A stretch of DNA of 64,000 nucleotides from the NCBI GenBank assembly GCA_017439305.1, contig JAFSJK010000018.1, positions 1-64,000 of the forward strand, written 5' to 3'. Below are positions 1 to 64,000 of this stretch, one piece after another. The notes beneath the pieces were generated by a model. The model was not told where the DNA came from, ran no database searches, and saw only the letters and a list, made by a program, of their open reading frames with translations. How positions within the stretch are numbered: the stretch's first letter is position 1; the number at the start of each line of letters is the position of its first letter. Made by a program: the position numbers and the translations under genes. Source of the stretch: Bacteroidales bacterium (GTDB lineage: Bacteria > Bacteroidota > Bacteroidia > Bacteroidales > UBA932).

Positions 1-240
1 AACCCCATCATCGAAGGTCTGACCAAACAAATCAAAAACCTCCAGGAGAAGGTCGATAAACTGGAGAAGGAAAAGGATGCGAAGGACCAGCGGATAGAGG
101 AGCTTGAGAGCGAAGTCCTCCAGCTCCGGAAAGCCATCCGCGAGGTGTGCCCGGACCTGGTGCCAAGCAGGCGCGGGACGAACGGAAAGAGCGCCAAACG
201 GAACCCGGATGGAACGTTCGCAAAAATGGAGGAGCGATGA
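1..240 (+). CDS. C-terminal part of a coiled-coil protein (partial, unknown function)
   Basis: The frame is open from the first base and ends at TGA 238-240, leaving 79 residues. The visible part is a charged heptad-like coiled coil (LQEKVDKLEKEKDAKDQRIE, then ELESEVLQLRK) followed by a basic tail with NPDGTFAKMEER. The stop overlaps the next start as ATGA, so it is translationally coupled to the amidase gene. Short coiled-coil proteins of this kind are common next to lysis genes in Bacteroidales phages, but the 5' part is outside the window and I do not recognise the family. Confidence 0.6.
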   Translation, partial: NPIIEGLTKQIKNLQEKVDKLEKEKDAKDQRIEELESEVLQLRKAIREVCPDLVPSRRGTNGKSAKRNPDGTFAKMEER

Positions 241-785
241 AGGAGAAAGACATCGACGCGATAGTGATCCATTGTTCCGCCACGCCGGAAGGACTGCCTA
301 TCACCCTGGAGGACATCGACAGGTGGCACCGGGCGAAGGGCTGGGCGATGGTCGGGTACAACTACGTCATCGAGCTGGACGGAAAGGTCCGGGAGGGTCG
401 CCCCTTGACAAGGGACGGCGCTCACGCGAACACTCCGGGGCTGTCCGGGAAACCCTACAATACGCACTCCATCGGCATCTGCTATATCGGTGGCGTCGAA
501 GGCGAGCTGGACGAGAAAGGGAAAATCGTGGAGAAGAAGGACAAGCGCGGCAAGCCCATCGAGAAGGACACCAGGACGCCGGAGCAGAAAAAGGCCCTGG
601 TCAAGCTGGTGTACGAGCTCATCGACAAGTACCCGAACATCAAGGAGGTCATTGGCCACCGGGACACGTCGCCGGATCTGAACGGGGACGGCTTCATCAA
701 CCGATACGAATGGATAAAGGGCTGTCCGTGCTTCGACGTCCGCGCCGAGTTCCCGATGTCCATCTGCAAAGCGAAAAAGAAATGA
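237..785 (+). CDS. N-acetylmuramoyl-L-alanine amidase (Amidase_2, phage endolysin type)
   Basis: This 182-residue enzyme should cleave the amide between N-acetylmuramic acid and L-alanine in peptidoglycan. It shows the Amidase_2 zinc-site motifs: IHCSATPEG near residue 12, GYNYVIELDG near 40, and IGHRDTSPDLNGDG near 143, with CPCFD near 165. A GGAGGA sequence lies just before ATG 237, which overlaps the upstream stop as ATGA. A longer frame reaching back to 147 is less likely. No signal peptide is visible, as expected for an endolysin released by a partner membrane protein. The highly charged insert around residues 90-115 (EKGKIVEKKDKRGKPIEKD) is typical of the Bacteroides mobile-element version. 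Confidence 0.88.
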   Translation: MKEKDIDAIVIHCSATPEGLPITLEDIDRWHRAKGWAMVGYNYVIELDGKVREGRPLTRDGAHANTPGLSGKPYNTHSIGICYIGGVEGELDEKGKIVEKKDKRGKPIEKDTRTPEQKKALVKLVYELIDKYPNIKEVIGHRDTSPDLNGDGFINRYEWIKGCPCFDVRAEFPMSICKAKKK

Positions 786-949
786 CGAACGTCCTGCTAT
801 ATCTCTGGCAGCTCCCGCAGAACCTGCTTGGGCTGCTGCTCCTGGACATCTATGGGCGTGTCGTACCCATCGACTTCCGGGGAGACGACTGGAGGAGCCG
901 CCTGCGCCGAGGTGGTCGTCCTCGGAATCAAGGACTACCTGGACAATGA
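782..949 (+). CDS. Small hydrophobic protein in lysis cassette (holin-like candidate)
   Basis: This 55-residue product begins MTNVLLYLWQLPQNLLGLLL, a short hydrophobic or amphipathic segment, followed by a basic tail rich in Arg. Its start overlaps the amidase stop as ATGA (782-785) and its stop overlaps the next start as ATGA (946-949), which argues that it is translated. Position between an endolysin and a membrane-anchored protein suggests a role in lysis. A second frame (ATG 852 to TAA 956, ending AEVVVLGIKDYLDNDR) could instead be the true C-terminus after a frameshift, so this may be a decayed version of a longer protein. Confidence 0.45.
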   Translation: MTNVLLYLWQLPQNLLGLLLLDIYGRVVPIDFRGDDWRSRLRRGGRPRNQGLPGQ

Positions 950-1446
950 CCGCTAAGACCTGGCTCCAGCTCGCCGCCGTCCTGGCCGCTTTCCTCCTGT
1001 CGCTCGCCGTGTCCTTCTGGGCGGGGCGGACCGTCGGCCGGAGGGAGGCGCCGTCCGGGAAGCCGGACACCGTCAGGATCGAGAGGTGGCTGCCGGCGCC
1101 CATACCGGAGCCGGACTCGACGCAGCTCAGGCCGAAGGTGGTCTATCTCCCCAGGGTGGTCCACGACACGACCTTCGTCCACGACACGACTGCGGTTCAT
1201 GATTCAGTCCTCGTGGAGGTTCCCATCACAGAAAAGCGCTACGAGACGGGCAGCTACCGCGCAACGGTCAGGGGATTCCGGCCGGAGCTCGTGGACATCT
1301 GGGTGAAGGAGACCTCAACCACGATCCGCGTCCCTTATCGGGATCACTGGAATTTCACCGTCGGCCCGCAGGCCGGAATCGGCTATACCCCCGCGGGGGT
1401 GCAGCCATACGCCGGTGTCGGCATCACATTCGGATATTCGTTCTAA
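946..1446 (+). CDS. Membrane-anchored protein of lysis cassette (DUF6808/spanin-like)
   Basis: The 166-residue product has one N-terminal membrane segment (about residues 7-27, LQLAAVLAAFLLSLAVSFW). A periplasmic stretch follows with repeated VHDTT/VHDS units, and the C-terminus PQAGIGYTPAGVQPYAGVGI is glycine- and aromatic-rich and looks like two beta strands. This layout matches small proteins found beside amidases in Bacteroidales phages and integrative elements, which I recall as DUF6808-like. A spanin-like role linking inner and outer membrane is inference from position. Start ATG 946 overlaps the upstream stop. A terminator follows. Confidence 0.6.
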   Translation: MTAKTWLQLAAVLAAFLLSLAVSFWAGRTVGRREAPSGKPDTVRIERWLPAPIPEPDSTQLRPKVVYLPRVVHDTTFVHDTTAVHDSVLVEVPITEKRYETGSYRATVRGFRPELVDIWVKETSTTIRVPYRDHWNFTVGPQAGIGYTPAGVQPYAGVGITFGYSF

Positions 1447-1494
1447 GACCCACATCCCCGCCGAGGGGTTGTAATCAGTGTTAAGTTTTGTTCG

Positions 1495-1528
1495 CAAGCC
1501 CTGGCCGTGAGGTCCGGGCTTGTATCTT
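1495..1528 (+). terminator. Rho-independent terminator after lysis cassette
   Basis: CAAGCCC (1495-1501) pairs with GGGCTTG (1516-1522), with a partial inner stem, and is followed by the T-rich run TATCTTTTT. It lies about 50 bases after the stop of the membrane-anchored protein. Confidence 0.75.
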
Positions 1529-1562
1529 TTTGTAAAATAATTGTAATTTTACTATTAAAAAA

Positions 1563-1594
1563 TTTGCGCAGTAATAGAATTATTGCTATCTTTG
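1563..1594 (+). promoter_or_regulatory. Bacteroidetes promoter of hicAB
   Basis: TTTG at 1563-1566 and TATCTTTG at 1587-1594 are separated by 20 bases, matching the Bacteroidetes -33/-7 consensus. Transcription would start near 1601, inside the inverted motif at 1599-1608. Confidence 0.7.
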
Positions 1595-1598
1595 TAGT

Positions 1599-1608
1599 GC
1601 CAAACGAT
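1599..1608. promoter_or_regulatory. Operator-like motif upstream of hicA
   Basis: GCCAAACGAT lies at the predicted transcription start of hicAB, and its exact reverse complement is at 2250-2259 after hicB. HicB antitoxins with a DNA-binding domain repress their own promoter, so this is a plausible binding half-site. That is inference from position. Confidence 0.4.
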
Positions 1609-1615
1609 ACGTAAT

Positions 1616-1798
1616 ATGAAGTACAACGAATTGCACAGGCTCATCAGAGCGAACGGCTGGGAAAAAGTAAGGCAGATGGGGACCAGCCACGTGATTTACA
1701 GGAAAGGCTCCATCACCTACCCGGTTCCCGACCACGGGGCGAAAGAGGTCGGAAAGGGGCTGGAACTGAAAATCAGGAAGGAAATGGGGCTGAAATAA
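1616..1798 (+). CDS. hicA: HicA-family mRNA interferase toxin
   Basis: The 60-residue product has the HicA double-stranded-RNA-binding fold: MKYNELHRLIRANGWEKVRQ, then GTSHVIYRK with the catalytic His of the G(T/S)SH motif near residue 24, then a pattern ending in PVPDHGAKEVGKGLELKIRK. HicA toxins cleave mRNA and are neutralised by HicB, encoded 44 bases downstream. Length is normal for the family. It sits on the integrated element and may stabilise it. Confidence 0.88.
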   Translation: MKYNELHRLIRANGWEKVRQMGTSHVIYRKGSITYPVPDHGAKEVGKGLELKIRKEMGLK

Positions 1799-1842
1799 GC
1801 CCCTCTCCTTCCATCCATATAGACAAACAACATCACGAAACA

Positions 1843-2250
1843 ATGAAACAGATAGAAGCAATCATCGAAAGGGCGTCCGACGGCACTTATGCCGTCTTCT
1901 GCAAGGACGAAATCTTCTCCGGCGCTGGAGACACCATCGAGGCCGCGAAGGCCGACATGGAGCAGCAGATGGCCTTCTATAAGGAGACCGCTAAAGAAGA
2001 GGGGTTCAAGTATCCGGACTGGCTTGACGGAGAATACTCGGTCGATTACACCGTCGACATGACCAGCCTGATGGCGTACTACGTCGGAAACGGGATCTTC
2101 ACCCTCGCCGGCCTGGAGAAGGTGACCGGAATCAGCCAGAAGCAGCTCTGGGCATACCTGAACGGAACGAAGCCGCGCAAGGCTCAGCAGGACCGCATCG
2201 CGTCCGGACTCCGTTCCCTGAACAGAGACCTTTCCACCATATTTGCGTAA
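1843..2250 (+). CDS. hicB: HicB-family antitoxin with C-terminal HTH
   Basis: The 135-residue product starts with the HicB RNase H-like fold (IEAIIERASDGTYAVFCKDE, then GAGDTIEAAKADMEQQM). It ends in a helix-turn-helix segment (FTLAGLEKVTGISQKQLWAYLNGTKP), which should bind DNA. It pairs with the upstream HicA toxin to form the antitoxin and autorepressor complex. A terminator follows at 2277-2303. The exact inverse of the promoter-proximal motif at 1599-1608 begins at the last base of its stop codon. Confidence 0.88.
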   Translation: MKQIEAIIERASDGTYAVFCKDEIFSGAGDTIEAAKADMEQQMAFYKETAKEEGFKYPDWLDGEYSVDYTVDMTSLMAYYVGNGIFTLAGLEKVTGISQKQLWAYLNGTKPRKAQQDRIASGLRSLNRDLSTIFA

Positions 2251-2259
2251 TCGTTTGGC
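2250..2259. promoter_or_regulatory. Inverted copy of the hicAB operator-like motif
   Basis: ATCGTTTGGC is the exact reverse complement of GCCAAACGAT at 1599-1608. The similarity extends loosely beyond it (ACG versus TTACG). The two copies bracket the hicAB genes, which could reflect two operator sites or a cassette boundary. Confidence 0.35.
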
Positions 2260-2276
2260 GACATTACCGTATGGTG

Positions 2277-2303
2277 AGCCCCGGAGCAATCCGGGGCTTT
2301 TTC
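2277..2303 (+). terminator. Rho-independent terminator after hicB
   Basis: AGCCCCGGA pairs perfectly with TCCGGGGCT across a GCAA loop and is followed by TTTTTC. Confidence 0.9.
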
Positions 2304-2381
2304 TTCGGGAAATGGAAAGAAAACTGCATTTTTCGGCAATTTCTTGACGAAATGTGCAATTTCTTTGCATAATACGGAATT

Positions 2382-3617
2382 CTATCCGGCGTTTCCGGCA
2401 ATCTGCTTCCTCAGTTCCTCGAAGCTACGGCTCAGGATGTCCTGGACGGTCTGCTGCCTCTTCCCGTAGAGGACGTAGTCGATCACCTGCCGGTTCGCCC
2501 TGTCTATCTTCGAGCGGTCGAAGTTGATGTAGATGTCGGTGACGGTCCCGCCGGAGTGGCCCATCGCGGCGGCGATGGTCTCCCGCGGGATCTCAAGTTC
2601 TGCGGCGATGGTCGCCCAGGAGTGCCGCGCCCAGTACATGGAGAACCCCGGGAGGCCGAGTTCTGCGGCGACGTCCTTCAGGACGTTGTCCACCTTCGAC
2701 GTCCAGTGGTGGGTGCAGGAGTACGTGTCGAGGGGGTTGAGGAGCCAGTCCTTCCCCCTCAGCCGCTCGATGACCTCCATGCACTCCGGCTCCACCTTGA
2801 TGCTGTAGGGCCTGCCGGTCTTCGCCCGCCGGTACTCGAGGCGTCCGTCCTCGATGCCGGTGGCGTGCACGAGGTCCTCGGTGTTCATGCCGATCAGGAG
2901 GAAAGAGACCTCGAAGAAGTCGACGTATCTCTTCTTCCATGCGGGGAGGTTGGCGGCGAACAGGCGGCGCAGCCTGTCGGCGGGCAGGCAGCGCTTCGCG
3001 GTCGCCTCGCCCCGGATCTCGTAGTTCAGGAATGGGTAGTGCTGCGTGATGCCGCGCTTCCGGGCGTAATTGAAGACGGCGCGGATGTTCCTTAGGTGGA
3101 TGTTCCTGGCGTTCTTCTTCGGGGACGTGACGGACAGGAACGAGTCGAAGCGGTCGAGCCATCCGATGCTGATGTCGGCGAAGGACAGCCGTTCGGCCCT
3201 GGGGTCGAAGGCGAGGATTCGCGCGACGGTGGCCATGTAGATCTCGGTCGTCCTCGGCTTCGGCCTGGTGGAGGCGAACTTCCTGAAGACTCCGAGGAAC
3301 CGGTCCGGCTCCCTCTCGCCGGGGGTCATCTCCTCCAGGATCCTGTCGCGGACCTCGCGGGCCGTGAGTCCGTCGAGTTTCCGCCTGCGCTGCAGGTCCA
3401 GGAGGATGGTGTCGACGTCGGCCTTCCTCAGCTCGGCGGAGACCTGGACGGCGGCGGACTTCGCCTTGAGCGCTCCGGCGTCCCAGTCGGAGGGGAGGAG
3501 GCGGATACCGGTGGAGAGGTAGGAGACCGTGCGGTCCTTGGTGATGGAGATCTTGAGCAGCGCGGATTTTCCGGGCTCGGTCTTCCTGGTGTCGAGGTAG
3601 AACTTGGTGGTGATCAT
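2382..3617 (-). CDS. Tyrosine recombinase/integrase
   Basis: The 411-residue protein has an N-terminal arm-binding region (MITTKFYLDTRKTEPGKSAL), a SAM-like core-binding domain (about residues 100-200) and a C-terminal catalytic domain. Catalytic-type motifs are YWARHSWAT near 330, MGHSGG near 355 and the Tyr in DIYINFD near 365. The first Arg of the family is replaced by Asn in LIGMNTEDL, as in many Bacteroidetes integrases where the Arg falls slightly later (here YRRAKTGR). I chose ATG 3617 because it begins at the conserved MITTKFYL; an upstream start would add an atypical 21 residues. It should insert the element at the adjacent tRNA-Ser. Confidence 0.9.
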   Translation of the reverse strand: MITTKFYLDTRKTEPGKSALLKISITKDRTVSYLSTGIRLLPSDWDAGALKAKSAAVQVSAELRKADVDTILLDLQRRRKLDGLTAREVRDRILEEMTPGEREPDRFLGVFRKFASTRPKPRTTEIYMATVARILAFDPRAERLSFADISIGWLDRFDSFLSVTSPKKNARNIHLRNIRAVFNYARKRGITQHYPFLNYEIRGEATAKRCLPADRLRRLFAANLPAWKKRYVDFFEVSFLLIGMNTEDLVHATGIEDGRLEYRRAKTGRPYSIKVEPECMEVIERLRGKDWLLNPLDTYSCTHHWTSKVDNVLKDVAAELGLPGFSMYWARHSWATIAAELEIPRETIAAAMGHSGGTVTDIYINFDRSKIDRANRQVIDYVLYGKRQQTVQDILSRSFEELRKQIAGNAG

Positions 3618-3619
3618 GA

Positions 3620-3745
3620 TTTGAGAAGGTGTTTGAGAAAGTCGCAAACAAGTCGCAAACAAAATGCACCTATTTTGCACATATTTGCACGAAAATGCAC
3701 GACTGTTGCCTTTTTTTTATGCGAAGCAGGGCGGTCGTGCAAATA
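3620..3745. repeat. Integrase upstream repeats (candidate arm/core sites)
   Basis: The gap between the integrase start and tRNA-Ser is packed with short repeats. TTTGAGAA occurs at 3620-3627 and 3632-3639. AGTCGCAAACA is a tandem pair at 3640-3650 and 3651-3661. TTTGCAC-type hexamers recur from 3664 to 3700. TATTTGCACG (3682-3691) has its exact inverse CGTGCAAATA at 3736-3745. Such iterated short motifs next to an integrase and its target are expected of recombinase or excisionase binding sites. This is inference from position and repetition. Confidence 0.5.
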
Positions 3746-3778
3746 GTGCAACCGATTGATTATCGGTGTTTTATGTCG

Positions 3779-3866
3779 CGGAGAGAGCGAGATTCGAACT
3801 CGCGATACCCTTTTGGGGTACACACGCTTTCCAGGCGTGCCTCTTCAGCCACTCGAGCATCTCTCC
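3779..3866 (-). tRNA. tRNA-Ser (anticodon GGA)
   Basis: On the minus strand the 88-base gene has a 7 bp acceptor stem (GGAGAGA/TCTCTCC), discriminator G, and anticodon loop CTGGAAA giving GGA, which reads UCC and UCU. It also has a long class II variable arm and the T-arm sequence GTTCGAATC. CCA is not encoded. Its 3' end faces the integrase, making it the likely attachment gene. Confidence 0.96.
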
Positions 3867-3903
3867 AATACGTATCCGGGGCCTTTCGGTCAAAACCGGA
3901 CTG

Positions 3904-3911
3904 CAAAGGTA
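3904..3911 (-). promoter_or_regulatory. Promoter -7 box of tRNA-Ser
   Basis: TACCTTTG on the minus strand ends 37 bases upstream of the mature tRNA 5' end. A TTG lies about 22 bases further upstream. Confidence 0.6.
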
Positions 3912-3923
3912 GTAAAAAAATTA

Positions 3924-3962
3924 GAAAATCCCACAAGTCCGGGAAGAATTTGTGGGATTTTC
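3924..3962. terminator. Bidirectional terminator between the BACON gene and tRNA-Ser
   Basis: GAAAATCCCACAA (3924-3936) pairs perfectly with TTGTGGGATTTTC (3950-3962). The A/T-rich stem ends supply T runs on both strands, so it can end the minus-strand lipoprotein operon. Confidence 0.75.
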
Positions 3963-3969
3963 CAAGTTG

Positions 3970-5067
3970 TTACTCCTTGACCATATAGGACTCGGCCAGG
4001 ATGAGGCCGGAAGAGGAGATGTCCTCGTGCGGATCTTCCAATTCTTCGGGCTGGGCCCACATTTCAAACCGGAAGAACATATCGGGATAGGCCGACATGT
4101 CACTGACGGCCTGCCAGACGCCGTTCTCGTCCTTCTGCAGGACGAACGGAACGGAACCGCTGGTGATGGCGCCATCGTAGAAGAGACGGCCGGTTCCCGC
4201 GGCGACGATCGGATAGGCGTCATACACGACACCGGTCCGTTTCATCGTGTAGGATCCCACGTAATTGCCGAGGGGCAGCAGCAGTTTGTTCGCTTCCAGG
4301 ACGATGTCTTCCACGGTCATGTCAATCGCGATCGTGGACGCATCATAGGTGAGGGAGAGCGCATAGACGCCGTCGCCGGTCTCCGCCAGGGAGGCCTGCA
4401 TCGGGAAATCGCGGTTGTTGGGCTGCTGCTTTCCGTGCCAGGCCCAGTCTCCAAGCAGTCCGGCTTCCTTCAGGTCGAACTGGCCGACGGTGAATTCGCC
4501 GGACACTTCGCCGATGGTCCAGCGGACCAGCGCTTCGCGGTAGTCCGTTCCGGGATTCTGGGCGACGTGGACCGTAAAGACCTCGGGCGTCGCATCGAAG
4601 GTGACCCAGTCCTGGTCGCTGGTGGCCTGGACGACGGATTCGTTGGCATCATAGGTGAACTCGACGCTCTGGCGTCCGTTCTTGACGGTGAAATCCTTCC
4701 AAGTATAGCTCTTGACAATGACGCCGAACTGCTGGACGATGGTCTGTCCGGTAGCGTTGCCGGCTTTCATGTCGATGATGGCGTAGCGGCTCTCCAACCC
4801 GTCGTAAGGGTCCACGGAAACCTCGATCCGGTTTCCGGAGACGGTCAGGTGGCACCAGCTGTCCTGGGCGGTCATCGCCTGGAGCTGACCCTCCGCAGGG
4901 GCCACTTCGATGGTCCCGGATCCGCCGATGGCCTTGAAGGTGATGTTGGCACCGGACGTGACGTCGACGGTGGGAGGCACGTTCAGTTCAAATCCTTTGT
5001 CTTCCTGGCAGGAAACAAAGGCAAACGCGGCCGCAACAAGTGCTAAGATGGCAATGTTTCTCTTCAT
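3970..5067 (-). CDS. BACON-domain surface lipoprotein, last gene of SusCD operon
   Basis: The 365-residue product has a lipoprotein signal (MKRNIAILALVAAAFAFVSC, Cys near 20). Two BACON-type Ig-like modules follow: about residues 40-115, ending in the characteristic GQTIVQQFGV, and about 120-200, with SDQDWVTFDATP and GEFTVGQFD. A beta-rich C-terminal domain (GLLGDWAWHGK onward) completes it. BACON modules are usually carbohydrate- or mucin-associated spacer or binding domains. It is the last gene of the five-gene minus-strand operon, 9 bases after the DUF4302 gene, and probably sits at the outer membrane. The substrate cannot be read from sequence. Confidence 0.75.
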   Translation of the reverse strand: MKRNIAILALVAAAFAFVSCQEDKGFELNVPPTVDVTSGANITFKAIGGSGTIEVAPAEGQLQAMTAQDSWCHLTVSGNRIEVSVDPYDGLESRYAIIDMKAGNATGQTIVQQFGVIVKSYTWKDFTVKNGRQSVEFTYDANESVVQATSDQDWVTFDATPEVFTVHVAQNPGTDYREALVRWTIGEVSGEFTVGQFDLKEAGLLGDWAWHGKQQPNNRDFPMQASLAETGDGVYALSLTYDASTIAIDMTVEDIVLEANKLLLPLGNYVGSYTMKRTGVVYDAYPIVAAGTGRLFYDGAITSGSVPFVLQKDENGVWQAVSDMSAYPDMFFRFEMWAQPEELEDPHEDISSSGLILAESYMVKE

Positions 5068-5076
5068 GGCGCTTCG

Positions 5077-6486
5077 TTATTTGGTTTTGCGGAAGGTCTT
5101 CAGGTAAGGCAGCTGGTAGGAGCCGCCGTTGCCGGCGAAGGAGTACTTTTCGGCACCGTCGTAGTACGGGCTGTCGGCCGTTTCGTCGGTGTCATAGTAA
5201 TAGAGGAGGAAAGAGGTGGTCTCGAACTTGCGGGATCCGCCGTTCTCCTTCCAGTCGAAGGACGGATTCGTCTCGCTTCCGTTCCAGACGGTCATCATGC
5301 CGAGGTCGGGATTCATCCACAGGCCGCCGGAATCCGGGCCCAGGGCCCAGGGAAGCAGGACCACGATGAGGTGGTCGTCTTCGACGATGACTTCGTCCGA
5401 ATCCGGCTGCAGGACGGCCTGGTAACGGAGTTCCAGCCGGCCTGTCCGGATGTTGTATTCCATCAGGAGGTCAAACTGCTTGCCCAGGTTCTTGACGCGG
5501 TAGGACACGCCCTTCTCCTGAGGAACCAGCACGATGTTGCTGATGGTGGAGGTGCTTCCGAAAGAGCCGTAGGTAAGGGAATAGGTACCCTCGAAGAACT
5601 CGTACGGGAGCCAGTCGGAAGGAATCCGGCCCTTGAAGGTCACGCCGGCGTCCGGGGCACGGAACGTGGTGTCGGACTGGGCGAGGTTGAAGTTGAAATC
5701 CATCGATTCGATGCTCTTTCCGAACACTTCCAGCGGCTCATAGAAGGAAAGCCCCTTCTCGGTGAGGATGTAGGGCACCGTAACGGTGTTGGCGATGTCG
5801 TACTGCGGGTTTCCGTCCTTGTCGGTCCCGAAGGCCTCCATCTCGTAGGCGGTGAACTGGTGGTTGCGGACATCGATGTCGCCCGTAACCTTCTGTCCGT
5901 CAATCTCGCCTTCGAAGGAACCCACGTAGAAGTTCCGGTTGATGTTGTACATCTTCTCGTTGAACTGTTCGATGGGCTCGTTGATCGGATAGAGGTCACA
6001 GAACTTCCCGTTGCGCTTGCCCTTCAGATGGACGACTTTCTGCTCCTTGTCATAGCCGATGATGAAGAACTGGTAGTCGCCGCCCCGGCCCTCGTAGTAG
6101 TCGGCGCTGGCGGTTCCGTACTTGTGCAGGACGGGATTGTAGGTGTCGAAGGACAGGACGGGACCGCTGTCGCTGGTCAGGACATACAGGCTGGTATAGG
6201 CTGCCGTCTTGTCCTCCTCGCTCATAGCGGTCACTTCACCCTTTTCGGAATCAAAGCGGAGAGCGACGTTGATGCCGCCGAAGTCGCCGTCTTCATTTCC
6301 GACGAAATATTCCATCCTCCAGCCGTACTGTTCTCCGCTGAGCATTTCGTCCAGGTCGGAGAGATAGCCGGTCAGGCGTTCGGCAGCCGATTCGCCGAAA
6401 TAGTCGACATAGCTTTTCAGGCAGGACTGGGCGCCGAGGGCGGCGAGTCCGACGAGGCAGGAAGCGAGAATTCTTCTGATTTTCAT
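5077..6486 (-). CDS. DUF4302 lipoprotein
   Basis: This 469-residue predicted lipoprotein has signal MKIRRILASCLVGLAALGAQ followed by the acylated Cys of QSC. The mature N-terminus has the DUF4302 hallmark: SYVDYFGESAAERL, then a Trp-containing GWRMEYF and GDFGGINVALRFD. DUF4302 proteins occur almost only beside SusC/SusD pairs with the zinc metallohydrolase lipoprotein, as here. The function is unknown; a role in holding or presenting the imported ligand is inference. It is 17 bases downstream of the metallohydrolase gene and in the same operon. Confidence 0.8.
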   Translation of the reverse strand: MKIRRILASCLVGLAALGAQSCLKSYVDYFGESAAERLTGYLSDLDEMLSGEQYGWRMEYFVGNEDGDFGGINVALRFDSEKGEVTAMSEEDKTAAYTSLYVLTSDSGPVLSFDTYNPVLHKYGTASADYYEGRGGDYQFFIIGYDKEQKVVHLKGKRNGKFCDLYPINEPIEQFNEKMYNINRNFYVGSFEGEIDGQKVTGDIDVRNHQFTAYEMEAFGTDKDGNPQYDIANTVTVPYILTEKGLSFYEPLEVFGKSIESMDFNFNLAQSDTTFRAPDAGVTFKGRIPSDWLPYEFFEGTYSLTYGSFGSTSTISNIVLVPQEKGVSYRVKNLGKQFDLLMEYNIRTGRLELRYQAVLQPDSDEVIVEDDHLIVVLLPWALGPDSGGLWMNPDLGMMTVWNGSETNPSFDWKENGGSRKFETTSFLLYYYDTDETADSPYYDGAEKYSFAGNGGSYQLPYLKTFRKTK

Positions 6487-6503
6487 ATGCTTGCCCTCCT
6501 TCT

Positions 6504-7397
6504 TTATTTGATTTCAATGCTGTGCAGGTCCACGCGGCCGGCAAAGACGTCCTCCTGGCGGCGGAGCACCGTGGCGCGGAGGATGTCGAGGTCGATGTTG
6601 AAGGAATCCTGCATGTAGTTCCGCACGATGTCCAGCTTGGCGTCGATGAGATAGCCTTTCTCACCGGCCTTGACGATCTGCTCGTCCCACCAGGCCTGGT
6701 CGTGGGTGACGTATTCGGACAGCATCTCCGCGAAATCTTCGGTGTCGGAATGCTGGGCGTAGTCGGTGATGAAGCCGTTCTGGAGGAACTCCTTGTTATA
6801 GGGAGCGTCACTCCAGCTGTCGGCAACATAGCCCGTTCCGGTGATCATCGAGAAGTCCACCGGGAAGTCCACGTTCTGGTTCAGGATGTGGGTGAACTCG
6901 TGGTGGATGGTCTTGATGTAGTAGTGGTTCAGGTCTTCGGCGGTATGCATGTACTGCGGGAGCAGGTTCACGCCCGCCAGGAAGATCTTCTTGCCGCCTT
7001 CCGCGGTACCGAGGATGATGGTGCCGTTGTTGCGGTATTCCCATTCTCCCGTAAGGAAGAACATCTTCGGGAAATACCGGCGGGTGAAGGCGATGCCGGC
7101 GACTTCGTCATAGGTCTCGACGCAAAGGTATTTCACCAGGTGGGCCATCACGATGGAATACTCGAAGTCGGCCGGGATGGTGAAGTAGTTCATGTCGGAC
7201 TCGTTCATCTCGAAGCGGTACTTGAAATCGATGTTGTACGGCAGCAGGAAGTTGGCTTCCAGCCACTTGTCGAAGTCGTTCTGCTTGGTCTCGGAGACCC
7301 GGATGACGCTGGTCTCGCTCAGGGTGTCCTTGACGCACGCGGGGGCGGCGGCGAGGACGGCGAGGGTGATGGCTATATGAAGGATGTATTTTTTCAT
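6504..7397 (-). CDS. SusCD-associated zinc metallohydrolase lipoprotein
   Basis: The 297-residue product begins MKKYILHIAITLAVLAAAPAC, a lipoprotein signal. The sequence IHHEFTHILNQN near residue 155 is a zincin HExxH motif, with Glu/Asp candidates for a third ligand downstream (DTEDFAEMLSEYVTH near 220). It matches the family named substrate import-associated zinc metallohydrolase lipoprotein, which always neighbours SusC/SusD-like receptors. I chose the MKKY start because it gives a clean signal peptide; a Met three codons upstream also exists. The likely role is hydrolysis of a peptide or modified ligand at the cell surface before uptake. Confidence 0.85.
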   Translation of the reverse strand: MKKYILHIAITLAVLAAAPACVKDTLSETSVIRVSETKQNDFDKWLEANFLLPYNIDFKYRFEMNESDMNYFTIPADFEYSIVMAHLVKYLCVETYDEVAGIAFTRRYFPKMFFLTGEWEYRNNGTIILGTAEGGKKIFLAGVNLLPQYMHTAEDLNHYYIKTIHHEFTHILNQNVDFPVDFSMITGTGYVADSWSDAPYNKEFLQNGFITDYAQHSDTEDFAEMLSEYVTHDQAWWDEQIVKAGEKGYLIDAKLDIVRNYMQDSFNIDLDILRATVLRRQEDVFAGRVDLHSIEIK

Positions 7398-7409
7398 AAG
7401 GCACATGCT

Positions 7410-9005
7410 TTACTGGTTGTCACGCGGATTGGGGGTGATGCCGGCGTCGCGGACCTTCTTGGGGATCTGGACGGCGGTACGCTTGTCGAAGGGCTCCAAA
7501 GTGCCCGTGTTGCGATAGGGGCGGCCCTCCGCATTGATGATGCGGCGGTCGAGCTGGATGCCGTAACGCTTGACGTCGAACCAGCGGAGGCCCTGGCCCA
7601 GCGTCTCGATCCGCTTGAGGGCGAGGACGCAGTGGAGCATGTTCTCCTTGGTGGAACCTTCTTCCACGTGGATGAACTTGGGATTCAGGTGCTTTTTCAC
7701 GCTGGAGGTGTCCCAGACGTGGTAGGGATAGCCGTTGAACCAGGAATTGACGCGGTCCAGGTCCAGGGTGCGCGGAAGGTGCGTCTCGTCGGCGCTGGCG
7801 ATGTTCCTGATCCACAGGTTCACGTCGTCCAGGGCTTCGTCATACTTGCCCAGGAGGGTGTTCGCCTCGGCCCGCTCCAGGAGGACCTGGTCGGCGGTGA
7901 AGGCCGGATAGACGGTGCGGTAATAGCCGATACGGGCCACCGGGTCCGTGTACTCGAACAGGTAGGGGAGCTTCCAGAACATGGTCTTGTCCAGGTTCGT
8001 GGCCTCGTACTCCTTCATGCCCATCCAGTAGGTCTGGTTGCTGCCGTTCCACAGGTTCGGGATGGCTTCACCGGTTTCTGTCGCGGCGAGATAGTTGCCG
8101 TGGGCATAGCGGGAATACACATAGTAAGGTCCGAAAGCCAGGCCCATCTTGGAATAGGCCGTCATCAGCAGCAGGTTGCAGTTCAGGGAGGCATCGATGT
8201 AGTGCTCGACGATGGCCGTGTACTTCTGGGTCATCGTGGACTGGTAGGCCCAGTCGCGGAGCATCGCGGAAGGCTGGGTGCCCAGGCACTTGGTCGCATA
8301 CTCCACGCTCTTCTCGAACTTGCCGTAATACAGGTAGAACCTGGCGGCGAAGGCAAAGGCGGCCTTCTGGTTGAAGTGGTACTTCGGAACCGTGTAGTAC
8401 CGGTCGGATACGTAGGGAAGTGCAAGTTCCAGATCCTTCTCGATCAGGGCGTAGTCCTCGGCGACCGTACCCCGGTCATACTTGGGATTGAGCGTGGTCT
8501 CGGACCTCTGCATGTAAGGGACGCCCAGGTCGGAACCGCTGGTCTCCGGGTTGTAGGCGATGCAGAACACGTTGACCAGGATGAAGTGGTTGTAAGCCCG
8601 GCACAGCAGCGCCTCAGACCGCTCGGCGGAGAGGTCGAGGGTGGCATCCAGCCGGGACAGGGAGTCGATGGCGTGCAGCGCCTCATTGGCGCAGGCGATG
8701 GCGTGGTAGGAGGCTTCCCAGACGGATTCCGGGTCCTCGTTGTCGCTCTCGGTCACGTCTTCCCAGGCGAAGACCTGGTCGATGAAACGGTCGGTGTAGG
8801 GGTTGTTGGCACCGTAGTCGTCCACATTGTCCGACATGAACTCGGTGACCAGCATATAGTCCGTGGGCGGATAGGCCGAGACCAGGAGCGCCTGGATCTT
8901 TTCCTGCGTGTCAATCTCGGTCCGGTTGTCCGGCATCTTGTCCAGGAACTTGTCGCAGCCCGTCAGAAGGGCGGCTGCTATCAGGATATAATAACGGTTT
9001 TTCAT
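7410..9005 (-). CDS. SusD/RagB-like nutrient-binding lipoprotein
   Basis: The 531-residue protein has signal MKNRYYILIAAALLTGC with the acylated Cys at 17. The mature start CDKFLDKMPDNRTEIDT is the classic SusD N-terminus, followed by helical repeats (for example YHAIACANEALHAI and CRAYNHFILVNVFCIAYNP) and the usual C-terminal block (RWFDVKRYG, then a late PNPRDNQ). It forms the lid of the SusC transporter at the outer membrane. It starts 14 bases after susC. I used the Met at 9005 because the upstream Mets would add a charged extension before the signal. Confidence 0.93.
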   Translation of the reverse strand: MKNRYYILIAAALLTGCDKFLDKMPDNRTEIDTQEKIQALLVSAYPPTDYMLVTEFMSDNVDDYGANNPYTDRFIDQVFAWEDVTESDNEDPESVWEASYHAIACANEALHAIDSLSRLDATLDLSAERSEALLCRAYNHFILVNVFCIAYNPETSGSDLGVPYMQRSETTLNPKYDRGTVAEDYALIEKDLELALPYVSDRYYTVPKYHFNQKAAFAFAARFYLYYGKFEKSVEYATKCLGTQPSAMLRDWAYQSTMTQKYTAIVEHYIDASLNCNLLLMTAYSKMGLAFGPYYVYSRYAHGNYLAATETGEAIPNLWNGSNQTYWMGMKEYEATNLDKTMFWKLPYLFEYTDPVARIGYYRTVYPAFTADQVLLERAEANTLLGKYDEALDDVNLWIRNIASADETHLPRTLDLDRVNSWFNGYPYHVWDTSSVKKHLNPKFIHVEEGSTKENMLHCVLALKRIETLGQGLRWFDVKRYGIQLDRRIINAEGRPYRNTGTLEPFDKRTAVQIPKKVRDAGITPNPRDNQ

Positions 9006-9018
9006 ACGGCGCATCTCC

Positions 9019-12000
9019 TTAGAATCCAAATTTGAAAGTGACGGTGAACTGCTTCGGAACCGGGACGGCGACGCCGCCCGTGTTGAAGAATTCAGGATCC
9101 TGGCCGTTCAGTTTCTTGTCGGCGTACAGGAGGAAGAGGTTGGTAGCCTGCACCTTGAGGGAGAGGGTACCCATATGGAGGGCGTCCGTCCACTTCTTCG
9201 GGAAGTCGTATCCGAGGGAGATTTCCTTCATGCGGATGAAGTCGCCACGGGCAATACGGGCCGAGGAATAGTTGTAGGCGTTGTAGGCGTAAGCCAGCTC
9301 CGTGTTGGTGCGGTTCTGGATGCGGCTTGCGATGACGGGGACATCGGTCTTCTTCTCATCGCCGGGGACGATCCAGCGGTTGTTGAACTCCTTCGGCATG
9401 GAGTCGAGGTCGTTGTAGGTGCTGCTGAACACCGGGTCCAGCCGGATGACGTTGCCGAACGAGTAGGTGATGAACACATTCAGGCGGAAGCCCTTCCAGG
9501 TGAAGACGTTGCCGAGGGAACCGAGGTCGGTGGGATCGGCGTTGCCGGAGTACTCGAGGAAGTGCATCTTGTCCGGGTCGGATTCCTGGAAGTAGATATC
9601 GCTCACGGAAACGTGCTCTTCGAGGGTCTTGGTGCCCTCATTCCAGACGCTCTCCTGGTCCACGAAGGTGGGAAGACCCTCTTCGTTCAGGCCCCGGAAC
9701 GGGATGGAGAAGATGCCGCGGACCGGATAGCCCTCCTTCGCGAAGCCGTAACCGGTAATCAGGTCGATCACGCGCGAGGTGTTCTGCAGTTTGGTGACGA
9801 CATTGCGGGCGTGCGAATAGATGAGGTTCGTCGTCCAGTTGAAGTCACGGGTCTTGATGTTCTGGGTGGTAAGGCTGATCTCGAAACCGTTGGACTTCAT
9901 CTCGGCCACGTTGCCGTACTTGACGACCTCGCCACCGACGCCGGGCGTGTTGACCGGGCCGATCAGGTCGAAGTTGTTACGGGTGTACCAGTCGAAGGTG
10001 AAGTTGATGCGGTTCTGGAGGAAACCGGCCTCGAGGCCGAGGTTCAGCTCGTTCTTCTTCTCGTAGGTGAGCTCGTTGTTGGCCAGCTGGTCGATGTCCA
10101 AGGCGACCTCGCGGATGTTCGCGAAGGGACGCCAGGGAGTGCGGCTGCTGATGACCACGGTGGAGTTCGTCACGTAGGAAGGACCACGGTCGGCCGTCAG
10201 GGAGTAGGAGGCCTTGAGGCTCAGGTGGGAAATGGCGTCATCCAGCGGACGCCAGAAGGGTTCGTCGCTGATGTTCCAGGCACCGGAGATGTTCCAGGTG
10301 GGGAGCCAGCGGGCGCTCCGGGCCTTGCCCAGCTTGTTGGTTCCTTCGTAACGGTAGGTGCCGTTGAGCACGTATTTGCCCTTGTAGGAATAGGTTCCGT
10401 TGGCGAAGAAGGCCACGCTGCGGTCGTAGAGCCAGCCGTAGGTGTAGTAGTTGGAGTTCTCTTCGGAACCCTGCTTGAAGACCTGGTAGGCGTAGTTCGG
10501 AATCTCACCCATCGTGTACTGGAGACCCCAGCCGCGGAACCAGGTGTTGTGACGCGTGATGTCGGCCCACTCGGTACCGCCGAACAGGTTCACGATATGC
10601 TTGTCGGCGAAGGTCTTGGAGAAGTTGGCCGTCGCACGGAAGTCATAGCTGAGCATGTTGTTGTCGGAACGCTCGTAGATACCGCCGTTCGGAAGGACGG
10701 TAATCGGCAGGGCGTAGGGGTTGTCCGGATCGGTGTACAGGAACGGGTTGGTCGCCCGGATGGTGGAAGTACCCATCGCCCGGTAGGCCTGGGCCTGGTT
10801 GGAACCGTCCAGGATGTTGTGCTCCTGGGAGGTCTGGGTGTACTTGGCCGCCGCGATGGCGCTCAGCTCCAGCTCCGGGATGACCTTGTACTTGATTTCG
10901 CCCTGGACACGGATGTCCTGGACGTTCAGGTCGATGTAGTTGTTCTTGAGCTCGTCCTTGATGTTGAAGGGTGCGTAGTTCCGGGTGTAGAACTCATCCG
11001 GGTCCAGGGCACGGGAGGTGTTCAGCGCATAGGAGTACGGGTTGATGTCGAAGTCACGCTTGACCTCGCCGTACACCGGGTCGATTTCGCTGGAAAGGGT
11101 TCCCGGGGCGCGCTGCTTCCGGTAGGAAGCGTTGGCGATCATGTTCACCGACAGGTTCTGGAAGATCTTGTAGGTGGTGTTCAGGTTCGCCGTATAACGC
11201 TGGACGGAACTCTGCATGGTCCAGCCCGGATCGTCCATCAGGGACAGGGAGGCATAGTAGTTGGACTTGTCGGAGCCGCCGGAGGTGGACACGGAGTGGT
11301 TGTGCTGCATGCTGTTCGAGAACAGCAGGTCGAACCAGTCGGTGTTGCGGTATTCGGCGGCACGGAGGTAGGCGGCGCGGGCGGCGTCGGTGTTCTGGAG
11401 GCCGAACTTGCCGGAGGTGGCGTCATACTGGCTGATGAGCTGGTACATCTTGCCGTAAATACCGGTGTTCATCGAATTGGCCGTCTCGGCGTAGTTCAGG
11501 TAGCCCTTCTGCTGGAGCTCCTGGTAGATGGACATCTGGTCCTGGGAGTTCATGATGTTGAAGGTGGAGTACATCGGCTTCAGGCGGACGGTGTATTCGC
11601 CCGTGTAGCTGATGTGGCTCTGGCCCGCCTTACCCTTCTTGGTGGTGACGACGATAACGCCCGCCATCGCGCGCGCACCATAGATGGAGGTGGCGGATCC
11701 GTCCTTCAGGATATCGAAGGATTCGATGTCGTCGGAGTTGAGGCCTGCGATCGCGGAAGAGATCAGGGTGGAGGCGTCACCGGAGGAGAGGTCGTCGGCG
11801 GAGACGTCCACGACGTCTTCCATGATCACGCCGTCCACGACCCACAACGGCTTGGAGGAGCCATAGATGGAGGTCGCACCGCGGACGCGGATCTTTGGAG
11901 CCGTGCCGAAGGTACCGGAGACGTTCTGGACCGAGACACCGGCCACCTGGCCTTCCAGGGAGCGGGAGATGTCGGCGACACCGGCGAGTTTGGCGCTCTC

Positions 12001-12378
12001 GGCGTCCACCTTGGTGGTGGAACCGGTCATCAGGCGCCGGTCGACCGTCTGCATACCCGTGGCGACAGCGGCGTCCAGGACGGTGGAATCGTCCTGCAGG
12101 ACGAACCGGAGGGTAGTCTGGACCGGCAGTCTCTGATCCTTGTATCCCATGCAGGAAGCCACGATGTACCTGGCCTTCTCGGGAACGTTCTTGATCGTGA
12201 AGTTTCCGTCCAGGTCGGACATCGTTCCGACGGACTGGAATCCTTCCACATAGACGGCAGCGCCCACCACCGGCTCTCCCTGGGCGTCCACGACGGTACC
12301 TTTGACCGTCGTTTGGGCCGAAGCGAGGGCGCAGCCGAGGAGCAGGGCCGTCAGGAACACGATAAACCTTTGCTTCAT
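9019..12378 (-). CDS. SusC/RagA-like TonB-dependent outer membrane transporter
   Basis: The 1119-residue protein has signal MKQRFIVFLTALLLGCALAS and a carboxypeptidase-like domain (VKGTVVDAQGEPVVGAAVYV). A TonB plug follows, with VQNVSGTFGTAPKIRVRGATS and the SusC signature SIYGARAMAGVIVVTTKKGK. The rest is a long beta-barrel ending KQFTVTFKFGF. It pairs with the SusD gene and begins the five-gene operon. An in-frame extension upstream of 12378 exists but has no signal sequence and reaches into the divergent gene, so it was rejected. Together with a zinc hydrolase and no glycoside hydrolase, the locus looks more like peptide or modified-peptide uptake than polysaccharide uptake. Confidence 0.95.
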   Translation of the reverse strand: MKQRFIVFLTALLLGCALASAQTTVKGTVVDAQGEPVVGAAVYVEGFQSVGTMSDLDGNFTIKNVPEKARYIVASCMGYKDQRLPVQTTLRFVLQDDSTVLDAAVATGMQTVDRRLMTGSTTKVDAESAKLAGVADISRSLEGQVAGVSVQNVSGTFGTAPKIRVRGATSIYGSSKPLWVVDGVIMEDVVDVSADDLSSGDASTLISSAIAGLNSDDIESFDILKDGSATSIYGARAMAGVIVVTTKKGKAGQSHISYTGEYTVRLKPMYSTFNIMNSQDQMSIYQELQQKGYLNYAETANSMNTGIYGKMYQLISQYDATSGKFGLQNTDAARAAYLRAAEYRNTDWFDLLFSNSMQHNHSVSTSGGSDKSNYYASLSLMDDPGWTMQSSVQRYTANLNTTYKIFQNLSVNMIANASYRKQRAPGTLSSEIDPVYGEVKRDFDINPYSYALNTSRALDPDEFYTRNYAPFNIKDELKNNYIDLNVQDIRVQGEIKYKVIPELELSAIAAAKYTQTSQEHNILDGSNQAQAYRAMGTSTIRATNPFLYTDPDNPYALPITVLPNGGIYERSDNNMLSYDFRATANFSKTFADKHIVNLFGGTEWADITRHNTWFRGWGLQYTMGEIPNYAYQVFKQGSEENSNYYTYGWLYDRSVAFFANGTYSYKGKYVLNGTYRYEGTNKLGKARSARWLPTWNISGAWNISDEPFWRPLDDAISHLSLKASYSLTADRGPSYVTNSTVVISSRTPWRPFANIREVALDIDQLANNELTYEKKNELNLGLEAGFLQNRINFTFDWYTRNNFDLIGPVNTPGVGGEVVKYGNVAEMKSNGFEISLTTQNIKTRDFNWTTNLIYSHARNVVTKLQNTSRVIDLITGYGFAKEGYPVRGIFSIPFRGLNEEGLPTFVDQESVWNEGTKTLEEHVSVSDIYFQESDPDKMHFLEYSGNADPTDLGSLGNVFTWKGFRLNVFITYSFGNVIRLDPVFSSTYNDLDSMPKEFNNRWIVPGDEKKTDVPVIASRIQNRTNTELAYAYNAYNYSSARIARGDFIRMKEISLGYDFPKKWTDALHMGTLSLKVQATNLFLLYADKKLNGQDPEFFNTGGVAVPVPKQFTVTFKFGF

Positions 12379-12597
12379 AGGTTGTCTGCTATAGTTATTG
12401 TTTATTCTTTCAGTCGACAAAGTCGAAAAGTTAACAAATTTCGGGATTATATTCCACAATTCCAAAAAATGTCTGATAAGACTCCATTTCCCAGGGAGTT
12501 GTTTTGTTTTTTTGAAAATAATTTCGAAATTTGACCCAAATTGGCTTTCCATAAATGGAGGCCCCCGGTTTGGATAATAATTGCATAAAACAACGTA
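12379..12597. other. Divergent intergenic region between susC and the peptide gene
   Basis: About 220 AT-rich bases separate the SusC operon from the plus-strand peptide and lipoprotein genes. Both promoters must be here, but I see no strong TAnnTTTG box. Weak minus-strand candidates are GACTTTG near 12415 and a TATAAT-like sequence near 12445. Absence of consensus could mean control by an alternative sigma factor. Confidence 0.4.
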
Positions 12598-12600
12598 ATG

Positions 12601-12741
12601 ATGAAAAAACAGTATCTCACACCCGACGTCCGCGTCGCGTATGTCGGCTTCGAGGTGAATTTCCTCGTTTCTGACATCTCTACCGGCGGGTCGAACGGCG
12701 AAGACCTCGACGATCCCATCGACTTCGACCCCTGGTCCTAG
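12601..12741 (+). CDS. 46-residue acidic peptide, unknown function
   Basis: The product starts MKKQYLTPDVRVAYVGFEVN and ends in a Gly/Ser/Asp-rich acidic tail finishing DPIDFDPWS. An ATG directly before it (12598) could add one Met. Short proteins of this shape (basic MKK start, a Pro/aliphatic strand, then a Gly/Asp-rich tail) occur often near surface lipoprotein genes in Bacteroidales, and some resemble precursor peptides. It lies 22 bases before a large lipoprotein gene and is divergent from susC. Whether it is exported or processed cannot be read from sequence. Confidence 0.55.
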   Translation: MKKQYLTPDVRVAYVGFEVNFLVSDISTGGSNGEDLDDPIDFDPWS

Positions 12742-12763
12742 TTTTCCAATCCTCAAACAAAAG

Positions 12764-15196
12764 ATGATCATGAAGAAGTTTTTCTTTTTTGCAGTCGCCC
12801 TGACCGGCCTGCTCGCCGTCTCTTGCAACAAGGAGAAGGAAATGCCTGTCGCCCTCGACCCTGCGACGGGTTCGACCCATACCGTGTCCTTCAAGGCCAC
12901 TATCGCCCCTGAAACCCGCACTTCCTATGCGGATGACAAGACTTTCTCCTGGGAGGAGAAGGACTCCATCACCGTCATCACGCTTTCCCCCGATGAGGAG
13001 TATATCCGCCTGACGACTTTCTACGCCCAGTCTTCCGGTCCCGAAACCATTTTCTCCGGTGAGGTTGAGGATGGATACACGCTCTATTCCCTGGCTTTTT
13101 ACACCGCTGCCGGCAGCGGCGTGGCTTTCGGCGGAGAAGATGACAGCAACATCTATTTCTATCTCCCTTCCATTACCGATATCGACGACAGCGAGTCCGA
13201 CTTCCCGGTGGCCAGCTCCAATCCGCTGGCGAACATGCCGTTGATCGGCCAGAAGCAGGAGGACGACTCCTATCTGTTCTACACCGCCTCCGGCGCGGCC
13301 AAGTTCACGTTCACGGACATTCCTGAGGGCGCCGCCTATTTCGCCGTCGAAATGTCTGAGGAGCCGCTTTCCGGATACTTCACCTGGGACGAAAACGGCC
13401 TCATCACCAACGCGTCCGCCCGTGAGGGAACCTATACCTATACGGGCGCCGACGGCGAGCAGCACACGGCCCGTTACGCCAACCGTTTCGTCGTCTATCA
13501 TTTCAACCGCAATGCGGACGGCACCGGCACCATTTACATGCCGCTCCCTGTCGGCCGGATTCCCGCCGGTTCCCGGGTGGGCTTCTATGATGAGGACCTG
13601 GAAGAAGTCCTCTATTCCCGCACGGTGCGCGGGGACATTCCCATCGAGCGCAACAAGGTGACCGAGGTCGCCACTTTCTCCGCCGCCCCCGCCGCATGGG
13701 AGTCCATGGGTGTCGGCGCTTATTTCGACATGCCGGTGTTCTACTACATGACGGCGGAGGATGACAGGGAGACCGACGACATCCTTTATCACATGTCCCA
13801 GGTGGAGTTCTTCCAGGACAAGAACAACCCCGGCGTCTATCGTTTCGAGAACCCCTACAAGCAGGCGGCGGAATACCGCGGTTATGAGATCGACGAGGAG
13901 TTCGCGAAGGATATGGATGACTATCTGACCTTCACCGTCCTCAGGGACGGCTCGATCATCTATGACGACTACTATACCGGTTACAAGTATAGTTCGTCGG
14001 CAGGCGGAACGACCGCCGACGTCCATCCTTTTGCCGCCTGCCCCGGAAACTGGGGTGACGACAACTCCTTCAACTTCGTAGCCAAGTACAATGCGGACGG
14101 CGTTCCGACGAATGCTTTCCTCTCCTCTCTGTATCTGTATGAACTGAACGAAGGAGTCTATTACTGGAACTGGCCCGATTCCTGGAGCTACATGTGGACG
14201 ACGGTCCTGTTCCCGGATGCGGAAGAGCAGCTGAACCTGAACTGTTCCGTCTCCATGTCGGAAATCGCCGACGACACGCCCGCCCATCCGACGGCCAACG
14301 TGGAGGTGAAACTCGGTGAAGACCTGGCGGGCGCCTGGCTCGTTGTCGCTCCGGACAAGGAAACGGCCGAGGAGATGATCGCCGCCGGCGTTGCCACCAA
14401 GGCCACGGAATCCGGCAGTTTCATCGCCCCTCTCCCCGAAGAAGCTCCTACGGGCACCTATTTCGCCTATGCCAAGACGATCCCCGTGGATGGACTGACG
14501 GAAAATTGCGCCCTCCTCTTCGTCTCCGAAGAAGATTTTGATTATTATCGTTCGGACATGGACCGCGGACTGACCCTGGATGATGTCGTAGGCTCCTACA
14601 CCGCCAGCAACTACTACTTCCTGCTCAAGCAGTACAAGAGAACCGGATACGGATGGACGTCCGCCGCGCAGACCCTGACGATGGCCATCGAGGAAAGCGA
14701 CAACCCGCTGAGCGGAGACATCATGTTCACCGACATCTGCCCTGAACTGGTGAAAGCCATCGCCGGAAAGAATATCACTTCCTCGCCGGTTTACGGCTGG
14801 TTCGATACGGCCACCGGTGTCATCCTCATCGATCCCGGCCAGACGGCTTATACCTACAATTCCTCCACCTATACGGTTGCCAACATCGATGGTGAGGCGG
14901 TGAGCCTGTATCTGAAGGAGCCCGGTGTCGTGTATTGCAAGAACAACATCGCATTCCTTCTGAACGGTGAGATGGACGCTTCGTATGACGTCCCTGAAGG
15001 ATGGACCAATATCGAGACCACGTTCAACCGTTCCGGCAAATCCAACGCTCCCGCCAATGCTCCGGCCCGTCGGACTACGACGTCTTCCAAGGCCGGTCAC
15101 AGCGCCCCTTCGCTCTCCAACCCGTTCAGCTCCCGGCGTCCCGTGAAGGAGGAGATTCCTTTCCTCGGTCATCGCGAGCCGAAGATCACCCGGTAG
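12764..15196 (+). CDS. Fimbrillin-like surface lipoprotein
   Basis: The 810-residue product has a lipoprotein signal (KKFFFFAVALTGLLAVSC; Met at 12764 or 12770). The N-terminal third resembles fimbrillin-type domains: TVSFKATIAPETRTSYADDK, then FSWEEKDSITVI and a later beta-rich block ending ERNKVTEVATFSA. The middle and C-terminal regions contain further beta domains (YRFENPYKQAAEYRGYEID, AEEQLNLNCSVSMSEIADD). The last 60 residues form a low-complexity basic tail with NAPANAPARRTTTSSK. Fimbrillin-like proteins are exported lipoproteins that may assemble on the surface. It is probably cotranscribed with the 46-residue peptide. Confidence 0.6.
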   Translation: MIMKKFFFFAVALTGLLAVSCNKEKEMPVALDPATGSTHTVSFKATIAPETRTSYADDKTFSWEEKDSITVITLSPDEEYIRLTTFYAQSSGPETIFSGEVEDGYTLYSLAFYTAAGSGVAFGGEDDSNIYFYLPSITDIDDSESDFPVASSNPLANMPLIGQKQEDDSYLFYTASGAAKFTFTDIPEGAAYFAVEMSEEPLSGYFTWDENGLITNASAREGTYTYTGADGEQHTARYANRFVVYHFNRNADGTGTIYMPLPVGRIPAGSRVGFYDEDLEEVLYSRTVRGDIPIERNKVTEVATFSAAPAAWESMGVGAYFDMPVFYYMTAEDDRETDDILYHMSQVEFFQDKNNPGVYRFENPYKQAAEYRGYEIDEEFAKDMDDYLTFTVLRDGSIIYDDYYTGYKYSSSAGGTTADVHPFAACPGNWGDDNSFNFVAKYNADGVPTNAFLSSLYLYELNEGVYYWNWPDSWSYMWTTVLFPDAEEQLNLNCSVSMSEIADDTPAHPTANVEVKLGEDLAGAWLVVAPDKETAEEMIAAGVATKATESGSFIAPLPEEAPTGTYFAYAKTIPVDGLTENCALLFVSEEDFDYYRSDMDRGLTLDDVVGSYTASNYYFLLKQYKRTGYGWTSAAQTLTMAIEESDNPLSGDIMFTDICPELVKAIAGKNITSSPVYGWFDTATGVILIDPGQTAYTYNSSTYTVANIDGEAVSLYLKEPGVVYCKNNIAFLLNGEMDASYDVPEGWTNIETTFNRSGKSNAPANAPARRTTTSSKAGHSAPSLSNPFSSRRPVKEEIPFLGHREPKITR

Positions 15197-15219
15197 GCCG
15201 GCGCCTCCGGATATGAAAA

Positions 15220-15254
15220 AGTCCCGGATCCTTATGGGTCCGGGACTCTTTTTT
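15220..15254. terminator. Terminator after the fimbrillin-like gene
   Basis: AGTCCCGGA (15220-15228) pairs with TCCGGGACT (15239-15247), followed by CTTTTTT. It also sits just past the stop of the convergent redox operon, with an A run on its other side, so it can serve both. Confidence 0.88.
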
Positions 15255-15266
15255 ATGCCGTCCGCT

Positions 15267-16616
15267 TTACAGCGTATCCTGCTTCAACTTCTCCACGTAG
15301 AGGTTGATGCGCTGGAGCTGCCGCGGGATATCGATGGACTGCGGGCAGTGGGAGAGACATTCCCCGCAGTGGATGCAATGGTCGGCCTGGCGGAGGGTCG
15401 GGATGGCCCGGTCGTAGCTCACCAGGTAGGCCTTCTTGAGTTTCTGGTAATCCTTCTGCTCCTGCGTCTGCGCATAGCGCCCTTCGGTGACGGAAGTGTT
15501 GTAGTGCTTGAAGATGCCCGGGATGTCGATGCCCCAAGGGCACGGCATGCAGTATTTGCAGTCCGTGCAGTTCACGATCGGGTATTCCATCATCTGGGTG
15601 GCCATGCGCTCCAGGAATTCGAGTTCCTCTTCGGTGAGGGGCTTGAAGTGCGTGAAGGTATTGACGTTGTCCAGCAGCGGGTCCATGTTCGTCATACCGC
15701 TCAGGGTGCACAGCACGCGCGGGTAGGTGCCGCAGAAGCGGAAGGCCCAGGAGGCGACGGATTTGTCGGGCTCACGTTCCTTCATCTGCCGGGCGATGGC
15801 GTCCGGCACGTTGGCCAGGCGGCCGCCCAAAAGGGGCTCCATGATGACGATGGGAATGCCGCGCTTGTCCAGTTCTTCATACAGGTACGATGCGTTGGCG
15901 TTCCGCCGCCCGTCGGCATGGTTCCAGTCGACGAAGTTCATCTCGATCTGGACGAAGTCCCAGTGGTATCTCCCGCTGTCATGGAGGCCGATGAGTTCGT
16001 CGAACTCTCCGGGCGCGCCGTGGAAGGAGAAGCCCAGGTTGCGGATGCGGCCCGCCTCTTTTTCCTTGACGAGGAATTCCATCATCCCGTTCTGCACATA
16101 ACGCTGTTCGAAGGCCGCGACACCGCCGCTTCCGATGGCGTGCAGGAGGTAATAGTCGAAATAGTCGGTCTTCAGCTGCTCGAAGGAATCCTTGTACATC
16201 CGGATGGAGGCCTCCGGCGTGGCGTTGTTGAAGTTGGACAGCTTCGTGGCGATGAAGTACTTGTCGCGCGGATGGCGGCTCAGGGCGATGCCCGCAGCCT
16301 TTTCCGACTGTCCCATCAGGTAGGCGGGAGAGGTGTCGAAGTAATTGATTCCGTGTTCGATGGCGTAGTCCACCATCTCATTGACGGCGTCCTGGTCGAT
16401 GACCCGCTGGCCGTCCTTCTCGATCATGGGCCACCGCATGCAGCCGAAGCCGATGAGGGACACCTTGTCGCCGTTGCGGGGATTCTCCCGGTAGACCATC
16501 TGTTCCGGACCTTCGTCGGTGGCAGACGCGGTTTTCTTCGGCGCGCAGCCGACGGCCGCGGCACCCAGGGTAAGCGCTCCGGCGCCCGTTATCTTGATAA
16601 AGTCTCTGCGTTCCAT
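15267..16616 (-). CDS. Aldo/keto reductase with C-terminal 4Fe-4S ferredoxin domain (Tat lipoprotein)
   Basis: The 449-residue protein starts MERRDFIKITGAGALTLGAA, a twin-arginine signal, with a lipobox Cys in AAVGC. The AKR barrel shows FDTSPAYLMGQSE (catalytic Asp and Tyr), FIATKLSNF (Lys) and LLHAIG (His). The C-terminus carries two cysteine clusters, CTDCKYCMPCPWGIDIP and CIHCGECLSHCPQSIDIP, for 4Fe-4S centres. Export to the periplasmic side is predicted. It is 2 bases downstream of the membrane iron-sulfur protein gene, so the pair probably moves electrons across or along the membrane to a carbonyl substrate that is not identifiable. Confidence 0.88.
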   Translation of the reverse strand: MERRDFIKITGAGALTLGAAAVGCAPKKTASATDEGPEQMVYRENPRNGDKVSLIGFGCMRWPMIEKDGQRVIDQDAVNEMVDYAIEHGINYFDTSPAYLMGQSEKAAGIALSRHPRDKYFIATKLSNFNNATPEASIRMYKDSFEQLKTDYFDYYLLHAIGSGGVAAFEQRYVQNGMMEFLVKEKEAGRIRNLGFSFHGAPGEFDELIGLHDSGRYHWDFVQIEMNFVDWNHADGRRNANASYLYEELDKRGIPIVIMEPLLGGRLANVPDAIARQMKEREPDKSVASWAFRFCGTYPRVLCTLSGMTNMDPLLDNVNTFTHFKPLTEEELEFLERMATQMMEYPIVNCTDCKYCMPCPWGIDIPGIFKHYNTSVTEGRYAQTQEQKDYQKLKKAYLVSYDRAIPTLRQADHCIHCGECLSHCPQSIDIPRQLQRINLYVEKLKQDTL

Positions 16617-16618
16617 GG

Positions 16619-18103
16619 CTAGTCTTCGTTAAGGTGGTTGTGGCGGCCGTTCACCGTAATCGCGCTGATCGGGCGTGCCGGACACAGGTTCTCGCAGGCG
16701 CCGCAGCCGATGCAGCGCTCCTCGTTCACGACGGGCCGGCGGTAGCCGGTTTCCTCATCCTTTACCAGCATGATGGCGCCGGCAGGGCAGTGGCGGGCGC
16801 AATTGCCGCATTCGACCCCCTTCTCGACGACGCAGAGGTCGGGGTTCACATGGGCCGTACCCACGTGATATTGCGTCTTTTCCTCCTTGGTAATCTTGAC
16901 AATGGCACCGGCGGGGCAGAGTTCCGAGCAGCGGGTGCACTCCGGCCGGCAGTAACCACGCTCATACGACATCTCGGGCTGCATGAAGTGCTTGAGGTCC
17001 GTCGAAGGACGGAGCACGTTGTTCGGGCACTCGGCCACGCACAGCTGACAGGCGGTGCAGCGGCGGTAGAAGTCCTTTACGCTTCGCGATCCGGGCGGCG
17101 TCAGGGGAATGTCGCGTTCCGGAACCTCCTTGTCCAGGATGGTGGCGAAACCGCCGTCCACCTTCTTCTCCTGCGCCTTCAGCGCGGCCGTTCCCACGGC
17201 CAGCGCCGCACCGGTGATGAATGCACGGCGTCCGCCGTCATTGCCGGCAGGCTCGGTCACCTCCTTCCTTCCCCACGCAAACTTGTACTTCAGCGCCCCG
17301 AACTTGCAGTCCTCGAGGCAATTGAAGCAGTCCACGCAGCGGCTGTAATCGATCTTGTGACGGTCGATGTCGATGCAGGCTGCCTTGCAGTTGTGTTCGC
17401 ACACCTTGCAGTTCTTGCACTTTTCCGCGTCGATGACCGGGCGGAACATCGCAAAGCGGGAGAAGAAACTCAGCGTCGTTCCAACAGGGCAGATGGTGTT
17501 GCAATACGTCCGACCGTTCTTCCAGGCCAGTATGACAACCACGACCAGCGTAACGAGGGCCACGAAGAAAGTGGGCAGGCTCCGCAGCCAAACTTCCTTG
17601 TCATAGAAAGCATAACTGTTTGCCCTTTCCGCAATCGAGGCAAACAGGTTGTTCACCCAAAGATATACCGGCTGGAACAGGTTCTGGACAATGCGTCCCC
17701 AGGCGCTGTAAGGGGCCAGCAGGGCCACGAGCGCCTGTACGCCCACGATAATGGCGATGACGAACAGTACCCATACCCCGTAGCGGAGCCATTTCATTTC
17801 CGGGCTGAAACTGTATGGCTTGCGGTCTTTTTTCTTGCGCTTGCGTGCGACATTCAGGTGTGCCACCCCGTCCTGGAATACGCCCAGCGGGCAGATGACG
17901 GAGCAATAGATCCGTCCGAAGACCAGGGTCAGCAGGACCAGACCGATGATGACGGCCACGTTGAGGGCCAGGACGGCCGGCAGGAATTGCACTTTCGCCA
18001 TCCAGCCGAGCCATCCGTGCAGCGCTCCTGTGAAATCCAGGAACAGCAGCGTGATGCCCAGCCAGAAGAGGATTGCCAGTGCGACGCGGATTTTCTTAAG
18101 CAT
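16619..18103 (-). CDS. NapH-like membrane iron-sulfur protein fused to NapG-like ferredoxin region
   Basis: The 494-residue protein has an N-terminal membrane part with about four or five helices. It contains GRIYCSVICPLGVFQDG and GRTYCNTICPVGTTLSF, the paired CxxxCP motifs of NapH/MauN proteins. Ferredoxin clusters follow (CKNCKVCEHNC, CVDCFNCLEDC). Near residue 290 there is a twin-arginine-like segment, GRRAFITGAALAVGTAALKA. Then come further clusters (CTACQLCVAECPN, CTRCSELCPAG, CGNCARHCPAG, CIGCGACENLCPA). This reads as NapH and NapG joined in one chain. A promoter box at 18128-18135 rules out an upstream in-frame start and supports ATG 18103. It is cotranscribed with the reductase. Confidence 0.88.
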   Translation of the reverse strand: MLKKIRVALAILFWLGITLLFLDFTGALHGWLGWMAKVQFLPAVLALNVAVIIGLVLLTLVFGRIYCSVICPLGVFQDGVAHLNVARKRKKKDRKPYSFSPEMKWLRYGVWVLFVIAIIVGVQALVALLAPYSAWGRIVQNLFQPVYLWVNNLFASIAERANSYAFYDKEVWLRSLPTFFVALVTLVVVVILAWKNGRTYCNTICPVGTTLSFFSRFAMFRPVIDAEKCKNCKVCEHNCKAACIDIDRHKIDYSRCVDCFNCLEDCKFGALKYKFAWGRKEVTEPAGNDGGRRAFITGAALAVGTAALKAQEKKVDGGFATILDKEVPERDIPLTPPGSRSVKDFYRRCTACQLCVAECPNNVLRPSTDLKHFMQPEMSYERGYCRPECTRCSELCPAGAIVKITKEEKTQYHVGTAHVNPDLCVVEKGVECGNCARHCPAGAIMLVKDEETGYRRPVVNEERCIGCGACENLCPARPISAITVNGRHNHLNED

Positions 18104-18127
18104 TTGTCCTTTTATTGGTTGTAAGGA

Positions 18128-18135
18128 CAAAGATA
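18128..18135 (-). promoter_or_regulatory. Promoter -7 box of the iron-sulfur/reductase operon
   Basis: TATCTTTG on the minus strand lies 25 bases upstream of ATG 18103. No clear TTTG is seen at the -33 position. Confidence 0.6.
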
Positions 18136-18146
18136 AAAAAAAATGC

Positions 18147-18803
18147 TTAATCCACCACGACCAGCGCGCGGGAGGGGTGGGAGAAGGTCAGCTTGACGAC
18201 ATCGTCCACCGCGCGGTTCAGCGTAGCGGGCCACCAGGCGTCGAAAACGACGGCATCCGTGGGCCACTGCAGGCCTTTAGACTTGATTGTCAGTGAGTTG
18301 TCAGGCGAGAAAACGGAAACACGCCTTCCTTTTCCCAGATGCAGTTCGCAACTGTCCGTGATGGCGAAAGCCGTGGAATAGTCGGAGACCATCTCCACCC
18401 TGATATCGCCCAGTTCAAACAAGCGGGTATACTCCATCAGGAGTCCCAGGTTGCCAATCGTATGGTCCTCCCTCCGTCCGGTAGCACCGAGGATATGGAT
18501 TTCCGTCACGTCGGGATGCTTTGCGAGCACATACCGCATCGCCTTCGTCAGGTCGTTGTAATCCTGCTCGCTTTCGTGCACGATGATCGATGCAAGCCGG
18601 TCCTGCCAGGACTTGGGCAGCGTATCCATGTCTCCCACAATCGCTTCCGGCATCCGCTCCTCGCCGAACCGCCTTTTCCCATACCGCAGATACTTCAGCA
18701 CGGACCCGTCGCAGCACACGACGGCATCGGCCGAATCCAGCAGGTACAGCGGATACGCCTTCCGGGGAAACTCCCCGTCGCACAGGATGACGATGCTTGT
18801 CAT
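18147..18803 (-). CDS. thiN: Thiamine pyrophosphokinase
   Basis: The 218-residue enzyme converts thiamine to thiamine pyrophosphate using ATP. Family motifs are present in order: CDGEFP near the N-terminus, AVVCCDGS near 30, IVGDMDT near 60, QDYNDLTKAM near 80, GATGRREDHTIGN near 107, and a C-terminal thiamine-binding region. Its start overlaps the stop of the upstream LptG-Fmt gene as ATGA (18800-18803), so it is translationally coupled. The promoter of the next operon lies directly behind it. Confidence 0.92.
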   Translation of the reverse strand: MTSIVILCDGEFPRKAYPLYLLDSADAVVCCDGSVLKYLRYGKRRFGEERMPEAIVGDMDTLPKSWQDRLASIIVHESEQDYNDLTKAMRYVLAKHPDVTEIHILGATGRREDHTIGNLGLLMEYTRLFELGDIRVEMVSDYSTAFAITDSCELHLGKGRRVSVFSPDNSLTIKSKGLQWPTDAVVFDAWWPATLNRAVDDVVKLTFSHPSRALVVVD

Positions 18804-21238
18804 TCCTCTTCCGGCTTGGTCTTGAGGATTTCAGCCTTGGAGGTGCCTTGGGAGGTACCGTAGGTCTCCGGATCGCGGAAGCCGAGGAGGAAGGACTTGA
18901 CGTCCATCCTTTTCTTGCCGGCGAGCTGGATGTCGGTAAGGGAGAGGGCGCCGTCGGCCGTGGCGATGGCCAGGTAGGTTTTGCCGTCGGAGAGGACGGT
19001 GCCCGGGGCGGCGTGGAGGTCGTCGCGCATTTCGCCGAGGAAGACCTTCAGCTGGGTGGCCTGGCCGTCTTTCGTGAGTTCGGTGAAGGCCCCGGGGAAC
19101 GGGGAAAGGCCGCGGACCAGGTTGTACACGTTCTGCGTGGTGTCGTCCCAGTCGATGTGCTGGAGTTCGCGGGTGAGCTTCGGAGCCGGTTTAAGCAGTT
19201 CGGAACCCTGGACGAAACTGCGCTGGACGCGGGTTTCGACATTTTTCTGGATGAGACCTTCGACCGTCTGGACTACCAGGCTGGCGCCGAGGCCCATCAG
19301 TTTGTCGTGGACGTCGCCGGCCGTGTCGGTCGGGGCGATCCGGCATTCCTCGCGGAGAAGGATGCCGCCGGTGTCGATCTGCTTGTCGATCATGAAAGTG
19401 GTCACGCCCGTGAGATGCTCGCCGTTGATGACGGCCCAGTTGATCGGGGCGGCGCCGCGGTACTGTGGCAGGAGGGCGGCGTGGAGGTTGAAGGTGCCCA
19501 TCCTGGGCATCTTCCAGACGACTTCCGGGAGCATCCGGAATCCCACCACGACGAAGAGGTCCGCCTTCCATGCGGCAAGGGCTTCCAGGAAGGCAGGGTC
19601 CTTGAGCTTGTCCGGCTGGAGGACGGGGATGTCATGGGCGACGGCGTACTTCTTCACGGCACTCTCGTTCATCTTGAGGCCGCGGCCGCTGGGCTTGTCC
19701 GCCACGGTGACCACGCCGACCACCTTGTATCGGCCCTGCATCAGGGCGTCAAGCGGGGCAACGGCGAATTCGGGCGTGCCCATGTACACGATGCGCGTCT
19801 TGCGGAAAAGGGACATGATCTTGCTGAAAATCCGGCGCCTCCAGGTCTTGAAGGCATCGAGGTTGATGGCTTTTTCCCGGATGGCCATCCAGGTGAGGAA
19901 CGCGCCGACCGGGATGAGCACGAAGGCCGAGATGAATACGCCGATGAACGGGGTGGCAGCACCGTCCCGGGCCAGCTTCGTCCCCGAGATGTCCACGACC
20001 CAGTACAGGACGAAGAACAGGATGGAAACGACAGCCGGGGTTCCCAGACCGCCCTTGCGGATGAGGGATCCGATAGGTGCGCCGATAAAGAAGAGGATGA
20101 AGCAGGCGAGGGCCTGGGCGAATTTCTTCCAGATTTCCACGTTGCTCCACCGGAGGAGCCGGGTGTATTCGTAGGCGTCCATTCCCTGGGTCTCCAGGGT
20201 GGACTGGAGCATCTGGGCGTTGGAAGCAGCCCCTTCCAGGGCCCGCTTGTAGTCGCGGGGATTCTCCCATTTTTCCGGTCTCCGCTCCAACTCGAGCGGT
20301 TTTTTCCCTCCTTCTTTCCAATTGGTGTCCAACTGGTTGCGGAACATCAGGGCGCTGGAGCCGCGGAGTTCCGCCAGGTGCTTGGCGAGGCCGGCGGCGG
20401 CCAGTTCGCCCAGCGAGTCGCGCCCGTGCTTGAGCTGCTCGTTGGACATGGAGCGGACCTGCTCGCCGTAACGGGCGGAATCGGAGTGCTGGAACGAATA
20501 GTTCTCCAGCGGGATTACCAGTTCCTGGCGTGCGAAATGGATTTTCTGGAGGGCCAGGGTGGTATCGCGGTATTTGCGGGTGTTGGTCTCCTGGTAGTTG
20601 GTTCCGTCGTACAGCTGGAAGGTCAGGTAATCCTTGGCCTTGGACATCTTCATTACGCCGCTGTCGGCGACGGTCAGCCGGGTGTTGCCCTTGTTGGACA
20701 GATGGTCGTACACCATCACCCCGTACATCATCCCGGTTTCGTCATTCCGCTCGTCGATCCGGAGGATGTAGCCCTCGATCCCGTCATAGAAGGTGCCTTC
20801 CGGGATCTTGATTTCGGACTTGGTCCGGCCGATGTCGTCCCGCATCGTATAGATCTGGTTGATCGAGTAGGGGACCAGCCGGTCGTTGATGAAGAAGGCG
20901 GCGACCGTGATCAGGGCGCTGGCCACGATCACCGGCGCGAGGATGCGGGCGAGGGAGATGCCGGCGGCCTTCATCGCCGTGAGTTCGTAATTCTCGCCCA
21001 GGGCTCCGAATGTCATCATGGACGACAGGAGCGTGGCGAGCGGCATGGCGATGGGCAGCACCTGGCAGCTTCCCCACATGAGGAATTCCAGGATGACCTT
21101 GAACTCCAGTCCCTTGCCGACCAGTTCATCGATGTACAGCCACAGGAACTGCATCACCAGGATGAAGATGACGATCGCCAGGATCGCAAAGAACGGTCCT
21201 ATGAACGACTTCAGTATGAACTGGTCCAGTTTCTTCAT
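18800..21238 (-). CDS. LptF/LptG-family permease fused to methionyl-tRNA formyltransferase
   Basis: One open frame of 812 residues holds two normally separate proteins. Residues 1-474 are a YjgP/YjgQ permease of the lipopolysaccharide export machine: MKKLDQFILKSFIGPFFAIL, helices near 15-35, 55-75 and 100-120, a periplasmic domain, and three C-terminal helices with IGAPIGSLIRKGGLG. Residues 475-812 are a full-length Fmt: RIVYMGTPEFAVAPL, FNLHAALLPQYRGAAPINW, then IDTGGILL and a C-terminal OB-like domain. Fmt formylates initiator Met-tRNA in the cytoplasm, and the fusion places it on the cytoplasmic end of the last helix. An internal ATG at 19816 (MSLFRKTRIVYMGTPEF) could give free Fmt. The gene abuts alaS upstream and overlaps thiN. 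Confidence 0.88.
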   Translation of the reverse strand: MKKLDQFILKSFIGPFFAILAIVIFILVMQFLWLYIDELVGKGLEFKVILEFLMWGSCQVLPIAMPLATLLSSMMTFGALGENYELTAMKAAGISLARILAPVIVASALITVAAFFINDRLVPYSINQIYTMRDDIGRTKSEIKIPEGTFYDGIEGYILRIDERNDETGMMYGVMVYDHLSNKGNTRLTVADSGVMKMSKAKDYLTFQLYDGTNYQETNTRKYRDTTLALQKIHFARQELVIPLENYSFQHSDSARYGEQVRSMSNEQLKHGRDSLGELAAAGLAKHLAELRGSSALMFRNQLDTNWKEGGKKPLELERRPEKWENPRDYKRALEGAASNAQMLQSTLETQGMDAYEYTRLLRWSNVEIWKKFAQALACFILFFIGAPIGSLIRKGGLGTPAVVSILFFVLYWVVDISGTKLARDGAATPFIGVFISAFVLIPVGAFLTWMAIREKAINLDAFKTWRRRIFSKIMSLFRKTRIVYMGTPEFAVAPLDALMQGRYKVVGVVTVADKPSGRGLKMNESAVKKYAVAHDIPVLQPDKLKDPAFLEALAAWKADLFVVVGFRMLPEVVWKMPRMGTFNLHAALLPQYRGAAPINWAVINGEHLTGVTTFMIDKQIDTGGILLREECRIAPTDTAGDVHDKLMGLGASLVVQTVEGLIQKNVETRVQRSFVQGSELLKPAPKLTRELQHIDWDDTTQNVYNLVRGLSPFPGAFTELTKDGQATQLKVFLGEMRDDLHAAPGTVLSDGKTYLAIATADGALSLTDIQLAGKKRMDVKSFLLGFRDPETYGTSQGTSKAEILKTKPEEE

Positions 21239-23854
21239 TTACGCCGTGGCGAGTTCGATGAGTTTGTCGAGGGCGGCCTTCAGGTTCGCGGTGTCGCGGC
21301 CGCCGGCCGTAGCGAGGCCGGGCTGTCCGCCACCGCCGCCCTGGATGAGCTTGGCGGCTTCGCGGATGTCCTTGCCGGCGTTCTTGCCCTTGGCGACGAG
21401 GTCATTGGAGTACATCACGAGAAGGTTCGGTTTGCCGCCGAATTCAAAGGCGCCGGCAAGCACGAGGTTCTCGGCCTTTTTCTGCAAAAGGAGGGCCATG
21501 TTGCGGGCAAAGCCCGGGTCCACGGACATTTCGAAAGTGGCGACCCGGATGCCGTTCACCTCGCGGGCGTTGGCATAGAGGCGCTCGGCGAGCTGCGCGG
21601 CCTTTTCGGCAGCGGCCGCTTCAAGCTGCTTGCGCGCGTCGGCGTTCTCGTCGACCAGTTTCCGGATGGCACCGGCGAGGTCGGGGGTGTTGTTGAAGAA
21701 GGCCTTGGCGCTGCGGAGGGCTTCCTCCATCGCGTGGATGTAGGTCTCGGCCGCCTCGCCCGTGAGGGCCTCGATCCGGCGGACGCCGGCGGCAATGGCG
21801 CTCTCGGACACAATCTTGAACAGGCCGATATTGCCGGTGGCGGAGGTATGCGTGCCGCCGCAGAGCTCGACGGATTCGCCGAAACGGACCACGCGGACAA
21901 CGTCCCCGTACTTTTCACCGAACAGGGCCATGGCGCCCATTGCGCGGGCCTCGTCCATCGTCGCATCGCGCTTTTCCCACAGGGGATTGTTGGCGCGGAT
22001 GAGGGCGTTGACCTTCTTCTCCACGGCGAGCATTTCCTCGTCGGTCATCTTGGCAAAGTGGGAGAAGTCGAAGCGGAAATAGTCAGGGCCCACGAAGGAA
22101 CCCTTCTGCTCCACGTGGGTGCCCAGGATTTCGCGCAGGGCCTCGTGGAGGAGGTGCGTCGCGGAGTGGTTGGCCTGGATCTTCGCACGGCGGGCCGCAT
22201 CGACATGCAGGTCGAAGGATTCGGTGCCGTCGGCGGGCAGGCGCTCTGCGAGGTGGATCGTCAGGTTGTTCTCCTTGACGGTGTTCAGAATGGCGATCTT
22301 CTCGCCGGAAGCGCTGACAATGTATCCGGTATCACCTACCTGACCGCCCATCTCGGCATAGAACGGGGTCTTGTCGAAGACGAGCTGGTAGAGCTCCTTG
22401 TTCTTCTGCTTGACGGTGCGCTGCTTCAGGAGCGTAGCGCCCTCGTAGTCCGTGAGGTCGTACCCCAGGAATTCTACTTCGTCGCCGGCAGCGAACTCCA
22501 CCCAGTCGCCGAACTCGTTGGCGGTCGCGTTGCGGGCGCGCTCCTTCTGCTTGCCCAGCTCCACCTGGAAACCCTCGAGGTCCACGGTGTAGCCCTTTTC
22601 GGTGGCGATGAGTTCGGTGAGGTCGATCGGGAAGCCGTAGGTGTCGTACAGGACGAACGCATCCACGCCGGAGATGACCTTGGTCGAGGCGCTCTTCGCC
22701 ATCGTATCCTCCAGCAGGCGGATACCGCGGTCCAGCGTACGCAGGAAGGCATTCTCTTCCTCGCGGATGACGCTTTCAATCAGCTTCTGCTGGGCCTTCA
22801 GTTCCGGATAGGCCTCGCCCATGTCGTCCACGAGCTGCGGGACCAGGCGGGTCAGGAACGGCTCGGTGAAGCCAAGGAAGGTGTAGCCGTAACGGACGGC
22901 GCGGCGGAGGATCCGGCGGATCACATAACCAGCCTTCACGTTGGACGGGAGTTGTCCGTCGGCGATGGAGAAGGCGATGGCACGGATATGGTCGGCGCAG
23001 ACGCGCATGGCCACGTCCACCTTGTCGTTCTCGTGGTACATGTGGCCGGAGAATTCCTCCAGCTTGCCGATCAGGCCACTGAATACGTCCGTGTCGTAGT
23101 TAGTCGCTTTGCCCTGGAGCACCATGCACAGGCGCTCGAAGCCCATGCCTGTGTCGATGTTCTTGGCGGGCAGCGGCTCCAGATGGCCGTCGGCCTTGCG
23201 GTTGTACTGCATGAACACGAGGTTCCAGATCTCGATGACGTCGTCGTTGTCGGTATTCACGAGTTCCCGGCCGGGAATCTTCGCGATCTCCTCGTCGGGA
23301 CGGAGGTCGATGTGGATCTCCGAGCAGGGGCCGCAGGGGCCCGTATCGCCCATTTCCCAGAAATTGTCGTGCTTGTTGCCCGTGAGGACGTGGTCCGCCG
23401 GCAGATGCTTGAGCCAGGCTTCCTGCGCCTCGGTGTCGAGGGTGGTGCCGTCGTCGGCCGCGCCTTCGAACACCGTCGCATAAAGCTTGGTCTTGTCGAT
23501 CTTGTACACCTCGGTGAGGAGTTCCCAGGCCCAGTCGATGGCCTCGGTCTTGAAATAGTCGCCGAAGCTCCAGTTGCCCAGCATCTCGAACATGGTGTGG
23601 TGGCGGCCGTCGTGGCCAACCGCCTCCAGGTCGTTGTGCTTGCCGCTCACGCGAAGGCATTTCTGGCTGTCCGTGGCGCGTTTGAACTTGGGCTGGGAGT
23701 TCCCGAGGAAGATGTCCTTGAACTGGTTCATCCCGGCGTTGGTGAACATCAGGGTGGGATCGTTCTTGATTACCATCGGCGCCGACGGCACCACCGTGTG
23801 TCCCTTGGAAGCGAAGAAATCCAAGTATTTCTGACGTATTTCCTTTGCAGTCAT
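21239..23854 (-). CDS. alaS: Alanine-tRNA ligase
   Basis: The 871-residue enzyme charges tRNA-Ala. The N-terminal class II core ([19 protein letters not shown], then [19 protein letters not shown]) and the [13 protein letters not shown] loop are present. The editing domain has [12 protein letters not shown] near 560 and [17 protein letters not shown] near 660. A C-terminal coiled coil and the [14 protein letters not shown] segment end the protein. Length is standard. I used the ATG at 23854 because it begins at the conserved MTAKEIR; two further Mets lie just upstream. Its stop abuts the permease-Fmt start with no gap. Confidence 0.97.
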
Positions 23855-23877
23855 CATAATCATTTTATTATAGCCTG

Positions 23878-23885
23878 CAAATATA
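23878..23885 (-). promoter_or_regulatory. Promoter -7 box of alaS
   Basis: TATATTTG on the minus strand has TTG 19 bases upstream. It lies about 24 bases before the alaS start codon, after the end of the MATE gene. Confidence 0.65.
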
Positions 23886-23903
23886 CGGATTTTATATGGA
23901 TTT

Positions 23904-25307
23904 TCAAGCGTCCGGGATGGCCTTCCGCCATCGGAGGGTCAGGTAGAGGGCCCGGATGGCCAGATGGGTGAAGTAGGCGCCCATCAGGATGTGGATGGCG
24001 AGGGTCTCCGGAACGGTTCCGAGGAGGGCTTTCGCCAGGCCGATGCCCGCGAACCAGACGCCGAAAAAGCCCACGACGCACCAGGCTGTGGAGTTCCGCA
24101 GGTCCTTCGATGCGGTGGCACCGGTGAAGATGCCGTCCCACGTGAAGGCCGGGCAGCCGATGACGGGCATCAGCAGCAGCCAGGGTATGAATTCCCTCCC
24201 TGCTTCCACGACGCTCGCATCGGACGTCATCAGGCGGAGCAGCGGGACGCCGCCCACGCCATACACGAGGAAGAACAGGCCTGTTACGCCCAGGCTCCAG
24301 ACGAAGGTCTGCCGGATCGTGGACATCACGCCGTCATGGGATCCTTCCCCGATGAAACGCCCGGTCAGTGCCTCTCCGGCATAGGCGAAGCCGTCGGTGA
24401 AGTAACTGAAAATCATCAGCAGTTTCATCAGGATGGCTCCCACGGCCAGCATCATGTCCCCGTAGCGGGCCGAGATCATCGTGAAGCCGATATACACGGC
24501 GATCATGCACATGGACCGGAGGAACAGGTCGCGGTTCAGCACGAAGAATGCCCGGAGTCCGCGGCCTTTGGTGACAGGGTTCGCGGCGTGCGCCCGGAAG
24601 AAGGTTCCGTACCGCCTCCGGACTGCGATGGCAGCATACAGGAAGCCGGTCCATTGGGTGATGAGCGTGCCGTAGGCGACGCCGGCGAAGCCCAGGGCGG
24701 GGAGGCCGGCATAGCCGAAAGCCAGACCGATGGATAGGAGGATGTTCACCGCGTTCACGAGGAGGTCGCAGACCATCGGCCGGACCGTGTCCTGCATGCC
24801 GATGAACCAGCCCTTGAAGGCGAACAGGGAAAGGGTGGCGGGCGCCGCCCAGATGCGGATGTAAAAGTATTGGGTAGCAAGGGCTTGCACCTCGGGGGAG
24901 CATTCCACCAGGAGGAACGCGACCTGCACGACGACCCATTGCAGGGCGACGAGTGCGAGGCCGGAGGAGAGGGCGATCCCCAGCGCCCGTTTCAGGGTCA
25001 GTGCGATATCGGTCTCGGCCTCCAGGACACCCGCTGCAGACGCTTCCTGGGAACTCGCGTGGTACCTTCCATAAGCCTGGGCCGTAAGGCCGCCGGTACC
25101 GCCCCGCAGGAATCCGAAATTCCAGTAGAGCATGTCGAAAAGCATCGAGCCGATGGAGATGCCGCCGATAAGGGCCGCAGCGCTGATCCCGCCGGAGGCG
25201 CCCAGATGCCCGGCCACGGCAATGTCCACCATGCCCACCAGGGGCACCGTGATGTTCGCGAGGATGCTCGGAACGGCGAGGCGGAGAATGTCCCGGTGGA
25301 GGTTCAT
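23904..25307 (-). CDS. MATE/DinF-family efflux transporter
   Basis: The 467-residue integral membrane protein has about 12 helices in two homologous halves. It begins [20 protein letters not shown] and contains [14 protein letters not shown], the typical first-helix pattern of DinF-type MATE proteins. These export cationic or organic compounds in exchange for Na+ or H+. Its start overlaps the rsgA stop as ATGA (25304-25307), so the two are coupled. No substrate can be assigned. A promoter for alaS lies directly after its stop. Confidence 0.9.
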
Positions 25308-26236
25308 CGGAATTTCTTGTCTTCTTCCAGCATGCCCAGGTAGGATGCGTAGCGTTCCGCGGAGATATCACCCGTTTCCACGGCTTCCTTCACGGTGCAG
25401 CCGGGTTCGTGGGTATGGGTGCAGGGCGTGAACCGGCAGCCGGCCGACGCCCGGAGCATTTCGGGAAAATACTTTCCGATCTCCTCCTTTTCGAGATCGA
25501 CGAGCCCAAAACCGCGAAGTCCCGGAGAATCAATGACATACCCACCGCTTGCCAGGGGGTACATCTCGTAGAGGGACGTGGTATGCTTTCCCTGGAGATG
25601 GGCCGTGGAAATCTGCCCGATCTTGGGGTCCAGCGCCGGGTCCAGGGCCTTGATCAGGGAAGACTTTCCTACGCCCGATTCGCCGGAGAACAGGTTGACC
25701 TTTCCCCGGCAGGATTCCCGCAGGCAGTCGATGCCTTCCCCCGTAAGGACGGAGGTGTCGATGACCGGATACCCGGCCCCCTCGTAAATGGCGTGGAAGG
25801 CGTCGATCTGTTCCTGGGCCAGGGACCGGTACAGGTCCACCTTCGACAGGACGATCGTGGCGGGAATCCCGTACACCCCGCAAGTGACAAGGATCCGGTC
25901 CAGGAAGGGCAGTTTGATTTCCGGAAAAAACAGCGAGACGACCAGGTAGGCCCTGTCCACGTTGGCCGCGATGATATGGGCCTGCCGGGACAGGTTCGTG
26001 GAGCGGCGGATGACGTAATTCTCGCGCGGCAGCACTTCCGTGATCACGGCGGTGGCCTCTCCGTCCGTCCATTCGTACCGCACCCGGTCACCCACGGCGA
26101 CCGGATTGGTAATCTGGCTGGCTTTCAGACGGATACGTCCCCGGAGAACGGCCGGGAACAGCCGCCACTCCGGCAAGGAGGAAAGTTCGTAGTGACTTCC
26201 CGCGTTTTTGACAACCGTCGCTTCACCCCGTGTCAT
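25304..26236 (-). CDS. rsgA: Small ribosomal subunit biogenesis GTPase RsgA
   Basis: The 310-residue protein has an N-terminal OB fold (ATVVKNAGSHYELSS, then GRIRLKASQITNPVAVGDRV) and a circularly permuted GTPase. The motifs come in the order G4 (LSKVDL), G1 (GESGVGKSSL) and G3 (DSPGLRGFG). A C-terminal zinc knuckle (CRFTPCTHTHEPGC) follows. It helps mature the 30S subunit. G4 carries SKVD where NKxD is usual. I chose ATG 26236, after the promoter box; a longer in-frame extension is upstream of the promoter and was rejected. Confidence 0.94.
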   Translation of the reverse strand: MTRGEATVVKNAGSHYELSSLPEWRLFPAVLRGRIRLKASQITNPVAVGDRVRYEWTDGEATAVITEVLPRENYVIRRSTNLSRQAHIIAANVDRAYLVVSLFFPEIKLPFLDRILVTCGVYGIPATIVLSKVDLYRSLAQEQIDAFHAIYEGAGYPVIDTSVLTGEGIDCLRESCRGKVNLFSGESGVGKSSLIKALDPALDPKIGQISTAHLQGKHTTSLYEMYPLASGGYVIDSPGLRGFGLVDLEKEEIGKYFPEMLRASAGCRFTPCTHTHEPGCTVKEAVETGDISAERYASYLGMLEEDKKFR

Positions 26237-26265
26237 TCGTCGCGCTTTTTGAACAGTTCGTACCG

Positions 26266-26273
26266 CAAAGATA
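26266..26273 (-). promoter_or_regulatory. Promoter -7 box of rsgA
   Basis: TATCTTTG on the minus strand lies 30 bases upstream of the rsgA ATG, back to back with the malQ promoter. Confidence 0.65.
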
Positions 26274-26282
26274 AGGGTTTGT

Positions 26283-26313
26283 TTTGAAACTCCGTCCCGA
26301 TTCCGTAATTTTG
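26283..26313 (+). promoter_or_regulatory. Promoter of malQ
   Basis: TTTG at 26283-26286 and TAATTTTG at 26306-26313 are 19 bases apart, a good Bacteroidetes match. The malQ ATG follows 33 bases later. Confidence 0.6.
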
Positions 26314-26345
26314 CTTCAACACGAAACGATAACCGATTTGACGTT

Positions 26346-28772
26346 ATGAATATCCGAATTACGATCCAATACCATACCGAGTGGGGCGAGAACCTGGTGC
26401 TCCGTATCGGCAGGCGGCGTTTTCCGATGACCCCGGATTTTGCCGGCATGTGGCACATCGGGCTGACCGGCCGGAACCTGCGGGACGGAGACCGTTTTTC
26501 GTTCGAGGTGGAACGGGATGGAAAGACGGTGCGCCGCGAATGGCGCGACCACCTGTACACCGCTCCCGCGAGTGCCGTATCCCTGATCCTTCGGGAACGC
26601 TGGATTTCCCGTCCGGCCGATTCCTCGTTCTATTCCGCCGCTTTCAGCGATGTCATTTTCCGTCGTCCCGACGGGGCGTCTTTCCGTCATCCCAGGGCTA
26701 CCGCTCCCAGGAAGGGGAACGTTTCGTTCCGGGTGGCGGCCCCCCAGGTCCGCACCGGGGAATCGCTGGCCCTGGCGGGCAGCGGCCCGCTCGGCGACTG
26801 GAAGGTGTTCCACCTGATGGACGACGGCGCTTTCCCGTATTGGCGCATGTCGCTGGATGTCCATGAACCCTTCGAATTCAAGTTCGTCATCGTGGACACG
26901 GAGACCCGCCGCCCCCTGTTCTGGGAAGAGGGCCCGAACCATTTCTTCGGGGAAGTCCCGGCTGCGGGAACACATCTGTCGGTGGCCGACCTCGTTCCGG
27001 AGTTCCAATGCATTCCCTGGAGGGGCGCCGGCGTCGCCGTCCCGGTCTTCGCCCTCCGGACGGAGGACAGTTTCGGGGTGGGTGAGTTCCACGATATCAA
27101 GAAACTGGTGGACTGGGCCGTCGCGGCCGGGCAGCACATCATCCAGCTCCTGCCCATCAACGACACCACGATGACCCATACCTGGCAGGATTCCTATCCT
27201 TACAATGCCGTCAGTTCCTTCGCCCTTCATCCGCAGTTCCTGCATTTGCCGGACGCCGGTGTCCGGAAAGACGCGAAATACAAGGCCCTGAAGGCTGAGT
27301 TGGAGGCCCTTCCCCAGATCGATTATGAGAAGGTCAACCAGGCGAAACTGGCGCTGCTCCGGAAAGTCTATGCGAAAAGCGGTGCGGAGGTGATGCAGAC
27401 CCCGGCCTACCACGATTTCGTAGCGGCCAATGTCGAATGGCTGATGCCCTACGCCGTCTTCTCGGTCCTCCGGGACCAGAACGGTTCCTGCGATTTCTCC
27501 ACGTGGGGCGAATTCGCCACTTATGATCCGCGCCGGGTCGATGCGTTCGCCGCCGCCCATGTGGACGAGGTGAACTATTATTGCTATGTCCAGTTCCTCT
27601 TGGACCGGCAGCTCCACGAAGCCGTCGCCTATGCGCACGGGAAAGGGGTAGCCCTGAAGGGTGACCTTCCCATCGGCGTGAGCCGCCAGAGCGCGGATGC
27701 CTGGCAGCACCCGGAACTCTTCCATATGGACAGCCAGGCCGGTGCCCCGCCGGATGCCTTCGCGGCCGACGGCCAGAACTGGGGCTTCCCGACTTACAAC
27801 TGGGAGAAGATGGCGGAGGACGGCTATGCCTGGTGGAAGGCCCGGATGCGCAAGATGGCGGAGTATTTCGACGCCTTCCGCATCGACCACATCCTCGGCT
27901 TCTTCCGGATCTGGGAGATTCCCGTTCCGTACAAGAGCGGCCTGATGGGTCATTTCAATCCGGCCCTGCCGTACAGCGGGGAAGAACTCCGGAACAAGGG
28001 GTTCAATCCGGTGGCGACCGGCGATGCCAACGTCCTCTTCGTGGAGGATCCGCGCCAGAAGGACTTCTGGCATCCGCGGATTTCCGCCCAGTACACCGAA
28101 GCCTATGCCCAGCTTCCGGTGTGGCTGAAGGACCGCTACAACGAACTGTACAACGATTTCTTCTACCGCCGTCACAACCAGTTCTGGAAGGAGTCGGCCT
28201 ACCGGAAACTCCCGGCCCTGGTCCGCTCCACGGGCATGCTCTGCTGCGGCGAGGACCTCGGCATGATTCCGGACAGCGTCCCCGAGACGATGGCCGACCT
28301 CAATATCCTCAGCCTCGAGATCCAGCGGATGCCCAAGGATCCCCGGGACAAGTTCGCCGATCCGGCCCGCTATCCGTACAACTGCGTCTGCGCTACCGGA
28401 ACCCACGACACGGCACCGTTGCGCGCCTGGTGGGAGGAAGACCGCGCCCTTACGCAGGAGTATTACAACACGATGCTCCATTGCGGCGGCGACGCACCGG
28501 CCTTCTGCGAGCCCTGGGTTGCCGACCTGGTGATCGGCGCCCACCTGAAATCGCCGGCGATGCTCGCCATCCTGCCCCTGCAGGACTGGCTGGCCACCGA
28601 CGGGGAAGTCCGCTATCCGGGCAATCCCGCCGACGAGCGCATCAACGTTCCCGCCATCCCGCGCTACTACTGGCGCTACCGGATGCACTGCACCCTGGAA
28701 TCCCTGATTGCCAACGATGCCCTGAACGCGCACATCAAGGGCATGGTGGATGCTTCTGGAAGGAACAGATAA
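26346..28772 (+). CDS. malQ: 4-alpha-glucanotransferase with starch-binding domains
   Basis: The 808-residue protein has CBM20-type starch-binding modules in the first 270 residues (GSGPLGDWKVFHLMDDG) followed by a GH77 catalytic domain. Catalytic motifs are FRIDHILGFFRIWEIP (nucleophile Asp), CCGEDLGMIP (acid/base Glu) and GTHDTAPLRAWWE (Asp). GH77 enzymes transfer glucan chains between oligosaccharides; the CBM20-bearing form resembles plant DPE2 and is normal in Bacteroides. No signal peptide, so cytoplasmic. The stop shares a base with the next start (TAATG). Confidence 0.93.
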   Translation: MNIRITIQYHTEWGENLVLRIGRRRFPMTPDFAGMWHIGLTGRNLRDGDRFSFEVERDGKTVRREWRDHLYTAPASAVSLILRERWISRPADSSFYSAAFSDVIFRRPDGASFRHPRATAPRKGNVSFRVAAPQVRTGESLALAGSGPLGDWKVFHLMDDGAFPYWRMSLDVHEPFEFKFVIVDTETRRPLFWEEGPNHFFGEVPAAGTHLSVADLVPEFQCIPWRGAGVAVPVFALRTEDSFGVGEFHDIKKLVDWAVAAGQHIIQLLPINDTTMTHTWQDSYPYNAVSSFALHPQFLHLPDAGVRKDAKYKALKAELEALPQIDYEKVNQAKLALLRKVYAKSGAEVMQTPAYHDFVAANVEWLMPYAVFSVLRDQNGSCDFSTWGEFATYDPRRVDAFAAAHVDEVNYYCYVQFLLDRQLHEAVAYAHGKGVALKGDLPIGVSRQSADAWQHPELFHMDSQAGAPPDAFAADGQNWGFPTYNWEKMAEDGYAWWKARMRKMAEYFDAFRIDHILGFFRIWEIPVPYKSGLMGHFNPALPYSGEELRNKGFNPVATGDANVLFVEDPRQKDFWHPRISAQYTEAYAQLPVWLKDRYNELYNDFFYRRHNQFWKESAYRKLPALVRSTGMLCCGEDLGMIPDSVPETMADLNILSLEIQRMPKDPRDKFADPARYPYNCVCATGTHDTAPLRAWWEEDRALTQEYYNTMLHCGGDAPAFCEPWVADLVIGAHLKSPAMLAILPLQDWLATDGEVRYPGNPADERINVPAIPRYYWRYRMHCTLESLIANDALNAHIKGMVDASGRNR

Positions 28773-29116
28773 TGAAAGACAACGACTGGAAATCCCGCCT
28801 GGGCGTGGTCTATTCCACCAACCCGGACTTTCACTACGAGACTCCCGCAGCGGAGGAGGCGGAAACGCTTCCTCCCGGGAAACAGCGGCTTATCGTTGCC
28901 ATCGACCGGCGGAACCGCGGGGGGAAACAGGTGACGCTCGTGACCGGTTTCGTGGGAACCCAGGACGACCTGAAAGAATTGGGGAAGACCCTGAAGACCC
29001 GGTGCGGCGTGGGCGGAACGGCCAAGGACGGGGAGATCACCATCCAGGGGGATCTCCGGGACAAGGTGGTCGCCCTGCTCCGGGAAATGGGGTATAATGC
29101 AAAACGGGGGAACTGA
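28772..29116 (+). CDS. SUI1/eIF1-like translation factor (YciH family)
   Basis: The 114-residue protein contains the SUI1 core: LIVAIDRRNRGGKQVTLVTG near 45, GVGGTAKDGEITIQGD near 85, ending VALLREMGYNAKRG. YciH-type proteins resemble eukaryotic eIF1, bind the small ribosomal subunit and affect start-codon fidelity. It overlaps malQ by one base and the DUF4271 gene by one base, implying translational coupling along the operon. Confidence 0.9.
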   Translation: MKDNDWKSRLGVVYSTNPDFHYETPAAEEAETLPPGKQRLIVAIDRRNRGGKQVTLVTGFVGTQDDLKELGKTLKTRCGVGGTAKDGEITIQGDLRDKVVALLREMGYNAKRGN

Positions 29117-29817
29117 TGCTGCAGGACGTGTTCAAATCAGGCCGGCTGCTGTTGCCGGACACTCCTCCGGAAGCTCCGGCGCCGGTGGAGGAGGTCCCCT
29201 TGACGGGAACCCTCCTGGTGGTCGCGTCCATCCTGTTGTTCCTCCTGATCCTGCGGAGTTTCCTGACCGTACTGCCTTATCTTCGGGACACGGTGCTCCG
29301 CGCCCGCGGCAGCGCCGCCCTGGAGAACAGTGTCAAGGTGAGCCGGGACCGGAACCTGGTGGCCGCCGTCTTCCTGCTGCCTGCCGTGTTGCTCATTTAC
29401 CGGTACCGCCTCTACGACCCGTCTTTCCTGCAGGGTGTGGGCCCGGATATCCGGCTTCTGGTCATCGCCGGTGTCTTTTTCGGCTACCTGCTGCTCCGCT
29501 ACCTGCTGTCGCGGTGGGCGAGGCCCCGCCGCCGCTATGACGATTACCAGATGGCCTACCGGGCAGGCTACACCTTCTTCATCCTGCTGATGATGCTGGC
29601 GCTCGCGACGGTGGGCATCCTGTACCTGGCCGGTGTTGACGATCTCATTATCAATCGCTTCCTTTTGATCGAATCCGGCGTCATCTATTTGATCTATTTG
29701 CTGCGCCGCGGACAAATTTTGTCGTTATCTTGCAATCCTTTGACAACTTTTTTGTACCTTTGCGGCCTTGAATTGCTGCCGACCGCCCTGCTGGTCGTTT
29801 CGGCGGTGATCCTGTAG
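29116..29817 (+). CDS. DUF4271 membrane protein
   Basis: The 233-residue product has five or six predicted helices (for example GTLLVVASILLFLLILRSFL near 30-50, LVAAVFLLPAVLLIYRY near 80, LLVIAGVFFGYLLLRYLL near 115). It ends in a conserved Bacteroidetes block including NRFLLIESGVIYLIYLLRRG. DUF4271 genes usually precede hemD in Bacteroidales, as here. The function is unknown. Its last 60 bases contain a promoter for hemD. Confidence 0.85.
   Translation: MLQDVFKSGRLLLPDTPPEAPAPVEEVPLTGTLLVVASILLFLLILRSFLTVLPYLRDTVLRARGSAALENSVKVSRDRNLVAAVFLLPAVLLIYRYRLYDPSFLQGVGPDIRLLVIAGVFFGYLLLRYLLSRWARPRRRYDDYQMAYRAGYTFFILLMMLALATVGILYLAGVDDLIINRFLLIESGVIYLIYLLRRGQILSLSCNPLTTFLYLCGLELLPTALLVVSAVIL
29755..29762 (+). 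promoter_or_regulatory. Promoter -7 box of hemD inside the DUF4271 gene
   Basis: TACCTTTG lies within the 3' coding end of the DUF4271 gene, with TTG about 22 bases upstream. The hemD ATG is 74 bases downstream. Confidence 0.55.
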
Positions 29818-29836
29818 GTTAGTGAAGTAACAGAGT

Positions 29837-30580
29837 ATGCCAGTCAAGAACATCCTGATTTCGCAGAACACGCCCCGTGTTCTCACCCCTTATCAGGCGG
29901 TCTCGGAGAAGTACGGCGTGGAATTCGAATTCCGCCCCTTCTTCCTCATCGAGCCGCTGACATCCCGGGAATTCCGCGCCCAGCGGATCAATATCCTCGA
30001 TTACACCGCCATCGTCTTTTCGTCCCGGCACGCCATCGACGCATTTTTCTCCCTGGCGGAGGAGCTGCGGTGCAAGATTCCCGAGACGATGAAATACTTC
30101 TGCACGACCGAGGTCGTCGCGATGTATCTCCAGAAGCACATCGTCTACCGCAAGCGCAAGATCTTCTACGGTACCGGCACTCCGGACAGCGTCATCGCGC
30201 TCATCGGTCCCAAGCACAAAGGAGAGAAGTTCCTGATTACCACTTCGGATTCATCCAACAATGATGCCCTTACCCGGCTTTTCGACGCACAGAAGCTGAA
30301 CTATACGACGGGTGTCTTCGTCAAGTCCGTTCCCCAGGACCTTTCCGGCGTGGACCTGCACGCCTATGACATGATTGTCCTGTACAATCCCTCCGATGTC
30401 AAGTCCCTCTACGAGAATTTCCCCACGTTCGAGCAGGGCGACATCAAGTTCGTCTCCTACGGCCGTTCCATCGTGAAGGCGATGGAGGAGGCCGGTCTCA
30501 CGATCGAAGTCAAGGCTCCGTCCCCCGAGGTTCCGTCCGTGGCCCGCGCCATCGAACTGTATCTCGAAAACCAGCAATAG
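29837..30580 (+). CDS. hemD: Uroporphyrinogen-III synthase family protein
   Basis: The 247-residue protein has the bilobal HemD fold: KNILISQNTPRVLTPYQAVS at the N-terminus, IVFSSRHAIDAFF near 60, KFLITTSDSSNNDAL near 130, DMIVLYNPSDVKSL near 180 and KFVSYGRSIVKAMEEAG near 205. The family closes hydroxymethylbilane into uroporphyrinogen III for haem and corrinoid synthesis. No other haem gene is in the window. It sits in the conserved DUF4271-hemD-rnpA-yidD order of Bacteroidales. Confidence 0.85.
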   Translation: MPVKNILISQNTPRVLTPYQAVSEKYGVEFEFRPFFLIEPLTSREFRAQRINILDYTAIVFSSRHAIDAFFSLAEELRCKIPETMKYFCTTEVVAMYLQKHIVYRKRKIFYGTGTPDSVIALIGPKHKGEKFLITTSDSSNNDALTRLFDAQKLNYTTGVFVKSVPQDLSGVDLHAYDMIVLYNPSDVKSLYENFPTFEQGDIKFVSYGRSIVKAMEEAGLTIEVKAPSPEVPSVARAIELYLENQQ

Positions 30581-30587
30581 CCGCGGG

Positions 30588-30941
30588 ATGGCGGCCACCC
30601 TTCGGAAGTCCGAACGGCTCTGCGGCCAGGTGGCCATCGCAGGGCTGATGGAACGTGGAAAGGGTGGTGCAGCCGGTTGCCTGCGTTACAAATACCTCGT
30701 GAACGAGGGTGCGGAAGTCTCCCGCATCCTCGTTTCCGTTCCCAAACGGAGCTTCAAGCGTGCCGTCAAACGCAATCTCCTGAAGCGGCGCATCCGGGAA
30801 TCCTACCGGCTGCAGAAGGAACTTCTTCCGGTCCCCGTGGACATCCTGTTCGTCTACACCCCCCGCGAGGTGCTTCCTTATGCCGCCATTTTCGCATCGA
30901 TGACCGATGTGCTGAACGCCGTAGCCGAGAGACTGAGATGA
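30588..30941 (+). CDS. rnpA: Ribonuclease P protein component
   Basis: The 117-residue basic protein has [10 protein letters not shown] at the N-terminus and the RNR-type motif [20 protein letters not shown] near residue 60, which binds the M1 RNA. It processes tRNA 5' ends together with the RNA subunit. It follows hemD by 7 bases and overlaps yidD by 4 bases (ATGA), a conserved pairing. Confidence 0.93.
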
Positions 30942-31177
30942 AACTTCCGAACTGGCTGAAACAGGTCCTGATCTTTCCCTTCGTGCTCCTGATCAAATTC
31001 TATCAGGTGTGCATCAGCCCGTTCACCCCGCCCGCCTGCCGTTTCACGCCCACCTGTTCCCAGTACGCCCTGGAGGCGTTCCGTAAATATGGACCGTTCA
31101 AGGGCTTGTACCTTGCCGTCCGCCGCATCCTCCGTTGCCACCCCTGGGGCGGAAGCGGTTATGACCCTGTTCCCTGA
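30938..31177 (+). CDS. yidD: Membrane protein insertion efficiency factor YidD
   Basis: The 79-residue product shows the family signature: [20 protein letters not shown], then [16 protein letters not shown] and [13 protein letters not shown]. YidD is a small inner-face membrane protein that aids YidC-dependent insertion. The start overlaps the rnpA stop as ATGA, and its stop TGA overlaps the ATG of the next gene by one base. Confidence 0.94.
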
Positions 31178-31875
31178 TGCCCAAGAAAGAGAATATCAAG
31201 AAAATGTTCGACAGCATCGCGCCGTCGTACGACAGCCTGAACCATGTGATGTCGCTGGGAATCGACCGCCTTTGGCGGCGTGCCGCCGTGCGGGAGATCG
31301 TGGACGGCCGGGACCAGCAGATCCTGGACATCGCCTGCGGAACCGGCGATTCCACCATCGCCATCGCCCGGAAAGCGTCGGACGGAAGCCGGGTCGTGGG
31401 CACGGACATCTCGGACGGGATGATGGCGCTGGTTCGGCGCAAGGCCATCGACCGGGGCGTGGACTGGAAGATCGAGGTGGAGCAGGGTGACGGGGAAGCC
31501 CTCCGGTTCGGGGAGGGGCGTTTCGATGCGGTCACCTGCCAGTTCGGCATCCGCAACTTCGAACACAAGGAGCGCGGCCTCTCCGAGATGTTCCGGGTCT
31601 TGAAACCGGGCGGCAAGGCCGTTATCCTGGAGCTGTCCGTCCCGGACAACAAGCGGGTGCGGGCCGTGTATGACCTCTATTTCCTGCATGTGCTGCCCTG
31701 GATCGGCGGCATCGTCTCCGGCGACAAGGCCGCCTACCGCTACCTTCCCGCCTCGGTCCACAACTTCCCTTCCCCCAAAGACTTCTGCGGGATGATGGAG
31801 GAGGCCGGCTTCCGCAACGTCCGCTGCAAGACCTTCACCATGGGCCTGTGCCGGATGTTCGTGGGGGAGCGTTAG
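31177..31875 (+). CDS. menG: Demethylmenaquinone methyltransferase
   Basis: The 232-residue UbiE/MenG-type enzyme methylates demethylmenaquinone using SAM, the last step of menaquinone synthesis. It shows KKMFDSIAPSYDSLNHVMSL, SAM motif LDIACGTGDSTIAIA, TDISDGMMAL, then FDAVTCQFGIRNFEHKERGL, typical of UbiE. The anaerobic Bacteroidales context favours menaquinone over ubiquinone. It overlaps yidD by one base. Confidence 0.93.
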   Translation: MPKKENIKKMFDSIAPSYDSLNHVMSLGIDRLWRRAAVREIVDGRDQQILDIACGTGDSTIAIARKASDGSRVVGTDISDGMMALVRRKAIDRGVDWKIEVEQGDGEALRFGEGRFDAVTCQFGIRNFEHKERGLSEMFRVLKPGGKAVILELSVPDNKRVRAVYDLYFLHVLPWIGGIVSGDKAAYRYLPASVHNFPSPKDFCGMMEEAGFRNVRCKTFTMGLCRMFVGER

Positions 31876-31907
31876 TTTGTCCGTCCGGGGTTTTTTTGCT
31901 ACCTTTG
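31876..31907 (+). promoter_or_regulatory. Promoter of the acyl-ACP synthetase operon
   Basis: TTTG (31876-31879) and TACCTTTG (31900-31907) are 20 bases apart, one of the best consensus matches in the window. It begins at the last base of the menG stop. Confidence 0.75.
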
Positions 31908-31936
31908 CGCTCCGGAAACTAAAACCTATTCAGAGA

Positions 31937-33427
31937 ATGTCCAATTATTTCTATGACATGGTCCCCCGCGAGGAGATGGAGCGGATGCCTTATCTGCCCA
32001 CAATGGGGGAATTCGTGGAATGGATGGAGAAGACCTACGCTGACAAACCGGCCCTCTCCGATCTCGCCCACACAATCACTTACAAGGAATTAGGAGAACG
32101 CGTCGCCCGCCGGCGCGCCTTCATCAACGGTCTGGGACTGCCGAAAGGCGCCCATATCGCCATTTTCGACCGTAACAGCCAGGACGCCATCGAGCTGTTC
32201 CTCGCCGTCACCAGCGCCGGTTACGTGGCGATGAATTTCCCGGCCTCCCTGCCGGAAATGGCCGTCATCGGCTCCTGCATGAAATTTGACATCGCCGCCA
32301 TCTTCGTCCGCGAGGAGTTCATGCCCCTCACTGCGAAGCTCCAGGGCGTGAAGGTCCTGCCGGCCTCCTCCATCGCCGAGGAGACGGCCCCTGTCACCAT
32401 CGTGGACAAGGAGCAGCCGGCCGCCATCTTCTTCACCGGCGGCACCACCGGCACCCCGAAGGGCGCCGTACTGAGCCACCGTGCGCTGATGCGCGGCTCG
32501 TTCAATGCCATCTTCAAGCCGGGCAAGGTCATCGGCGTCCACCGTTATATCGCCCTTCTGCCCCTGAGCCACGTGTTCGGCCTCATCGCCGGTACGATGG
32601 GCTGCTTCTACACCGGCAACCTCATCTTCACCTGCGAAGACATGAAGGGTACCATCGGCAAGCTTCCGATGATCAAGCCGACGGTCCTCGTGATCGTCCC
32701 GGGCATCTGCGACATCCTGGCCGGCCTGTGCAAGATGTACGGCCCGCAGTTCCTCGGCGGCAGCCTCCGGATGATCATCTCCGGCGCTGCGAACGTGCCT
32801 CCGCGCCTGGTGGACATCTTCACCAAGCTGGGTGTCGAGTTCTGCTTCGGCTACGGCCTCACCGAGACGGCGAACCTCACCTCGGCCAACGCCGACGCCG
32901 TCACCCATCCCACTTCCATCGGCAAGGTCTATCCCGGCCAGGAGGTCAAGGTCGTGGACGGCGAACTCTGGGTGAAGGGTGACAACCTTTTCTCCGGATA
33001 CTACAAGGATCCTGAAAAGACCGCTGAAGCCTTCACCGAGGACGGCTGGTTCCGCACCGGCGACCTGATGCGCATCGACGAGGAAGGGTTCCTGTACATC
33101 ACCGGTCGTATCAAGAACCTCATCATTCTCTCCAACGGCGAAAACGTGAGCCCGGAAAGCCTGGAAGAGCCCTTCTATGCCGATCCTTGCGTCCGCGACG
33201 CCATGGTAAAGGAGGACGAGCTGAACGGCGTCCCGGTCATCGCCGTGGAAATCCTTCCGTTCATGCCGGCCTTCGAAGGAAAGCCCTGGGAAGAGGTTAC
33301 CGCGTATATGGACGCGCTCGTGAAGAAGATCAATGATACGCTTCCCACCACCCACCGGATCATGAAAGTTACCGTGCGCACGGAGGATTTCAAGCGCACC
33401 GGCAGTATGAAAGTCGCCCGCGTATGA
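31937..33427 (+). CDS. Acyl-adenylating enzyme (acyl-ACP/acyl-CoA synthetase)
   Basis: The 496-residue ANL-superfamily enzyme has the P-loop-like FFTGGTTGTPKGAVLSH near 175, FGYGLTETANL near 310, and GDLMRIDEEGFLYITGRIKN near 380, with the hinge and catalytic C-domain after it. It activates a carboxylic acid as acyl-AMP. The next gene, overlapping by 4 bases, is an acyl carrier protein, so the acyl group is probably passed to that ACP. I chose ATG 31937 (MSNYFYDMVPREEMERMP), because the upstream in-frame Met lies inside the promoter. Together with the convergent acyltransferase it resembles part of a bacterial ceramide pathway (inference). Confidence 0.88.
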   Translation: MSNYFYDMVPREEMERMPYLPTMGEFVEWMEKTYADKPALSDLAHTITYKELGERVARRRAFINGLGLPKGAHIAIFDRNSQDAIELFLAVTSAGYVAMNFPASLPEMAVIGSCMKFDIAAIFVREEFMPLTAKLQGVKVLPASSIAEETAPVTIVDKEQPAAIFFTGGTTGTPKGAVLSHRALMRGSFNAIFKPGKVIGVHRYIALLPLSHVFGLIAGTMGCFYTGNLIFTCEDMKGTIGKLPMIKPTVLVIVPGICDILAGLCKMYGPQFLGGSLRMIISGAANVPPRLVDIFTKLGVEFCFGYGLTETANLTSANADAVTHPTSIGKVYPGQEVKVVDGELWVKGDNLFSGYYKDPEKTAEAFTEDGWFRTGDLMRIDEEGFLYITGRIKNLIILSNGENVSPESLEEPFYADPCVRDAMVKEDELNGVPVIAVEILPFMPAFEGKPWEEVTAYMDALVKKINDTLPTTHRIMKVTVRTEDFKRTGSMKVARV

Positions 33428-33663
33428 CCAAGGAACAAGTTTTCGACGGCCTGAAGGAAGTCCTCACCGTCCTGCGTCCGCATACGGACCTTACTGGCGT
33501 GGATTACGAGACCGAGCTCGTCCGCGGGCTGGGCATCGACTCCCTCACGATGATGCTCCTCTCCCTCGCTGTGGAGGAAAAGTTCAAGATGCGTTTCCCC
33601 GACGGACAGCCCATGCCCGTCACGGTCGGAGACGTGTGTGAGAATGTCTTGAAGGAGCTCTAG
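33424..33663 (+). CDS. Acyl carrier protein (specialised)
   Basis: The 79-residue acidic protein has the phosphopantetheine site GIDSLTMM near Ser 40 and the usual four-helix pattern. It is not the fatty-acid-synthesis AcpP: it lacks the DSLDxVE sequence and sits behind a dedicated acyl synthetase. Start overlaps the synthetase stop as ATGA. Its stop overlaps the convergent acyltransferase stop in the palindrome CTAG. Confidence 0.9.
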   Translation: MTKEQVFDGLKEVLTVLRPHTDLTGVDYETELVRGLGIDSLTMMLLSLAVEEKFKMRFPDGQPMPVTVGDVCENVLKEL

Positions 33664-34778
33664 AGATCCATCACATAACTGCGGCGCCGTTGGAACGGCT
33701 TCGGGTCGTATTCCCCGAACAGGGACTGGACCTTGTAGTTTTCCTCGAGCTGCGGATTCAGAAGCATCCGTTTGATTCCCAAGCGGATGCAATTTTCATG
33801 GATGTACTTGAACATGAGGACGTTCGCCCCCTTGCCCTGATACTCCGGAAGGACGCCGATCAGGAGCGCCTCGATGGTGTCGTTGTGGCGGAGGGAATGC
33901 AGGATGGGGATGAAGCCGAAGGGGAAGAGACGGCCTTTCGCCTTGCGGACGGCGCGGGAGATAGACGGCATCGTGACGGTGAAGCCCACGAGCTTGTCCT
34001 CCTCGTTCACGACGAAGGCGACGAGGTCCTTGTTCATCACGGGGACGTACTGCTTTACGTAGCCGTCGATCTGCTCTTCGGTGAGCTTGGAATATTCGTA
34101 CAGCGGGGCGAAGGCGTCGTTCAGGACGTGGAACATCTCGCGGCCGCGCTTGGCCATTTCCCGGATGTTCCTGCCGCGCCAGATGTGCAGGCCGTACCGT
34201 TTTTCCACGAGGTCCGCGTACTGGAACATCGGGGGAAGGGTGTCGGGCAGGTCGATGTACCGCTGCGTCCAGTCCACGTCTTTTGTGAAGCCCATCCGTT
34301 CCAGATATTCCCCGTAGTAGGGGAAGTTGTAGATGACGGTGAAGGGGGAGTCGTGCTCGAAGCCTTCCACCAGGAGACCTTCCCGGTCCATGTCGGTGAA
34401 GCCGAGAGGGCCCTTGACCTTGGTCGCACCCCGTTCGCGGCCCCACGCGATGACGGCGTCGACAAGGGCTTTCGCCACGTCGAAATCCTCGATGAAGTCG
34501 ATCCAGCCGAAGCGGACGGTGTTCTCCTTCCATTTCTCATTGGCCTTGCGGTTGAGAATGGCGGCCACGCGGCCGACAATCTTTCCGTCCCGCCGGGCGA
34601 GATACAACTCCCGTTCACAGAAGGACAAGGAAGGGTTTTCGTCGGACAGGGACTTCAGTTCATCGTCCTCGAAGGCGGGCACCCACTGGGGGCAGTCCTT
34701 GAACAGGTCGAAGGGGAAACGGATGAATTGCTTGAGCATGCGCCGCCCCCGGACGGGGACGATTTCGACAGATTCCAT
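33660..34778 (-). CDS. GNAT-type acyltransferase of the YghO / bacterial ceramide synthase type
   Basis: The 372-residue protein begins MESVEIVPVRGRRMLKQFIR, then WVPAFEDDEL, LYLARRDGKIVGRVAAILN and LLVEGFEHDSPFTVIYNFPY, a pattern I associate with the YghO family. A C-terminal GNAT fold includes ALLIGVLPEYQGKGANVLMF. In Caulobacter, a member of this kind is the N-acyltransferase of ceramide synthesis and works with a dedicated ACP and acyl-ACP synthetase, which are the convergent neighbours here. Function is therefore inferred. ATG 34778 was chosen because the earlier in-frame Met falls inside the promoter at 34806-34813. Confidence 0.75.
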   Translation of the reverse strand: MESVEIVPVRGRRMLKQFIRFPFDLFKDCPQWVPAFEDDELKSLSDENPSLSFCERELYLARRDGKIVGRVAAILNRKANEKWKENTVRFGWIDFIEDFDVAKALVDAVIAWGRERGATKVKGPLGFTDMDREGLLVEGFEHDSPFTVIYNFPYYGEYLERMGFTKDVDWTQRYIDLPDTLPPMFQYADLVEKRYGLHIWRGRNIREMAKRGREMFHVLNDAFAPLYEYSKLTEEQIDGYVKQYVPVMNKDLVAFVVNEEDKLVGFTVTMPSISRAVRKAKGRLFPFGFIPILHSLRHNDTIEALLIGVLPEYQGKGANVLMFKYIHENCIRLGIKRMLLNPQLEENYKVQSLFGEYDPKPFQRRRSYVMDL

Positions 34779-34805
34779 AGGTTCGTACACATTGGTTTGG
34801 CAACA

Positions 34806-34813
34806 CAAATATA
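34806..34813 (-). promoter_or_regulatory. Promoter -7 box of the YghO-like acyltransferase
   Basis: TATATTTG on the minus strand lies 28 bases upstream of the ATG. Its TTTG partner, 22 bases upstream, touches the -7 box of the divergent DUF2723 gene. Confidence 0.65.
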
Positions 34814-34827
34814 ACGAGAATTATTCG

Positions 34828-34835
34828 TATCTTTG
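34828..34835 (+). promoter_or_regulatory. Promoter -7 box of the DUF2723 gene
   Basis: TATCTTTG followed by GC lies 24 bases upstream of ATG 34859. No strong TTTG is seen at the expected -33 distance. Confidence 0.65.
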
Positions 34836-34858
34836 CAAAATATAGCGAAAAGAAGTAC

Positions 34859-37800
34859 ATGGACAAGAAGAAATTCAACCTGTGGAACCGGATCGTCGCG
34901 TGCGCGGTTTTCGTCATCGCCGCGGTGACCTACCTTTCCACCATAGAGCCGACCGCCTCCTTCTGGGACTGCGGCGAATTCATCGCGTCATCCTACAAGC
35001 TGGAGGTGGGACATCCCCCGGGAAACCCTGTGTTCCAGCTGTTTGCACGCATCTTTACCCTGCCCGTCCCGCCGGAGAAGGCGGCCGTGACGGTGAATGC
35101 GATGAACGCCATCCTGTCGGCCCTCACGATCTTCTTCCTGTATCTGACGACGGTGTTCTTCGGCAAGCGGCTCGTGAAGCCCGGAAAGGAAGGGGAGTAC
35201 AGCCTGGCCCAGGCCATCGCCATCTTCGGCGCCGGTGCCGTGGGCGCCCTGGTGTACTGCTTCTCCGACACGTTCTGGTTCTCCGCGGTGGAGGGCGAGG
35301 TCTATGCGATGTCGTCCCTGTTCACGGCCCTGGTCTTCTGGGCGATGTGCAAGTGGTATGAGCAGGCCGACGAGCCCCATGCGAACCGGTGGATCGTCCT
35401 GATCGCCTTCCTGATGGGCCTTTCTATCGGCATCCATCTGCTGAACCTCCTCACCATTCCGGCTTTCGTGTTCATGTACTACTACCGGAAGAACGAGGAC
35501 AAGGACCTGCCTTTCAAGAGACTCCTGGGCATCTTCCTGATCGGTGTCGTGATCGAGGCGCTGCTTGTTTTCCTGTTCATCCCGTACCTGCCCAAGCTGG
35601 CGGCCTTCTTCGACCGGATCTTCGTGAACGGTTTCGGCCTCCCGTACAACAGCGGCTCCCTGTTCTTCATGGTGGCCCTCCTGGTCCTCTGTTTCTGGGC
35701 GCTGTTCCGTACGCTCAAGAAAGACAAGGTGTTCTGGAATACGGTGATGCTGTGCGTCACGACCCTGGTCATCGGCTTCTCGCTGTTCTCCATCGTGATC
35801 ATCCGCTCTGCGGCCAAGACTCCGACCAACGAGTACCAGCCGGACAACGCCTATACCCTCGTCCGCTACCTGTCCCGGGAGCAGTACGGCTCCACGCCGC
35901 TGCTGTACGGCCAGTATTTCGACGCTCCTTATGACCTCAAGACCGGCAAGTACTGGGCGCCGCTGAATGGAAAATATGTCAAGGTGGACGCTCCCGCCGA
36001 TGCCGAATACCTTCCGGAAGGGAAGATGCTCTTCCCGCGGATGTGGTCCAGCGCCAGCCCTTCGCACGTGGACTTCTACGAATCCTACATGAACGGAAAG
36101 GGCATCCGCGTGAAGGGGGCGAGCCACAAGAAGCCCACCTTCGGGGCGAATCTCCGCTTCTTCTTTGATTATCAGCTCAATTGGATGTACTGGCGGTACT
36201 TCATGTGGAATTTCGTCGGCCGCCAGAATGAAATCCACAGCCCGTCGCCGGGCGAGCTTTTCTACGGAAACTGGGAAAGCGGTGTCGGATTCATCGACCG
36301 GATCCGCCTGGGCGACCAGCAGGATGCTCCTGCCGTCCTCGCGGAGAACAAGGGAAAGAATCACTATTTCTTCCTTCCGCTCCTCCTTGGCCTGCTGGGC
36401 CTCGTATTCCAGTTCGACCGCGACAAGCGCGGCTCCTGGATTGTTTTCCTGATGTTCTTCATGACGGGCATCGCCATCGTCCTGTACCTCAATCAGCCGC
36501 CTTACCAGGTGCGTGAGCGGGACTATGCGTACGCGGGTTCATTCTATATGTTCTCCATCTGGGTCGGATTGGGCGTGGCCGCTCTCTATGAGTGGCTCAA
36601 CGATGTTTCCAAAGGGAAGGCCTCCAAGGTCGTGGCCGTGGGAACCTCCGTCCTCTGCCTGGGCGTTCCCGCCCTGATGGCGGAAGAGAACTGGGACGAC
36701 CACGACCGTTCCCATCGCTACACCTCCACCGAGATGGCGGCGAACTACCTGAACTCCGTCGGCCAGAACGGAATGCTCGTTACTCACGGCGACAACGATA
36801 CCTTCCCGCTCTGGTACGCCCAGGAAATCGAAGGCGTCCGGACCGATGTCCGCGTCGTGAACACCTCCCTGCTGGGCACCGACTGGTACATCGACCAGAT
36901 GAAGTGGGCCTGCAACGAGTCCAAGCCGCTGCCGCTCAGCATTCCCCAGGCGCAGTACCTGTACGGCACGAACGAGTACGTATTCATCGCCTATGACGAC
37001 GGTTCCCCGATGTATATCAAGGACGTGATGGACGTGTTCAAGGATCCGAAGATGAAGGTGGAACTGAGTTCCGGCCGCAAGGTGGATTTCATCTGCGCCC
37101 GCAAGATCGTCATCCCGGTGAACAAGGAGAACTGCCTGAAGTACGGCATCGTCCCGGAGTCGCTCGCCGATGAGATCCCTGAGTCCATCACCCTCACGAT
37201 GTCCGAGGACAAGAGCTACCTGTCCAAGCCGGAACTCTTCATGTTGGATCTTCTGTCGGGCTATGAGTGGGACCGCCCGCTGAACCTCCTGAACATGGGC
37301 GGCGACCTGAATGTCGGCATCAAGGACTACCTGCTGTTCGACGGTTTCTCCTACCGCTTCACGCCGATCAAGAACCGTCCCGCCACCACCGACCCCGGCA
37401 AGGTGGACGCCCTGGAGCTGTATTCCAAGATGAAGGAGACTTTCAAGTGGGATGCCCTCCGCAGGACCGACTACTTCGTGGACTACCAGAACCTGTATAC
37501 CTTCATGGGCGTTCTCTCGCAGCGCCAGATGTTCCTGAACGTTGCAAACGCCCTCATCGACGCCGGCGAGGACGACAAGGCCCTGGAGATCCTGGACCTG
37601 TGCCAGAAGAATTTCCCGGAGGAGAACTATCCGCTGGAAAGCATTCCGATCGGATTCAGCGCCAATGACTACATGGTCATCCAGATGGTGGAGAACTACT
37701 ACTACCTGGATGCGGACGACCAGGCGCGGGAACTGGGCCTCAAGATGTCGGAGGCCCTGCTGGAGACCGCCCGCTTCTACCTGGAATTCTATGAGTATGC

Positions 37801-37978
37801 CGGTTCCAGTTTCGAAACCACGCACCGCTGCATCGTCTACCTCGCCGATGTCTTCAAGCAGTACGGCGACAACGATCTCTCCGACAAGCTCCTGGACGCG
37901 TATGAAATGCTGATGCGCGTCGCCACGGGCCGTGTCGAACCCGAAGAGGCGCCCGCCGATACGGCAGCCGTGGAGTAA
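34859..37978 (+). CDS. DUF2723 membrane glycosyltransferase-like protein
   Basis: The 1039-residue protein has about 11-13 helices in its first 600 residues and a soluble C-terminal region. The family signature is near the N-terminus: EPTASFWDCGEFIASSYKLE followed by VGHPPGNPVFQLFARIF, resembling the acidic first loop of PMT-type enzymes. DUF2723 proteins are assigned to GT-C glycosyltransferases and are probably involved in protein O-mannosylation or glycosylation in Bacteroidetes. The soluble end includes TPR-like helices (ALIDAGEDDKALEILDLCQK). It is monocistronic, ending at a strong terminator. Confidence 0.9.
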   Translation: MDKKKFNLWNRIVACAVFVIAAVTYLSTIEPTASFWDCGEFIASSYKLEVGHPPGNPVFQLFARIFTLPVPPEKAAVTVNAMNAILSALTIFFLYLTTVFFGKRLVKPGKEGEYSLAQAIAIFGAGAVGALVYCFSDTFWFSAVEGEVYAMSSLFTALVFWAMCKWYEQADEPHANRWIVLIAFLMGLSIGIHLLNLLTIPAFVFMYYYRKNEDKDLPFKRLLGIFLIGVVIEALLVFLFIPYLPKLAAFFDRIFVNGFGLPYNSGSLFFMVALLVLCFWALFRTLKKDKVFWNTVMLCVTTLVIGFSLFSIVIIRSAAKTPTNEYQPDNAYTLVRYLSREQYGSTPLLYGQYFDAPYDLKTGKYWAPLNGKYVKVDAPADAEYLPEGKMLFPRMWSSASPSHVDFYESYMNGKGIRVKGASHKKPTFGANLRFFFDYQLNWMYWRYFMWNFVGRQNEIHSPSPGELFYGNWESGVGFIDRIRLGDQQDAPAVLAENKGKNHYFFLPLLLGLLGLVFQFDRDKRGSWIVFLMFFMTGIAIVLYLNQPPYQVRERDYAYAGSFYMFSIWVGLGVAALYEWLNDVSKGKASKVVAVGTSVLCLGVPALMAEENWDDHDRSHRYTSTEMAANYLNSVGQNGMLVTHGDNDTFPLWYAQEIEGVRTDVRVVNTSLLGTDWYIDQMKWACNESKPLPLSIPQAQYLYGTNEYVFIAYDDGSPMYIKDVMDVFKDPKMKVELSSGRKVDFICARKIVIPVNKENCLKYGIVPESLADEIPESITLTMSEDKSYLSKPELFMLDLLSGYEWDRPLNLLNMGGDLNVGIKDYLLFDGFSYRFTPIKNRPATTDPGKVDALELYSKMKETFKWDALRRTDYFVDYQNLYTFMGVLSQRQMFLNVANALIDAGEDDKALEILDLCQKNFPEENYPLESIPIGFSANDYMVIQMVENYYYLDADDQARELGLKMSEALLETARFYLEFYEYAGSSFETTHRCIVYLADVFKQYGDNDLSDKLLDAYEMLMRVATGRVEPEEAPADTAAVE

Positions 37979-38020
37979 GGCGCCGGTTCGGCCAACCGAT
38001 TGCCTGTCAGGCATTTATCA

Positions 38021-38054
38021 AAAAGTCCCTGGGAGTTTCCTCCCAGGGACTTTT
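38021..38054. terminator. Strong bidirectional terminator between DUF2723 gene and pgk
   Basis: AAAAGTCCCTGGGAG pairs perfectly with CTCCCAGGGACTTTT across a short loop, with T runs on both strands. It sits between convergent genes and is surrounded by smaller hairpins. Confidence 0.92.
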
Positions 38055-38096
38055 GCGTAAGCGACTGGCTTTCCGCCAGATAGGCGAACCGCCTTT

Positions 38097-39353
38097 TTAG
38101 TCCTCCTGGATCGCGGCGATGCCGGGGAGGATCTTGCCTTCGATGGCCTCGAGCATGGCGCCGCCGCCGGTGGAGACGTAGGAGACCTTGTCGGCGTAGC
38201 CCATCTGGGTCACGGCTGCGACGGAGTCACCGCCGCCCACGAGGGTGTAAGCGCCCTTTGCGGTAGCCTCGGCGAGGTCTTCGGCGATCTGGAGGGTACC
38301 CTTTGCGAAGTTCGGGAGTTCGAACACGCCCACGGGGCCGTTCCAGAGGATGGTTTTGGAGGAGAGGATGATCTTCTTCCAGTTCTCGAGGGATGCCGGG
38401 GAAGCGTCCATGCCCTCCCAGTCGTCCGGGATGTTGTAGATGTCGAAGATCTTCTGCGGGGTGTCGTTGTCGAACGCCTGGCCGCAGACGGTAGCGACGG
38501 AAAGGGACACGTTCACGCCCTTCTCCTTCGCGGTGTTCAGGATCTCGAGGGCATCCGGCATGAGGTCATCCTCGTGCAGGGACAGGCCGATGTGGCCGCC
38601 CAGTGCCTTGATGAAGGTATAGCCCATACCGCCGCCGATGATGAGGTTGTCCACCTTGCCGACGAGGTTCTTGAGGACTGCGAGCTTGGAGGAGACCTTG
38701 GAGCCGCCGATGATGGCGGTCAGCGGGCGCTGGGCGTTCTTGAGGACGTTGTCGATGGCCTTGATCTCACCTTCCATCAGGTAGCCGAACATCTTGTCGT
38801 TCGGGAAGTAGGCGGCGATGAGGGCGGTGGATCCATGGGCGCGGTGGGCGGTGCCGAAAGCGTCGTTGATGTAGCAGTCGGCATAGGAGGCGAGCTTCTT
38901 GACGAATTCCTTCTGGGATTCCTTCACGGCCTTCTTGGCCGCCTTCTTCTCCTCTTCGGAGGCGTCCTCGGCGAGGCCGCGCGGCTTGCCTTCCTCTTCG
39001 GCGTAGAAGCGGAGGTTCTCGAGCAGGAGGGCCTCACCCGGCTTCAGGGCCGCGGCCTGTGCATCGGCCTTCATGCAGTCCTCGGCAAACTGGACGGGGA
39101 CGCCCAGGCACTCGGACACGTGGTCCACGATGTGCTTGAGGGAGAACTTGGGATCCACCTTCTTCGGACGGCCGAGGTGGGACATGATGATGAGGGAACC
39201 GCCCTTCTCAAGGACTTTCTTGAGGGTGGGCATCGCCCGGCGGATGCGGGTGTCGTCCGTGATCTTGAAGTTCTCGTCCAGGGGGACGTTGAAGTCGACT
39301 CTCACGATGGCCTTCTTGCCGGTGAAGTCGTAGCTGTCGATGTACTGTTGCAT
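38097..39353 (-). CDS. pgk: Phosphoglycerate kinase
   Basis: The 418-residue glycolytic enzyme converts 1,3-bisphosphoglycerate and ADP to 3-phosphoglycerate and ATP. Motifs are [20 protein letters not shown] near 20, MSHLGRPKK near 57, [13 protein letters not shown] near 170, GGSKVSSKL near 215, WNGPVGVFE near 340 and [12 protein letters not shown] near 375. Length is normal. Its promoter is back to back with that of the divergent methyltransferase. Confidence 0.97.
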
Positions 39354-39383
39354 ATCTTAGGATTTATAGGTTTTTCCAATCTG

Positions 39384-39391
39384 CAAATTTA
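39384..39391 (-). promoter_or_regulatory. Promoter -7 box of pgk
   Basis: TAAATTTG on the minus strand has TTTG exactly 19 bases upstream (positions 39411-39414 on the plus strand). The -7 boxes of pgk and the divergent gene are only 2 bases apart. Confidence 0.65.
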
Positions 39392-39393
39392 AT

Positions 39394-39401
39394 TATCTTT
39401 G
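39394..39401 (+). promoter_or_regulatory. Promoter -7 box of the rRNA methyltransferase gene
   Basis: TATCTTTG followed by C lies 17 bases upstream of ATG 39419. A T-rich stretch near 39371-39375 is a weak -33 element. Confidence 0.6.
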
Positions 39402-39418
39402 CATAAAATTCAAAGGCC

Positions 39419-40408
39419 ATGACCATCGAATATCCTGCCCCGTACTGGAAAGACTATGAACTGATTGACTCGGGCCGCGGCGAGAAGCTGGAGCGTTTCG
39501 GCAAGTATGTGCTCCGCCGTCCGGAACCCAAGGCGCTGTGGGCGCCCTCCCTGCCGGAGAGCGAGTGGAAGCGCCTGAGCCACGTCGTGTTCCGTCCGGG
39601 TGCCGGCTTCGGCAAGGCCGGGAAGGAAGATAGCGGCACCTGGGACAAAATCCGCAAGATGGATGACCAGTGGAGCATCGCCTACAACGGGGCGCAGGAC
39701 CCGGAAACGCACGCCGCGTCCGACCTTCACATTGCCCTCAGGCTGGGATTGACCTCCTTCAAGCACGTGGGCGTGTTTCCCGAGCAGGCTGCGAACTGGG
39801 AGTATATCTACCGGGAAACGCTTCGTCTGGGGCGTATCGCGAAAGCGAACGGCCTTGGGGCGCCCAAGATACTGAACCTCTTCGCCTATACGGGCGCCGC
39901 TTCGCTGGCCGCCAAGGCCGCGGGCGCCGACGTCACGCACCTCGATTCCGTGCGCCAGGTCGTCACCTGGGCGCGCGAAAACATGGAGCGCAGCGGCCTG
40001 GACGGCGTGCGCTGGGTGGTGGAAGATGCCTTGAAGTTCGCCAAACGGGAAGCCAAGCGGGGAAATGTCTACCAGGGAATCATCCTGGATCCTCCCGCCT
40101 ACGGCCACGGTCCTGACGGCGAAAAATGGAAGTTGGACGAACTTCTGTTCGACCTCCTGAAGAACGTCGCGCAGATCCTTTCCCCCCGCGACTCGTTCAT
40201 GGTCCTGAACCTGTACAGCAACGGCTACTCGGCGATGCTGGGCGAGACGACCGTCCGCGAGGCTTTCGGCCTGCGGCCCGAAGCCGGCTTCGAAGCCGCT
40301 CCCGGCCATGACGGCAACTACATCGCCCTCGAAAGCGGCGAGCTCGCCCTGCGGGATTCTTTCGGCAAGGTGCTGCCGCTGAGCATCTTCGTGCGGTTGA
40401 AGCGGTAG
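39419..40408 (+). CDS. Class I SAM-dependent RNA methyltransferase (RlmI/RlmK-like)
   Basis: The 329-residue protein has the SAM-binding motif ILNLFAYTGAASLAAKAAGA near 160, LDSVRQVVTWARENMERSG, and the catalytic-type ILDPPAYGHGPDGEKW near 225. These match the methyltransferase domain of 23S rRNA methyltransferases of the RlmI/RlmK group, but there is no N-terminal PUA domain. The exact target base cannot be read. It is monocistronic, divergent from pgk, with its start at the conserved MTIEYPAPYWKDYELIDSG. Confidence 0.8.
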   Translation: MTIEYPAPYWKDYELIDSGRGEKLERFGKYVLRRPEPKALWAPSLPESEWKRLSHVVFRPGAGFGKAGKEDSGTWDKIRKMDDQWSIAYNGAQDPETHAASDLHIALRLGLTSFKHVGVFPEQAANWEYIYRETLRLGRIAKANGLGAPKILNLFAYTGAASLAAKAAGADVTHLDSVRQVVTWARENMERSGLDGVRWVVEDALKFAKREAKRGNVYQGIILDPPAYGHGPDGEKWKLDELLFDLLKNVAQILSPRDSFMVLNLYSNGYSAMLGETTVREAFGLRPEAGFEAAPGHDGNYIALESGELALRDSFGKVLPLSIFVRLKR

Positions 40409-40427
40409 GGAATCGAAGGGCAGGGCA

Positions 40428-40458
40428 TTGCCATTATCATAGATAATGCGTATATTTG
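40428..40458 (+). promoter_or_regulatory. Promoter of lgt
   Basis: TTG (40428-40430) and TATATTTG (40451-40458) are 20 bases apart. The spacer holds the small palindrome ATTATCATAGATAAT. Confidence 0.6.
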
Positions 40459-40488
40459 CAAATTAGTCCGGACCAAGACCGGACGGGT

Positions 40489-41376
40489 ATGATTATGAAT
40501 GCACTTGTCGTCCATTGGCACATCGATCCGGCCATCCTGCATATCGGGAATTTCGAACTCCGCTGGTACTCCCTCCTGTTCGTAAGCGGGTTCATCCTGG
40601 GCTGGTTCATCTTCAAATGGTTTTTCCAGCGCGAGAAGATTGATACGAAGCTGCTGGATCCGCTGCTGTATACGCTCCTCATCTGTACGATTGTGGGCGC
40701 ACGCCTGGGGCACTGCCTGTTCTATCAGCCGGACTACTACCTGGGCAGCTGGAAGGGCTTCTGGGAGATTTTCATGCCTTGGAAGGGCGGCCTGGCCAGC
40801 CACGGTGGCACCATCGCCCTGCTTCTCGGCATGTGGTGGTTTGCGAAGCACTATGGGAAGAAGCATGATTTCGATTTCGTCTGGCTGTTGGACCACCTGG
40901 CTATCGCCGTGGCTTTCGCCGGCGCATTCATCCGTTTCGGCAACCTGTTCAATTCGGAGATCTACGGGGATGTGACGAATCTTCCCTGGGGCTTCGTCTT
41001 CGAACTTCGCGGGGAAACCGAACCCAAGCATCCGACGCAGCTCTACGAGGGTTTCACCTACCTGCTGCTGGGATTCGCCCTGATCGCCCTGTACAAGAAC
41101 CGGTTGGACAAGATGTGGCGGGGCGAGTTCATCGGCATCTTCCTCCTGGTCTGCTTCGGCAGCCGCTTCCTCATCGAGTTCATCAAGGAACCCCAGGTGG
41201 ATTTCGAGAAGACGATGCTCCTGAACATGGGCCAGTTGCTGTCGATTCCTTTCATCCTGCTGGGAATCGGGTTCCTCATCTGGGCTTTCGCGAAGAAGAT
41301 TCCGGCGAGGGCTATCCATCCCGAGGTGCAGAAACCGAAAAAGGAAGCCACCCATTACGCAAAGCCTTTGTCCTAG
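40489..41376 (+). CDS. lgt: Phosphatidylglycerol-prolipoprotein diacylglyceryl transferase
   Basis: The 295-residue inner membrane enzyme attaches diacylglycerol to the lipobox Cys of prolipoproteins, the first step for the many lipoproteins encoded here. It has seven predicted helices, WKGGLASHGGTIALLLGM with the conserved His, and the signature GAFIRFGNLFNSEIYG near 145. I place the start at ATG 40489, 30 bases after the promoter; a Met two codons later is also possible. The C-terminal tail (AIHPEVQKPKKEATHYAK) is charged and cytoplasmic. Confidence 0.94.
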   Translation: MIMNALVVHWHIDPAILHIGNFELRWYSLLFVSGFILGWFIFKWFFQREKIDTKLLDPLLYTLLICTIVGARLGHCLFYQPDYYLGSWKGFWEIFMPWKGGLASHGGTIALLLGMWWFAKHYGKKHDFDFVWLLDHLAIAVAFAGAFIRFGNLFNSEIYGDVTNLPWGFVFELRGETEPKHPTQLYEGFTYLLLGFALIALYKNRLDKMWRGEFIGIFLLVCFGSRFLIEFIKEPQVDFEKTMLLNMGQLLSIPFILLGIGFLIWAFAKKIPARAIHPEVQKPKKEATHYAKPLS

Positions 41377-41432
41377 GTGCGTTTTTTGCAGTAAATGGAC
41401 GACCTCAAAAAAGATTATCAGTTAGTTAGTAT

Positions 41433-42950
41433 ATGTATTTGAAACGTTTTGCCGTCCTCGTCGCAGGTGCCCTCCTGGCCCTGCCTGCCTTTGCGCAGTA
41501 TCAGGACGGAACTCAGGCAGCCGGGGAAGGGAAAGTTGTCCTCACCCTGGAGGACGCCTTGAAGATCGCCCTTAGCGAGAATACCTCCGTGAAGGTGGCT
41601 GACATGGAGATCGAGCGGCAGAAGTATGCCCAGAAGGGCTCCTACTCCGCTTTGCTTCCGCAGGTCAGCGCCTCCGGGATGTACAGTTACGCCCTCAAGA
41701 AACAGAAAGTCTATTTCGGCTCGGACAAAACCGACGACAAGGAGGGCGGTTCCTCTTCCGGCGGCGGCATGGCCGGCATGATGGCCGGTCTCATGGAGCC
41801 CATCATGTATTACATCATGGACCTGTACGAGTCTACCGGCACTCCGTTCGTCCCGTATGTCCCCAAGCCCAGCGAGGACACCGGCTCTTCCTCCGAGCCG
41901 ATCGAAATGGGGCGTTCCCATTCCGTCAACTTCGGCATCAATGCCCAGATGCCGCTGGTGAACCTGCAGCTCTGGGAGAGCCTCCGGCTCACCGGCGACC
42001 AGGTGGAACTGGCTGTGGAGCAGGCCCGTGAGTCCCGTCTCGGGACCGTCGCCTCCGTGAAGCAGGCTTTTTATGCCATCCTGTTTGCCAGGGAGGCGTA
42101 CAACGTCTATAATTCGGTCTATGAGAATGCGGTGGAGAACTTCCGGCTCACCGAAATGCGCTATAATGCGCAGAAGACTTCCGAACTGGACCTCACCCGT
42201 GCGAAATCCAATGTGGCGGCGGCTATCCCGAACCTGTACAACGCGGAGAGTTCCGTGGAGCTGGCCCTGTGGCAGCTCAAGGCCGTGATGGGCGTGGACC
42301 TGGACCTGGATGTCGACGTCGCCGGCACACTCGGGGACTATGCCGAGGAGATGTTCCGGGACATCCATGAGGCGGAGGACGCCTCCCTGGACGGCAATTC
42401 CCAGCTCCGCCAGCTCGCACAGCAGGCCGAGATGCTCTCCAAGCAGATCCGCATGCAGCAGTATGCCTATCTGCCCACCCTGGCCCTGTCCTTCTCCTAC
42501 TCCTTCCTGACCCAGAGCGATATCTTCAAACTAAGCCAGTGGAAGTGGTTCCCGTCCTCCACCCTGGGCCTGAGCCTGTCCATCCCGATCTTTTCCGGCG
42601 GACAGCGCTACCACGCCATCAAGCAGACCCGGGTCCAGGCCGACGAGCTGGAGCTCCAGCGCGTCAATGCCGAACGGCAGCTCCGCATCGGCATCCGCCA
42701 GAGCCTGAACACCATGGAAACGGCCATGAAGACTTACGACGCCTCCAAGGAGGCCCTTGCTTCCGCCGAAAAGGCCTATGACATCGCCGTCAAGTCCTAC
42801 CAGCTCGGGAAAAGCACCCTTACCGACCTCAACAACACGGAACTGGTCCTTACCCAGTCCCGCCTCGCCGTCTCCCAGGCCGTTTACAACTTCGTCATCG
42901 CGAAGGCCGGCCTGGAGCAGACCCTTGGTTATGATTTCAACGAGAATTAA
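41433..42950 (+). CDS. TolC-family outer membrane efflux protein
   Basis: The 505-residue protein has signal MYLKRFAVLVAGALLALPAF with cleavage after AFA. It has two TolC-type coiled-coil/beta repeats, with the first starting LTLEDALKIALSENTSVKVA and the second containing LSLSIPIFSGGQRYHAIKQT. A Gly/Ser/Met-rich insertion near residues 100-125 (GGSSSGGGMAGMMAGLM) is unusual for the family. It forms the outer membrane tunnel for the downstream adaptor and RND pump, three genes in one operon with gaps of 3 and 6 bases. Confidence 0.92.
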   Translation: MYLKRFAVLVAGALLALPAFAQYQDGTQAAGEGKVVLTLEDALKIALSENTSVKVADMEIERQKYAQKGSYSALLPQVSASGMYSYALKKQKVYFGSDKTDDKEGGSSSGGGMAGMMAGLMEPIMYYIMDLYESTGTPFVPYVPKPSEDTGSSSEPIEMGRSHSVNFGINAQMPLVNLQLWESLRLTGDQVELAVEQARESRLGTVASVKQAFYAILFAREAYNVYNSVYENAVENFRLTEMRYNAQKTSELDLTRAKSNVAAAIPNLYNAESSVELALWQLKAVMGVDLDLDVDVAGTLGDYAEEMFRDIHEAEDASLDGNSQLRQLAQQAEMLSKQIRMQQYAYLPTLALSFSYSFLTQSDIFKLSQWKWFPSSTLGLSLSIPIFSGGQRYHAIKQTRVQADELELQRVNAERQLRIGIRQSLNTMETAMKTYDASKEALASAEKAYDIAVKSYQLGKSTLTDLNNTELVLTQSRLAVSQAVYNFVIAKAGLEQTLGYDFNEN

Positions 42951-42953
42951 GAT

Positions 42954-43997
42954 ATGAATTGCAAGATCCTTCTCCCCATCCTGGCTGTCCTGGCCGTCAC
43001 GTCCTGCGGCAGCAGGAGCGGTAATCAGCAGCCGGCCGGCGGATTTCCCGGCGCTCCCGCCGCGAATGTCACCCCCTCTGTCGAGGTAGTCACCGCCACG
43101 GCCCGGGATGTTGCCCAGGAGAGCACCTATTCTTCCACCGTGGAGGCTTACGCCACCAACAACATCATGCCGCAGACCGGCGCCCGTATCCGCAAGATCA
43201 ACGTGGAGGTCGGAGACTATGTCGCGAAGGGCCAGGTCCTGGCCGAAATGGACCGGTTCCAGCTGGAACAGCTCGAACTCCAGATCCAGAACGACGAAGT
43301 GGAATTCGCCCGCCTGAAGGGCCTCTTCGAGGAAGGCGGCGTGTCCCAGTCCGACTTCGAGGCGGCCGAACTGGGCTACAAGGTCCGGAAGACCAACTAC
43401 CAGAACCTGCTGGAGAACACCATCCTCCGCAGCCCCATCAACGGTTATGTGACCGCCCGCAACTTTGACGTGGGAGACATGTTCGCGATGAGCGCTCCGC
43501 TGTTCACCGTCCAGCAGGTAGTCCCGGTGAAACTCCTCGTGGGCATCTCCGAGAACGAATACACCAAGGTCAAGAAGGGAGACGTCGTTTCCCTGACCGT
43601 GGATGCGCTTCCGGGACGTACTTTCTCCGGCAAGATCAACCGCCTGTATCCCACCATCAACGCGGCGACCCACACCTTCAACGCCGAGGTGATCGTTTCC
43701 AACGGGGACCGCGCCCTCCGGCCGGGCATGTTCGCCCGGGTGACCGTGAATTTCGGGACCAACCACCGGATCGTGCTGCCCGACCGCTGCATCGTCAAGC
43801 AGGAAGGCACCGGCCAGCGCTTCGTGTATCTGCTGCGGGAAGACGACACCGTGAATTATGTCCCCGTGACCCTGGGCCGCCACATCGGCTCCGAGTATGA
43901 GGTGGTGGAAGGCGTCCAGGAAGGCGAGACCGTGGTCAGCAAGGGCCAGGCGGCCCTCAAGGACGGGGTCAAGGTGCAGATCCTCAATGAAGAGTAA
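42954..43997 (+). CDS. RND efflux periplasmic adaptor (membrane fusion lipoprotein)
   Basis: The 347-residue product has a lipoprotein signal ending AVTSC near residue 18. The HlyD-type order follows: beta-barrel half and lipoyl half (ARIRKINVEVGDYVAKGQVL near 75), coiled coil, second lipoyl half (NTILRSPINGYVTARNFDVG near 150), beta-barrel and membrane-proximal domain (YEVVEGVQEGETVVSKGQAA near 320). It links the RND pump to the TolC protein. Confidence 0.93.
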   Translation: MNCKILLPILAVLAVTSCGSRSGNQQPAGGFPGAPAANVTPSVEVVTATARDVAQESTYSSTVEAYATNNIMPQTGARIRKINVEVGDYVAKGQVLAEMDRFQLEQLELQIQNDEVEFARLKGLFEEGGVSQSDFEAAELGYKVRKTNYQNLLENTILRSPINGYVTARNFDVGDMFAMSAPLFTVQQVVPVKLLVGISENEYTKVKKGDVVSLTVDALPGRTFSGKINRLYPTINAATHTFNAEVIVSNGDRALRPGMFARVTVNFGTNHRIVLPDRCIVKQEGTGQRFVYLLREDDTVNYVPVTLGRHIGSEYEVVEGVQEGETVVSKGQAALKDGVKVQILNEE

Positions 43998-44003
43998 CAG
44001 GAT

Positions 44004-47000
44004 ATGAGCATCTACAGGACATCCGTCGACCATCCGGTCACGACCGCGCTGGTTTTCGTGGCGTTCGCGATCCTGGGCCTCTTCTCCCTGACCCGGCTTC
44101 CGGTGGACAATTTCCCGGATGTGGAGTCCAACGTCATCATGGTGATGTCGTCCTATCCGGGCGCCAGCGCCGAAGACGTGGAGAACAACCTCACGAAGGT
44201 CCTCGAGAACTCCCTGAACGGCGTTGCGAACCTCAAGGACATCACTTCCAACTCCCGGGAGAACATCTCGGTCCTGACCCTGGAATTCGAATACGGCACC
44301 GACATTGAAGTCGCGACGAACGACGTGCGCGACAAGCTGTCGATGGCCAGCCAGACACTCCCGGACGGGGCTTCTTCCCCGACCATCTTCAAGTTCAGCG
44401 CGGACGACATGCCCATCATGATCATGTCCGCGACGGCCGACCAGAGCGTTTCCGCCCTGGACAAGATCCTGGATGAACGGGTTGCTACGCCCCTGGCCCG
44501 CGTCACGGGCGTGGGTACGGTCTCCGTGAACGGCGCCCCGCAGCGGGAGATCCACGTCTACTGCGACCCGAACAAGCTGGAGGCCTACGGGCTCTCCATC
44601 GCCACCATTTCCCAGATCATCGCGGCCGAGAACCGGAACGTCCCTTCCGGCAGCATCGACATCGGCTCCGACACCTATACCCTCCGCATCAAGAAAGAGT
44701 TCCAGGATCCTTCCGAACTGGAAAACGTGGTCCTGGGCAACCTGAACGGGGGCGTAGTCTATCTCCGGGACGTCGCCCGCGTGACCGACGGCCTGGAAGA
44801 GAAATCACAGGAATCCTACACGAACGGCGTCCGCGGTGCGCAGATCATCATCCAGAAGCAGTCCGGCTACAATACCGTGAACGTCATCCGTGGCGTCAAG
44901 AAGGAACTGGCCAAGCTGCAGCGCAACCTTCCTTCCGACATCAAGATCACGCCGGTCGTCGACTCTTCCGATAACATTCTCCGGACCATCAACTCCCTGA
45001 AGGAGACGATCCTCATCACCTTCCTGGTGGTGATGCTCATCGTGTACATCTTCCTGGGCCGTTGGAAGGGTACCCTCATCGTCATCCTGTCCATCCCGAT
45101 CGCCCTCCTGGCTTCGCTGATGTACCTGTTTGCGACGGGTAATACGCTGAATATCATCTCAATGTCGGCCCTGTCGATTGCCATCGGCATGGTCGTGGAC
45201 GATGCCATCGTGGTCCTGGAGAACGTGACGACGCATCTGGAGCGGGGAGAAAAACCGAAGGAGGCCGCCGTCCACGGCACCGCCGAGGTGGGTATCTCCG
45301 TCATCGCCTCCACCCTCACGATGCTGTGCGTGTTCCTCCCGCTCACGATGATTTCCGGCATGGCCGGCATCATGTTCCGCCAGCTGGGCTGGATCGTGTC
45401 CATCATCATGATCGTCTCTACAACCGCCGCCCTTACCCTCGTCCCGATGCTGTGTTCGCAGCTCCTCACGATCGAGAACAAGAGCGGCCGCCTGTACCAC
45501 TTCATCTTCGACCCGGTGAACCGCTTCCTCGATGCCGTTTCCCGCGGGTACTCCCGGATGATCGCCTGGTGCATGAAGCACAAGCGGATCGTCCTGCTGG
45601 CTGCTGCCGTCATCTTTGCGGTGGTGATCGCCATCTATGTCCCCCGGATGAAGACCGAGTACTTCCCGACGGCGGACCAGGGCCGTATCCAGGTGTCCGT
45701 GGAACTGCCCATCGGGACGGCGCAGGACGTCACCCGCGACCTCGCGGCGCGTATCTACGAGAAGATTGTCGCCGACGTGCCCGAGGTCAAGGTGCTCAGC
45801 TATAACTTCGGCCAGGCCGATTCCCAGAATGCCTTCGCGTCCATGCGGAACAACGGCACCTACCTGATATCGATGAACATCAACGTCGGGTCGATGGAAA
45901 ACCGCAAGCGGTCCACCTCCGAGATTGCCGACCTCATCCGCGAGGACCTCAAGCTTTTCCCGGAAATCAACAAGTCCACCGTCACGGAAGGCGGCATGGG
46001 CATGGGCGGCCGCAGCGCCGTCCAGCTGGAGATCTACGGGTATGACTTTGAGACCACAGAGAACGAGGCCCGGAAGATCCGGGCGAAGATGCTGGAGAAT
46101 CCGAACTTCGTCCAGGTGGTCCTGAGCCGCGACCAGTACACGCCGGAATACGAGGTCGATTTCGACCGCGAGAAGCTGGCGCTCAACGGGTTGACTTCCA
46201 CTACCGCCGCTGCTGCCGTGAGTGCGGCGATGAGCGGTACCGTGGCCTCCTATTACCGGGAGGACGGTGAGGAGTACAATATCCGCGTCCGTTTCGCGCC
46301 GGAATTCCGCGAGAGCGTGGAGGACATCGAGAACATCGTGGTCCACAACGCGCAGGGCCGGGGCATCAAGGTGCGCGACCTGGGCCAGGTCGTGGAATCC
46401 CGCGTCCCGCCCACCATCACGCGCAAGAACCGTGACCGTTATATCACCGTCACCGGCATGATGGCCCGCGGACATGCCCTGAGTGAGGGCGTCGAGGCCG
46501 TGACGGCCCTGATGGAGGCTGAACCGCTTCCGGCCGAGCTGTCCTGGGACATCGGCGGCGACTATGAGGAACAGCAGTCCATGTTCTCCGACATGATCCT
46601 CCTGATGCTCCTCATCGTCATCCTCGTGTACATGGTGATGGCTTCCCAGTTCGAGTCCTTCCTGGGCCCGCTGGTGATCATGTTCTCCATTCCGTTCGCC
46701 TTCACGGGCGTCGCCCTGGGCAACATGCTCCACGGCATGGCTGTGGGTGTGATGAGCCTCATCGGCATCATCATCCTCCTGGGTATCGTGGTGAAGAACG
46801 GTATCGTCCTGATCGACTACACCATCCTGTGCCAGGAGCGCGGGATGAGTGTCCGGGAATCGTCCGTGACAGCGGCCCGGAGCCGTCTCCGCCCGATCCT
46901 GATGACCACCCTCACGACCGTCTGCGGCATGCTCCCGATGGCCTGGGGCCGGGGCGAAGGTTCCGAAATGTGGAACGGCCTCGGTGTCACCGTGGCCTGG

Positions 47001-47108
47001 GGTCTTTCCATCTCCACCCTCATCACCCTCGTCATCATCCCGGTCCTCTATTGCGGGATCACCGAACACCTCGAGCGCCGCAAGGCCCGTAAAAACGCGA
47101 AATCATGA
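44004..47108 (+). CDS. RND-family efflux permease (HAE1-like)
   Basis: The 1034-residue inner membrane pump has 12 helices and two large periplasmic loops. It begins MSIYRTSVDHPVTTALVFVA and contains the proton-relay helix motif SIAIGMVVDDAIVVLENV near 395, with a second half repeat LIGIIILLGIVVKNGIVLID near 920. This group exports drugs, dyes or detergents using the proton gradient; the substrate is unknown. Its stop overlaps the next start as ATGA (47105-47108). Confidence 0.95.
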   Translation: MSIYRTSVDHPVTTALVFVAFAILGLFSLTRLPVDNFPDVESNVIMVMSSYPGASAEDVENNLTKVLENSLNGVANLKDITSNSRENISVLTLEFEYGTDIEVATNDVRDKLSMASQTLPDGASSPTIFKFSADDMPIMIMSATADQSVSALDKILDERVATPLARVTGVGTVSVNGAPQREIHVYCDPNKLEAYGLSIATISQIIAAENRNVPSGSIDIGSDTYTLRIKKEFQDPSELENVVLGNLNGGVVYLRDVARVTDGLEEKSQESYTNGVRGAQIIIQKQSGYNTVNVIRGVKKELAKLQRNLPSDIKITPVVDSSDNILRTINSLKETILITFLVVMLIVYIFLGRWKGTLIVILSIPIALLASLMYLFATGNTLNIISMSALSIAIGMVVDDAIVVLENVTTHLERGEKPKEAAVHGTAEVGISVIASTLTMLCVFLPLTMISGMAGIMFRQLGWIVSIIMIVSTTAALTLVPMLCSQLLTIENKSGRLYHFIFDPVNRFLDAVSRGYSRMIAWCMKHKRIVLLAAAVIFAVVIAIYVPRMKTEYFPTADQGRIQVSVELPIGTAQDVTRDLAARIYEKIVADVPEVKVLSYNFGQADSQNAFASMRNNGTYLISMNINVGSMENRKRSTSEIADLIREDLKLFPEINKSTVTEGGMGMGGRSAVQLEIYGYDFETTENEARKIRAKMLENPNFVQVVLSRDQYTPEYEVDFDREKLALNGLTSTTAAAAVSAAMSGTVASYYREDGEEYNIRVRFAPEFRESVEDIENIVVHNAQGRGIKVRDLGQVVESRVPPTITRKNRDRYITVTGMMARGHALSEGVEAVTALMEAEPLPAELSWDIGGDYEEQQSMFSDMILLMLLIVILVYMVMASQFESFLGPLVIMFSIPFAFTGVALGNMLHGMAVGVMSLIGIIILLGIVVKNGIVLIDYTILCQERGMSVRESSVTAARSRLRPILMTTLTTVCGMLPMAWGRGEGSEMWNGLGVTVAWGLSISTLITLVIIPVLYCGITEHLERRKARKNAKS

Positions 47109-47398
47109 AAGCGATATTCATAGTGTATAACCAGGCTTACAATCAGGAGATTGTCGAGCTGCTGGAAGCCTGCGGACAGCGTGGGTATACCGTGTGGGAA
47201 GAAATTGGCGGACGGGGGAGCGAGACGGGTGAACCCCATCTGGGAAACCATGCATGGCCAACCCAGAACCATGCGGTACTCACCGCGGTGGACGATTCGC
47301 TGGTGGATGAAATCATGCTGCGTCTCCGGGAAACGGACCGGGACAATGCCAAGCTGGGCCTCCGGGCCTATGTGCTCCCGGTGGAGGACGCGTTGTAA
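47105..47398 (+). CDS. PII-like PG0541-family transporter-associated protein
   Basis: The 97-residue protein begins MKAIFIVYNQAYNQEIVELL and has a ferredoxin-like PII-type fold pattern with GGRGSETGEPHLGNHAWPTQ in the loop region. It matches the PG0541-type small proteins that follow RND pumps in Bacteroidales. By analogy with PII proteins it may bind a small ligand and tune the pump, but this is inference. It is translationally coupled to the RND gene by a 4-base overlap. Confidence 0.8.
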   Translation: MKAIFIVYNQAYNQEIVELLEACGQRGYTVWEEIGGRGSETGEPHLGNHAWPTQNHAVLTAVDDSLVDEIMLRLRETDRDNAKLGLRAYVLPVEDAL

Positions 47399-47409
47399 AA
47401 ATTATTTGC

Positions 47410-47417
47410 TATATTTG
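47410..47417 (+). promoter_or_regulatory. Promoter -7 box of trxA
   Basis: TATATTTG followed by CG lies 22 bases upstream of the trxA ATG. No convincing -33 TTTG is seen. Confidence 0.6.
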
Positions 47418-47439
47418 CGAAACGCTAAAACCCTTTGAT

Positions 47440-47754
47440 ATGCCGAAAGTAGCAACCAATACCAATTTCGAGGAGCTTCTCCAGGACGGGAAGCTCGTCA
47501 TCGTGGATTTCTGGGCCACCTGGTGCGGCCCCTGCCGGATGCTTTCTCCGCTCCTGGACGAGGTCGAGGAGGAGATGGCTGACAAAGTCACCGTCGTCAA
47601 GGTCAATGTGGACGATGCCGACGAAATCGCGATGCGGTACCGCATCATGAACATCCCCACCCTTCTGTTCTTCAAGAATGGACAGCTGGTGGACAAGACC
47701 GTGGGCGCCATGCCCAAGAATGTCCTGGTGGACAAGATCAACGCTAACCTTTAA
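47440..47754 (+). CDS. trxA: Thioredoxin
   Basis: The 104-residue cytoplasmic protein has the redox motif FWATWCGPCRML near residue 30 and the cis-Pro block IMNIPTLLFFKNG near 75. It reduces protein disulfides. Length is standard. It begins a run of closely spaced plus-strand genes reaching trmB. Confidence 0.96.
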   Translation: MPKVATNTNFEELLQDGKLVIVDFWATWCGPCRMLSPLLDEVEEEMADKVTVVKVNVDDADEIAMRYRIMNIPTLLFFKNGQLVDKTVGAMPKNVLVDKINANL

Positions 47755-47760
47755 ATAGTT

Positions 47761-48408
47761 ATGAAGAAAATTCTCGTCGTAGCCGCCCTTTTCGCTTCGA
47801 TGGCGGTTGCCAGCGCCCAGCAGTTCGGCGTGATCGGCGGACTCGCCCTCTCCACCTTGGACGGCGCCAAGAACCCCAAAGAAAACAAGCTGATGACCCT
47901 GTACCAGGCCGGTGTCGCCTTCAAGGCCGACCTCGGTGCGGGCTTCGCTCTCCAGCCCACCCTGACCTATCAGGTCAAGGGCGCCAGCGTCAAGCAGGGC
48001 AATGACATCACCTCCACCTCCAAGACCGGTTTCGTGGAGCTCTCCGTCGGTGCCCAGTGGGGACCGGACCTGCTGGCTTTCCGCCCTTACCTGTTCGTCG
48101 AGCCTTACGTCGGCTATGGTGTCGGCGGAAGCGAGAAACTCGGCTGGTCGAATATCAGCGAGGAACTCCTGAAGAAGTACAATACGGCCCTGAGCGAAGC
48201 CAAGAACAAGCTCGAGTATGGTGTCGGCGCCGGTCTCGGCGTGGAAATCGCCCAGCATATCCAGCTCTCCTGCCAGCTGTTCCGCAATTTCGGCCCGCTG
48301 TACAAGCAGGATAAGTTCGGAGAAGGCGACCTGGCGAAGGTCAAGTCCGCCTATGATGGCCTCAAGAACTATCAGGGCGTCAAGATCAACCTGGCCATCC
48401 TGTTCTAA
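47761..48408 (+). CDS. Outer membrane beta-barrel protein (PorT/OmpX-like)
   Basis: The 215-residue product has signal MKKILVVAALFASMAVASAQ and alternating beta strands ending KINLAILF, with a terminal aromatic as usual for barrels. The pattern (FGVIGGLALSTLDG at the mature start, GFALQPTLTYQVKGA, FVELSVGAQWGP, YLFVEPYVGYGVGG) fits the small 8-stranded outer membrane family. The function is unknown. It lies 6 bases after trxA. Confidence 0.75.
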   Translation: MKKILVVAALFASMAVASAQQFGVIGGLALSTLDGAKNPKENKLMTLYQAGVAFKADLGAGFALQPTLTYQVKGASVKQGNDITSTSKTGFVELSVGAQWGPDLLAFRPYLFVEPYVGYGVGGSEKLGWSNISEELLKKYNTALSEAKNKLEYGVGAGLGVEIAQHIQLSCQLFRNFGPLYKQDKFGEGDLAKVKSAYDGLKNYQGVKINLAILF

Positions 48409-48411
48409 CCG

Positions 48412-48945
48412 ATGCCGGAGCGTAGGGCTGTCGTTTTCTGCTCGGCCAGTTACGACATCGATCCCAAGTACAACGAGGCAGCGCGTGAAGTAGTTCGCGC
48501 GCTGCGTGCTTATGGATGGACCCTGGTCTCGGGCGGCAGTTTCCGGGGAACGATGGGCGCGGTTGCGGACGAGATGGAGCGGCAGGGAGGCTGTCACATT
48601 GGCGTGCTGCCCCGTTTCATGGCCGGTCTGGAGTATCCGCGGCTGAATGAACTGGTGTGGACCGATACGATGGCGGAGAGGAAGGAGCGGATGCGGGAAG
48701 GCGCTTCCGCCGTCATTGCCCTTCCCGGCGGCATCGGCACCCTTGACGAGTTGATTGAAACCCACGTGCTGGCCAAACTGGGCCGTTTCCAGGGGAAGAT
48801 ATTTGCCCTGAATCTGGATGGGTTCTTTGAGCCTTTCAAGGCGTTGCTGGACCACTATGAGAAAACCGGCATGCTGGATGCCCGCGACCGCGGCCTGGTG
48901 GTTTTCGCCGATACGGTGGAGGAATTGGCCGGATATCTGAAATAA
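48412..48945 (+). CDS. LOG-family nucleotide phosphoribohydrolase (TIGR00730)
   Basis: The 177-residue protein has the Rossmann-like LOG fold with AVVFCSASYDIDPKYNEAAR at the start, SGGSFRGTMGAVADE near 42 and the hallmark PGGIGTLDELIETH near 105. LOG enzymes release free bases from nucleoside 5'-monophosphates. In bacteria without cytokinin signalling the role is uncertain, possibly nucleotide salvage. Confidence 0.88.
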   Translation: MPERRAVVFCSASYDIDPKYNEAAREVVRALRAYGWTLVSGGSFRGTMGAVADEMERQGGCHIGVLPRFMAGLEYPRLNELVWTDTMAERKERMREGASAVIALPGGIGTLDELIETHVLAKLGRFQGKIFALNLDGFFEPFKALLDHYEKTGMLDARDRGLVVFADTVEELAGYLK

Positions 48946-48951
48946 GGAAGG

Positions 48952-49929
48952 ATGGACCTGCAAGAAATCAAAGTTTTTCTCTCCGGCCCGCTGGCGGAGG
49001 TGGATGCGATGCTGGAGGAATCCCTCCGGAGCGACATCGCGCTGCTGTATGCGACGAACCGGTCCCTGCTTTTGCAGGGCGGAAAGCGGATGCGCCCCGC
49101 CCTGTCGCTGCTGTCTGCCGGGGCCTGCGGCGGCATCAACCCGGATTCCATCCGCTTTGCGGCCGCTTCGGAACTGATCCACAACTCTACGCTTCTGCAC
49201 GACGATGTCGTGGACGGGGCGACGCTGCGGCGGGGAAGGCCGACGGTGATGTCCATCCTCAGCGGCCCGGCCTCGGTGCTGCTGGGAGACTTCTGGCTGG
49301 TAAAAGCCGTCCGATGCATCCTGGATGCCTCCCGGGAAAGTGAACGGGTGATCCGCCTGTTTGCCAAGACGCTTTCCGATCTGGCGGAAGGGGAGTTGCT
49401 CCAGATGCAAAAAGCATCCTCCGCGGATACTACCCGGGATGATTACCTGCGCATCATCTATTCCAAGACCGCATCCCTGTTCGAGGCGTCCGTCCTGTCC
49501 GGGGCTGTTTCCGCCGGGGCTCCGGAGGAGTGGACGGCGGCTCTCGCCGGTTATGCGCGGAACCTTGGCCTCGCCTTTCAGATAAAGGACGATATCTTCG
49601 ACTATGCCGGCGGAGATTCGCTGGGAAAGCCGGTGGGCATCGATCTCCGAGAGCAGAAAATCACCCTTCCACTGCTTTGTGCGCTGGATTCCGTACCGAC
49701 GGAAGAGGCCGCGGAGGTCCGGTCCAAGGTCCGCCGGATCGTCGATGCGCCGGAATCGGCGGAACCGGTGCGCGACTTCGTGCTGACGCACGGCGGTGTG
49801 GAAGGCGCGGCCTCCGAAATGGAAAAATACATCGATACGGCGATTTTCTGTCTGGAGGAACTTCCCTCTTCCACGGAAAAATCGTATCTTGCACAATTGG
49901 CCCGTTATGTGGGCGAAAGAGCTTATTGA
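48952..49929 (+). CDS. Polyprenyl diphosphate synthase (trans-isoprenyl type)
   Basis: The 325-residue protein has the first Asp-rich motif LLHDDVVDGATLRRGRPT near 83 and the second DDIFDYAGG near 215. It extends an allylic diphosphate with isopentenyl units, probably making the side chain of menaquinone, which fits the menG gene in the window. The residues setting chain length cannot be judged here. It starts 6 bases after the LOG gene. Confidence 0.93.
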   Translation: MDLQEIKVFLSGPLAEVDAMLEESLRSDIALLYATNRSLLLQGGKRMRPALSLLSAGACGGINPDSIRFAAASELIHNSTLLHDDVVDGATLRRGRPTVMSILSGPASVLLGDFWLVKAVRCILDASRESERVIRLFAKTLSDLAEGELLQMQKASSADTTRDDYLRIIYSKTASLFEASVLSGAVSAGAPEEWTAALAGYARNLGLAFQIKDDIFDYAGGDSLGKPVGIDLREQKITLPLLCALDSVPTEEAAEVRSKVRRIVDAPESAEPVRDFVLTHGGVEGAASEMEKYIDTAIFCLEELPSSTEKSYLAQLARYVGERAY

Positions 49930-49932
49930 GAG

Positions 49933-50925
49933 ATGGAAACCCTGGCCAGCAACGCACCGGTAGCAGCGGCCCTCCACCAGATGGCGGAGAGCGGCCGGAT
50001 CCCGCATGCGATGCTGTTCCACGAGAACGACGGCGGGGGAGCCTTCCCTCTCATCCTCGGCTTCCTGGACGAGGTGTATGGGCATAATCCCCGTGTCGCG
50101 AAGCTCATCCATCCCGACATCCATTTTGTCTTTCCGGTCACCGGACCGGCCAAGGACAAGCCGGTTTCGGACCAGTTCATCCGCCCGTGGCGCGAGTTGC
50201 TGCAGGAGAATCCCTGCTTTTTCGAGAACGAGCTCTACACTGCCCTCGGCATCGAAGGGAAACAAGGGCTCATCTCGGTCAACGAAGCCCGTTCCATCCT
50301 GGACAAACTGTCTCTGTCCGCCGTAGAAGGCGGGTATCGGACGGTCGTGATGTACTTGCCCGAGAAAATGAACCAGCAGGCGGCCAACGCCCTCCTGAAG
50401 ATGATCGAGGAACCGCCGGAGAACACGCTTTTCCTGCTGGTCACGCTTCAGCCCGAAAAGGTGATGACGACCATCTTCTCCCGTTGCCTTTTCCTGCGTG
50501 TCCCGCCATTCTCGCGGGAGGAGGACCGTGCCATCCATGCGAAGGAAGTGGCGGAGACGACGGAATTGTCCGATTTGTTCCACGACTTGCTGGACGCACT
50601 GGTCCGCAAGGACCTTCTGGGTGCCTTGGAGACGGGAGAGGCCGTGGCCGCCCTGGAATCCCGGGAAAAGCAGAAGGCTTTCTGCCGGGTGGCTTCGGAC
50701 GGACTACGGAACATTTTCCTGCTGCAGCAGGGACTTCCGGATCTGGCGGACCTCCTCGGAGACGAGCGGCCTTTCTTCGAAAAGATGGCCGCGACGCTCC
50801 GTCGCAACTTCCCCCGCCAGGCCCTCGCCGCCCTGGACAGGGCGCTTTTGCTGCTGGAGCGGAACGTAAACCAGAAAATCCTGTTCACCGACCTGGTGGA
50901 CCGGCTCTATATATCAACGCTATGA
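49933..50925 (+). CDS. holB: DNA polymerase III delta'-like subunit (shortened, no zinc module)
   Basis: The 330-residue AAA-type clamp-loader subunit shows IPHAMLFHENDGGGAFPLIL where the P-loop should be, so Walker A lacks its Lys. The LIHPDIHFVFPV block and YLPEKMNQQAANALLKMIEE (sensor region) are typical of Bacteroidales delta'. The four-cysteine zinc module expected between the P-loop and LIHPD is absent. Loss of ATP binding is normal for delta', loss of the zinc module is not. The stop overlaps the ricT start. Confidence 0.85.
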   Translation: METLASNAPVAAALHQMAESGRIPHAMLFHENDGGGAFPLILGFLDEVYGHNPRVAKLIHPDIHFVFPVTGPAKDKPVSDQFIRPWRELLQENPCFFENELYTALGIEGKQGLISVNEARSILDKLSLSAVEGGYRTVVMYLPEKMNQQAANALLKMIEEPPENTLFLLVTLQPEKVMTTIFSRCLFLRVPPFSREEDRAIHAKEVAETTELSDLFHDLLDALVRKDLLGALETGEAVAALESREKQKAFCRVASDGLRNIFLLQQGLPDLADLLGDERPFFEKMAATLRRNFPRQALAALDRALLLLERNVNQKILFTDLVDRLYISTL

Positions 50926-52088
50926 TGGATTCAAACGAAAATGTAAGATATGACTGCTTCCGCGGGTGCGTGATCAGCGGAAATGAGGAGACGGGGATGG
51001 AGGAGATCCGCTACCGCCAGGGTTGCTGCAAGTTGGAGGTGTACGACTACCTCAAGGGCATCGGCCAGGAGCAGTTCGGCAACCTCTTCGAGGTCCGTTT
51101 CAAGAATACCCGCAAAGGCATCTATGTCAATGCCTCCGGCCAGAGCATCAAGACCGGCGACCTGGTTGTCGTTGAGGCGCAGACGGGCCACGATCTGGGC
51201 ATCGTGACCCTGGAAGGGCCGATCGTCGCGCGCCAGATGAAGTGCAAGGGCATCGACCCGGAAAAGACGGTCTTCAAGAAGATTTACCGGAAGGCGAAGC
51301 CTTTCGACATCGAACGCTGGCAGGACGCCATCGCCCGCGAGCAGGAAACGATGATCCGCTCCCGCGTGCTGGCCGCCAACCTGGGCCTGGAGATGAAGAT
51401 CGGCGACGTGGAATTCCAGGGGGACGGTACGAAGGCCATTTTCTATTATATCGCCGATGGCCGCGTGGATTTCCGGCAACTGATCAAGGATTTCGCCGAG
51501 GAGTTCCATATTCGCGTGGAAATGAAGCAGATCGGCGCCCGTCAGGAAGCGGGCCTCATCGGCGGCCTGGGTATCTGTGGGCGTGAACTGTGCTGCGCCA
51601 ATTACATCACGGAGTTCAAGTCCATCACGACCTCCGCGGCCCGGGTGCAGGACCTTTCCCTGAACCCGCAGAAATTGGCCGGCCAGTGCGGCAAGCTCAA
51701 GTGCTGCCTGAACTATGAGGTCTCGGCCTACATGGATGCCCACACCCGGATTCCGAAAGTGACGGAACCGCTTGAGTTCGAGGACGGTCTGGCTTACCTT
51801 GTGAAGACGGACATCCTCCGTGAGACGATGTATTTCTCCTATGAGAAAGGCTCCCTGGCAAAAATGTACCCGCTTCCGGCCTCCGAAGTGCGCGAAATCA
51901 TCATGATGAACCGCAACGGCCAGAAACCGGAAACGCTTCTTCCCGATGTGGAGCCGGCCGCCCCGGAATTCGTCTCCGCCGTCGGTGACGACAGCATCTC
52001 CCGCTTCGACGAGGCGCGCAAGAAAAAGCACCGGAACAAGTCTGGGAACCGGAATCGAAAGAATAACAAACCTAGGAAAGATGCGTAG
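50922..52088 (+). CDS. ricT: PSP1-domain regulatory protein RicT
   Basis: The 388-residue protein contains the PSP1 core: GNLFEVRFKNTRKGIYVNAS, then IGARQEAGLIGGLGICGREL followed by CCANYI, and KLAGQCGKLKCCLNYE. The Cys pairs bind an iron-sulfur centre in the RicT/YaaT family, which affects RNA processing and competence in Bacillus. A basic Lys/Arg/Asn tail (KKKHRNKSGNRNRKNNK) ends it. Start ATG 50922 overlaps the holB stop. Its TAG stop (52086-52088) lies inside the left arm of palindromic element copy 1, and its 3' end overlaps gldH by 8 bases. Confidence 0.92.
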   Translation: MMDSNENVRYDCFRGCVISGNEETGMEEIRYRQGCCKLEVYDYLKGIGQEQFGNLFEVRFKNTRKGIYVNASGQSIKTGDLVVVEAQTGHDLGIVTLEGPIVARQMKCKGIDPEKTVFKKIYRKAKPFDIERWQDAIAREQETMIRSRVLAANLGLEMKIGDVEFQGDGTKAIFYYIADGRVDFRQLIKDFAEEFHIRVEMKQIGARQEAGLIGGLGICGRELCCANYITEFKSITTSAARVQDLSLNPQKLAGQCGKLKCCLNYEVSAYMDAHTRIPKVTEPLEFEDGLAYLVKTDILRETMYFSYEKGSLAKMYPLPASEVREIIMMNRNGQKPETLLPDVEPAAPEFVSAVGDDSISRFDEARKKKHRNKSGNRNRKNNKPRKDA

Positions 52089-52611
52089 ATCGGGTATGAC
52101 TTCCACAAACCGTCGCTCCGCGACCCCTCCCATCAAAGATGGGCCCCTCCCTCTTATGCGCCCGAGGGTGGGCACAGGTTTGTGGAAGTCATACCCGATC
52201 TACATCGTGCTATTGATAATCTTAGTGTCGGGTTGCAAGGAACCGATGTCGGTGGAGAGGTTTGTGAAAGGGGAGGGACCGTATACGTTCTTCGTCGATC
52301 TGAGTGACAGTACGGCTACCTATGATTTTGAATTCTATACACGGGTGGATGCGCCGCTGGATTCCCTGCGGAAGTTGTCGGCCCTGCCGCTCCAGGTGAC
52401 TTGGACCTCTCCTTCTTTCCATGTTTTCCGGGAGGAAGTGTATATGCCCCTGGAGGGCAGGACTACCTTCTTCTCCCGGGAAGTCCGGGCTCCCTACCGG
52501 GCGGATATCCAGCCGGTGGAACCGGGACCCTGGACGCTGATGGTCCGGGCGGAAGATCTTCCGGAAGGATTCTGCGGACTGGGGTTGGTCGTCAAACGGA
52601 ATCGACAGTAA
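52081..52611 (+). CDS. gldH: Gliding motility lipoprotein GldH with element-derived N-terminus
   Basis: The 176-residue product is GldH-like: lipobox LIILVSGC (Cys 52), then VERFVKGEGPYTFFVDLSDS and DFEFYTRVDAPLDSLRKLS. GldH is a periplasmic lipoprotein of the gliding/type IX-linked set, though it also occurs in non-gliding Bacteroidales. Residues 2-41 come entirely from palindromic element copy 1, including NRRSATPPIKDGPLPLMRP, giving an abnormally long n-region before the hydrophobic stretch. ATG 52081 has AGGAAAG ahead of it; ATG 52156 inside the element would give a normal-length signal (MRPRVGTGLWKSYPIYIVLL). Confidence 0.8.
   Translation: MRRSGMTSTNRRSATPPIKDGPLPLMRPRVGTGLWKSYPIYIVLLIILVSGCKEPMSVERFVKGEGPYTFFVDLSDSTATYDFEFYTRVDAPLDSLRKLSALPLQVTWTSPSFHVFREEVYMPLEGRTTFFSREVRAPYRADIQPVEPGPWTLMVRAEDLPEGFCGLGLVVKRNRQ
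52085..52203 (+). repeat. In-frame palindromic element, copy 1 (gldH)
   Basis: The 119-base element has perfect 27-base inverted arms (52085-52111 and 52177-52203) around a 65-base core. The core holds three hairpins: GTCGC-TCC-GCGAC (52112-52124), CCCATC-AAA-GATGGG (52129-52143) and GCCC-GAGGGT-GGGC (52160-52173). It contains the ricT stop codon and encodes gldH residues 2-41. No flanking direct repeat or own gene is visible. Confidence 0.9.
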
Positions 52612-53552
52612 TGGGACACGGTAAACTCAGGAAATTTGCGGAGAACGAGACTTTCCGCTGCCTGCTGCAACCGGATGCGGCCTCGGTCCTGGCCAAGCCG
52701 GAAGGTTCGAAGGAATTGATTCTCAGGGACCATGCCATCAAGGGCCGGTGGAATGCCGAGATGTTCGCGAAGCCCCAGCCCATCGTCGTGGAACTGGGCT
52801 GCGGCAAAGGGGATTACACCATCGCCCTGGCCCGCCGGCATCCGGAAATGAATTTCATCGGCGTGGACATCAAGGGTGCCCGGCTGTGGAAAGGGGCCAA
52901 GGAAGCGACGGAGGACGCGCTCGGGAACGTGGCCTTCCTCCGTACGCGCATCGAGTTCATCGACGCCTTTTTCGGGCCCTCCGAGGTTTCCGAAATCTGG
53001 CTCACCTTCTCCGACCCCCAGCTCCGCGGCAGCGAGAACGCCCGCCTCACCTCTCCGCTCTTCCTGCAGCGCTACAGCCGTTTCCTGGCCCCCGGCGGCA
53101 TCGTCCATCTGAAGACGGATTCCCGTTTCCTGTACGAATACACCCAGTCTGTCATCCGCGCCAATGATTTGCAGGTCCTGGCATCGGGAACGGATATATA
53201 CAGCGAGGGAGTTCGGACAGGGGTGACTCTTGAAAACCGTCGCTCCGCGACCCCTCCCATCAAAGATGGGCCCCTCCCTCTTATGCGGCCGAGGGTGGCC
53301 ACAGGTTTTCAAGAGTCACCCCTGTCCGATAATGTCGAATGGGATATCGAGTCAGTGTTCGAGGTGCAGACTTTCTATGAGAGTATGTTCCTGAAGATGG
53401 GGCTGCCCATTACCTATCTGGCGTTCCGGCTGGACCGGGCAGACCTTCCGGCGGGGGCGCCGTTCGCGTATCCGACGGATTTTGATGCGACTTACTGGCG
53501 CGAGGCGGAGGGACCGCGCCGGTCGTTCTCCCATCAGCCGACGAAAGGATAG
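52611..53552 (+). CDS. trmB: tRNA (guanine-N7)-methyltransferase with element-derived insert
   Basis: The 313-residue enzyme makes m7G46 in tRNA. SAM motif VVELGCGKGDYTIALARRHP near 60, FIGVDIKGARLWKG near 83 and EIWLTFSDPQLRG near 128 are typical TrmB. Residues about 201-240 are encoded by palindromic element copy 2 and contain NRRSATPPIKDGPLPLMRP, as in GldH. The family C-terminus resumes after it (DIESVFEVQTFYESMFLKMG). Insertion falls in the loop before the last conserved helix, so the fold may survive. The start shares a base with the gldH stop. Confidence 0.9.
   Translation: MGHGKLRKFAENETFRCLLQPDAASVLAKPEGSKELILRDHAIKGRWNAEMFAKPQPIVVELGCGKGDYTIALARRHPEMNFIGVDIKGARLWKGAKEATEDALGNVAFLRTRIEFIDAFFGPSEVSEIWLTFSDPQLRGSENARLTSPLFLQRYSRFLAPGGIVHLKTDSRFLYEYTQSVIRANDLQVLASGTDIYSEGVRTGVTLENRRSATPPIKDGPLPLMRPRVATGFQESPLSDNVEWDIESVFEVQTFYESMFLKMGLPITYLAFRLDRADLPAGAPFAYPTDFDATYWREAEGPRRSFSHQPTKG
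53213..53329 (+). repeat. In-frame palindromic element, copy 2 (trmB)
   Basis: The 117-base element (exactly 39 codons) has perfect 26-base inverted arms (53213-53238 and 53304-53329) and a 65-base core matching copy 1 at 63 of 65 positions. The two differences (53288 G for C, 53299 C for G) are partners in the third hairpin stem. The arms differ from copy 1 except for the inner AAACC/GGTTT and a TGACT block. It is in the same orientation and reading frame as copy 1. Confidence 0.92.
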
Positions 53553-54311
53553 TCAGGGTTTTACCCAGTGGATGCGGACCCCGTCGCGCTCCATGCCGCG
53601 GAACCAGGTCATCTGCCGTTTGGCAAACTGATGGATGGCGTTGGCAAGGAGGATGTGCATCTCCTCGTAGGACAGTTGGCCCAGCAAATACTGTGTAACG
53701 AACTTATATTCAAGTCCATACCATAGCAGGTCCTCAGCAGGGACGCCGCTGTCCAGAAGGCCCTGGACTTCTTCGACGAGGCCCTCTTCCAGCCTTTCGT
53801 CCAGACGGCGGTCAATCCGGGCGACGCGTTCTTCGCGGGAAACCAGGGTGCCGATGTAGAAGGTCTTCTGCGGAAGCTGCCCAGCAGGGACACCATTCTC
53901 CTTGTCGAACTTGTAGGCGCGGGTGGCGGCTTCGATATACAGGCCGGAGCCGCCGCACAGGATGGGGATGCGGCCCCGGGAGCGGACGTCGGCCCAAGCC
54001 TCGGCGAAAGCCGACTGGAACTCGTAGATGTTGTATTTGCTGCCGGCCGGCACGATGTCGATCAAATGATAGGGCACCTCGCCATACTCCCCGAGGTCCT
54101 TTCCCGTCCCGATATCCATGCCGCGGTACACCTGCCGGGAATCGGCCGACAGGATTTCGGCATTGCCCAAGGCGCGGGCCAGCTGCACCGCATACCGCGT
54201 CTTGCCGGAGGCGGTGGGCCCGAGGACGCAGATGAGGTCGATGTCCCCGTCGGCACAGGCTTTCGCCAGGGCGGCGGTGTCGATGGTTTCGGCCTCGGGC
54301 ATCGCAGCCAT
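53553..54311 (-). CDS. miaA: tRNA dimethylallyltransferase
   Basis: The enzyme adds an isopentenyl group to A37 of certain tRNAs. Motifs are the P-loop [39 protein letters not shown] and YHLIDIV. The Bacteroidales-type short C-terminus ends [20 protein letters not shown]. About 250 residues are predicted from the Met at 54311 ([16 protein letters not shown]). A longer start at 54365 exists but lies at the predicted transcription start of the TAATTTTG promoter box (54370-54377), so it is less likely. The gene is shorter than typical MiaA (about 300). It is convergent with trmB with no gap. Confidence 0.88.
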
Positions 54312-54369
54312 CGGCGGGATGCCGGGCCGGTCGGGCAGGAGATTGGTTTTGTTCGGGAGACCCATAGTA

Positions 54370-54377
54370 CAAAATTA
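54370..54377 (-). promoter_or_regulatory. Promoter -7 box of miaA
   Basis: TAATTTTG on the minus strand places transcription start near 54363. This argues for a miaA start codon at or after 54311. Confidence 0.45.
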
Positions 54378-54389
54378 GAGAAATTTCCG

Positions 54390-54397
54390 TACCTTTG
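54390..54397 (+). promoter_or_regulatory. Promoter -7 box of smpB
   Basis: TACCTTTG followed by CAACCCT directly precedes the smpB ATG at 54405. The predicted start site is within a few bases of the codon, so the mRNA may be leaderless or nearly so. Confidence 0.6.
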
Positions 54398-54404
54398 CAA
54401 CCCT

Positions 54405-54860
54405 ATGCCGAAAGCGAAGAGTACCATCCAGATCAAGAACCGCCGGGCCTCGTTCGATTACGAGTTCCTGGAGACCTATACCGCCGGCATCCAGCTGGTG
54501 GGTACGGAGATCAAGTCCATCCGGGCGGGCAAGGCCTCGCTCCAGGACGCGTATTGCTTCTTCGCCGGCAACCAGCTCTTTGTCCGCGGGATGAACATCG
54601 CCCAGTATCACTGGGGCTCCTGGGGGCAGCACGAGCCTGTCCGGGACCGTCGGCTTCTTCTGAACCGGAAGGAACTCAACCACCTTTTCATGGAGGACAA
54701 GAAGGCCGGTCTCACCATCGTCGCCGTCAAGCTCTTCATCGCCGACAACGGCTACGCCAAACTCCTCATCGCCCTTGCCCGGGGCAAAAAGGAGTACGAC
54801 AAGCGAAACACCATCAAGGAACGCGACGTCCGCCGCGAAATGGATAGGGGCGACTATTGA
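54405..54860 (+). CDS. smpB: SsrA-binding protein SmpB
   Basis: The 151-residue protein binds tmRNA and helps rescue stalled ribosomes. It shows [40 protein letters not shown] near 32, [20 protein letters not shown] near 58 and the basic tail [20 protein letters not shown]. Length is standard. Its 5' leader appears to be only a few bases. Confidence 0.96.
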
Positions 54861-54878
54861 AAAAAGTCAAATATTTTC

Positions 54879-54908
54879 TTGCGGATTCAAAAAATAGTCG
54901 TACCTTTG
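54879..54908 (+). promoter_or_regulatory. Promoter of metK
   Basis: TTG (54879-54881) and TACCTTTG (54901-54908) are 19 bases apart. Transcription from about 54915 gives a 125-base leader holding the riboswitch. Confidence 0.7.
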
Positions 54909-54923
54909 CCGTCCCAAAAATAG

Positions 54924-54975
54924 AAGTGGAGAGATTTGGATTGCTTGCAACCACGTTAAAAAATGCTAAATTACA
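54924..54975 (+). ncRNA. SAM-II riboswitch upstream of metK
   Basis: The leader contains the SAM-II conserved order: a first helix strand with GTGG (54926-54929), the GATTTG loop (54933-54938), TTGCTTGCAACCACGTT with the pairing CCAC (54951-54954), and the downstream AAAAATGCTAAA that completes the pseudoknot. SAM-II is known in alphaproteobacteria and Bacteroidetes and binds S-adenosylmethionine, the product of MetK, so it provides feedback control. A covariance-model search would settle the exact boundaries. Confidence 0.8.
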
Positions 54976-54999
54976 TTTCATATCAGTGTTTTGTGTTTT

Positions 55000-55036
55000 T
55001 AGCCTCCGCATTCTAGCTCGGGGCTAATTTTTTTTT
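55000..55036 (+). terminator. Leader terminator between SAM-II riboswitch and metK
   Basis: TAGCCTC (55000-55006) pairs with GGGGCTA (55020-55026; one G-T pair), followed by AATTTTTTTTT that ends 3 bases before the metK ATG. This looks like an intrinsic terminator or start-masking hairpin serving as the riboswitch output. Confidence 0.6.
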
Positions 55037-55039
55037 GAC

Positions 55040-56341
55040 ATGAACTACTTATTCACTTCCGAATCGGTTTCCGAAGGCCATCCCGACAAAGTGGCCGACC
55101 AGATCAGCGACGCCATCCTGGACGAGTTCCTGCGCCAGGATCCCGAGTCCAAGGTTGCCTGCGAGAGCTTCTGCTCCACGGGCATGGTCGTGGTGATGGG
55201 CGAAGTCAAGTCCGAGGCCTATGTGGACATCCAGTCGACGGTCCGGAATACGATCAACCGCATCGGCTACAACAAGGCCGAATACATGTTCGACGGCAAT
55301 TCCTGCGGCGTGATGTCCGCCTTGCATGAGCAGAGTGCCGACATCAACCGCGGCGTGGAACGTGCCGATGCCGATGACCAAGGTGCCGGCGACCAGGGAA
55401 TGATGTTCGGCTACGCCTGTCGCGACACGGAGGACTATATGCCGTTGCCGCTGTACCTGAGCCACTTCCTGCTCAAGATACTCGCCGACATCCGTCATCA
55501 GGAGCCGGAGCTGATGCCCTATCTCCGTCCGGATGCGAAATCCCAGTTCACCATCGAGTACGATGGGGACACCCACCAGCCGGTGAAGGTCCATACCATC
55601 GTCGTCTCCACCCAACACGATGAATTCGTCCCGGCCAGCCTGGGCAGGATGTCCTATTCCGAGGCCGTCGAGCAGTTCGGCCAGGCCAAGGTCGATGCCG
55701 AAATGCAGGCGAAGATCCGCAGCGATGTGGAGACCATCCTCATCCCGCGCCTCCAGGCCGCCCTTCCGGAAGAGACGGCCCGTCTCATCCACGGTTTCAT
55801 CCTGCACGTGAATCCTACGGGGAAGTTCGTCGTCGGCGGCCCCCACGGGGACACCGGCCTTACCGGCCGCAAGATCATTGTCGATACCTACGGCGGCAAG
55901 GGCGCCCACGGCGGCGGCGCTTTTTCCGGCAAGGATCCGTCCAAGGTGGACCGCAGCGCGGCCTATGCCGCCCGCTACATCGCGAAGAACCTCGTCGCGG
56001 CCGGCGTGGCGGACGAGTGTCTGGTCCAGCTTGCCTACGCGATCGGCGTGGCCAGGCCGGTGAGCGTGTTCGTGGATACTTACGGGACCGCGAAGAACGG
56101 TCTGCAGGATGGTGAAATAGCGAAAAAGGTGAGTGAACTCTTTGACCTGCGCCCGGCGAAGATCATCAGGAAGTTCGGACTCAAGAATCCGATCTACGCC
56201 CCTACCGCCGCCTACGGCCACATGGGCCGTACCCCGTACACGAAAGCGGTGACCGTCCAGGGCAAGCCCAAGATCGTTCAGTTCTTCGGTTGGGAGCTCC
56301 TGGACAGCGTTCCGGCTGTGAAAAAGGCTTTCGGACTCTAA
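55040..56341 (+). CDS. metK: S-adenosylmethionine synthase
   Basis: The 433-residue enzyme makes S-adenosylmethionine from ATP and methionine. Signature blocks are [40 protein letters not shown] near 115 and [20 protein letters not shown] near 295. Length is normal for Bacteroidales. It is preceded by a SAM-II riboswitch and a terminator hairpin. Confidence 0.97.
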
Positions 56342-56374
56342 TTCATAAAAATATTTAAAAAATATTCGATAGTG

Positions 56375-56406
56375 TTTCTCTTTCTCCGAAAAATAGACTA
56401 CCTTTG
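56375..56406 (+). promoter_or_regulatory. Promoter of the first Oar-like receptor
   Basis: TTTC (56375-56378) and TACCTTTG (56399-56406) are 20 bases apart, a one-base deviation from consensus in the -33 element. The ATG is 58 bases downstream. Confidence 0.6.
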
Positions 56407-56463
56407 CGCCCGGTTAGTGAAAGTAGATTGAGAACAACTATTCATTCTATATCAAATCAACTT

Positions 56464-59400
56464 ATGAAGAACGCTTTCAAAAGCCTTCTGCTCGCTTTCT
56501 GCATGATGATAGCGGGCACTGCCGCCTTTGCCCAGGTGACGACCGCCTCCCTCGGCGGCCGCATCGTGGACAACAAGGGCGAAACCATCATCGGCGCCGC
56601 CGTCATTGCGACCCACGTCCCTTCCGGAACGACCTATGGCGCCGTCACCAACATGGACGGGCGCTACATCATCAACGGTATGCGTGCGGGTGGTCCCTAT
56701 ACCATTGAGATTTCCAATCTCGGTTACCAGAGCGTCCGGTTCACGGATGTCACCCTGCAGCTCGGTGAAGCTTTCACGCTGGATGCCTGGCTCGAAGAGC
56801 AGACAGAGTCCCTTTCCGAATCCGTCGTCGTTGCCGACGCGTCCCGCTTCCGCCGGGAGCGTAACGGTGCCGCCACGAACATCGGCCGCCTGACCCTGGA
56901 AAACATCCCGACCGTGTCCCGCAGCATGAATGACGTGATGGCTCTCACGCCGCAGGCTTCCACCACCACGAGCGGTTTCGCCGTGGGCGGCGGTACCTAT
57001 CGCGGCTCCTCCGTCACCGTGGACGGTGCGGCTTTCAACAACGCCTTCGGTATCGGTTCCAACCTGCCGGCCGGCGGCAGCCCGATCTCCCTGGATGCCA
57101 TCGAGCAGATGTCCATCAACATCACTCCGTTCGACGTGCGTCAGAGCGGCTTCCAGGGCGGTGCCATCAACGCCGTTACGAAGTCCGGTACCAATGAGTT
57201 CCATGCCAGCGTGTATGACTACTATTCCAACGAGCAGTTCCGTGGTACGGAGGTGGGCGACGAGACGGTGAGCCGTTCCAAGTCCCTGAACCATACCATC
57301 GGCGCCACCGTCGGCGGTCCCATCATCAAGAACAAGCTCTTCTTCTTTGTCAACGGCGAGTATTCCTTCGATACCGTTCCCGGTTCCAGCAGCGTGGCCC
57401 GTATCAGCGGGACCGAAAAGTGGGGGAGCGATGTTCCCGCCAACTTCCCGACCGTTGCCCAGATGGACATGATGAAGAAGTTCCTTTCCGACAAGTTCGG
57501 ATATGATCCGGGCCGCTACCAGGGCTATTCCCTGGAGACCCCGGACTGGAAGGTCCTGGCCCGTCTGGACTGGAACATCAACGACAGCAACCGTCTGAAT
57601 GTCCGGTTCAGCCACACGCACAACTACTACTCTTCCTCTCCTTCTTCCTCCATGTCTCCCGTTGGCGGAACCAACAGCAAGTTCACGAGCCCTTCCGGCG
57701 ATGCGATTTCCTTCAACCGCTATTCCGCCGGCCGTCAGGCTGCTTCCGCTCTCTATTATGAGGCTGCCCGTTATTATCAGGAGCAGAATTTCACCTCCGT
57801 CGCTGCCGAACTCAACTCCCGCATCGGAAATGGCAACAACATGCTTCGCGTTGCCTATTCCCATCAGTTCGAGCCCCGTTCCTACGTGGGCGATTTCTTC
57901 CCGACCGTGGACATCCTTGCCAAGGACAATGCCGCCGGTACCGACACGCATGCCATCATGACTACCATCGGCATCGACCCGTTCACTTACGGTAACCTCC
58001 GCGACGTCCGGACTGTCACCGCTACCGACGAGTTCTCCTTCAATGCGGGTATCCACAACTTCATCACCGGTGCCCAGTTCGAGTGGAACCGTGCCGTCAA
58101 CGGCTTCATGCAGGGCGGTGCCGGCTGGTTCATCTATGACAGTTGGGATGCTTTCAAGAAGGATGTGGAAACCGGAGAGTCCCAGGCTTCCGCCTTCATG
58201 ATCACCCACGCCAACCTGGATGATCCCACGGCCCAGGCTTTCCCGGCCTTCGACTACACCCAGGTTTCCGTGTATGCCCAGGACGAGATGAACTTCTCCC
58301 CGTATTTCAAGCTGACTGCCGGCCTCCGTCTGGAAATGCCCATCATTTCCATCCCGACCGACAATGAGAACAAGGAATTCACTTCCCTGGGAGTCAACAA
58401 CCCGAACTCTTCTTTCGCCGGTCTCAAGACCTCCGACGTGCCGGCCGCCCGGGTGAGCGTTTCCCCGCGCCTCGGCTTCAACTGGGATGTCCTTCACGAC
58501 CGTACGTTCACGGTCCGTGGCGGTACCGGAATCTTTACCGGCCGTATCCCGAACGTGTGGCTGGTTTCCGCCATCGGTAACTCCAACGTCCTTCAGTATC
58601 AGCACATTGTGAAGAAAGCCGGCGAAGGTATCCCGGCATTCTCAAAAGACCGCGCCGAAATCATCAACCGGATTTGGAACGGTGGTTTCAAGAAGGCCGA
58701 CCTGGCTGCTCCGACCGCGACGACCATCCTGGCGAAAGACCTGAAGATGCCTTCCAGCTGGAAGAGCTCCCTTGGCCTGGATTACGTGCTGCCCGGTGGC
58801 TTCAAGGCTACGCTCGAGGGTATCTACAGCACGAATTTCAACGAAGTCTACGCTTCTCCGCTCGGTTATAAGCAGGAAGGAACCATTCAGCTTCCCGGTG
58901 AGCCTGCCGCCCGTAACGTCTGGGTTCTCGAGGGTGTGAAGAACAGTGGCGGACGCGACGTAAACGGCTACTATGCCCACAATATCTCCAACCTGCGCGG
59001 AAACTACTGGTCTTTGACGGCCCAGCTTTCCAAGTCCTTCTCCTGGGGCCTCGACCTGATGGCCGCCTATACCCGCAGCGATGCCAAGTCCGTTTCCGAC
59101 GGTAACGGCGACCAGATTTCCGAGTTCGCGAACACTTATTGCCTGAACGGCTCCAACGAGCCTGTCCTCGGCCGGGCTTACTATGTGGCTCCGCACCGTG
59201 CCATCGCCAACGCGTCCTGGACCATCCAGGAGGGCAACCATGGCGCCTCCAAGGTCAGCGCTTTCTATGAGGGCTACAACATCGGCTTCATCAGCAGCTA
59301 TTCCTATTCCCGTGTCTCCTATCTGATGAGCAATGTCAGCGGCGGCACCGGAGCTTCCCAGCTGGTCTACATCCCGACCGCCGCGGAATTGAAATCCATG

Positions 59401-59775
59401 CCGTTCACGAGCGATGAAAACCGTGACGCCTACGAGGCTTTCATTTCCTCCGACAAGTACCTCAGCAAACACCGTGGCCAGTACAGCGAGCGTAACGGCG
59501 CAGTCGCCCCTTGGCTGAACCGGATCAATGTCCGCTTCTCCCACGAGTGGTATTTCAACATCGCCGGCCGTCGCCAGACCTTTGAAGTGGGCATGGATGT
59601 GAACAACGTGGCGAACCTTTTCAACAGCAAATGGGGTGTGTACAAGCAGCTTTCCTCGAATACGATCCTGAAGTATGAGGATGGGGCCTACACCTTCACC
59701 AAGCCGGAATGGAAGAATTACAACAATCTCGCTTCCACCTGGCAGATGCTCCTGAACGCCCGCTGGTCGTTCTAA
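56464..59775 (+). CDS. Oar-like TonB-dependent receptor
   Basis: The 1103-residue outer membrane protein has signal MKNAFKSLLLAFCMMIAGTA and a carboxypeptidase-like domain (GGRIVDNKGETIIGAAVIAT). A TonB plug follows with NDVMALTPQASTTTSGFAVG and GAINAVTKSGTNEFHASVYD, then a large beta-barrel ending STWQMLLNARWSF. This is the Oar type, without a SusD partner; such receptors often import or export peptides or proteins. It is a paralogue of the next gene, with collinear motifs. Its own terminator follows. Confidence 0.92.
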   Translation: MKNAFKSLLLAFCMMIAGTAAFAQVTTASLGGRIVDNKGETIIGAAVIATHVPSGTTYGAVTNMDGRYIINGMRAGGPYTIEISNLGYQSVRFTDVTLQLGEAFTLDAWLEEQTESLSESVVVADASRFRRERNGAATNIGRLTLENIPTVSRSMNDVMALTPQASTTTSGFAVGGGTYRGSSVTVDGAAFNNAFGIGSNLPAGGSPISLDAIEQMSINITPFDVRQSGFQGGAINAVTKSGTNEFHASVYDYYSNEQFRGTEVGDETVSRSKSLNHTIGATVGGPIIKNKLFFFVNGEYSFDTVPGSSSVARISGTEKWGSDVPANFPTVAQMDMMKKFLSDKFGYDPGRYQGYSLETPDWKVLARLDWNINDSNRLNVRFSHTHNYYSSSPSSSMSPVGGTNSKFTSPSGDAISFNRYSAGRQAASALYYEAARYYQEQNFTSVAAELNSRIGNGNNMLRVAYSHQFEPRSYVGDFFPTVDILAKDNAAGTDTHAIMTTIGIDPFTYGNLRDVRTVTATDEFSFNAGIHNFITGAQFEWNRAVNGFMQGGAGWFIYDSWDAFKKDVETGESQASAFMITHANLDDPTAQAFPAFDYTQVSVYAQDEMNFSPYFKLTAGLRLEMPIISIPTDNENKEFTSLGVNNPNSSFAGLKTSDVPAARVSVSPRLGFNWDVLHDRTFTVRGGTGIFTGRIPNVWLVSAIGNSNVLQYQHIVKKAGEGIPAFSKDRAEIINRIWNGGFKKADLAAPTATTILAKDLKMPSSWKSSLGLDYVLPGGFKATLEGIYSTNFNEVYASPLGYKQEGTIQLPGEPAARNVWVLEGVKNSGGRDVNGYYAHNISNLRGNYWSLTAQLSKSFSWGLDLMAAYTRSDAKSVSDGNGDQISEFANTYCLNGSNEPVLGRAYYVAPHRAIANASWTIQEGNHGASKVSAFYEGYNIGFISSYSYSRVSYLMSNVSGGTGASQLVYIPTAAELKSMPFTSDENRDAYEAFISSDKYLSKHRGQYSERNGAVAPWLNRINVRFSHEWYFNIAGRRQTFEVGMDVNNVANLFNSKWGVYKQLSSNTILKYEDGAYTFTKPEWKNYNNLASTWQMLLNARWSF

Positions 59776-59803
59776 CCGTCCCATACGGAAAAACCTTCCC
59801 ATG

Positions 59804-59832
59804 ACGGGGCCCCTTTTCAGGGGCTCCGTTTT
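59804..59832 (+). terminator. Terminator after first Oar-like receptor
   Basis: ACGGGGCCCC pairs with GGGGCTCCGT (with a small offset) across TTTTCA and is followed by TTTTATTT. Confidence 0.75.
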
Positions 59833-59833
59833 A

Positions 59834-59865
59834 TTTGTGCTTTTCCGAAATATTGGTTAAATTCG
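59834..59865 (+). promoter_or_regulatory. Promoter of the second Oar-like receptor
   Basis: TTTG (59834-59837) and TAAATTCG (59858-59865) are 20 bases apart. The -33 element lies in the tail of the preceding terminator. Confidence 0.5.
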
Positions 59866-59903
59866 CAAGTTAAGGAACAAGAACACAAAACAACAATAAC
59901 CGT

Positions 59904-62900
59904 ATGAAAAAATCCCTTAAAAGCCTTGTGCTTGCGTGCATTGCTTTGTTCGCAGGCATCGCTGCCTCCGCCCAGGTGACCACTTCGTCCCTCGGCGGCC
60001 GTGTGGTGGACCAGAACGGGGAGCCGGTGATCGGTGCCGCCGTCGTGGCCATCCACGAGCCTTCAGGCACATCCTATGGCTCCATCACCAACGCGGACGG
60101 CCTGTATACCATCCAGGGTATGCGTACCGGCGGCCCGTACCGGGTCGAGGTTTCCTGCCTGGGCTACCAGCAGGTGAACTACACCGACGTGACCCTGTCC
60201 CTGGCCGAGACCTTCAACCTGAACGCGCAGCTTCCGGAGTCCTCCGAGTTCCTTTCGGAAGCCGTCGTCATCGCGGCGCCCACCTCCAAGTTCGCGGCCG
60301 TCGAGAAGACCGGTGCCTCCACCAACATCTCCTCCCGCCAGATGATCGAGATGCCTACCATCAGCCGGAGCTTCTCCGACATGGCCAAGCTCTCGCCTTA
60401 CGGAGGTAACGGGATGAACTTCTCCGGCAGCTCCGGACGTTCCACCAACTTCACCGTGGACGGTGCCAACGTGAACAACAACTTCGGTCTCTCCACGGCC
60501 CTGCCGGGCGGCGGCAACCCCATCTCCATCGACGCGATCGAGGAAATGCAAGTCGTCGTATCCCCGTATGACGTCCGCCAGTCCAACTTCATCGGCGGCG
60601 GTATCAACGCCATCACCAAGTCCGGTACCAACACCTTCAAGGGTACGGCCTATGTCTATTACCAGAACGAGAACATGCACGGCAACCGGATTGACGGCGT
60701 CGACCTTGAACGTACCCCGGAGAGCCAGACCACGTACGGCTTCACCCTGGGCGGACCGATCATCAAGAACAAACTGTTCTTCTTCGTCAACGCCGAACGC
60801 ACCCCGAGCCCTTCTGAAATCATCAAGTGGCGTCCTTCCCAGGACGGTGTCGAGGACGAGACCCGCATGATCACCCGTGTCCGGGAGTCCGAGGCCCAGC
60901 AGATGAAGGACTTCCTCATCAAGAACTACAACTACGATCCGGGTTCCTACAACAACTACAACAAGGACCAGGGCAACCTGAAGCTCCTCGCCCGCATTGA
61001 CTGGAACATCAACCGGAATCACAAGCTGGCCCTCCGGTACAACTATACGAAAAACAACAAATGGAACGCTCCGTCCACGTCCCGTGACGTGTCCGACATG
61101 AGCTTCGGCATGGCGTCCAAGTACGGCCTGGTCTTCTCCAACTCGCTGTACAACCAGATGAACAATCTCTGGACCGTCTCCGCCGACCTCAACAGCCGTT
61201 TCGGCGACCGCGTTTCGAACCAGCTTCTCGTCACCTATTCCGACATCCAGGATGTCCGCGGCAACGACGGCGGTTTCTTCCCGTTCGTGGAAATCCTCGC
61301 CGGCGACCTGGGTTCCGACTATGCCAACGAGCCTTACATGGACTTCGGTACTGAACTCTTCACCTACCGTAACAAGGTGCAGAACACCGTCCTGAACATC
61401 AAGGACGACGTTACCATGTACTTCGGTTCCCACAAGGTGATGGCAGGTGCCACCGTCGAGGCCCAGATGGCGCTCAACACCTACATGCGTAACGGTACCG
61501 GCATGTTCCGGTTCGCCAGCATGAGCGATTTCATGTCGGGCCACGCCCCGATCGAGATGGCTTTCGACTGGGGCTTCGATGGGGATGAGAATCCTTCCGC
61601 CAAGGTGCGTTTCGCCCAGGTCGGCGCTTACGTCCAGGACGAATGGACCGTAAACGACCGCTTCAAGCTCACCGCCGGCCTCCGTCTGGACAACCTGTCC
61701 TTCAACAACAAGGACGTCATGACGAACAACGAGACCTATAAGCTCGATTTCGGCGGACGCCACGTGGACACCGGCAAGTGGCCCAAACCCAGCATCCAGG
61801 TGAGCCCCCGACTGGGCTTCTCCTGGGATGTCTTCGGCGACAAGAGCCTGAAGTTCCGCGGCGGTACCGGACTCTTCTCCGGTCGTATTCCGCTGGTGTT
61901 CTTCACCAACATGCCTACCAACGCCGGTATCGTGAAGGGCCGTATGACCCGGATGAAGGATCCTGCTATCCTGAGCCAGATGATGCCGGGCGGCCATCTC
62001 GTGACCGACCGTTGGGACATCCTCAACATCCTCAACGGCATTGACGCGGCCAAGTACCCGACCACTATCACCCCGGAGACGGCTCCCGCTCCGAGCGAAG
62101 TCGCCGGCGTGGACTACAACTTCAAGATGCCCCAGGTGTGGAAGAGTTCCCTGGCCGTCGACTATGCCTTCCCGTTCGACTTCCCGCTGACCATCAGCGC
62201 CGAGTATATCTTCAACAAGACCATCAACGGCGTGATGCTCACCAATTACAACATCCCGGAGGACAATGCGGGCTGGGTCACCTTCAATGGGGCCGACAAC
62301 CGTCACATCTATCCTTCCGACTATCGGTACACCACGAAGGACGCCTACGTGCTCACCAACACGAACAAGGGCTGGGGCTCCATCACCACGGTCTCCCTGA
62401 ACGCCCAGCCGCTGCAGAACCTCAGCATCACGGCGGCCTACACGCACACCGTGAGCAAGGAAGTGACCGGCATGCCGGGCTCCAACGCCTCCGCCGCCTG
62501 GAAGTATATCCCTTCCGTGGACGGTCCCAACTATAACATCCTCCACAACTCCTCCTACAACCTGCCCGACCGGCTCATGGCCTCCGTCGCCTACACCGAC
62601 GCTGCGCACAACCACTGGAGCCTGTTCTATGAGGGCCTCCGCTATTCGGGCAACAGTTACGTCTATGCCAACGACATCAACGGAGACGGCAACGCCTATG
62701 ACCTGATGTACATCCCGAAGGACAAGAGCGAGATCCGCTTCATCGACGATGAAAGCGCCAAGGCCTACTGGGCTTTCGCGGACCAGGACAAGTATCTGAG
62801 GACGCACGCCGGCCAGTATGCCGAGGCCTACGCCGTGAACCAGCCGATGCGCCATGTGTTCGACTTCCGCTTCGCCCATGATTTCATCGTGAAGGTGGGC

Positions 62901-63167
62901 AGTGTCCGCAACACCCTGCAGGTGAGCCTGGACATCCAGAACGTCAGCAACCTGTTCAACTCCCGTTGGGGCGTCACGAAGGCCTTCAACCCCGATGTCC
63001 CCAATGCCAGCGGCAACGCCAAGATCCTGAAGTATGAGCGGACGGATCCGGACGGTGTTCCCGTGTTCTCCACGATGGTGGATCCCGGCGTCAAGACCTG
63101 GGACTACCAGCATACCCTGGGCAACTGCTGGTACATGCAGGTTGGTATCAAGTATCTTTTCAATTAA
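59904..63167 (+). CDS. Oar-like TonB-dependent receptor, tandem paralogue
   Basis: The 1087-residue protein has signal MKKSLKSLVLACIALFAGIA, a carboxypeptidase-like domain (GGRVVDQNGEPVIGAAVVAI), a plug (GGGNPISIDAIEEMQVVVSP, INAITKSGTNTFKGTAYVYY) and a barrel ending YMQVGIKYLFN. It is the tandem paralogue of the preceding receptor. The next gene, 19 bases downstream, is a BACON/OB-fold lipoprotein, which suggests receptor and lipoprotein act together at the outer membrane. The cargo is unknown. Confidence 0.92.
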   Translation: MKKSLKSLVLACIALFAGIAASAQVTTSSLGGRVVDQNGEPVIGAAVVAIHEPSGTSYGSITNADGLYTIQGMRTGGPYRVEVSCLGYQQVNYTDVTLSLAETFNLNAQLPESSEFLSEAVVIAAPTSKFAAVEKTGASTNISSRQMIEMPTISRSFSDMAKLSPYGGNGMNFSGSSGRSTNFTVDGANVNNNFGLSTALPGGGNPISIDAIEEMQVVVSPYDVRQSNFIGGGINAITKSGTNTFKGTAYVYYQNENMHGNRIDGVDLERTPESQTTYGFTLGGPIIKNKLFFFVNAERTPSPSEIIKWRPSQDGVEDETRMITRVRESEAQQMKDFLIKNYNYDPGSYNNYNKDQGNLKLLARIDWNINRNHKLALRYNYTKNNKWNAPSTSRDVSDMSFGMASKYGLVFSNSLYNQMNNLWTVSADLNSRFGDRVSNQLLVTYSDIQDVRGNDGGFFPFVEILAGDLGSDYANEPYMDFGTELFTYRNKVQNTVLNIKDDVTMYFGSHKVMAGATVEAQMALNTYMRNGTGMFRFASMSDFMSGHAPIEMAFDWGFDGDENPSAKVRFAQVGAYVQDEWTVNDRFKLTAGLRLDNLSFNNKDVMTNNETYKLDFGGRHVDTGKWPKPSIQVSPRLGFSWDVFGDKSLKFRGGTGLFSGRIPLVFFTNMPTNAGIVKGRMTRMKDPAILSQMMPGGHLVTDRWDILNILNGIDAAKYPTTITPETAPAPSEVAGVDYNFKMPQVWKSSLAVDYAFPFDFPLTISAEYIFNKTINGVMLTNYNIPEDNAGWVTFNGADNRHIYPSDYRYTTKDAYVLTNTNKGWGSITTVSLNAQPLQNLSITAAYTHTVSKEVTGMPGSNASAAWKYIPSVDGPNYNILHNSSYNLPDRLMASVAYTDAAHNHWSLFYEGLRYSGNSYVYANDINGDGNAYDLMYIPKDKSEIRFIDDESAKAYWAFADQDKYLRTHAGQYAEAYAVNQPMRHVFDFRFAHDFIVKVGSVRNTLQVSLDIQNVSNLFNSRWGVTKAFNPDVPNASGNAKILKYERTDPDGVPVFSTMVDPGVKTWDYQHTLGNCWYMQVGIKYLFN

Positions 63168-63186
63168 CCTGTAAGCGCGTAACGAT

Positions 63187-64000
63187 ATGAGACTCAAGAA
63201 TTTCTTCCTTTCCATCCTCGCCGGTGCGGCGCTCGCCGCCGGCTGCGCGCAGGAGCAGGTCATTTCCTCCATCCCCGAATTCAAGGTGGACCAGTCCTAT
63301 CTGGGGATTCCCCTCGCGGGTGGCATCACTTCCGCGGGTTTCACGGCCACGGCTCCCTGGTCCTTTGACGTGGAGTCCGTTCCCGACTGGCTGACCATCT
63401 CCCCGATGTCCGGTTCGGCCGGCTCCGACCACATCGTCTTCGCCGCCGATGCGAATCCGGGCAGCTCCGAACGGACGGCCAACCTGCTGGTCAGCGTGGC
63501 CGGCCAGAAGCAGCGCTTCACCGTGATCCAGGAAGGTCCCGGCGCCGTGGAGGCCCCGATTTCGACGATCGCCCAGGTCGTGGCCGGCAAGGACGGCGAG
63601 GTCTTCCGCGTCCGCGGTACCGTAACCACCATCGCCAATACGAACTACGGCAACCTGTACATCGAAGATGAGACCGGTTCCATCTACATCTATGGCCTGT
63701 TCAATGCGAAGGGCCAGTATCCGAAGGATGCCGGTGGCTGGAACACCTTTGGTGTGGAGGCCGGTGACGTGATCACCGTCCAGGGCCCGCGTACGCTCTA
63801 TAACGGCACTACGCTGGAACTGGTGGACGCCACCCTCATCAAGGTGGAGAAGTCCCTCATTGAAATCGATCCGTCCGAGGTTGCGCTCGAGAGCGCCGAT
63901 GCGGGCACCTTCACCCTCTCCGTGGTCTCCAAGGCCAACGGCATGGCGGTCCTTCCTTCCGCCGACTGGGTCAAGGTGACCGACATTGCCGCCGGTGAGG
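63187..64000 (+). CDS. BACON/OB-fold surface lipoprotein (partial, runs off the window)
   Basis: The visible 271 residues begin with lipoprotein signal MRLKNFFLSILAGAALAAGC. A BACON module follows (about residues 35-118: SFDVESVPDWLTISPMSGSA, RFTVIQEG). Then comes an OB-fold-like domain (VFRVRGTVTTIANTNYGNLY, IEDETGSIYIYGLF, ELVDATLIKV), and a second BACON module begins near 240 (ADWVKVTDIAAGE). The OB-type module is often found ahead of nuclease or phosphatase domains in Bacteroidetes surface proteins; whether one follows lies outside the window. It is operonic with the receptor upstream. Confidence 0.8.
   Translation, partial: MRLKNFFLSILAGAALAAGCAQEQVISSIPEFKVDQSYLGIPLAGGITSAGFTATAPWSFDVESVPDWLTISPMSGSAGSDHIVFAADANPGSSERTANLLVSVAGQKQRFTVIQEGPGAVEAPISTIAQVVAGKDGEVFRVRGTVTTIANTNYGNLYIEDETGSIYIYGLFNAKGQYPKDAGGWNTFGVEAGDVITVQGPRTLYNGTTLELVDATLIKVEKSLIEIDPSEVALESADAGTFTLSVVSKANGMAVLPSADWVKVTDIAAGE

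Follow-up and report, generated by a model that had tools for sequence, protein, structure and literature searches.

Comparative evidence for a dispersed family of palindromic elements in one Bacteroidales family, with locus-specific arms

Comparative genomic analysis shows that a palindromic element present twice in the 64,000-nt stretch of Bacteroidales DNA analyzed here (the window) belongs to a family dispersed in one Bacteroidales family. It is likely that this is a non-autonomous and probably selfish hairpin resembling REPs and Rickettsia palindromic elements (RPE), in which template switching during replication would copy one arm onto the other and flip the core, with cores being homogenized within genomes. 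An initial sequence-only reading had proposed an RPE-like element seated in frame in unrelated genes, and its dispersed, RPE-like character stands; that reading had missed the behavior of the arms, the structure of the core, its inversion, and the likeness of cores within a genome.

Two copies in the window and their relatives

Copy 1 occupies positions 52085-52203 and copy 2 positions 53213-53329, both with the structured strand (termed R) on the minus strand of the window. Repeat comparison identified a direct repeat of 75 nt (52107-52181 and 53234-53308; 97% identity) with an inner core identical at 63/65 positions, and confirmed that both copies have perfect inverted arms, of 27 nt in copy 1 (52177-52203, the 5' arm of R, and its perfect complement 52085-52111, the 3' arm of R; 100%) and of 26 nt in copy 2 (53304-53329 and 53213-53238; 100%). 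The conserved core of 65 nt spans 52112-52176 in copy 1 and 53239-53303 in copy 2, and a frame check agreed with the original description in finding it free of stops in all three forward and two of the three reverse frames. Two pieces of the core (18-20 nt, up to three mismatches) had two occurrences each in the window, where shuffles lead one to expect 0.02 and 0.04. The element folds at -78.8 kcal/mol (z = -10.3), and a covariance model matched copy 1 on the minus strand (52086-52202, 121.3 bits, E = 2.5e-25) as well as copy 2 (125.3 bits, E = 2.7e-26), both being among the sequences on which the model was trained.

The genome that contains the window holds 18 copies of the element, and matches were found in 21 of the 25 genomes examined in the genus and in 12 of the 25 genera sampled from the family, so that the family is not limited to the two adjacent copies; it has multiple genomic copies, as RPE-like dispersed palindromes do. 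None of the 16 genomes searched from other families of the order gave a match. We assembled 201 copies of 88-224 nt (median 125 nt), one of which (L218) is without the H1 motif described below and probably spurious. Both copy number and insertion sites differ between species. No exact match to the core was found in viral contigs, nine loci searched against Rfam gave no match at the gathering score (the best, E = 0.031, lay far below its gathering score), and literature searches covering listings and open-licence papers returned no description that we recognized as this element family.

Inverted repeats are classical products of chimera formation, and the genomes whose titles were seen are nearly all metagenome-assembled genomes (MAGs), with incomplete bins. 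An assembly or amplification artifact of metagenome bins is nevertheless extremely improbable, since the family is carried by MAGs of several series and insertions with open frames and covarying arms recur at orthologous sites of different genomes; the insertion in trmB is found at the orthologous site in G000, G019, RUG478, and RUG13040.

Insertion in protein genes and gene gaps

Each copy in the window lies in an ORF on the plus strand, and the peptide NRRSATPPIKDGPLPLMRP is common to both ORFs. The first host gene (52081-52611; ORF, locus comparison, and domain searches) encodes a small lipoprotein; of the 24 other genomes of the genus, 22 have a counterpart at this locus. Here the element precedes the signal peptide and contains an alternative in-frame ATG at 52156, so the element peptide may stay untranslated in this gene. 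The second host gene (52611-53552) is trmB, as judged by locus comparison and an NCBIfam match (NF001080; 234.8 bits against a cut-off of 132), with the element in frame in a loop that is variable in the genus. The proposal that the element adds a peptide to GldH and TrmB therefore stands as regards the presence of the peptide in both ORFs and the identity of TrmB; the name GldH does not, as the lipoprotein matched no Pfam family even at E <= 10 and none in NCBIfam.

Genomic context was assigned to 170 of the 201 copies, those with arms shorter than 13 nt or less than 400 nt of flank being left out. A total of 100 were intergenic, 11 overlapped gene ends, and 59 lay inside an ORF; 42 of these 59 had coding signal on both sides and are clearly in frame. 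Domains continue past the insert in TruA, FAD synthetase/riboflavin kinase, MurB, an aminotransferase, DapF, and RsmH; the copy in TrmB is likewise clearly in frame. These 42 of 170 copies, together with the domain matches, bear out the in-frame seat in unrelated protein genes that had been likened to RPE. The objection that copies might be mostly intergenic and out of frame holds for the first part (100/170) but not for those 42, and the shared orientation and reading frame noted for the two copies of the window do not extend, as a rule, to the placed members of the family.

RPE are said to have been described by Ogata et al. in 2000 and 2002. That work is cited in excerpts of PMC6649704 and PMC3733652. 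RPE and the present element are alike as short palindromic mobile DNA that sits in frame in unrelated, apparently functional proteins and also between genes; they differ in host phylum, and the comparison is one of features. The branched and pseudoknotted core, the core inversion, and the within-genome likeness of cores are, compared with RPE, particular to the Bacteroidales element. In addition, its arms stay complementary while differing by locus, whereas Rickettsia elements lose repeat identity over time, according to an excerpt of PMC6649704. The family represents another, well-sampled natural case of mobile palindromes in functional proteins, in gut and rumen bacteria rather than in an intracellular pathogen, and makes it measurable which protein loops accept 30-60 extra residues.

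The structured strand, the arms, and the core

Strand R forms a stem of 20-30 bp that carries three core hairpins, plus a loop pseudoknot. In copy 1, the hairpins correspond to H1 (TGTGCCC-ACCCTC-GGGCGCA; 52157-52176), H2 (CCCATC-TTT-GATGGG; 52129-52143), and H3 (GTCGC-GGA-GCGAC; 52112-52124), all on the minus strand and taken from the structure alignment, with coordinates counted by hand from the sequence. GAGGG at 52149-52153 is the complement of CCCTC in the H1 loop, and the pseudoknot pentamers are fully complementary in 197/201 copies, via three combinations. In an alignment on R of 55 of the 81 non-redundant copies, 97.0% of cells were paired and 35 of 49 pairs had changed on both sides; none of 500 shuffles reached this pairing, and slid controls were 38-48% paired. 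It should be noted that these 55 copies were picked for having arms, and that independent evidence comes only from the hairpins of the core and from how varied the stem pairs are.

The arms differ between most copies, and near-identical cores sit between unrelated arms; a weak consensus is shared by the arms of 51 copies and extends outward for about 22 nt. In the assembled copies, arm pairing is partly a matter of selection, as the copy finder kept only core matches with a stem score of at least 10. An unselected count was obtained from 197 distinct canonical cores with full flanks, where the enclosing stem scored at least 14 in 158 and at least 10 in 184 (13 were without any stem of score 10), as opposed to 1/588 and 24/588, respectively, when left flanks were exchanged between copies. 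In 14 orthologous pairs, chosen from 38 for their similar arms, 358 arm pairs had undergone 60 double and 19 single changes, with 13.5 double changes expected. Because three of these 14 compare the same three genomes, the count was repeated with 11 non-overlapping pairs, giving 41 double and 14 single changes among 280 arm pairs (8.2 double expected) and 21 transversions among the 38 Watson-Crick double changes. Judged from these comparisons, the arms are locus-specific and evolve in step. The number of copies (about 200) and of orthologous insertions (dozens) makes it measurable how drifting palindromes remain perfect, the question being one of template switching versus compensatory selection.

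Mismatches within the arms were also distributed unevenly. In the 162 of 201 copies with arms of at least 18 nt, we counted 85 G.T and 20 A.C mismatches on R, with G.T outnumbering T.G by 68 to 17; as the copies are mutually related, binomial p-values for these counts are optimistic. The excess of G.T over A.C holds in either host-gene direction, except in convergent gaps (7 to 6), and is still 16 to 2 inside genes to which R is antisense. Seen for both directions of the host gene, the bias is tied to strand R and not to the host mRNA. A structured RNA that serves the cell as a regulator, terminator, or stabilizer, kept by compensatory selection at each locus, would fit the strong covariation, the pseudoknot, the G.T pairs tolerated on R, and the copies at gene ends. 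We consider it quite unlikely, given that the G.T excess is the same where R is antisense to the host gene, that transversions, which make up 21 of the 38 double changes above, have no wobble intermediate, that copy number and sites vary between species, and that the nine loci fit no Rfam family. Because the pairing bias follows one element strand whichever strand is transcribed, the family also carries a warning that covariation, usually taken as proof of functional RNA, may originate in processes acting on DNA.

Under the mechanism that we favor, the arms would form a hairpin during replication, and template switching would copy each arm onto the other, so that drifting arms stay complementary; the same process may lengthen the stem into host DNA and would sometimes invert the core. 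Cores inverted between arms of 80-90% similarity were observed in two cases (L003/L113 and L009/L253). Template switching in short inverted repeats of yeast homogenizes arms and inverts spacers of a few bases, as described in an excerpt of PMC8604942, and is alike in that arms are equalized and the spacer is flipped. The few-base spacers in yeast genes differ from a structured core of ~60-110 nt in a mobile family, and this difference in length speaks against the mechanism. Nematomorph mitochondria contain perfect coding inverted repeats that are kept perfect, for which an excerpt of PMC6649704 reports template switching as the proposed cause; those palindromes are built of host coding sequence, whereas here a dispersed element sits between the arms. 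It should also be noted that symmetric template switching leaves the excess of G.T, over both A.C and T.G, unexplained, and that some of the double changes could stem from compensatory selection.

The core was closer to a copy in the same genome than to its orthologue in 14 of 19 pairs, these being cases where one genome offers many copies; the comparison is biased toward paralogues, as a single orthologue is set against the best of several of them, and it takes arm identity from the first 20 nt of the paralogue arm only. Homogenization within genomes would proceed by short conversion or re-insertion, and how a short core homogenizes across a genome becomes measurable as well. Core likeness could also reflect recurrent insertion at the same site. 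A different reading, of a two-part selfish element with core homing, seems to us rather improbable: self-correcting, locus-anchored arms would serve as permanent docks, between which an enzyme recognizing R would copy the pseudoknotted core within a genome without moving the arms, the core also being flipped in place.

Movement, Y1 transposases, and empty sites

In MAG RGIG4900, a unit of 137-139 bp (96-98% identity) with the same arms recurs at three unrelated loci; GGAATG is directly to the right of all three, and GAATG to the left of two. As this one genome shows, the element can move as a unit of ~137-139 bp, arms included. Mobilization would depend on an enzyme supplied in trans, a Y1/HUH (RAYT-like) enzyme acting on single-stranded R being the likeliest class, and a resident element would then be passed on vertically. 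Within genes, its survival would require both an open frame and a loop that accepts the extra residues.

Our searches gave 56 Y1 hits, 34 of which were examined as loci. Y1 genes are present in 18 of 25 genomes of the genus, that is, in 17 of 21 with the element versus 1 of 4 without it; the four element genomes in which none was found are incomplete MAGs. Co-occurrence had looked stronger in the first 16 genomes, searched with a DNA query (9/10 with the element versus 1/6 without), and weakened with nine more genomes; the counts of 17 of 21 and 1 of 4 come from a more sensitive model of the element. Co-occurrence is not claimed as a link. A scan of 30 Y1 loci detected no element copy within ~1.5 kb, only isolated core motifs of 7-10 nt, and the hairpins found near several of the 34 loci were other than the element. 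The REPtron arrangement, with copies flanking a RAYT gene, was thus not found at the loci examined (30 motif and 34 hairpin scans).

It is possible, though we regard it as doubtful, that the family is REP/BIME-type DNA moved by a RAYT (Y1) in the strict sense, with R or its complement being recognized and arms plus core forming the substrate. Excerpts of PMC3733652 describe REPs as high-copy hairpins of 20-40 bp, mostly outside divergent gaps, sometimes within ORFs, with G.T pairs in their stems and GTAG and CGTC tags, the CGTC repeats having stems of 8-9 bp that start with A-T pairs. The likeness to REP, BIME, and REPIN elements thus described extends to many hairpin-rich copies with an asymmetry of strand R, some of them in ORFs, to fewer copies in divergent than in convergent gaps (7 versus 24), to G.T in the stems, and to Y1 genes, which most of these genomes carry. 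The tag CGTC, read on the strand complementary to R, lies at the foot of H3 in 48/55 aligned copies and in about half of all copies (106/201). However, it overlaps a stem of only 5 bp (GTCGC/GCGAC) and is absent from many copies, GTAG was seen among the six outermost nucleotides of the 5' arm in 5/201 copies with no constant GTAG in the 55-copy alignment, the element is several times longer than the REPs of those excerpts, its arms are locus-specific, and no copy lies beside the Y1 genes examined. Bacteroidetes RAYTs of subclass 2.6, as portrayed in an excerpt of PMC6006769, belong to the same phylum, have the Y1 enzyme, and carry on their flanks atypical structures of which further copies are dispersed; those structures flank RAYT genes, which the element does not at the examined loci. 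The comparison is one of descriptions, and the two may yet be identical.

Genome G003 provides empty sites in trmB and the lipoprotein gene, in NTP-transferase and tsaE-like genes, and in gene gaps. In the filled tsaE-like gene, one arm prolongs the host sequence with its outermost 7 nt (6/7 as in the empty G003), and the nucleotides complementary to them in the opposite arm are new; for the NTP transferase, agreement with the empty G003 is limited to two residues, SE. Both sites, and near-identical cores with unrelated arms, are in line with an inverted target duplication, in which only the core would insert and 20-25 nt of host sequence would be newly copied in inverted form to make one of the arms. 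We judge such an origin unlikely, and as the sole source of the arms, which was our first reading, it was dropped because the RGIG4900 arms travel with the core to unrelated loci, because the 51-copy arm consensus ends near 22 nt, and because the empty sites of G003 explain only the outer nucleotides. Insertion into pre-existing palindromes was rejected, no palindrome being seen in the trmB, lipoprotein, tsaE-like, and NTP-transferase sites of G003.

The shared terminal inverted repeats and defined target duplication of MITEs were not found, the arms differing between most copies; the RGIG4900 copies and one G016 subfamily are exceptions with shared arms. Direct repeats of at least 5 nt flanked 12 of the 170 placed copies, with 5.2 expected and a maximum of 11 in 50 shuffles, a weak signal; the earlier remark that no target duplication is visible is fair for the two copies of the window and overlooks this small excess. 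In G003, the murB site contains a short palindrome resembling what a deletion might leave behind, and a different palindrome lies at the truA site.

Distribution of the element and its two copies in the window

The two palindromic copies in the window, at 52085-52203 and 53213-53329, are spaced 1,127 bases apart and share a conserved stretch of 65 nt bounded by AAACC on one side and GGTTT on the other. Together with the sequence beyond them, these pentamers make up inverted arms that match perfectly over 27 nt in copy 1 and 26 nt in copy 2; outside the pentamers, the arms of one copy differ in sequence from those of the other. Copy 1 overlaps a PSP1-domain gene (Pfam) at its end and a gene for a small lipoprotein at its 5' end, and copy 2 lies in trmB. 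Translation of the core bore out the claim of the sequence-only reading that it is open in all three forward and two of the three reverse frames. That reading had also proposed that a peptide is added to both GldH and TrmB. However, an ATG at 52156, inside the element, could be the real start of the lipoprotein gene (its GldH), and thus within the window the internal peptide is secure in TrmB alone. Both insertions, likewise open in frame, are present in the relative RUG13040 (locus L290), in a region 80-83% identical to the window (blastn).

The element is a dispersed family rather than a pair of copies. A covariance model detected 18 copies in the genome that contains the window (2.99 Mb, 90 contigs), at least one copy in 21 of the 25 genus genomes searched (33 in the richest), and no copy in the 16 genomes searched from other families of the order. 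We take the element-bearing genomes to belong to GTDB family UBA932, likely genus Cryptobacteroides. When the family was sampled evenly (119 genomes), matches came from 39 genomes, representing 12 of 25 genera. GTDB species genomes, searched with an exact pattern, contained at least 119 matching stretches, and all 119 matches listed came from records titled Bacteroidales, Bacteroidia or Candidatus Coprenecus, the last assigned to Rikenellaceae by NCBI. A pattern search of viral contigs did not find the element.

Location was analyzed for the 170 copies with enough flank, on gene calls from a simple script based on codon usage. Intergenic copies number 100 (36 and 31 in co-directional gaps, 24 convergent, 7 divergent, and 2 with one neighbor only), another 11 extend over a gene end, and the remaining 59 fall within an ORF, 42 of these with a clear codon signal on both sides. 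Therefore, in-frame insertion into conserved proteins is common for the family (42/170), yet it is not the usual location. Host genes include those for TrmB, DapF, RsmH, YgiQ, a tRNA pseudouridine synthase, MurB, an ABC ATPase, an alanine-racemase-type protein, a class-III aminotransferase, and FAD synthetase/riboflavin kinase, where the element sits between the two domains; the match to AroB was below the cut-off.

Folded structure and strand asymmetry

The structured strand of the element (R, the minus strand in the window) reads ACCTGTGGCCACCC...GGGAGGGG...GGTT. In 55 non-redundant copies, R folds into a 26 bp stem (as aligned) and three hairpins: H1, with the loop ACCCTC; H2, CCC...GGG with a highly variable interior; and H3, GTCGC/GCGAC and variants. 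In this alignment 97.0% of 2,607 cells are paired and 35 of 49 pairs show changes on both sides; 0 of 500 shuffles scored as high, and slid versions were 38-48% paired. Both-side changes occur at all 26 stem pairs, where the variety of pairs is informative and the pairing itself is not, because these copies were selected for having arms. Among 197 distinct canonical cores with full flanks, the enclosing stem scores at least 10 in 184 and at least 14 in 158, versus 24 and 1 of 588 when left flanks were exchanged among copies; 13 cores lack any stem of score 10. In addition, CCCTC of the H1 loop is complementary to GAGGG downstream in the core, and these pentamers are fully complementary in 197 of 201 copies (CCCTC/GAGGG, 191; CCCGT/ACGGG, 4; CCCAC/GTGGG, 2). 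This pairing is a predicted pseudoknot with covariation, in which the rare types may represent few events. A scan of nine loci against Rfam gave no fitting family. The core of L104 (genome G019) carries an extra hairpin-rich insert of ~50 nt, which its orthologue L288 lacks. A subfamily in genome G016 (L083-L095) departs from the locus-specific arms of other copies: its members have arms in common, embedded in GC-rich repeats of greater length.

Read on R, the arms of the 162 of 201 copies with arms of at least 18 nt contain 4,039 Watson-Crick, 85 G.T, 20 A.C and 62 other pairs. If this bias reflected constraint on the host mRNA, it should reverse with element orientation. The G.T:A.C ratio is even in convergent gaps alone (7:6); inside genes it is 16:2 for antisense R and 11:3 for sense R, and in same-strand gaps it is 17:2 and 15:3. 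The absence of a reversal indicates that the asymmetry belongs to the element, and we interpret it as selection at the DNA level or as processing of R in single-stranded form. In the same 162 copies, G.T (purine in the 5' arm) is fourfold commoner than T.G (68:17), despite nearly balanced Watson-Crick pair types in 116 genome_contigs copies.

Evolution of arms and cores at orthologous sites

We identified 38 site pairs with a copy in both genomes. In 14 of these, picked for similar arms (358 arm pairs), there are 60 double changes (56 Watson-Crick in both genomes) and 19 single changes, with 13.5 double changes expected if the sides were independent. When overlapping comparisons are left out, 11 pairs (280 arm pairs) remain, in which both sides changed 41 times and one side 14 times (8.2 double changes expected). 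Of the double changes with Watson-Crick pairs in both genomes, 21 of 38 (these 11 pairs) are transversions, for which no G.T intermediate is possible; a 13-pair count gives 26 of 53, with runs of adjacent changes. At L265/L280, the flanks are 89-90% identical and the arms are perfect in each, differing by indels that, by eye, are mirrored on both sides. These patterns fit arm-onto-arm copying better than compensation one step at a time. According to PMC8604942, inverted repeats undergo template switching that equalizes arms and inverts spacers, and this process could produce both the equality of the arms and the inversion of the core.

The core is inverted relative to the flanks in 10 of the 38 site pairs. 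In two of them (L003/L113 and L009/L253) the arms are still 80-90% alike, and the core therefore flipped in place; the other eight may be independent insertions instead of flips. Among 19 pairs, the core is closer to its best same-genome paralogue than to its orthologue in 14, less close in 4 and tied in 1, a comparison biased toward paralogues since it takes the best of several, whereas for the arms the orthologue is the nearer in 13 pairs and the more distant in 3, with 3 ties. In the window, a single compensated pair (two bases) separates the two cores, versus 89% identity between copy 1 and its orthologue in RUG13040. This grouping of cores by genome would follow from short conversion among copies or, equally, from cores re-inserting at sites already occupied.

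Empty sites, movement and related systems

Several sites filled in the genome of the window are empty in the relative G003: trmB (EG-VRTG-(insert)-DNVEWD versus QG-IQAG-DELEWD), the lipoprotein start, an NTP transferase (LLGSEPFL), the end of a gene that its sequence suggests is tsaE-like, and two gene gaps. In the tsaE-like copy, one arm carries on the host sequence over its outermost 7 nt, of which 6 are kept in the empty site, and this suggests outward growth of stems into host DNA. The MAG RGIG4900 carries a 137-139 bp unit, arms included, that is 96-98% identical at three unrelated loci, and therefore arms are able to travel; GGAATG lies immediately right of all three units and GAATG left of two. 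Around 170 copies, flanking direct repeats of at least 5 nt are slightly enriched (12 versus 5.2 expected; maximum of 11 in 50 shuffles).

Within the genus, the loop of TrmB is a hot spot for insertions (window 53213-53329; L049, L050, L057, L060, L061). G019 has a different element subfamily at the same position, and G005, G006, G010 and G017 have additional residues of other kinds there, with peptides that include ...NSVISTERRE... and ...SSPVISSEAEGGVEKS..., which suggests other palindromic families. In murB, G003 has a short palindrome (L161), which may be a scar from core loss, where the genome of the window holds a full copy (L012). At the truA site, where the genome of the window has the element (L009), G003 (L157) has another palindromic sequence, which includes TTCCCGG...CCGGGAA.

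By kind, the element belongs with protein-coding palindromic mobile DNA (the Rickettsia elements) and REP-like hairpins. The foot of H3 carries CGTC, one of the two known REP tags, in 48 of the 55 aligned copies and 106 of 201 overall, although on a shorter stem than in CGTC families. Literature searches of open-licence papers found no description of this family, whose novelty is the combination of a branched pseudoknotted core, drifting yet paired locus-specific arms, core flips, and cores grouped by genome. According to PMC6006769, Bacteroidetes RAYTs have atypical structures beside them; if these are the present element, the family has already been glimpsed.

The element would be mobilized by an enzyme acting in trans, for which the Y1/HUH class is the most likely, and would be kept selfishly. 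Y1 (RAYT-like) transposase genes occur in 18 of 25 genus genomes. The neighborhoods of 34 of the 56 Y1 hits contain no adjoining full element, and other hairpins lie near several of these genes. Some Y1 genes of the genus have short hairpins of their own (L172, L173, L188, L196 and others), such as TGCTCGTAC(A/C)GGTCC and TGATCAAGGTCTCC, probably separate REP families.

Elsewhere in the window, 57300-57359 and 60737-60796 are 83% similar in forward orientation, 3.4 kb apart, and accompanied by further matched pairs; these stretches look like two adjacent paralogous genes.
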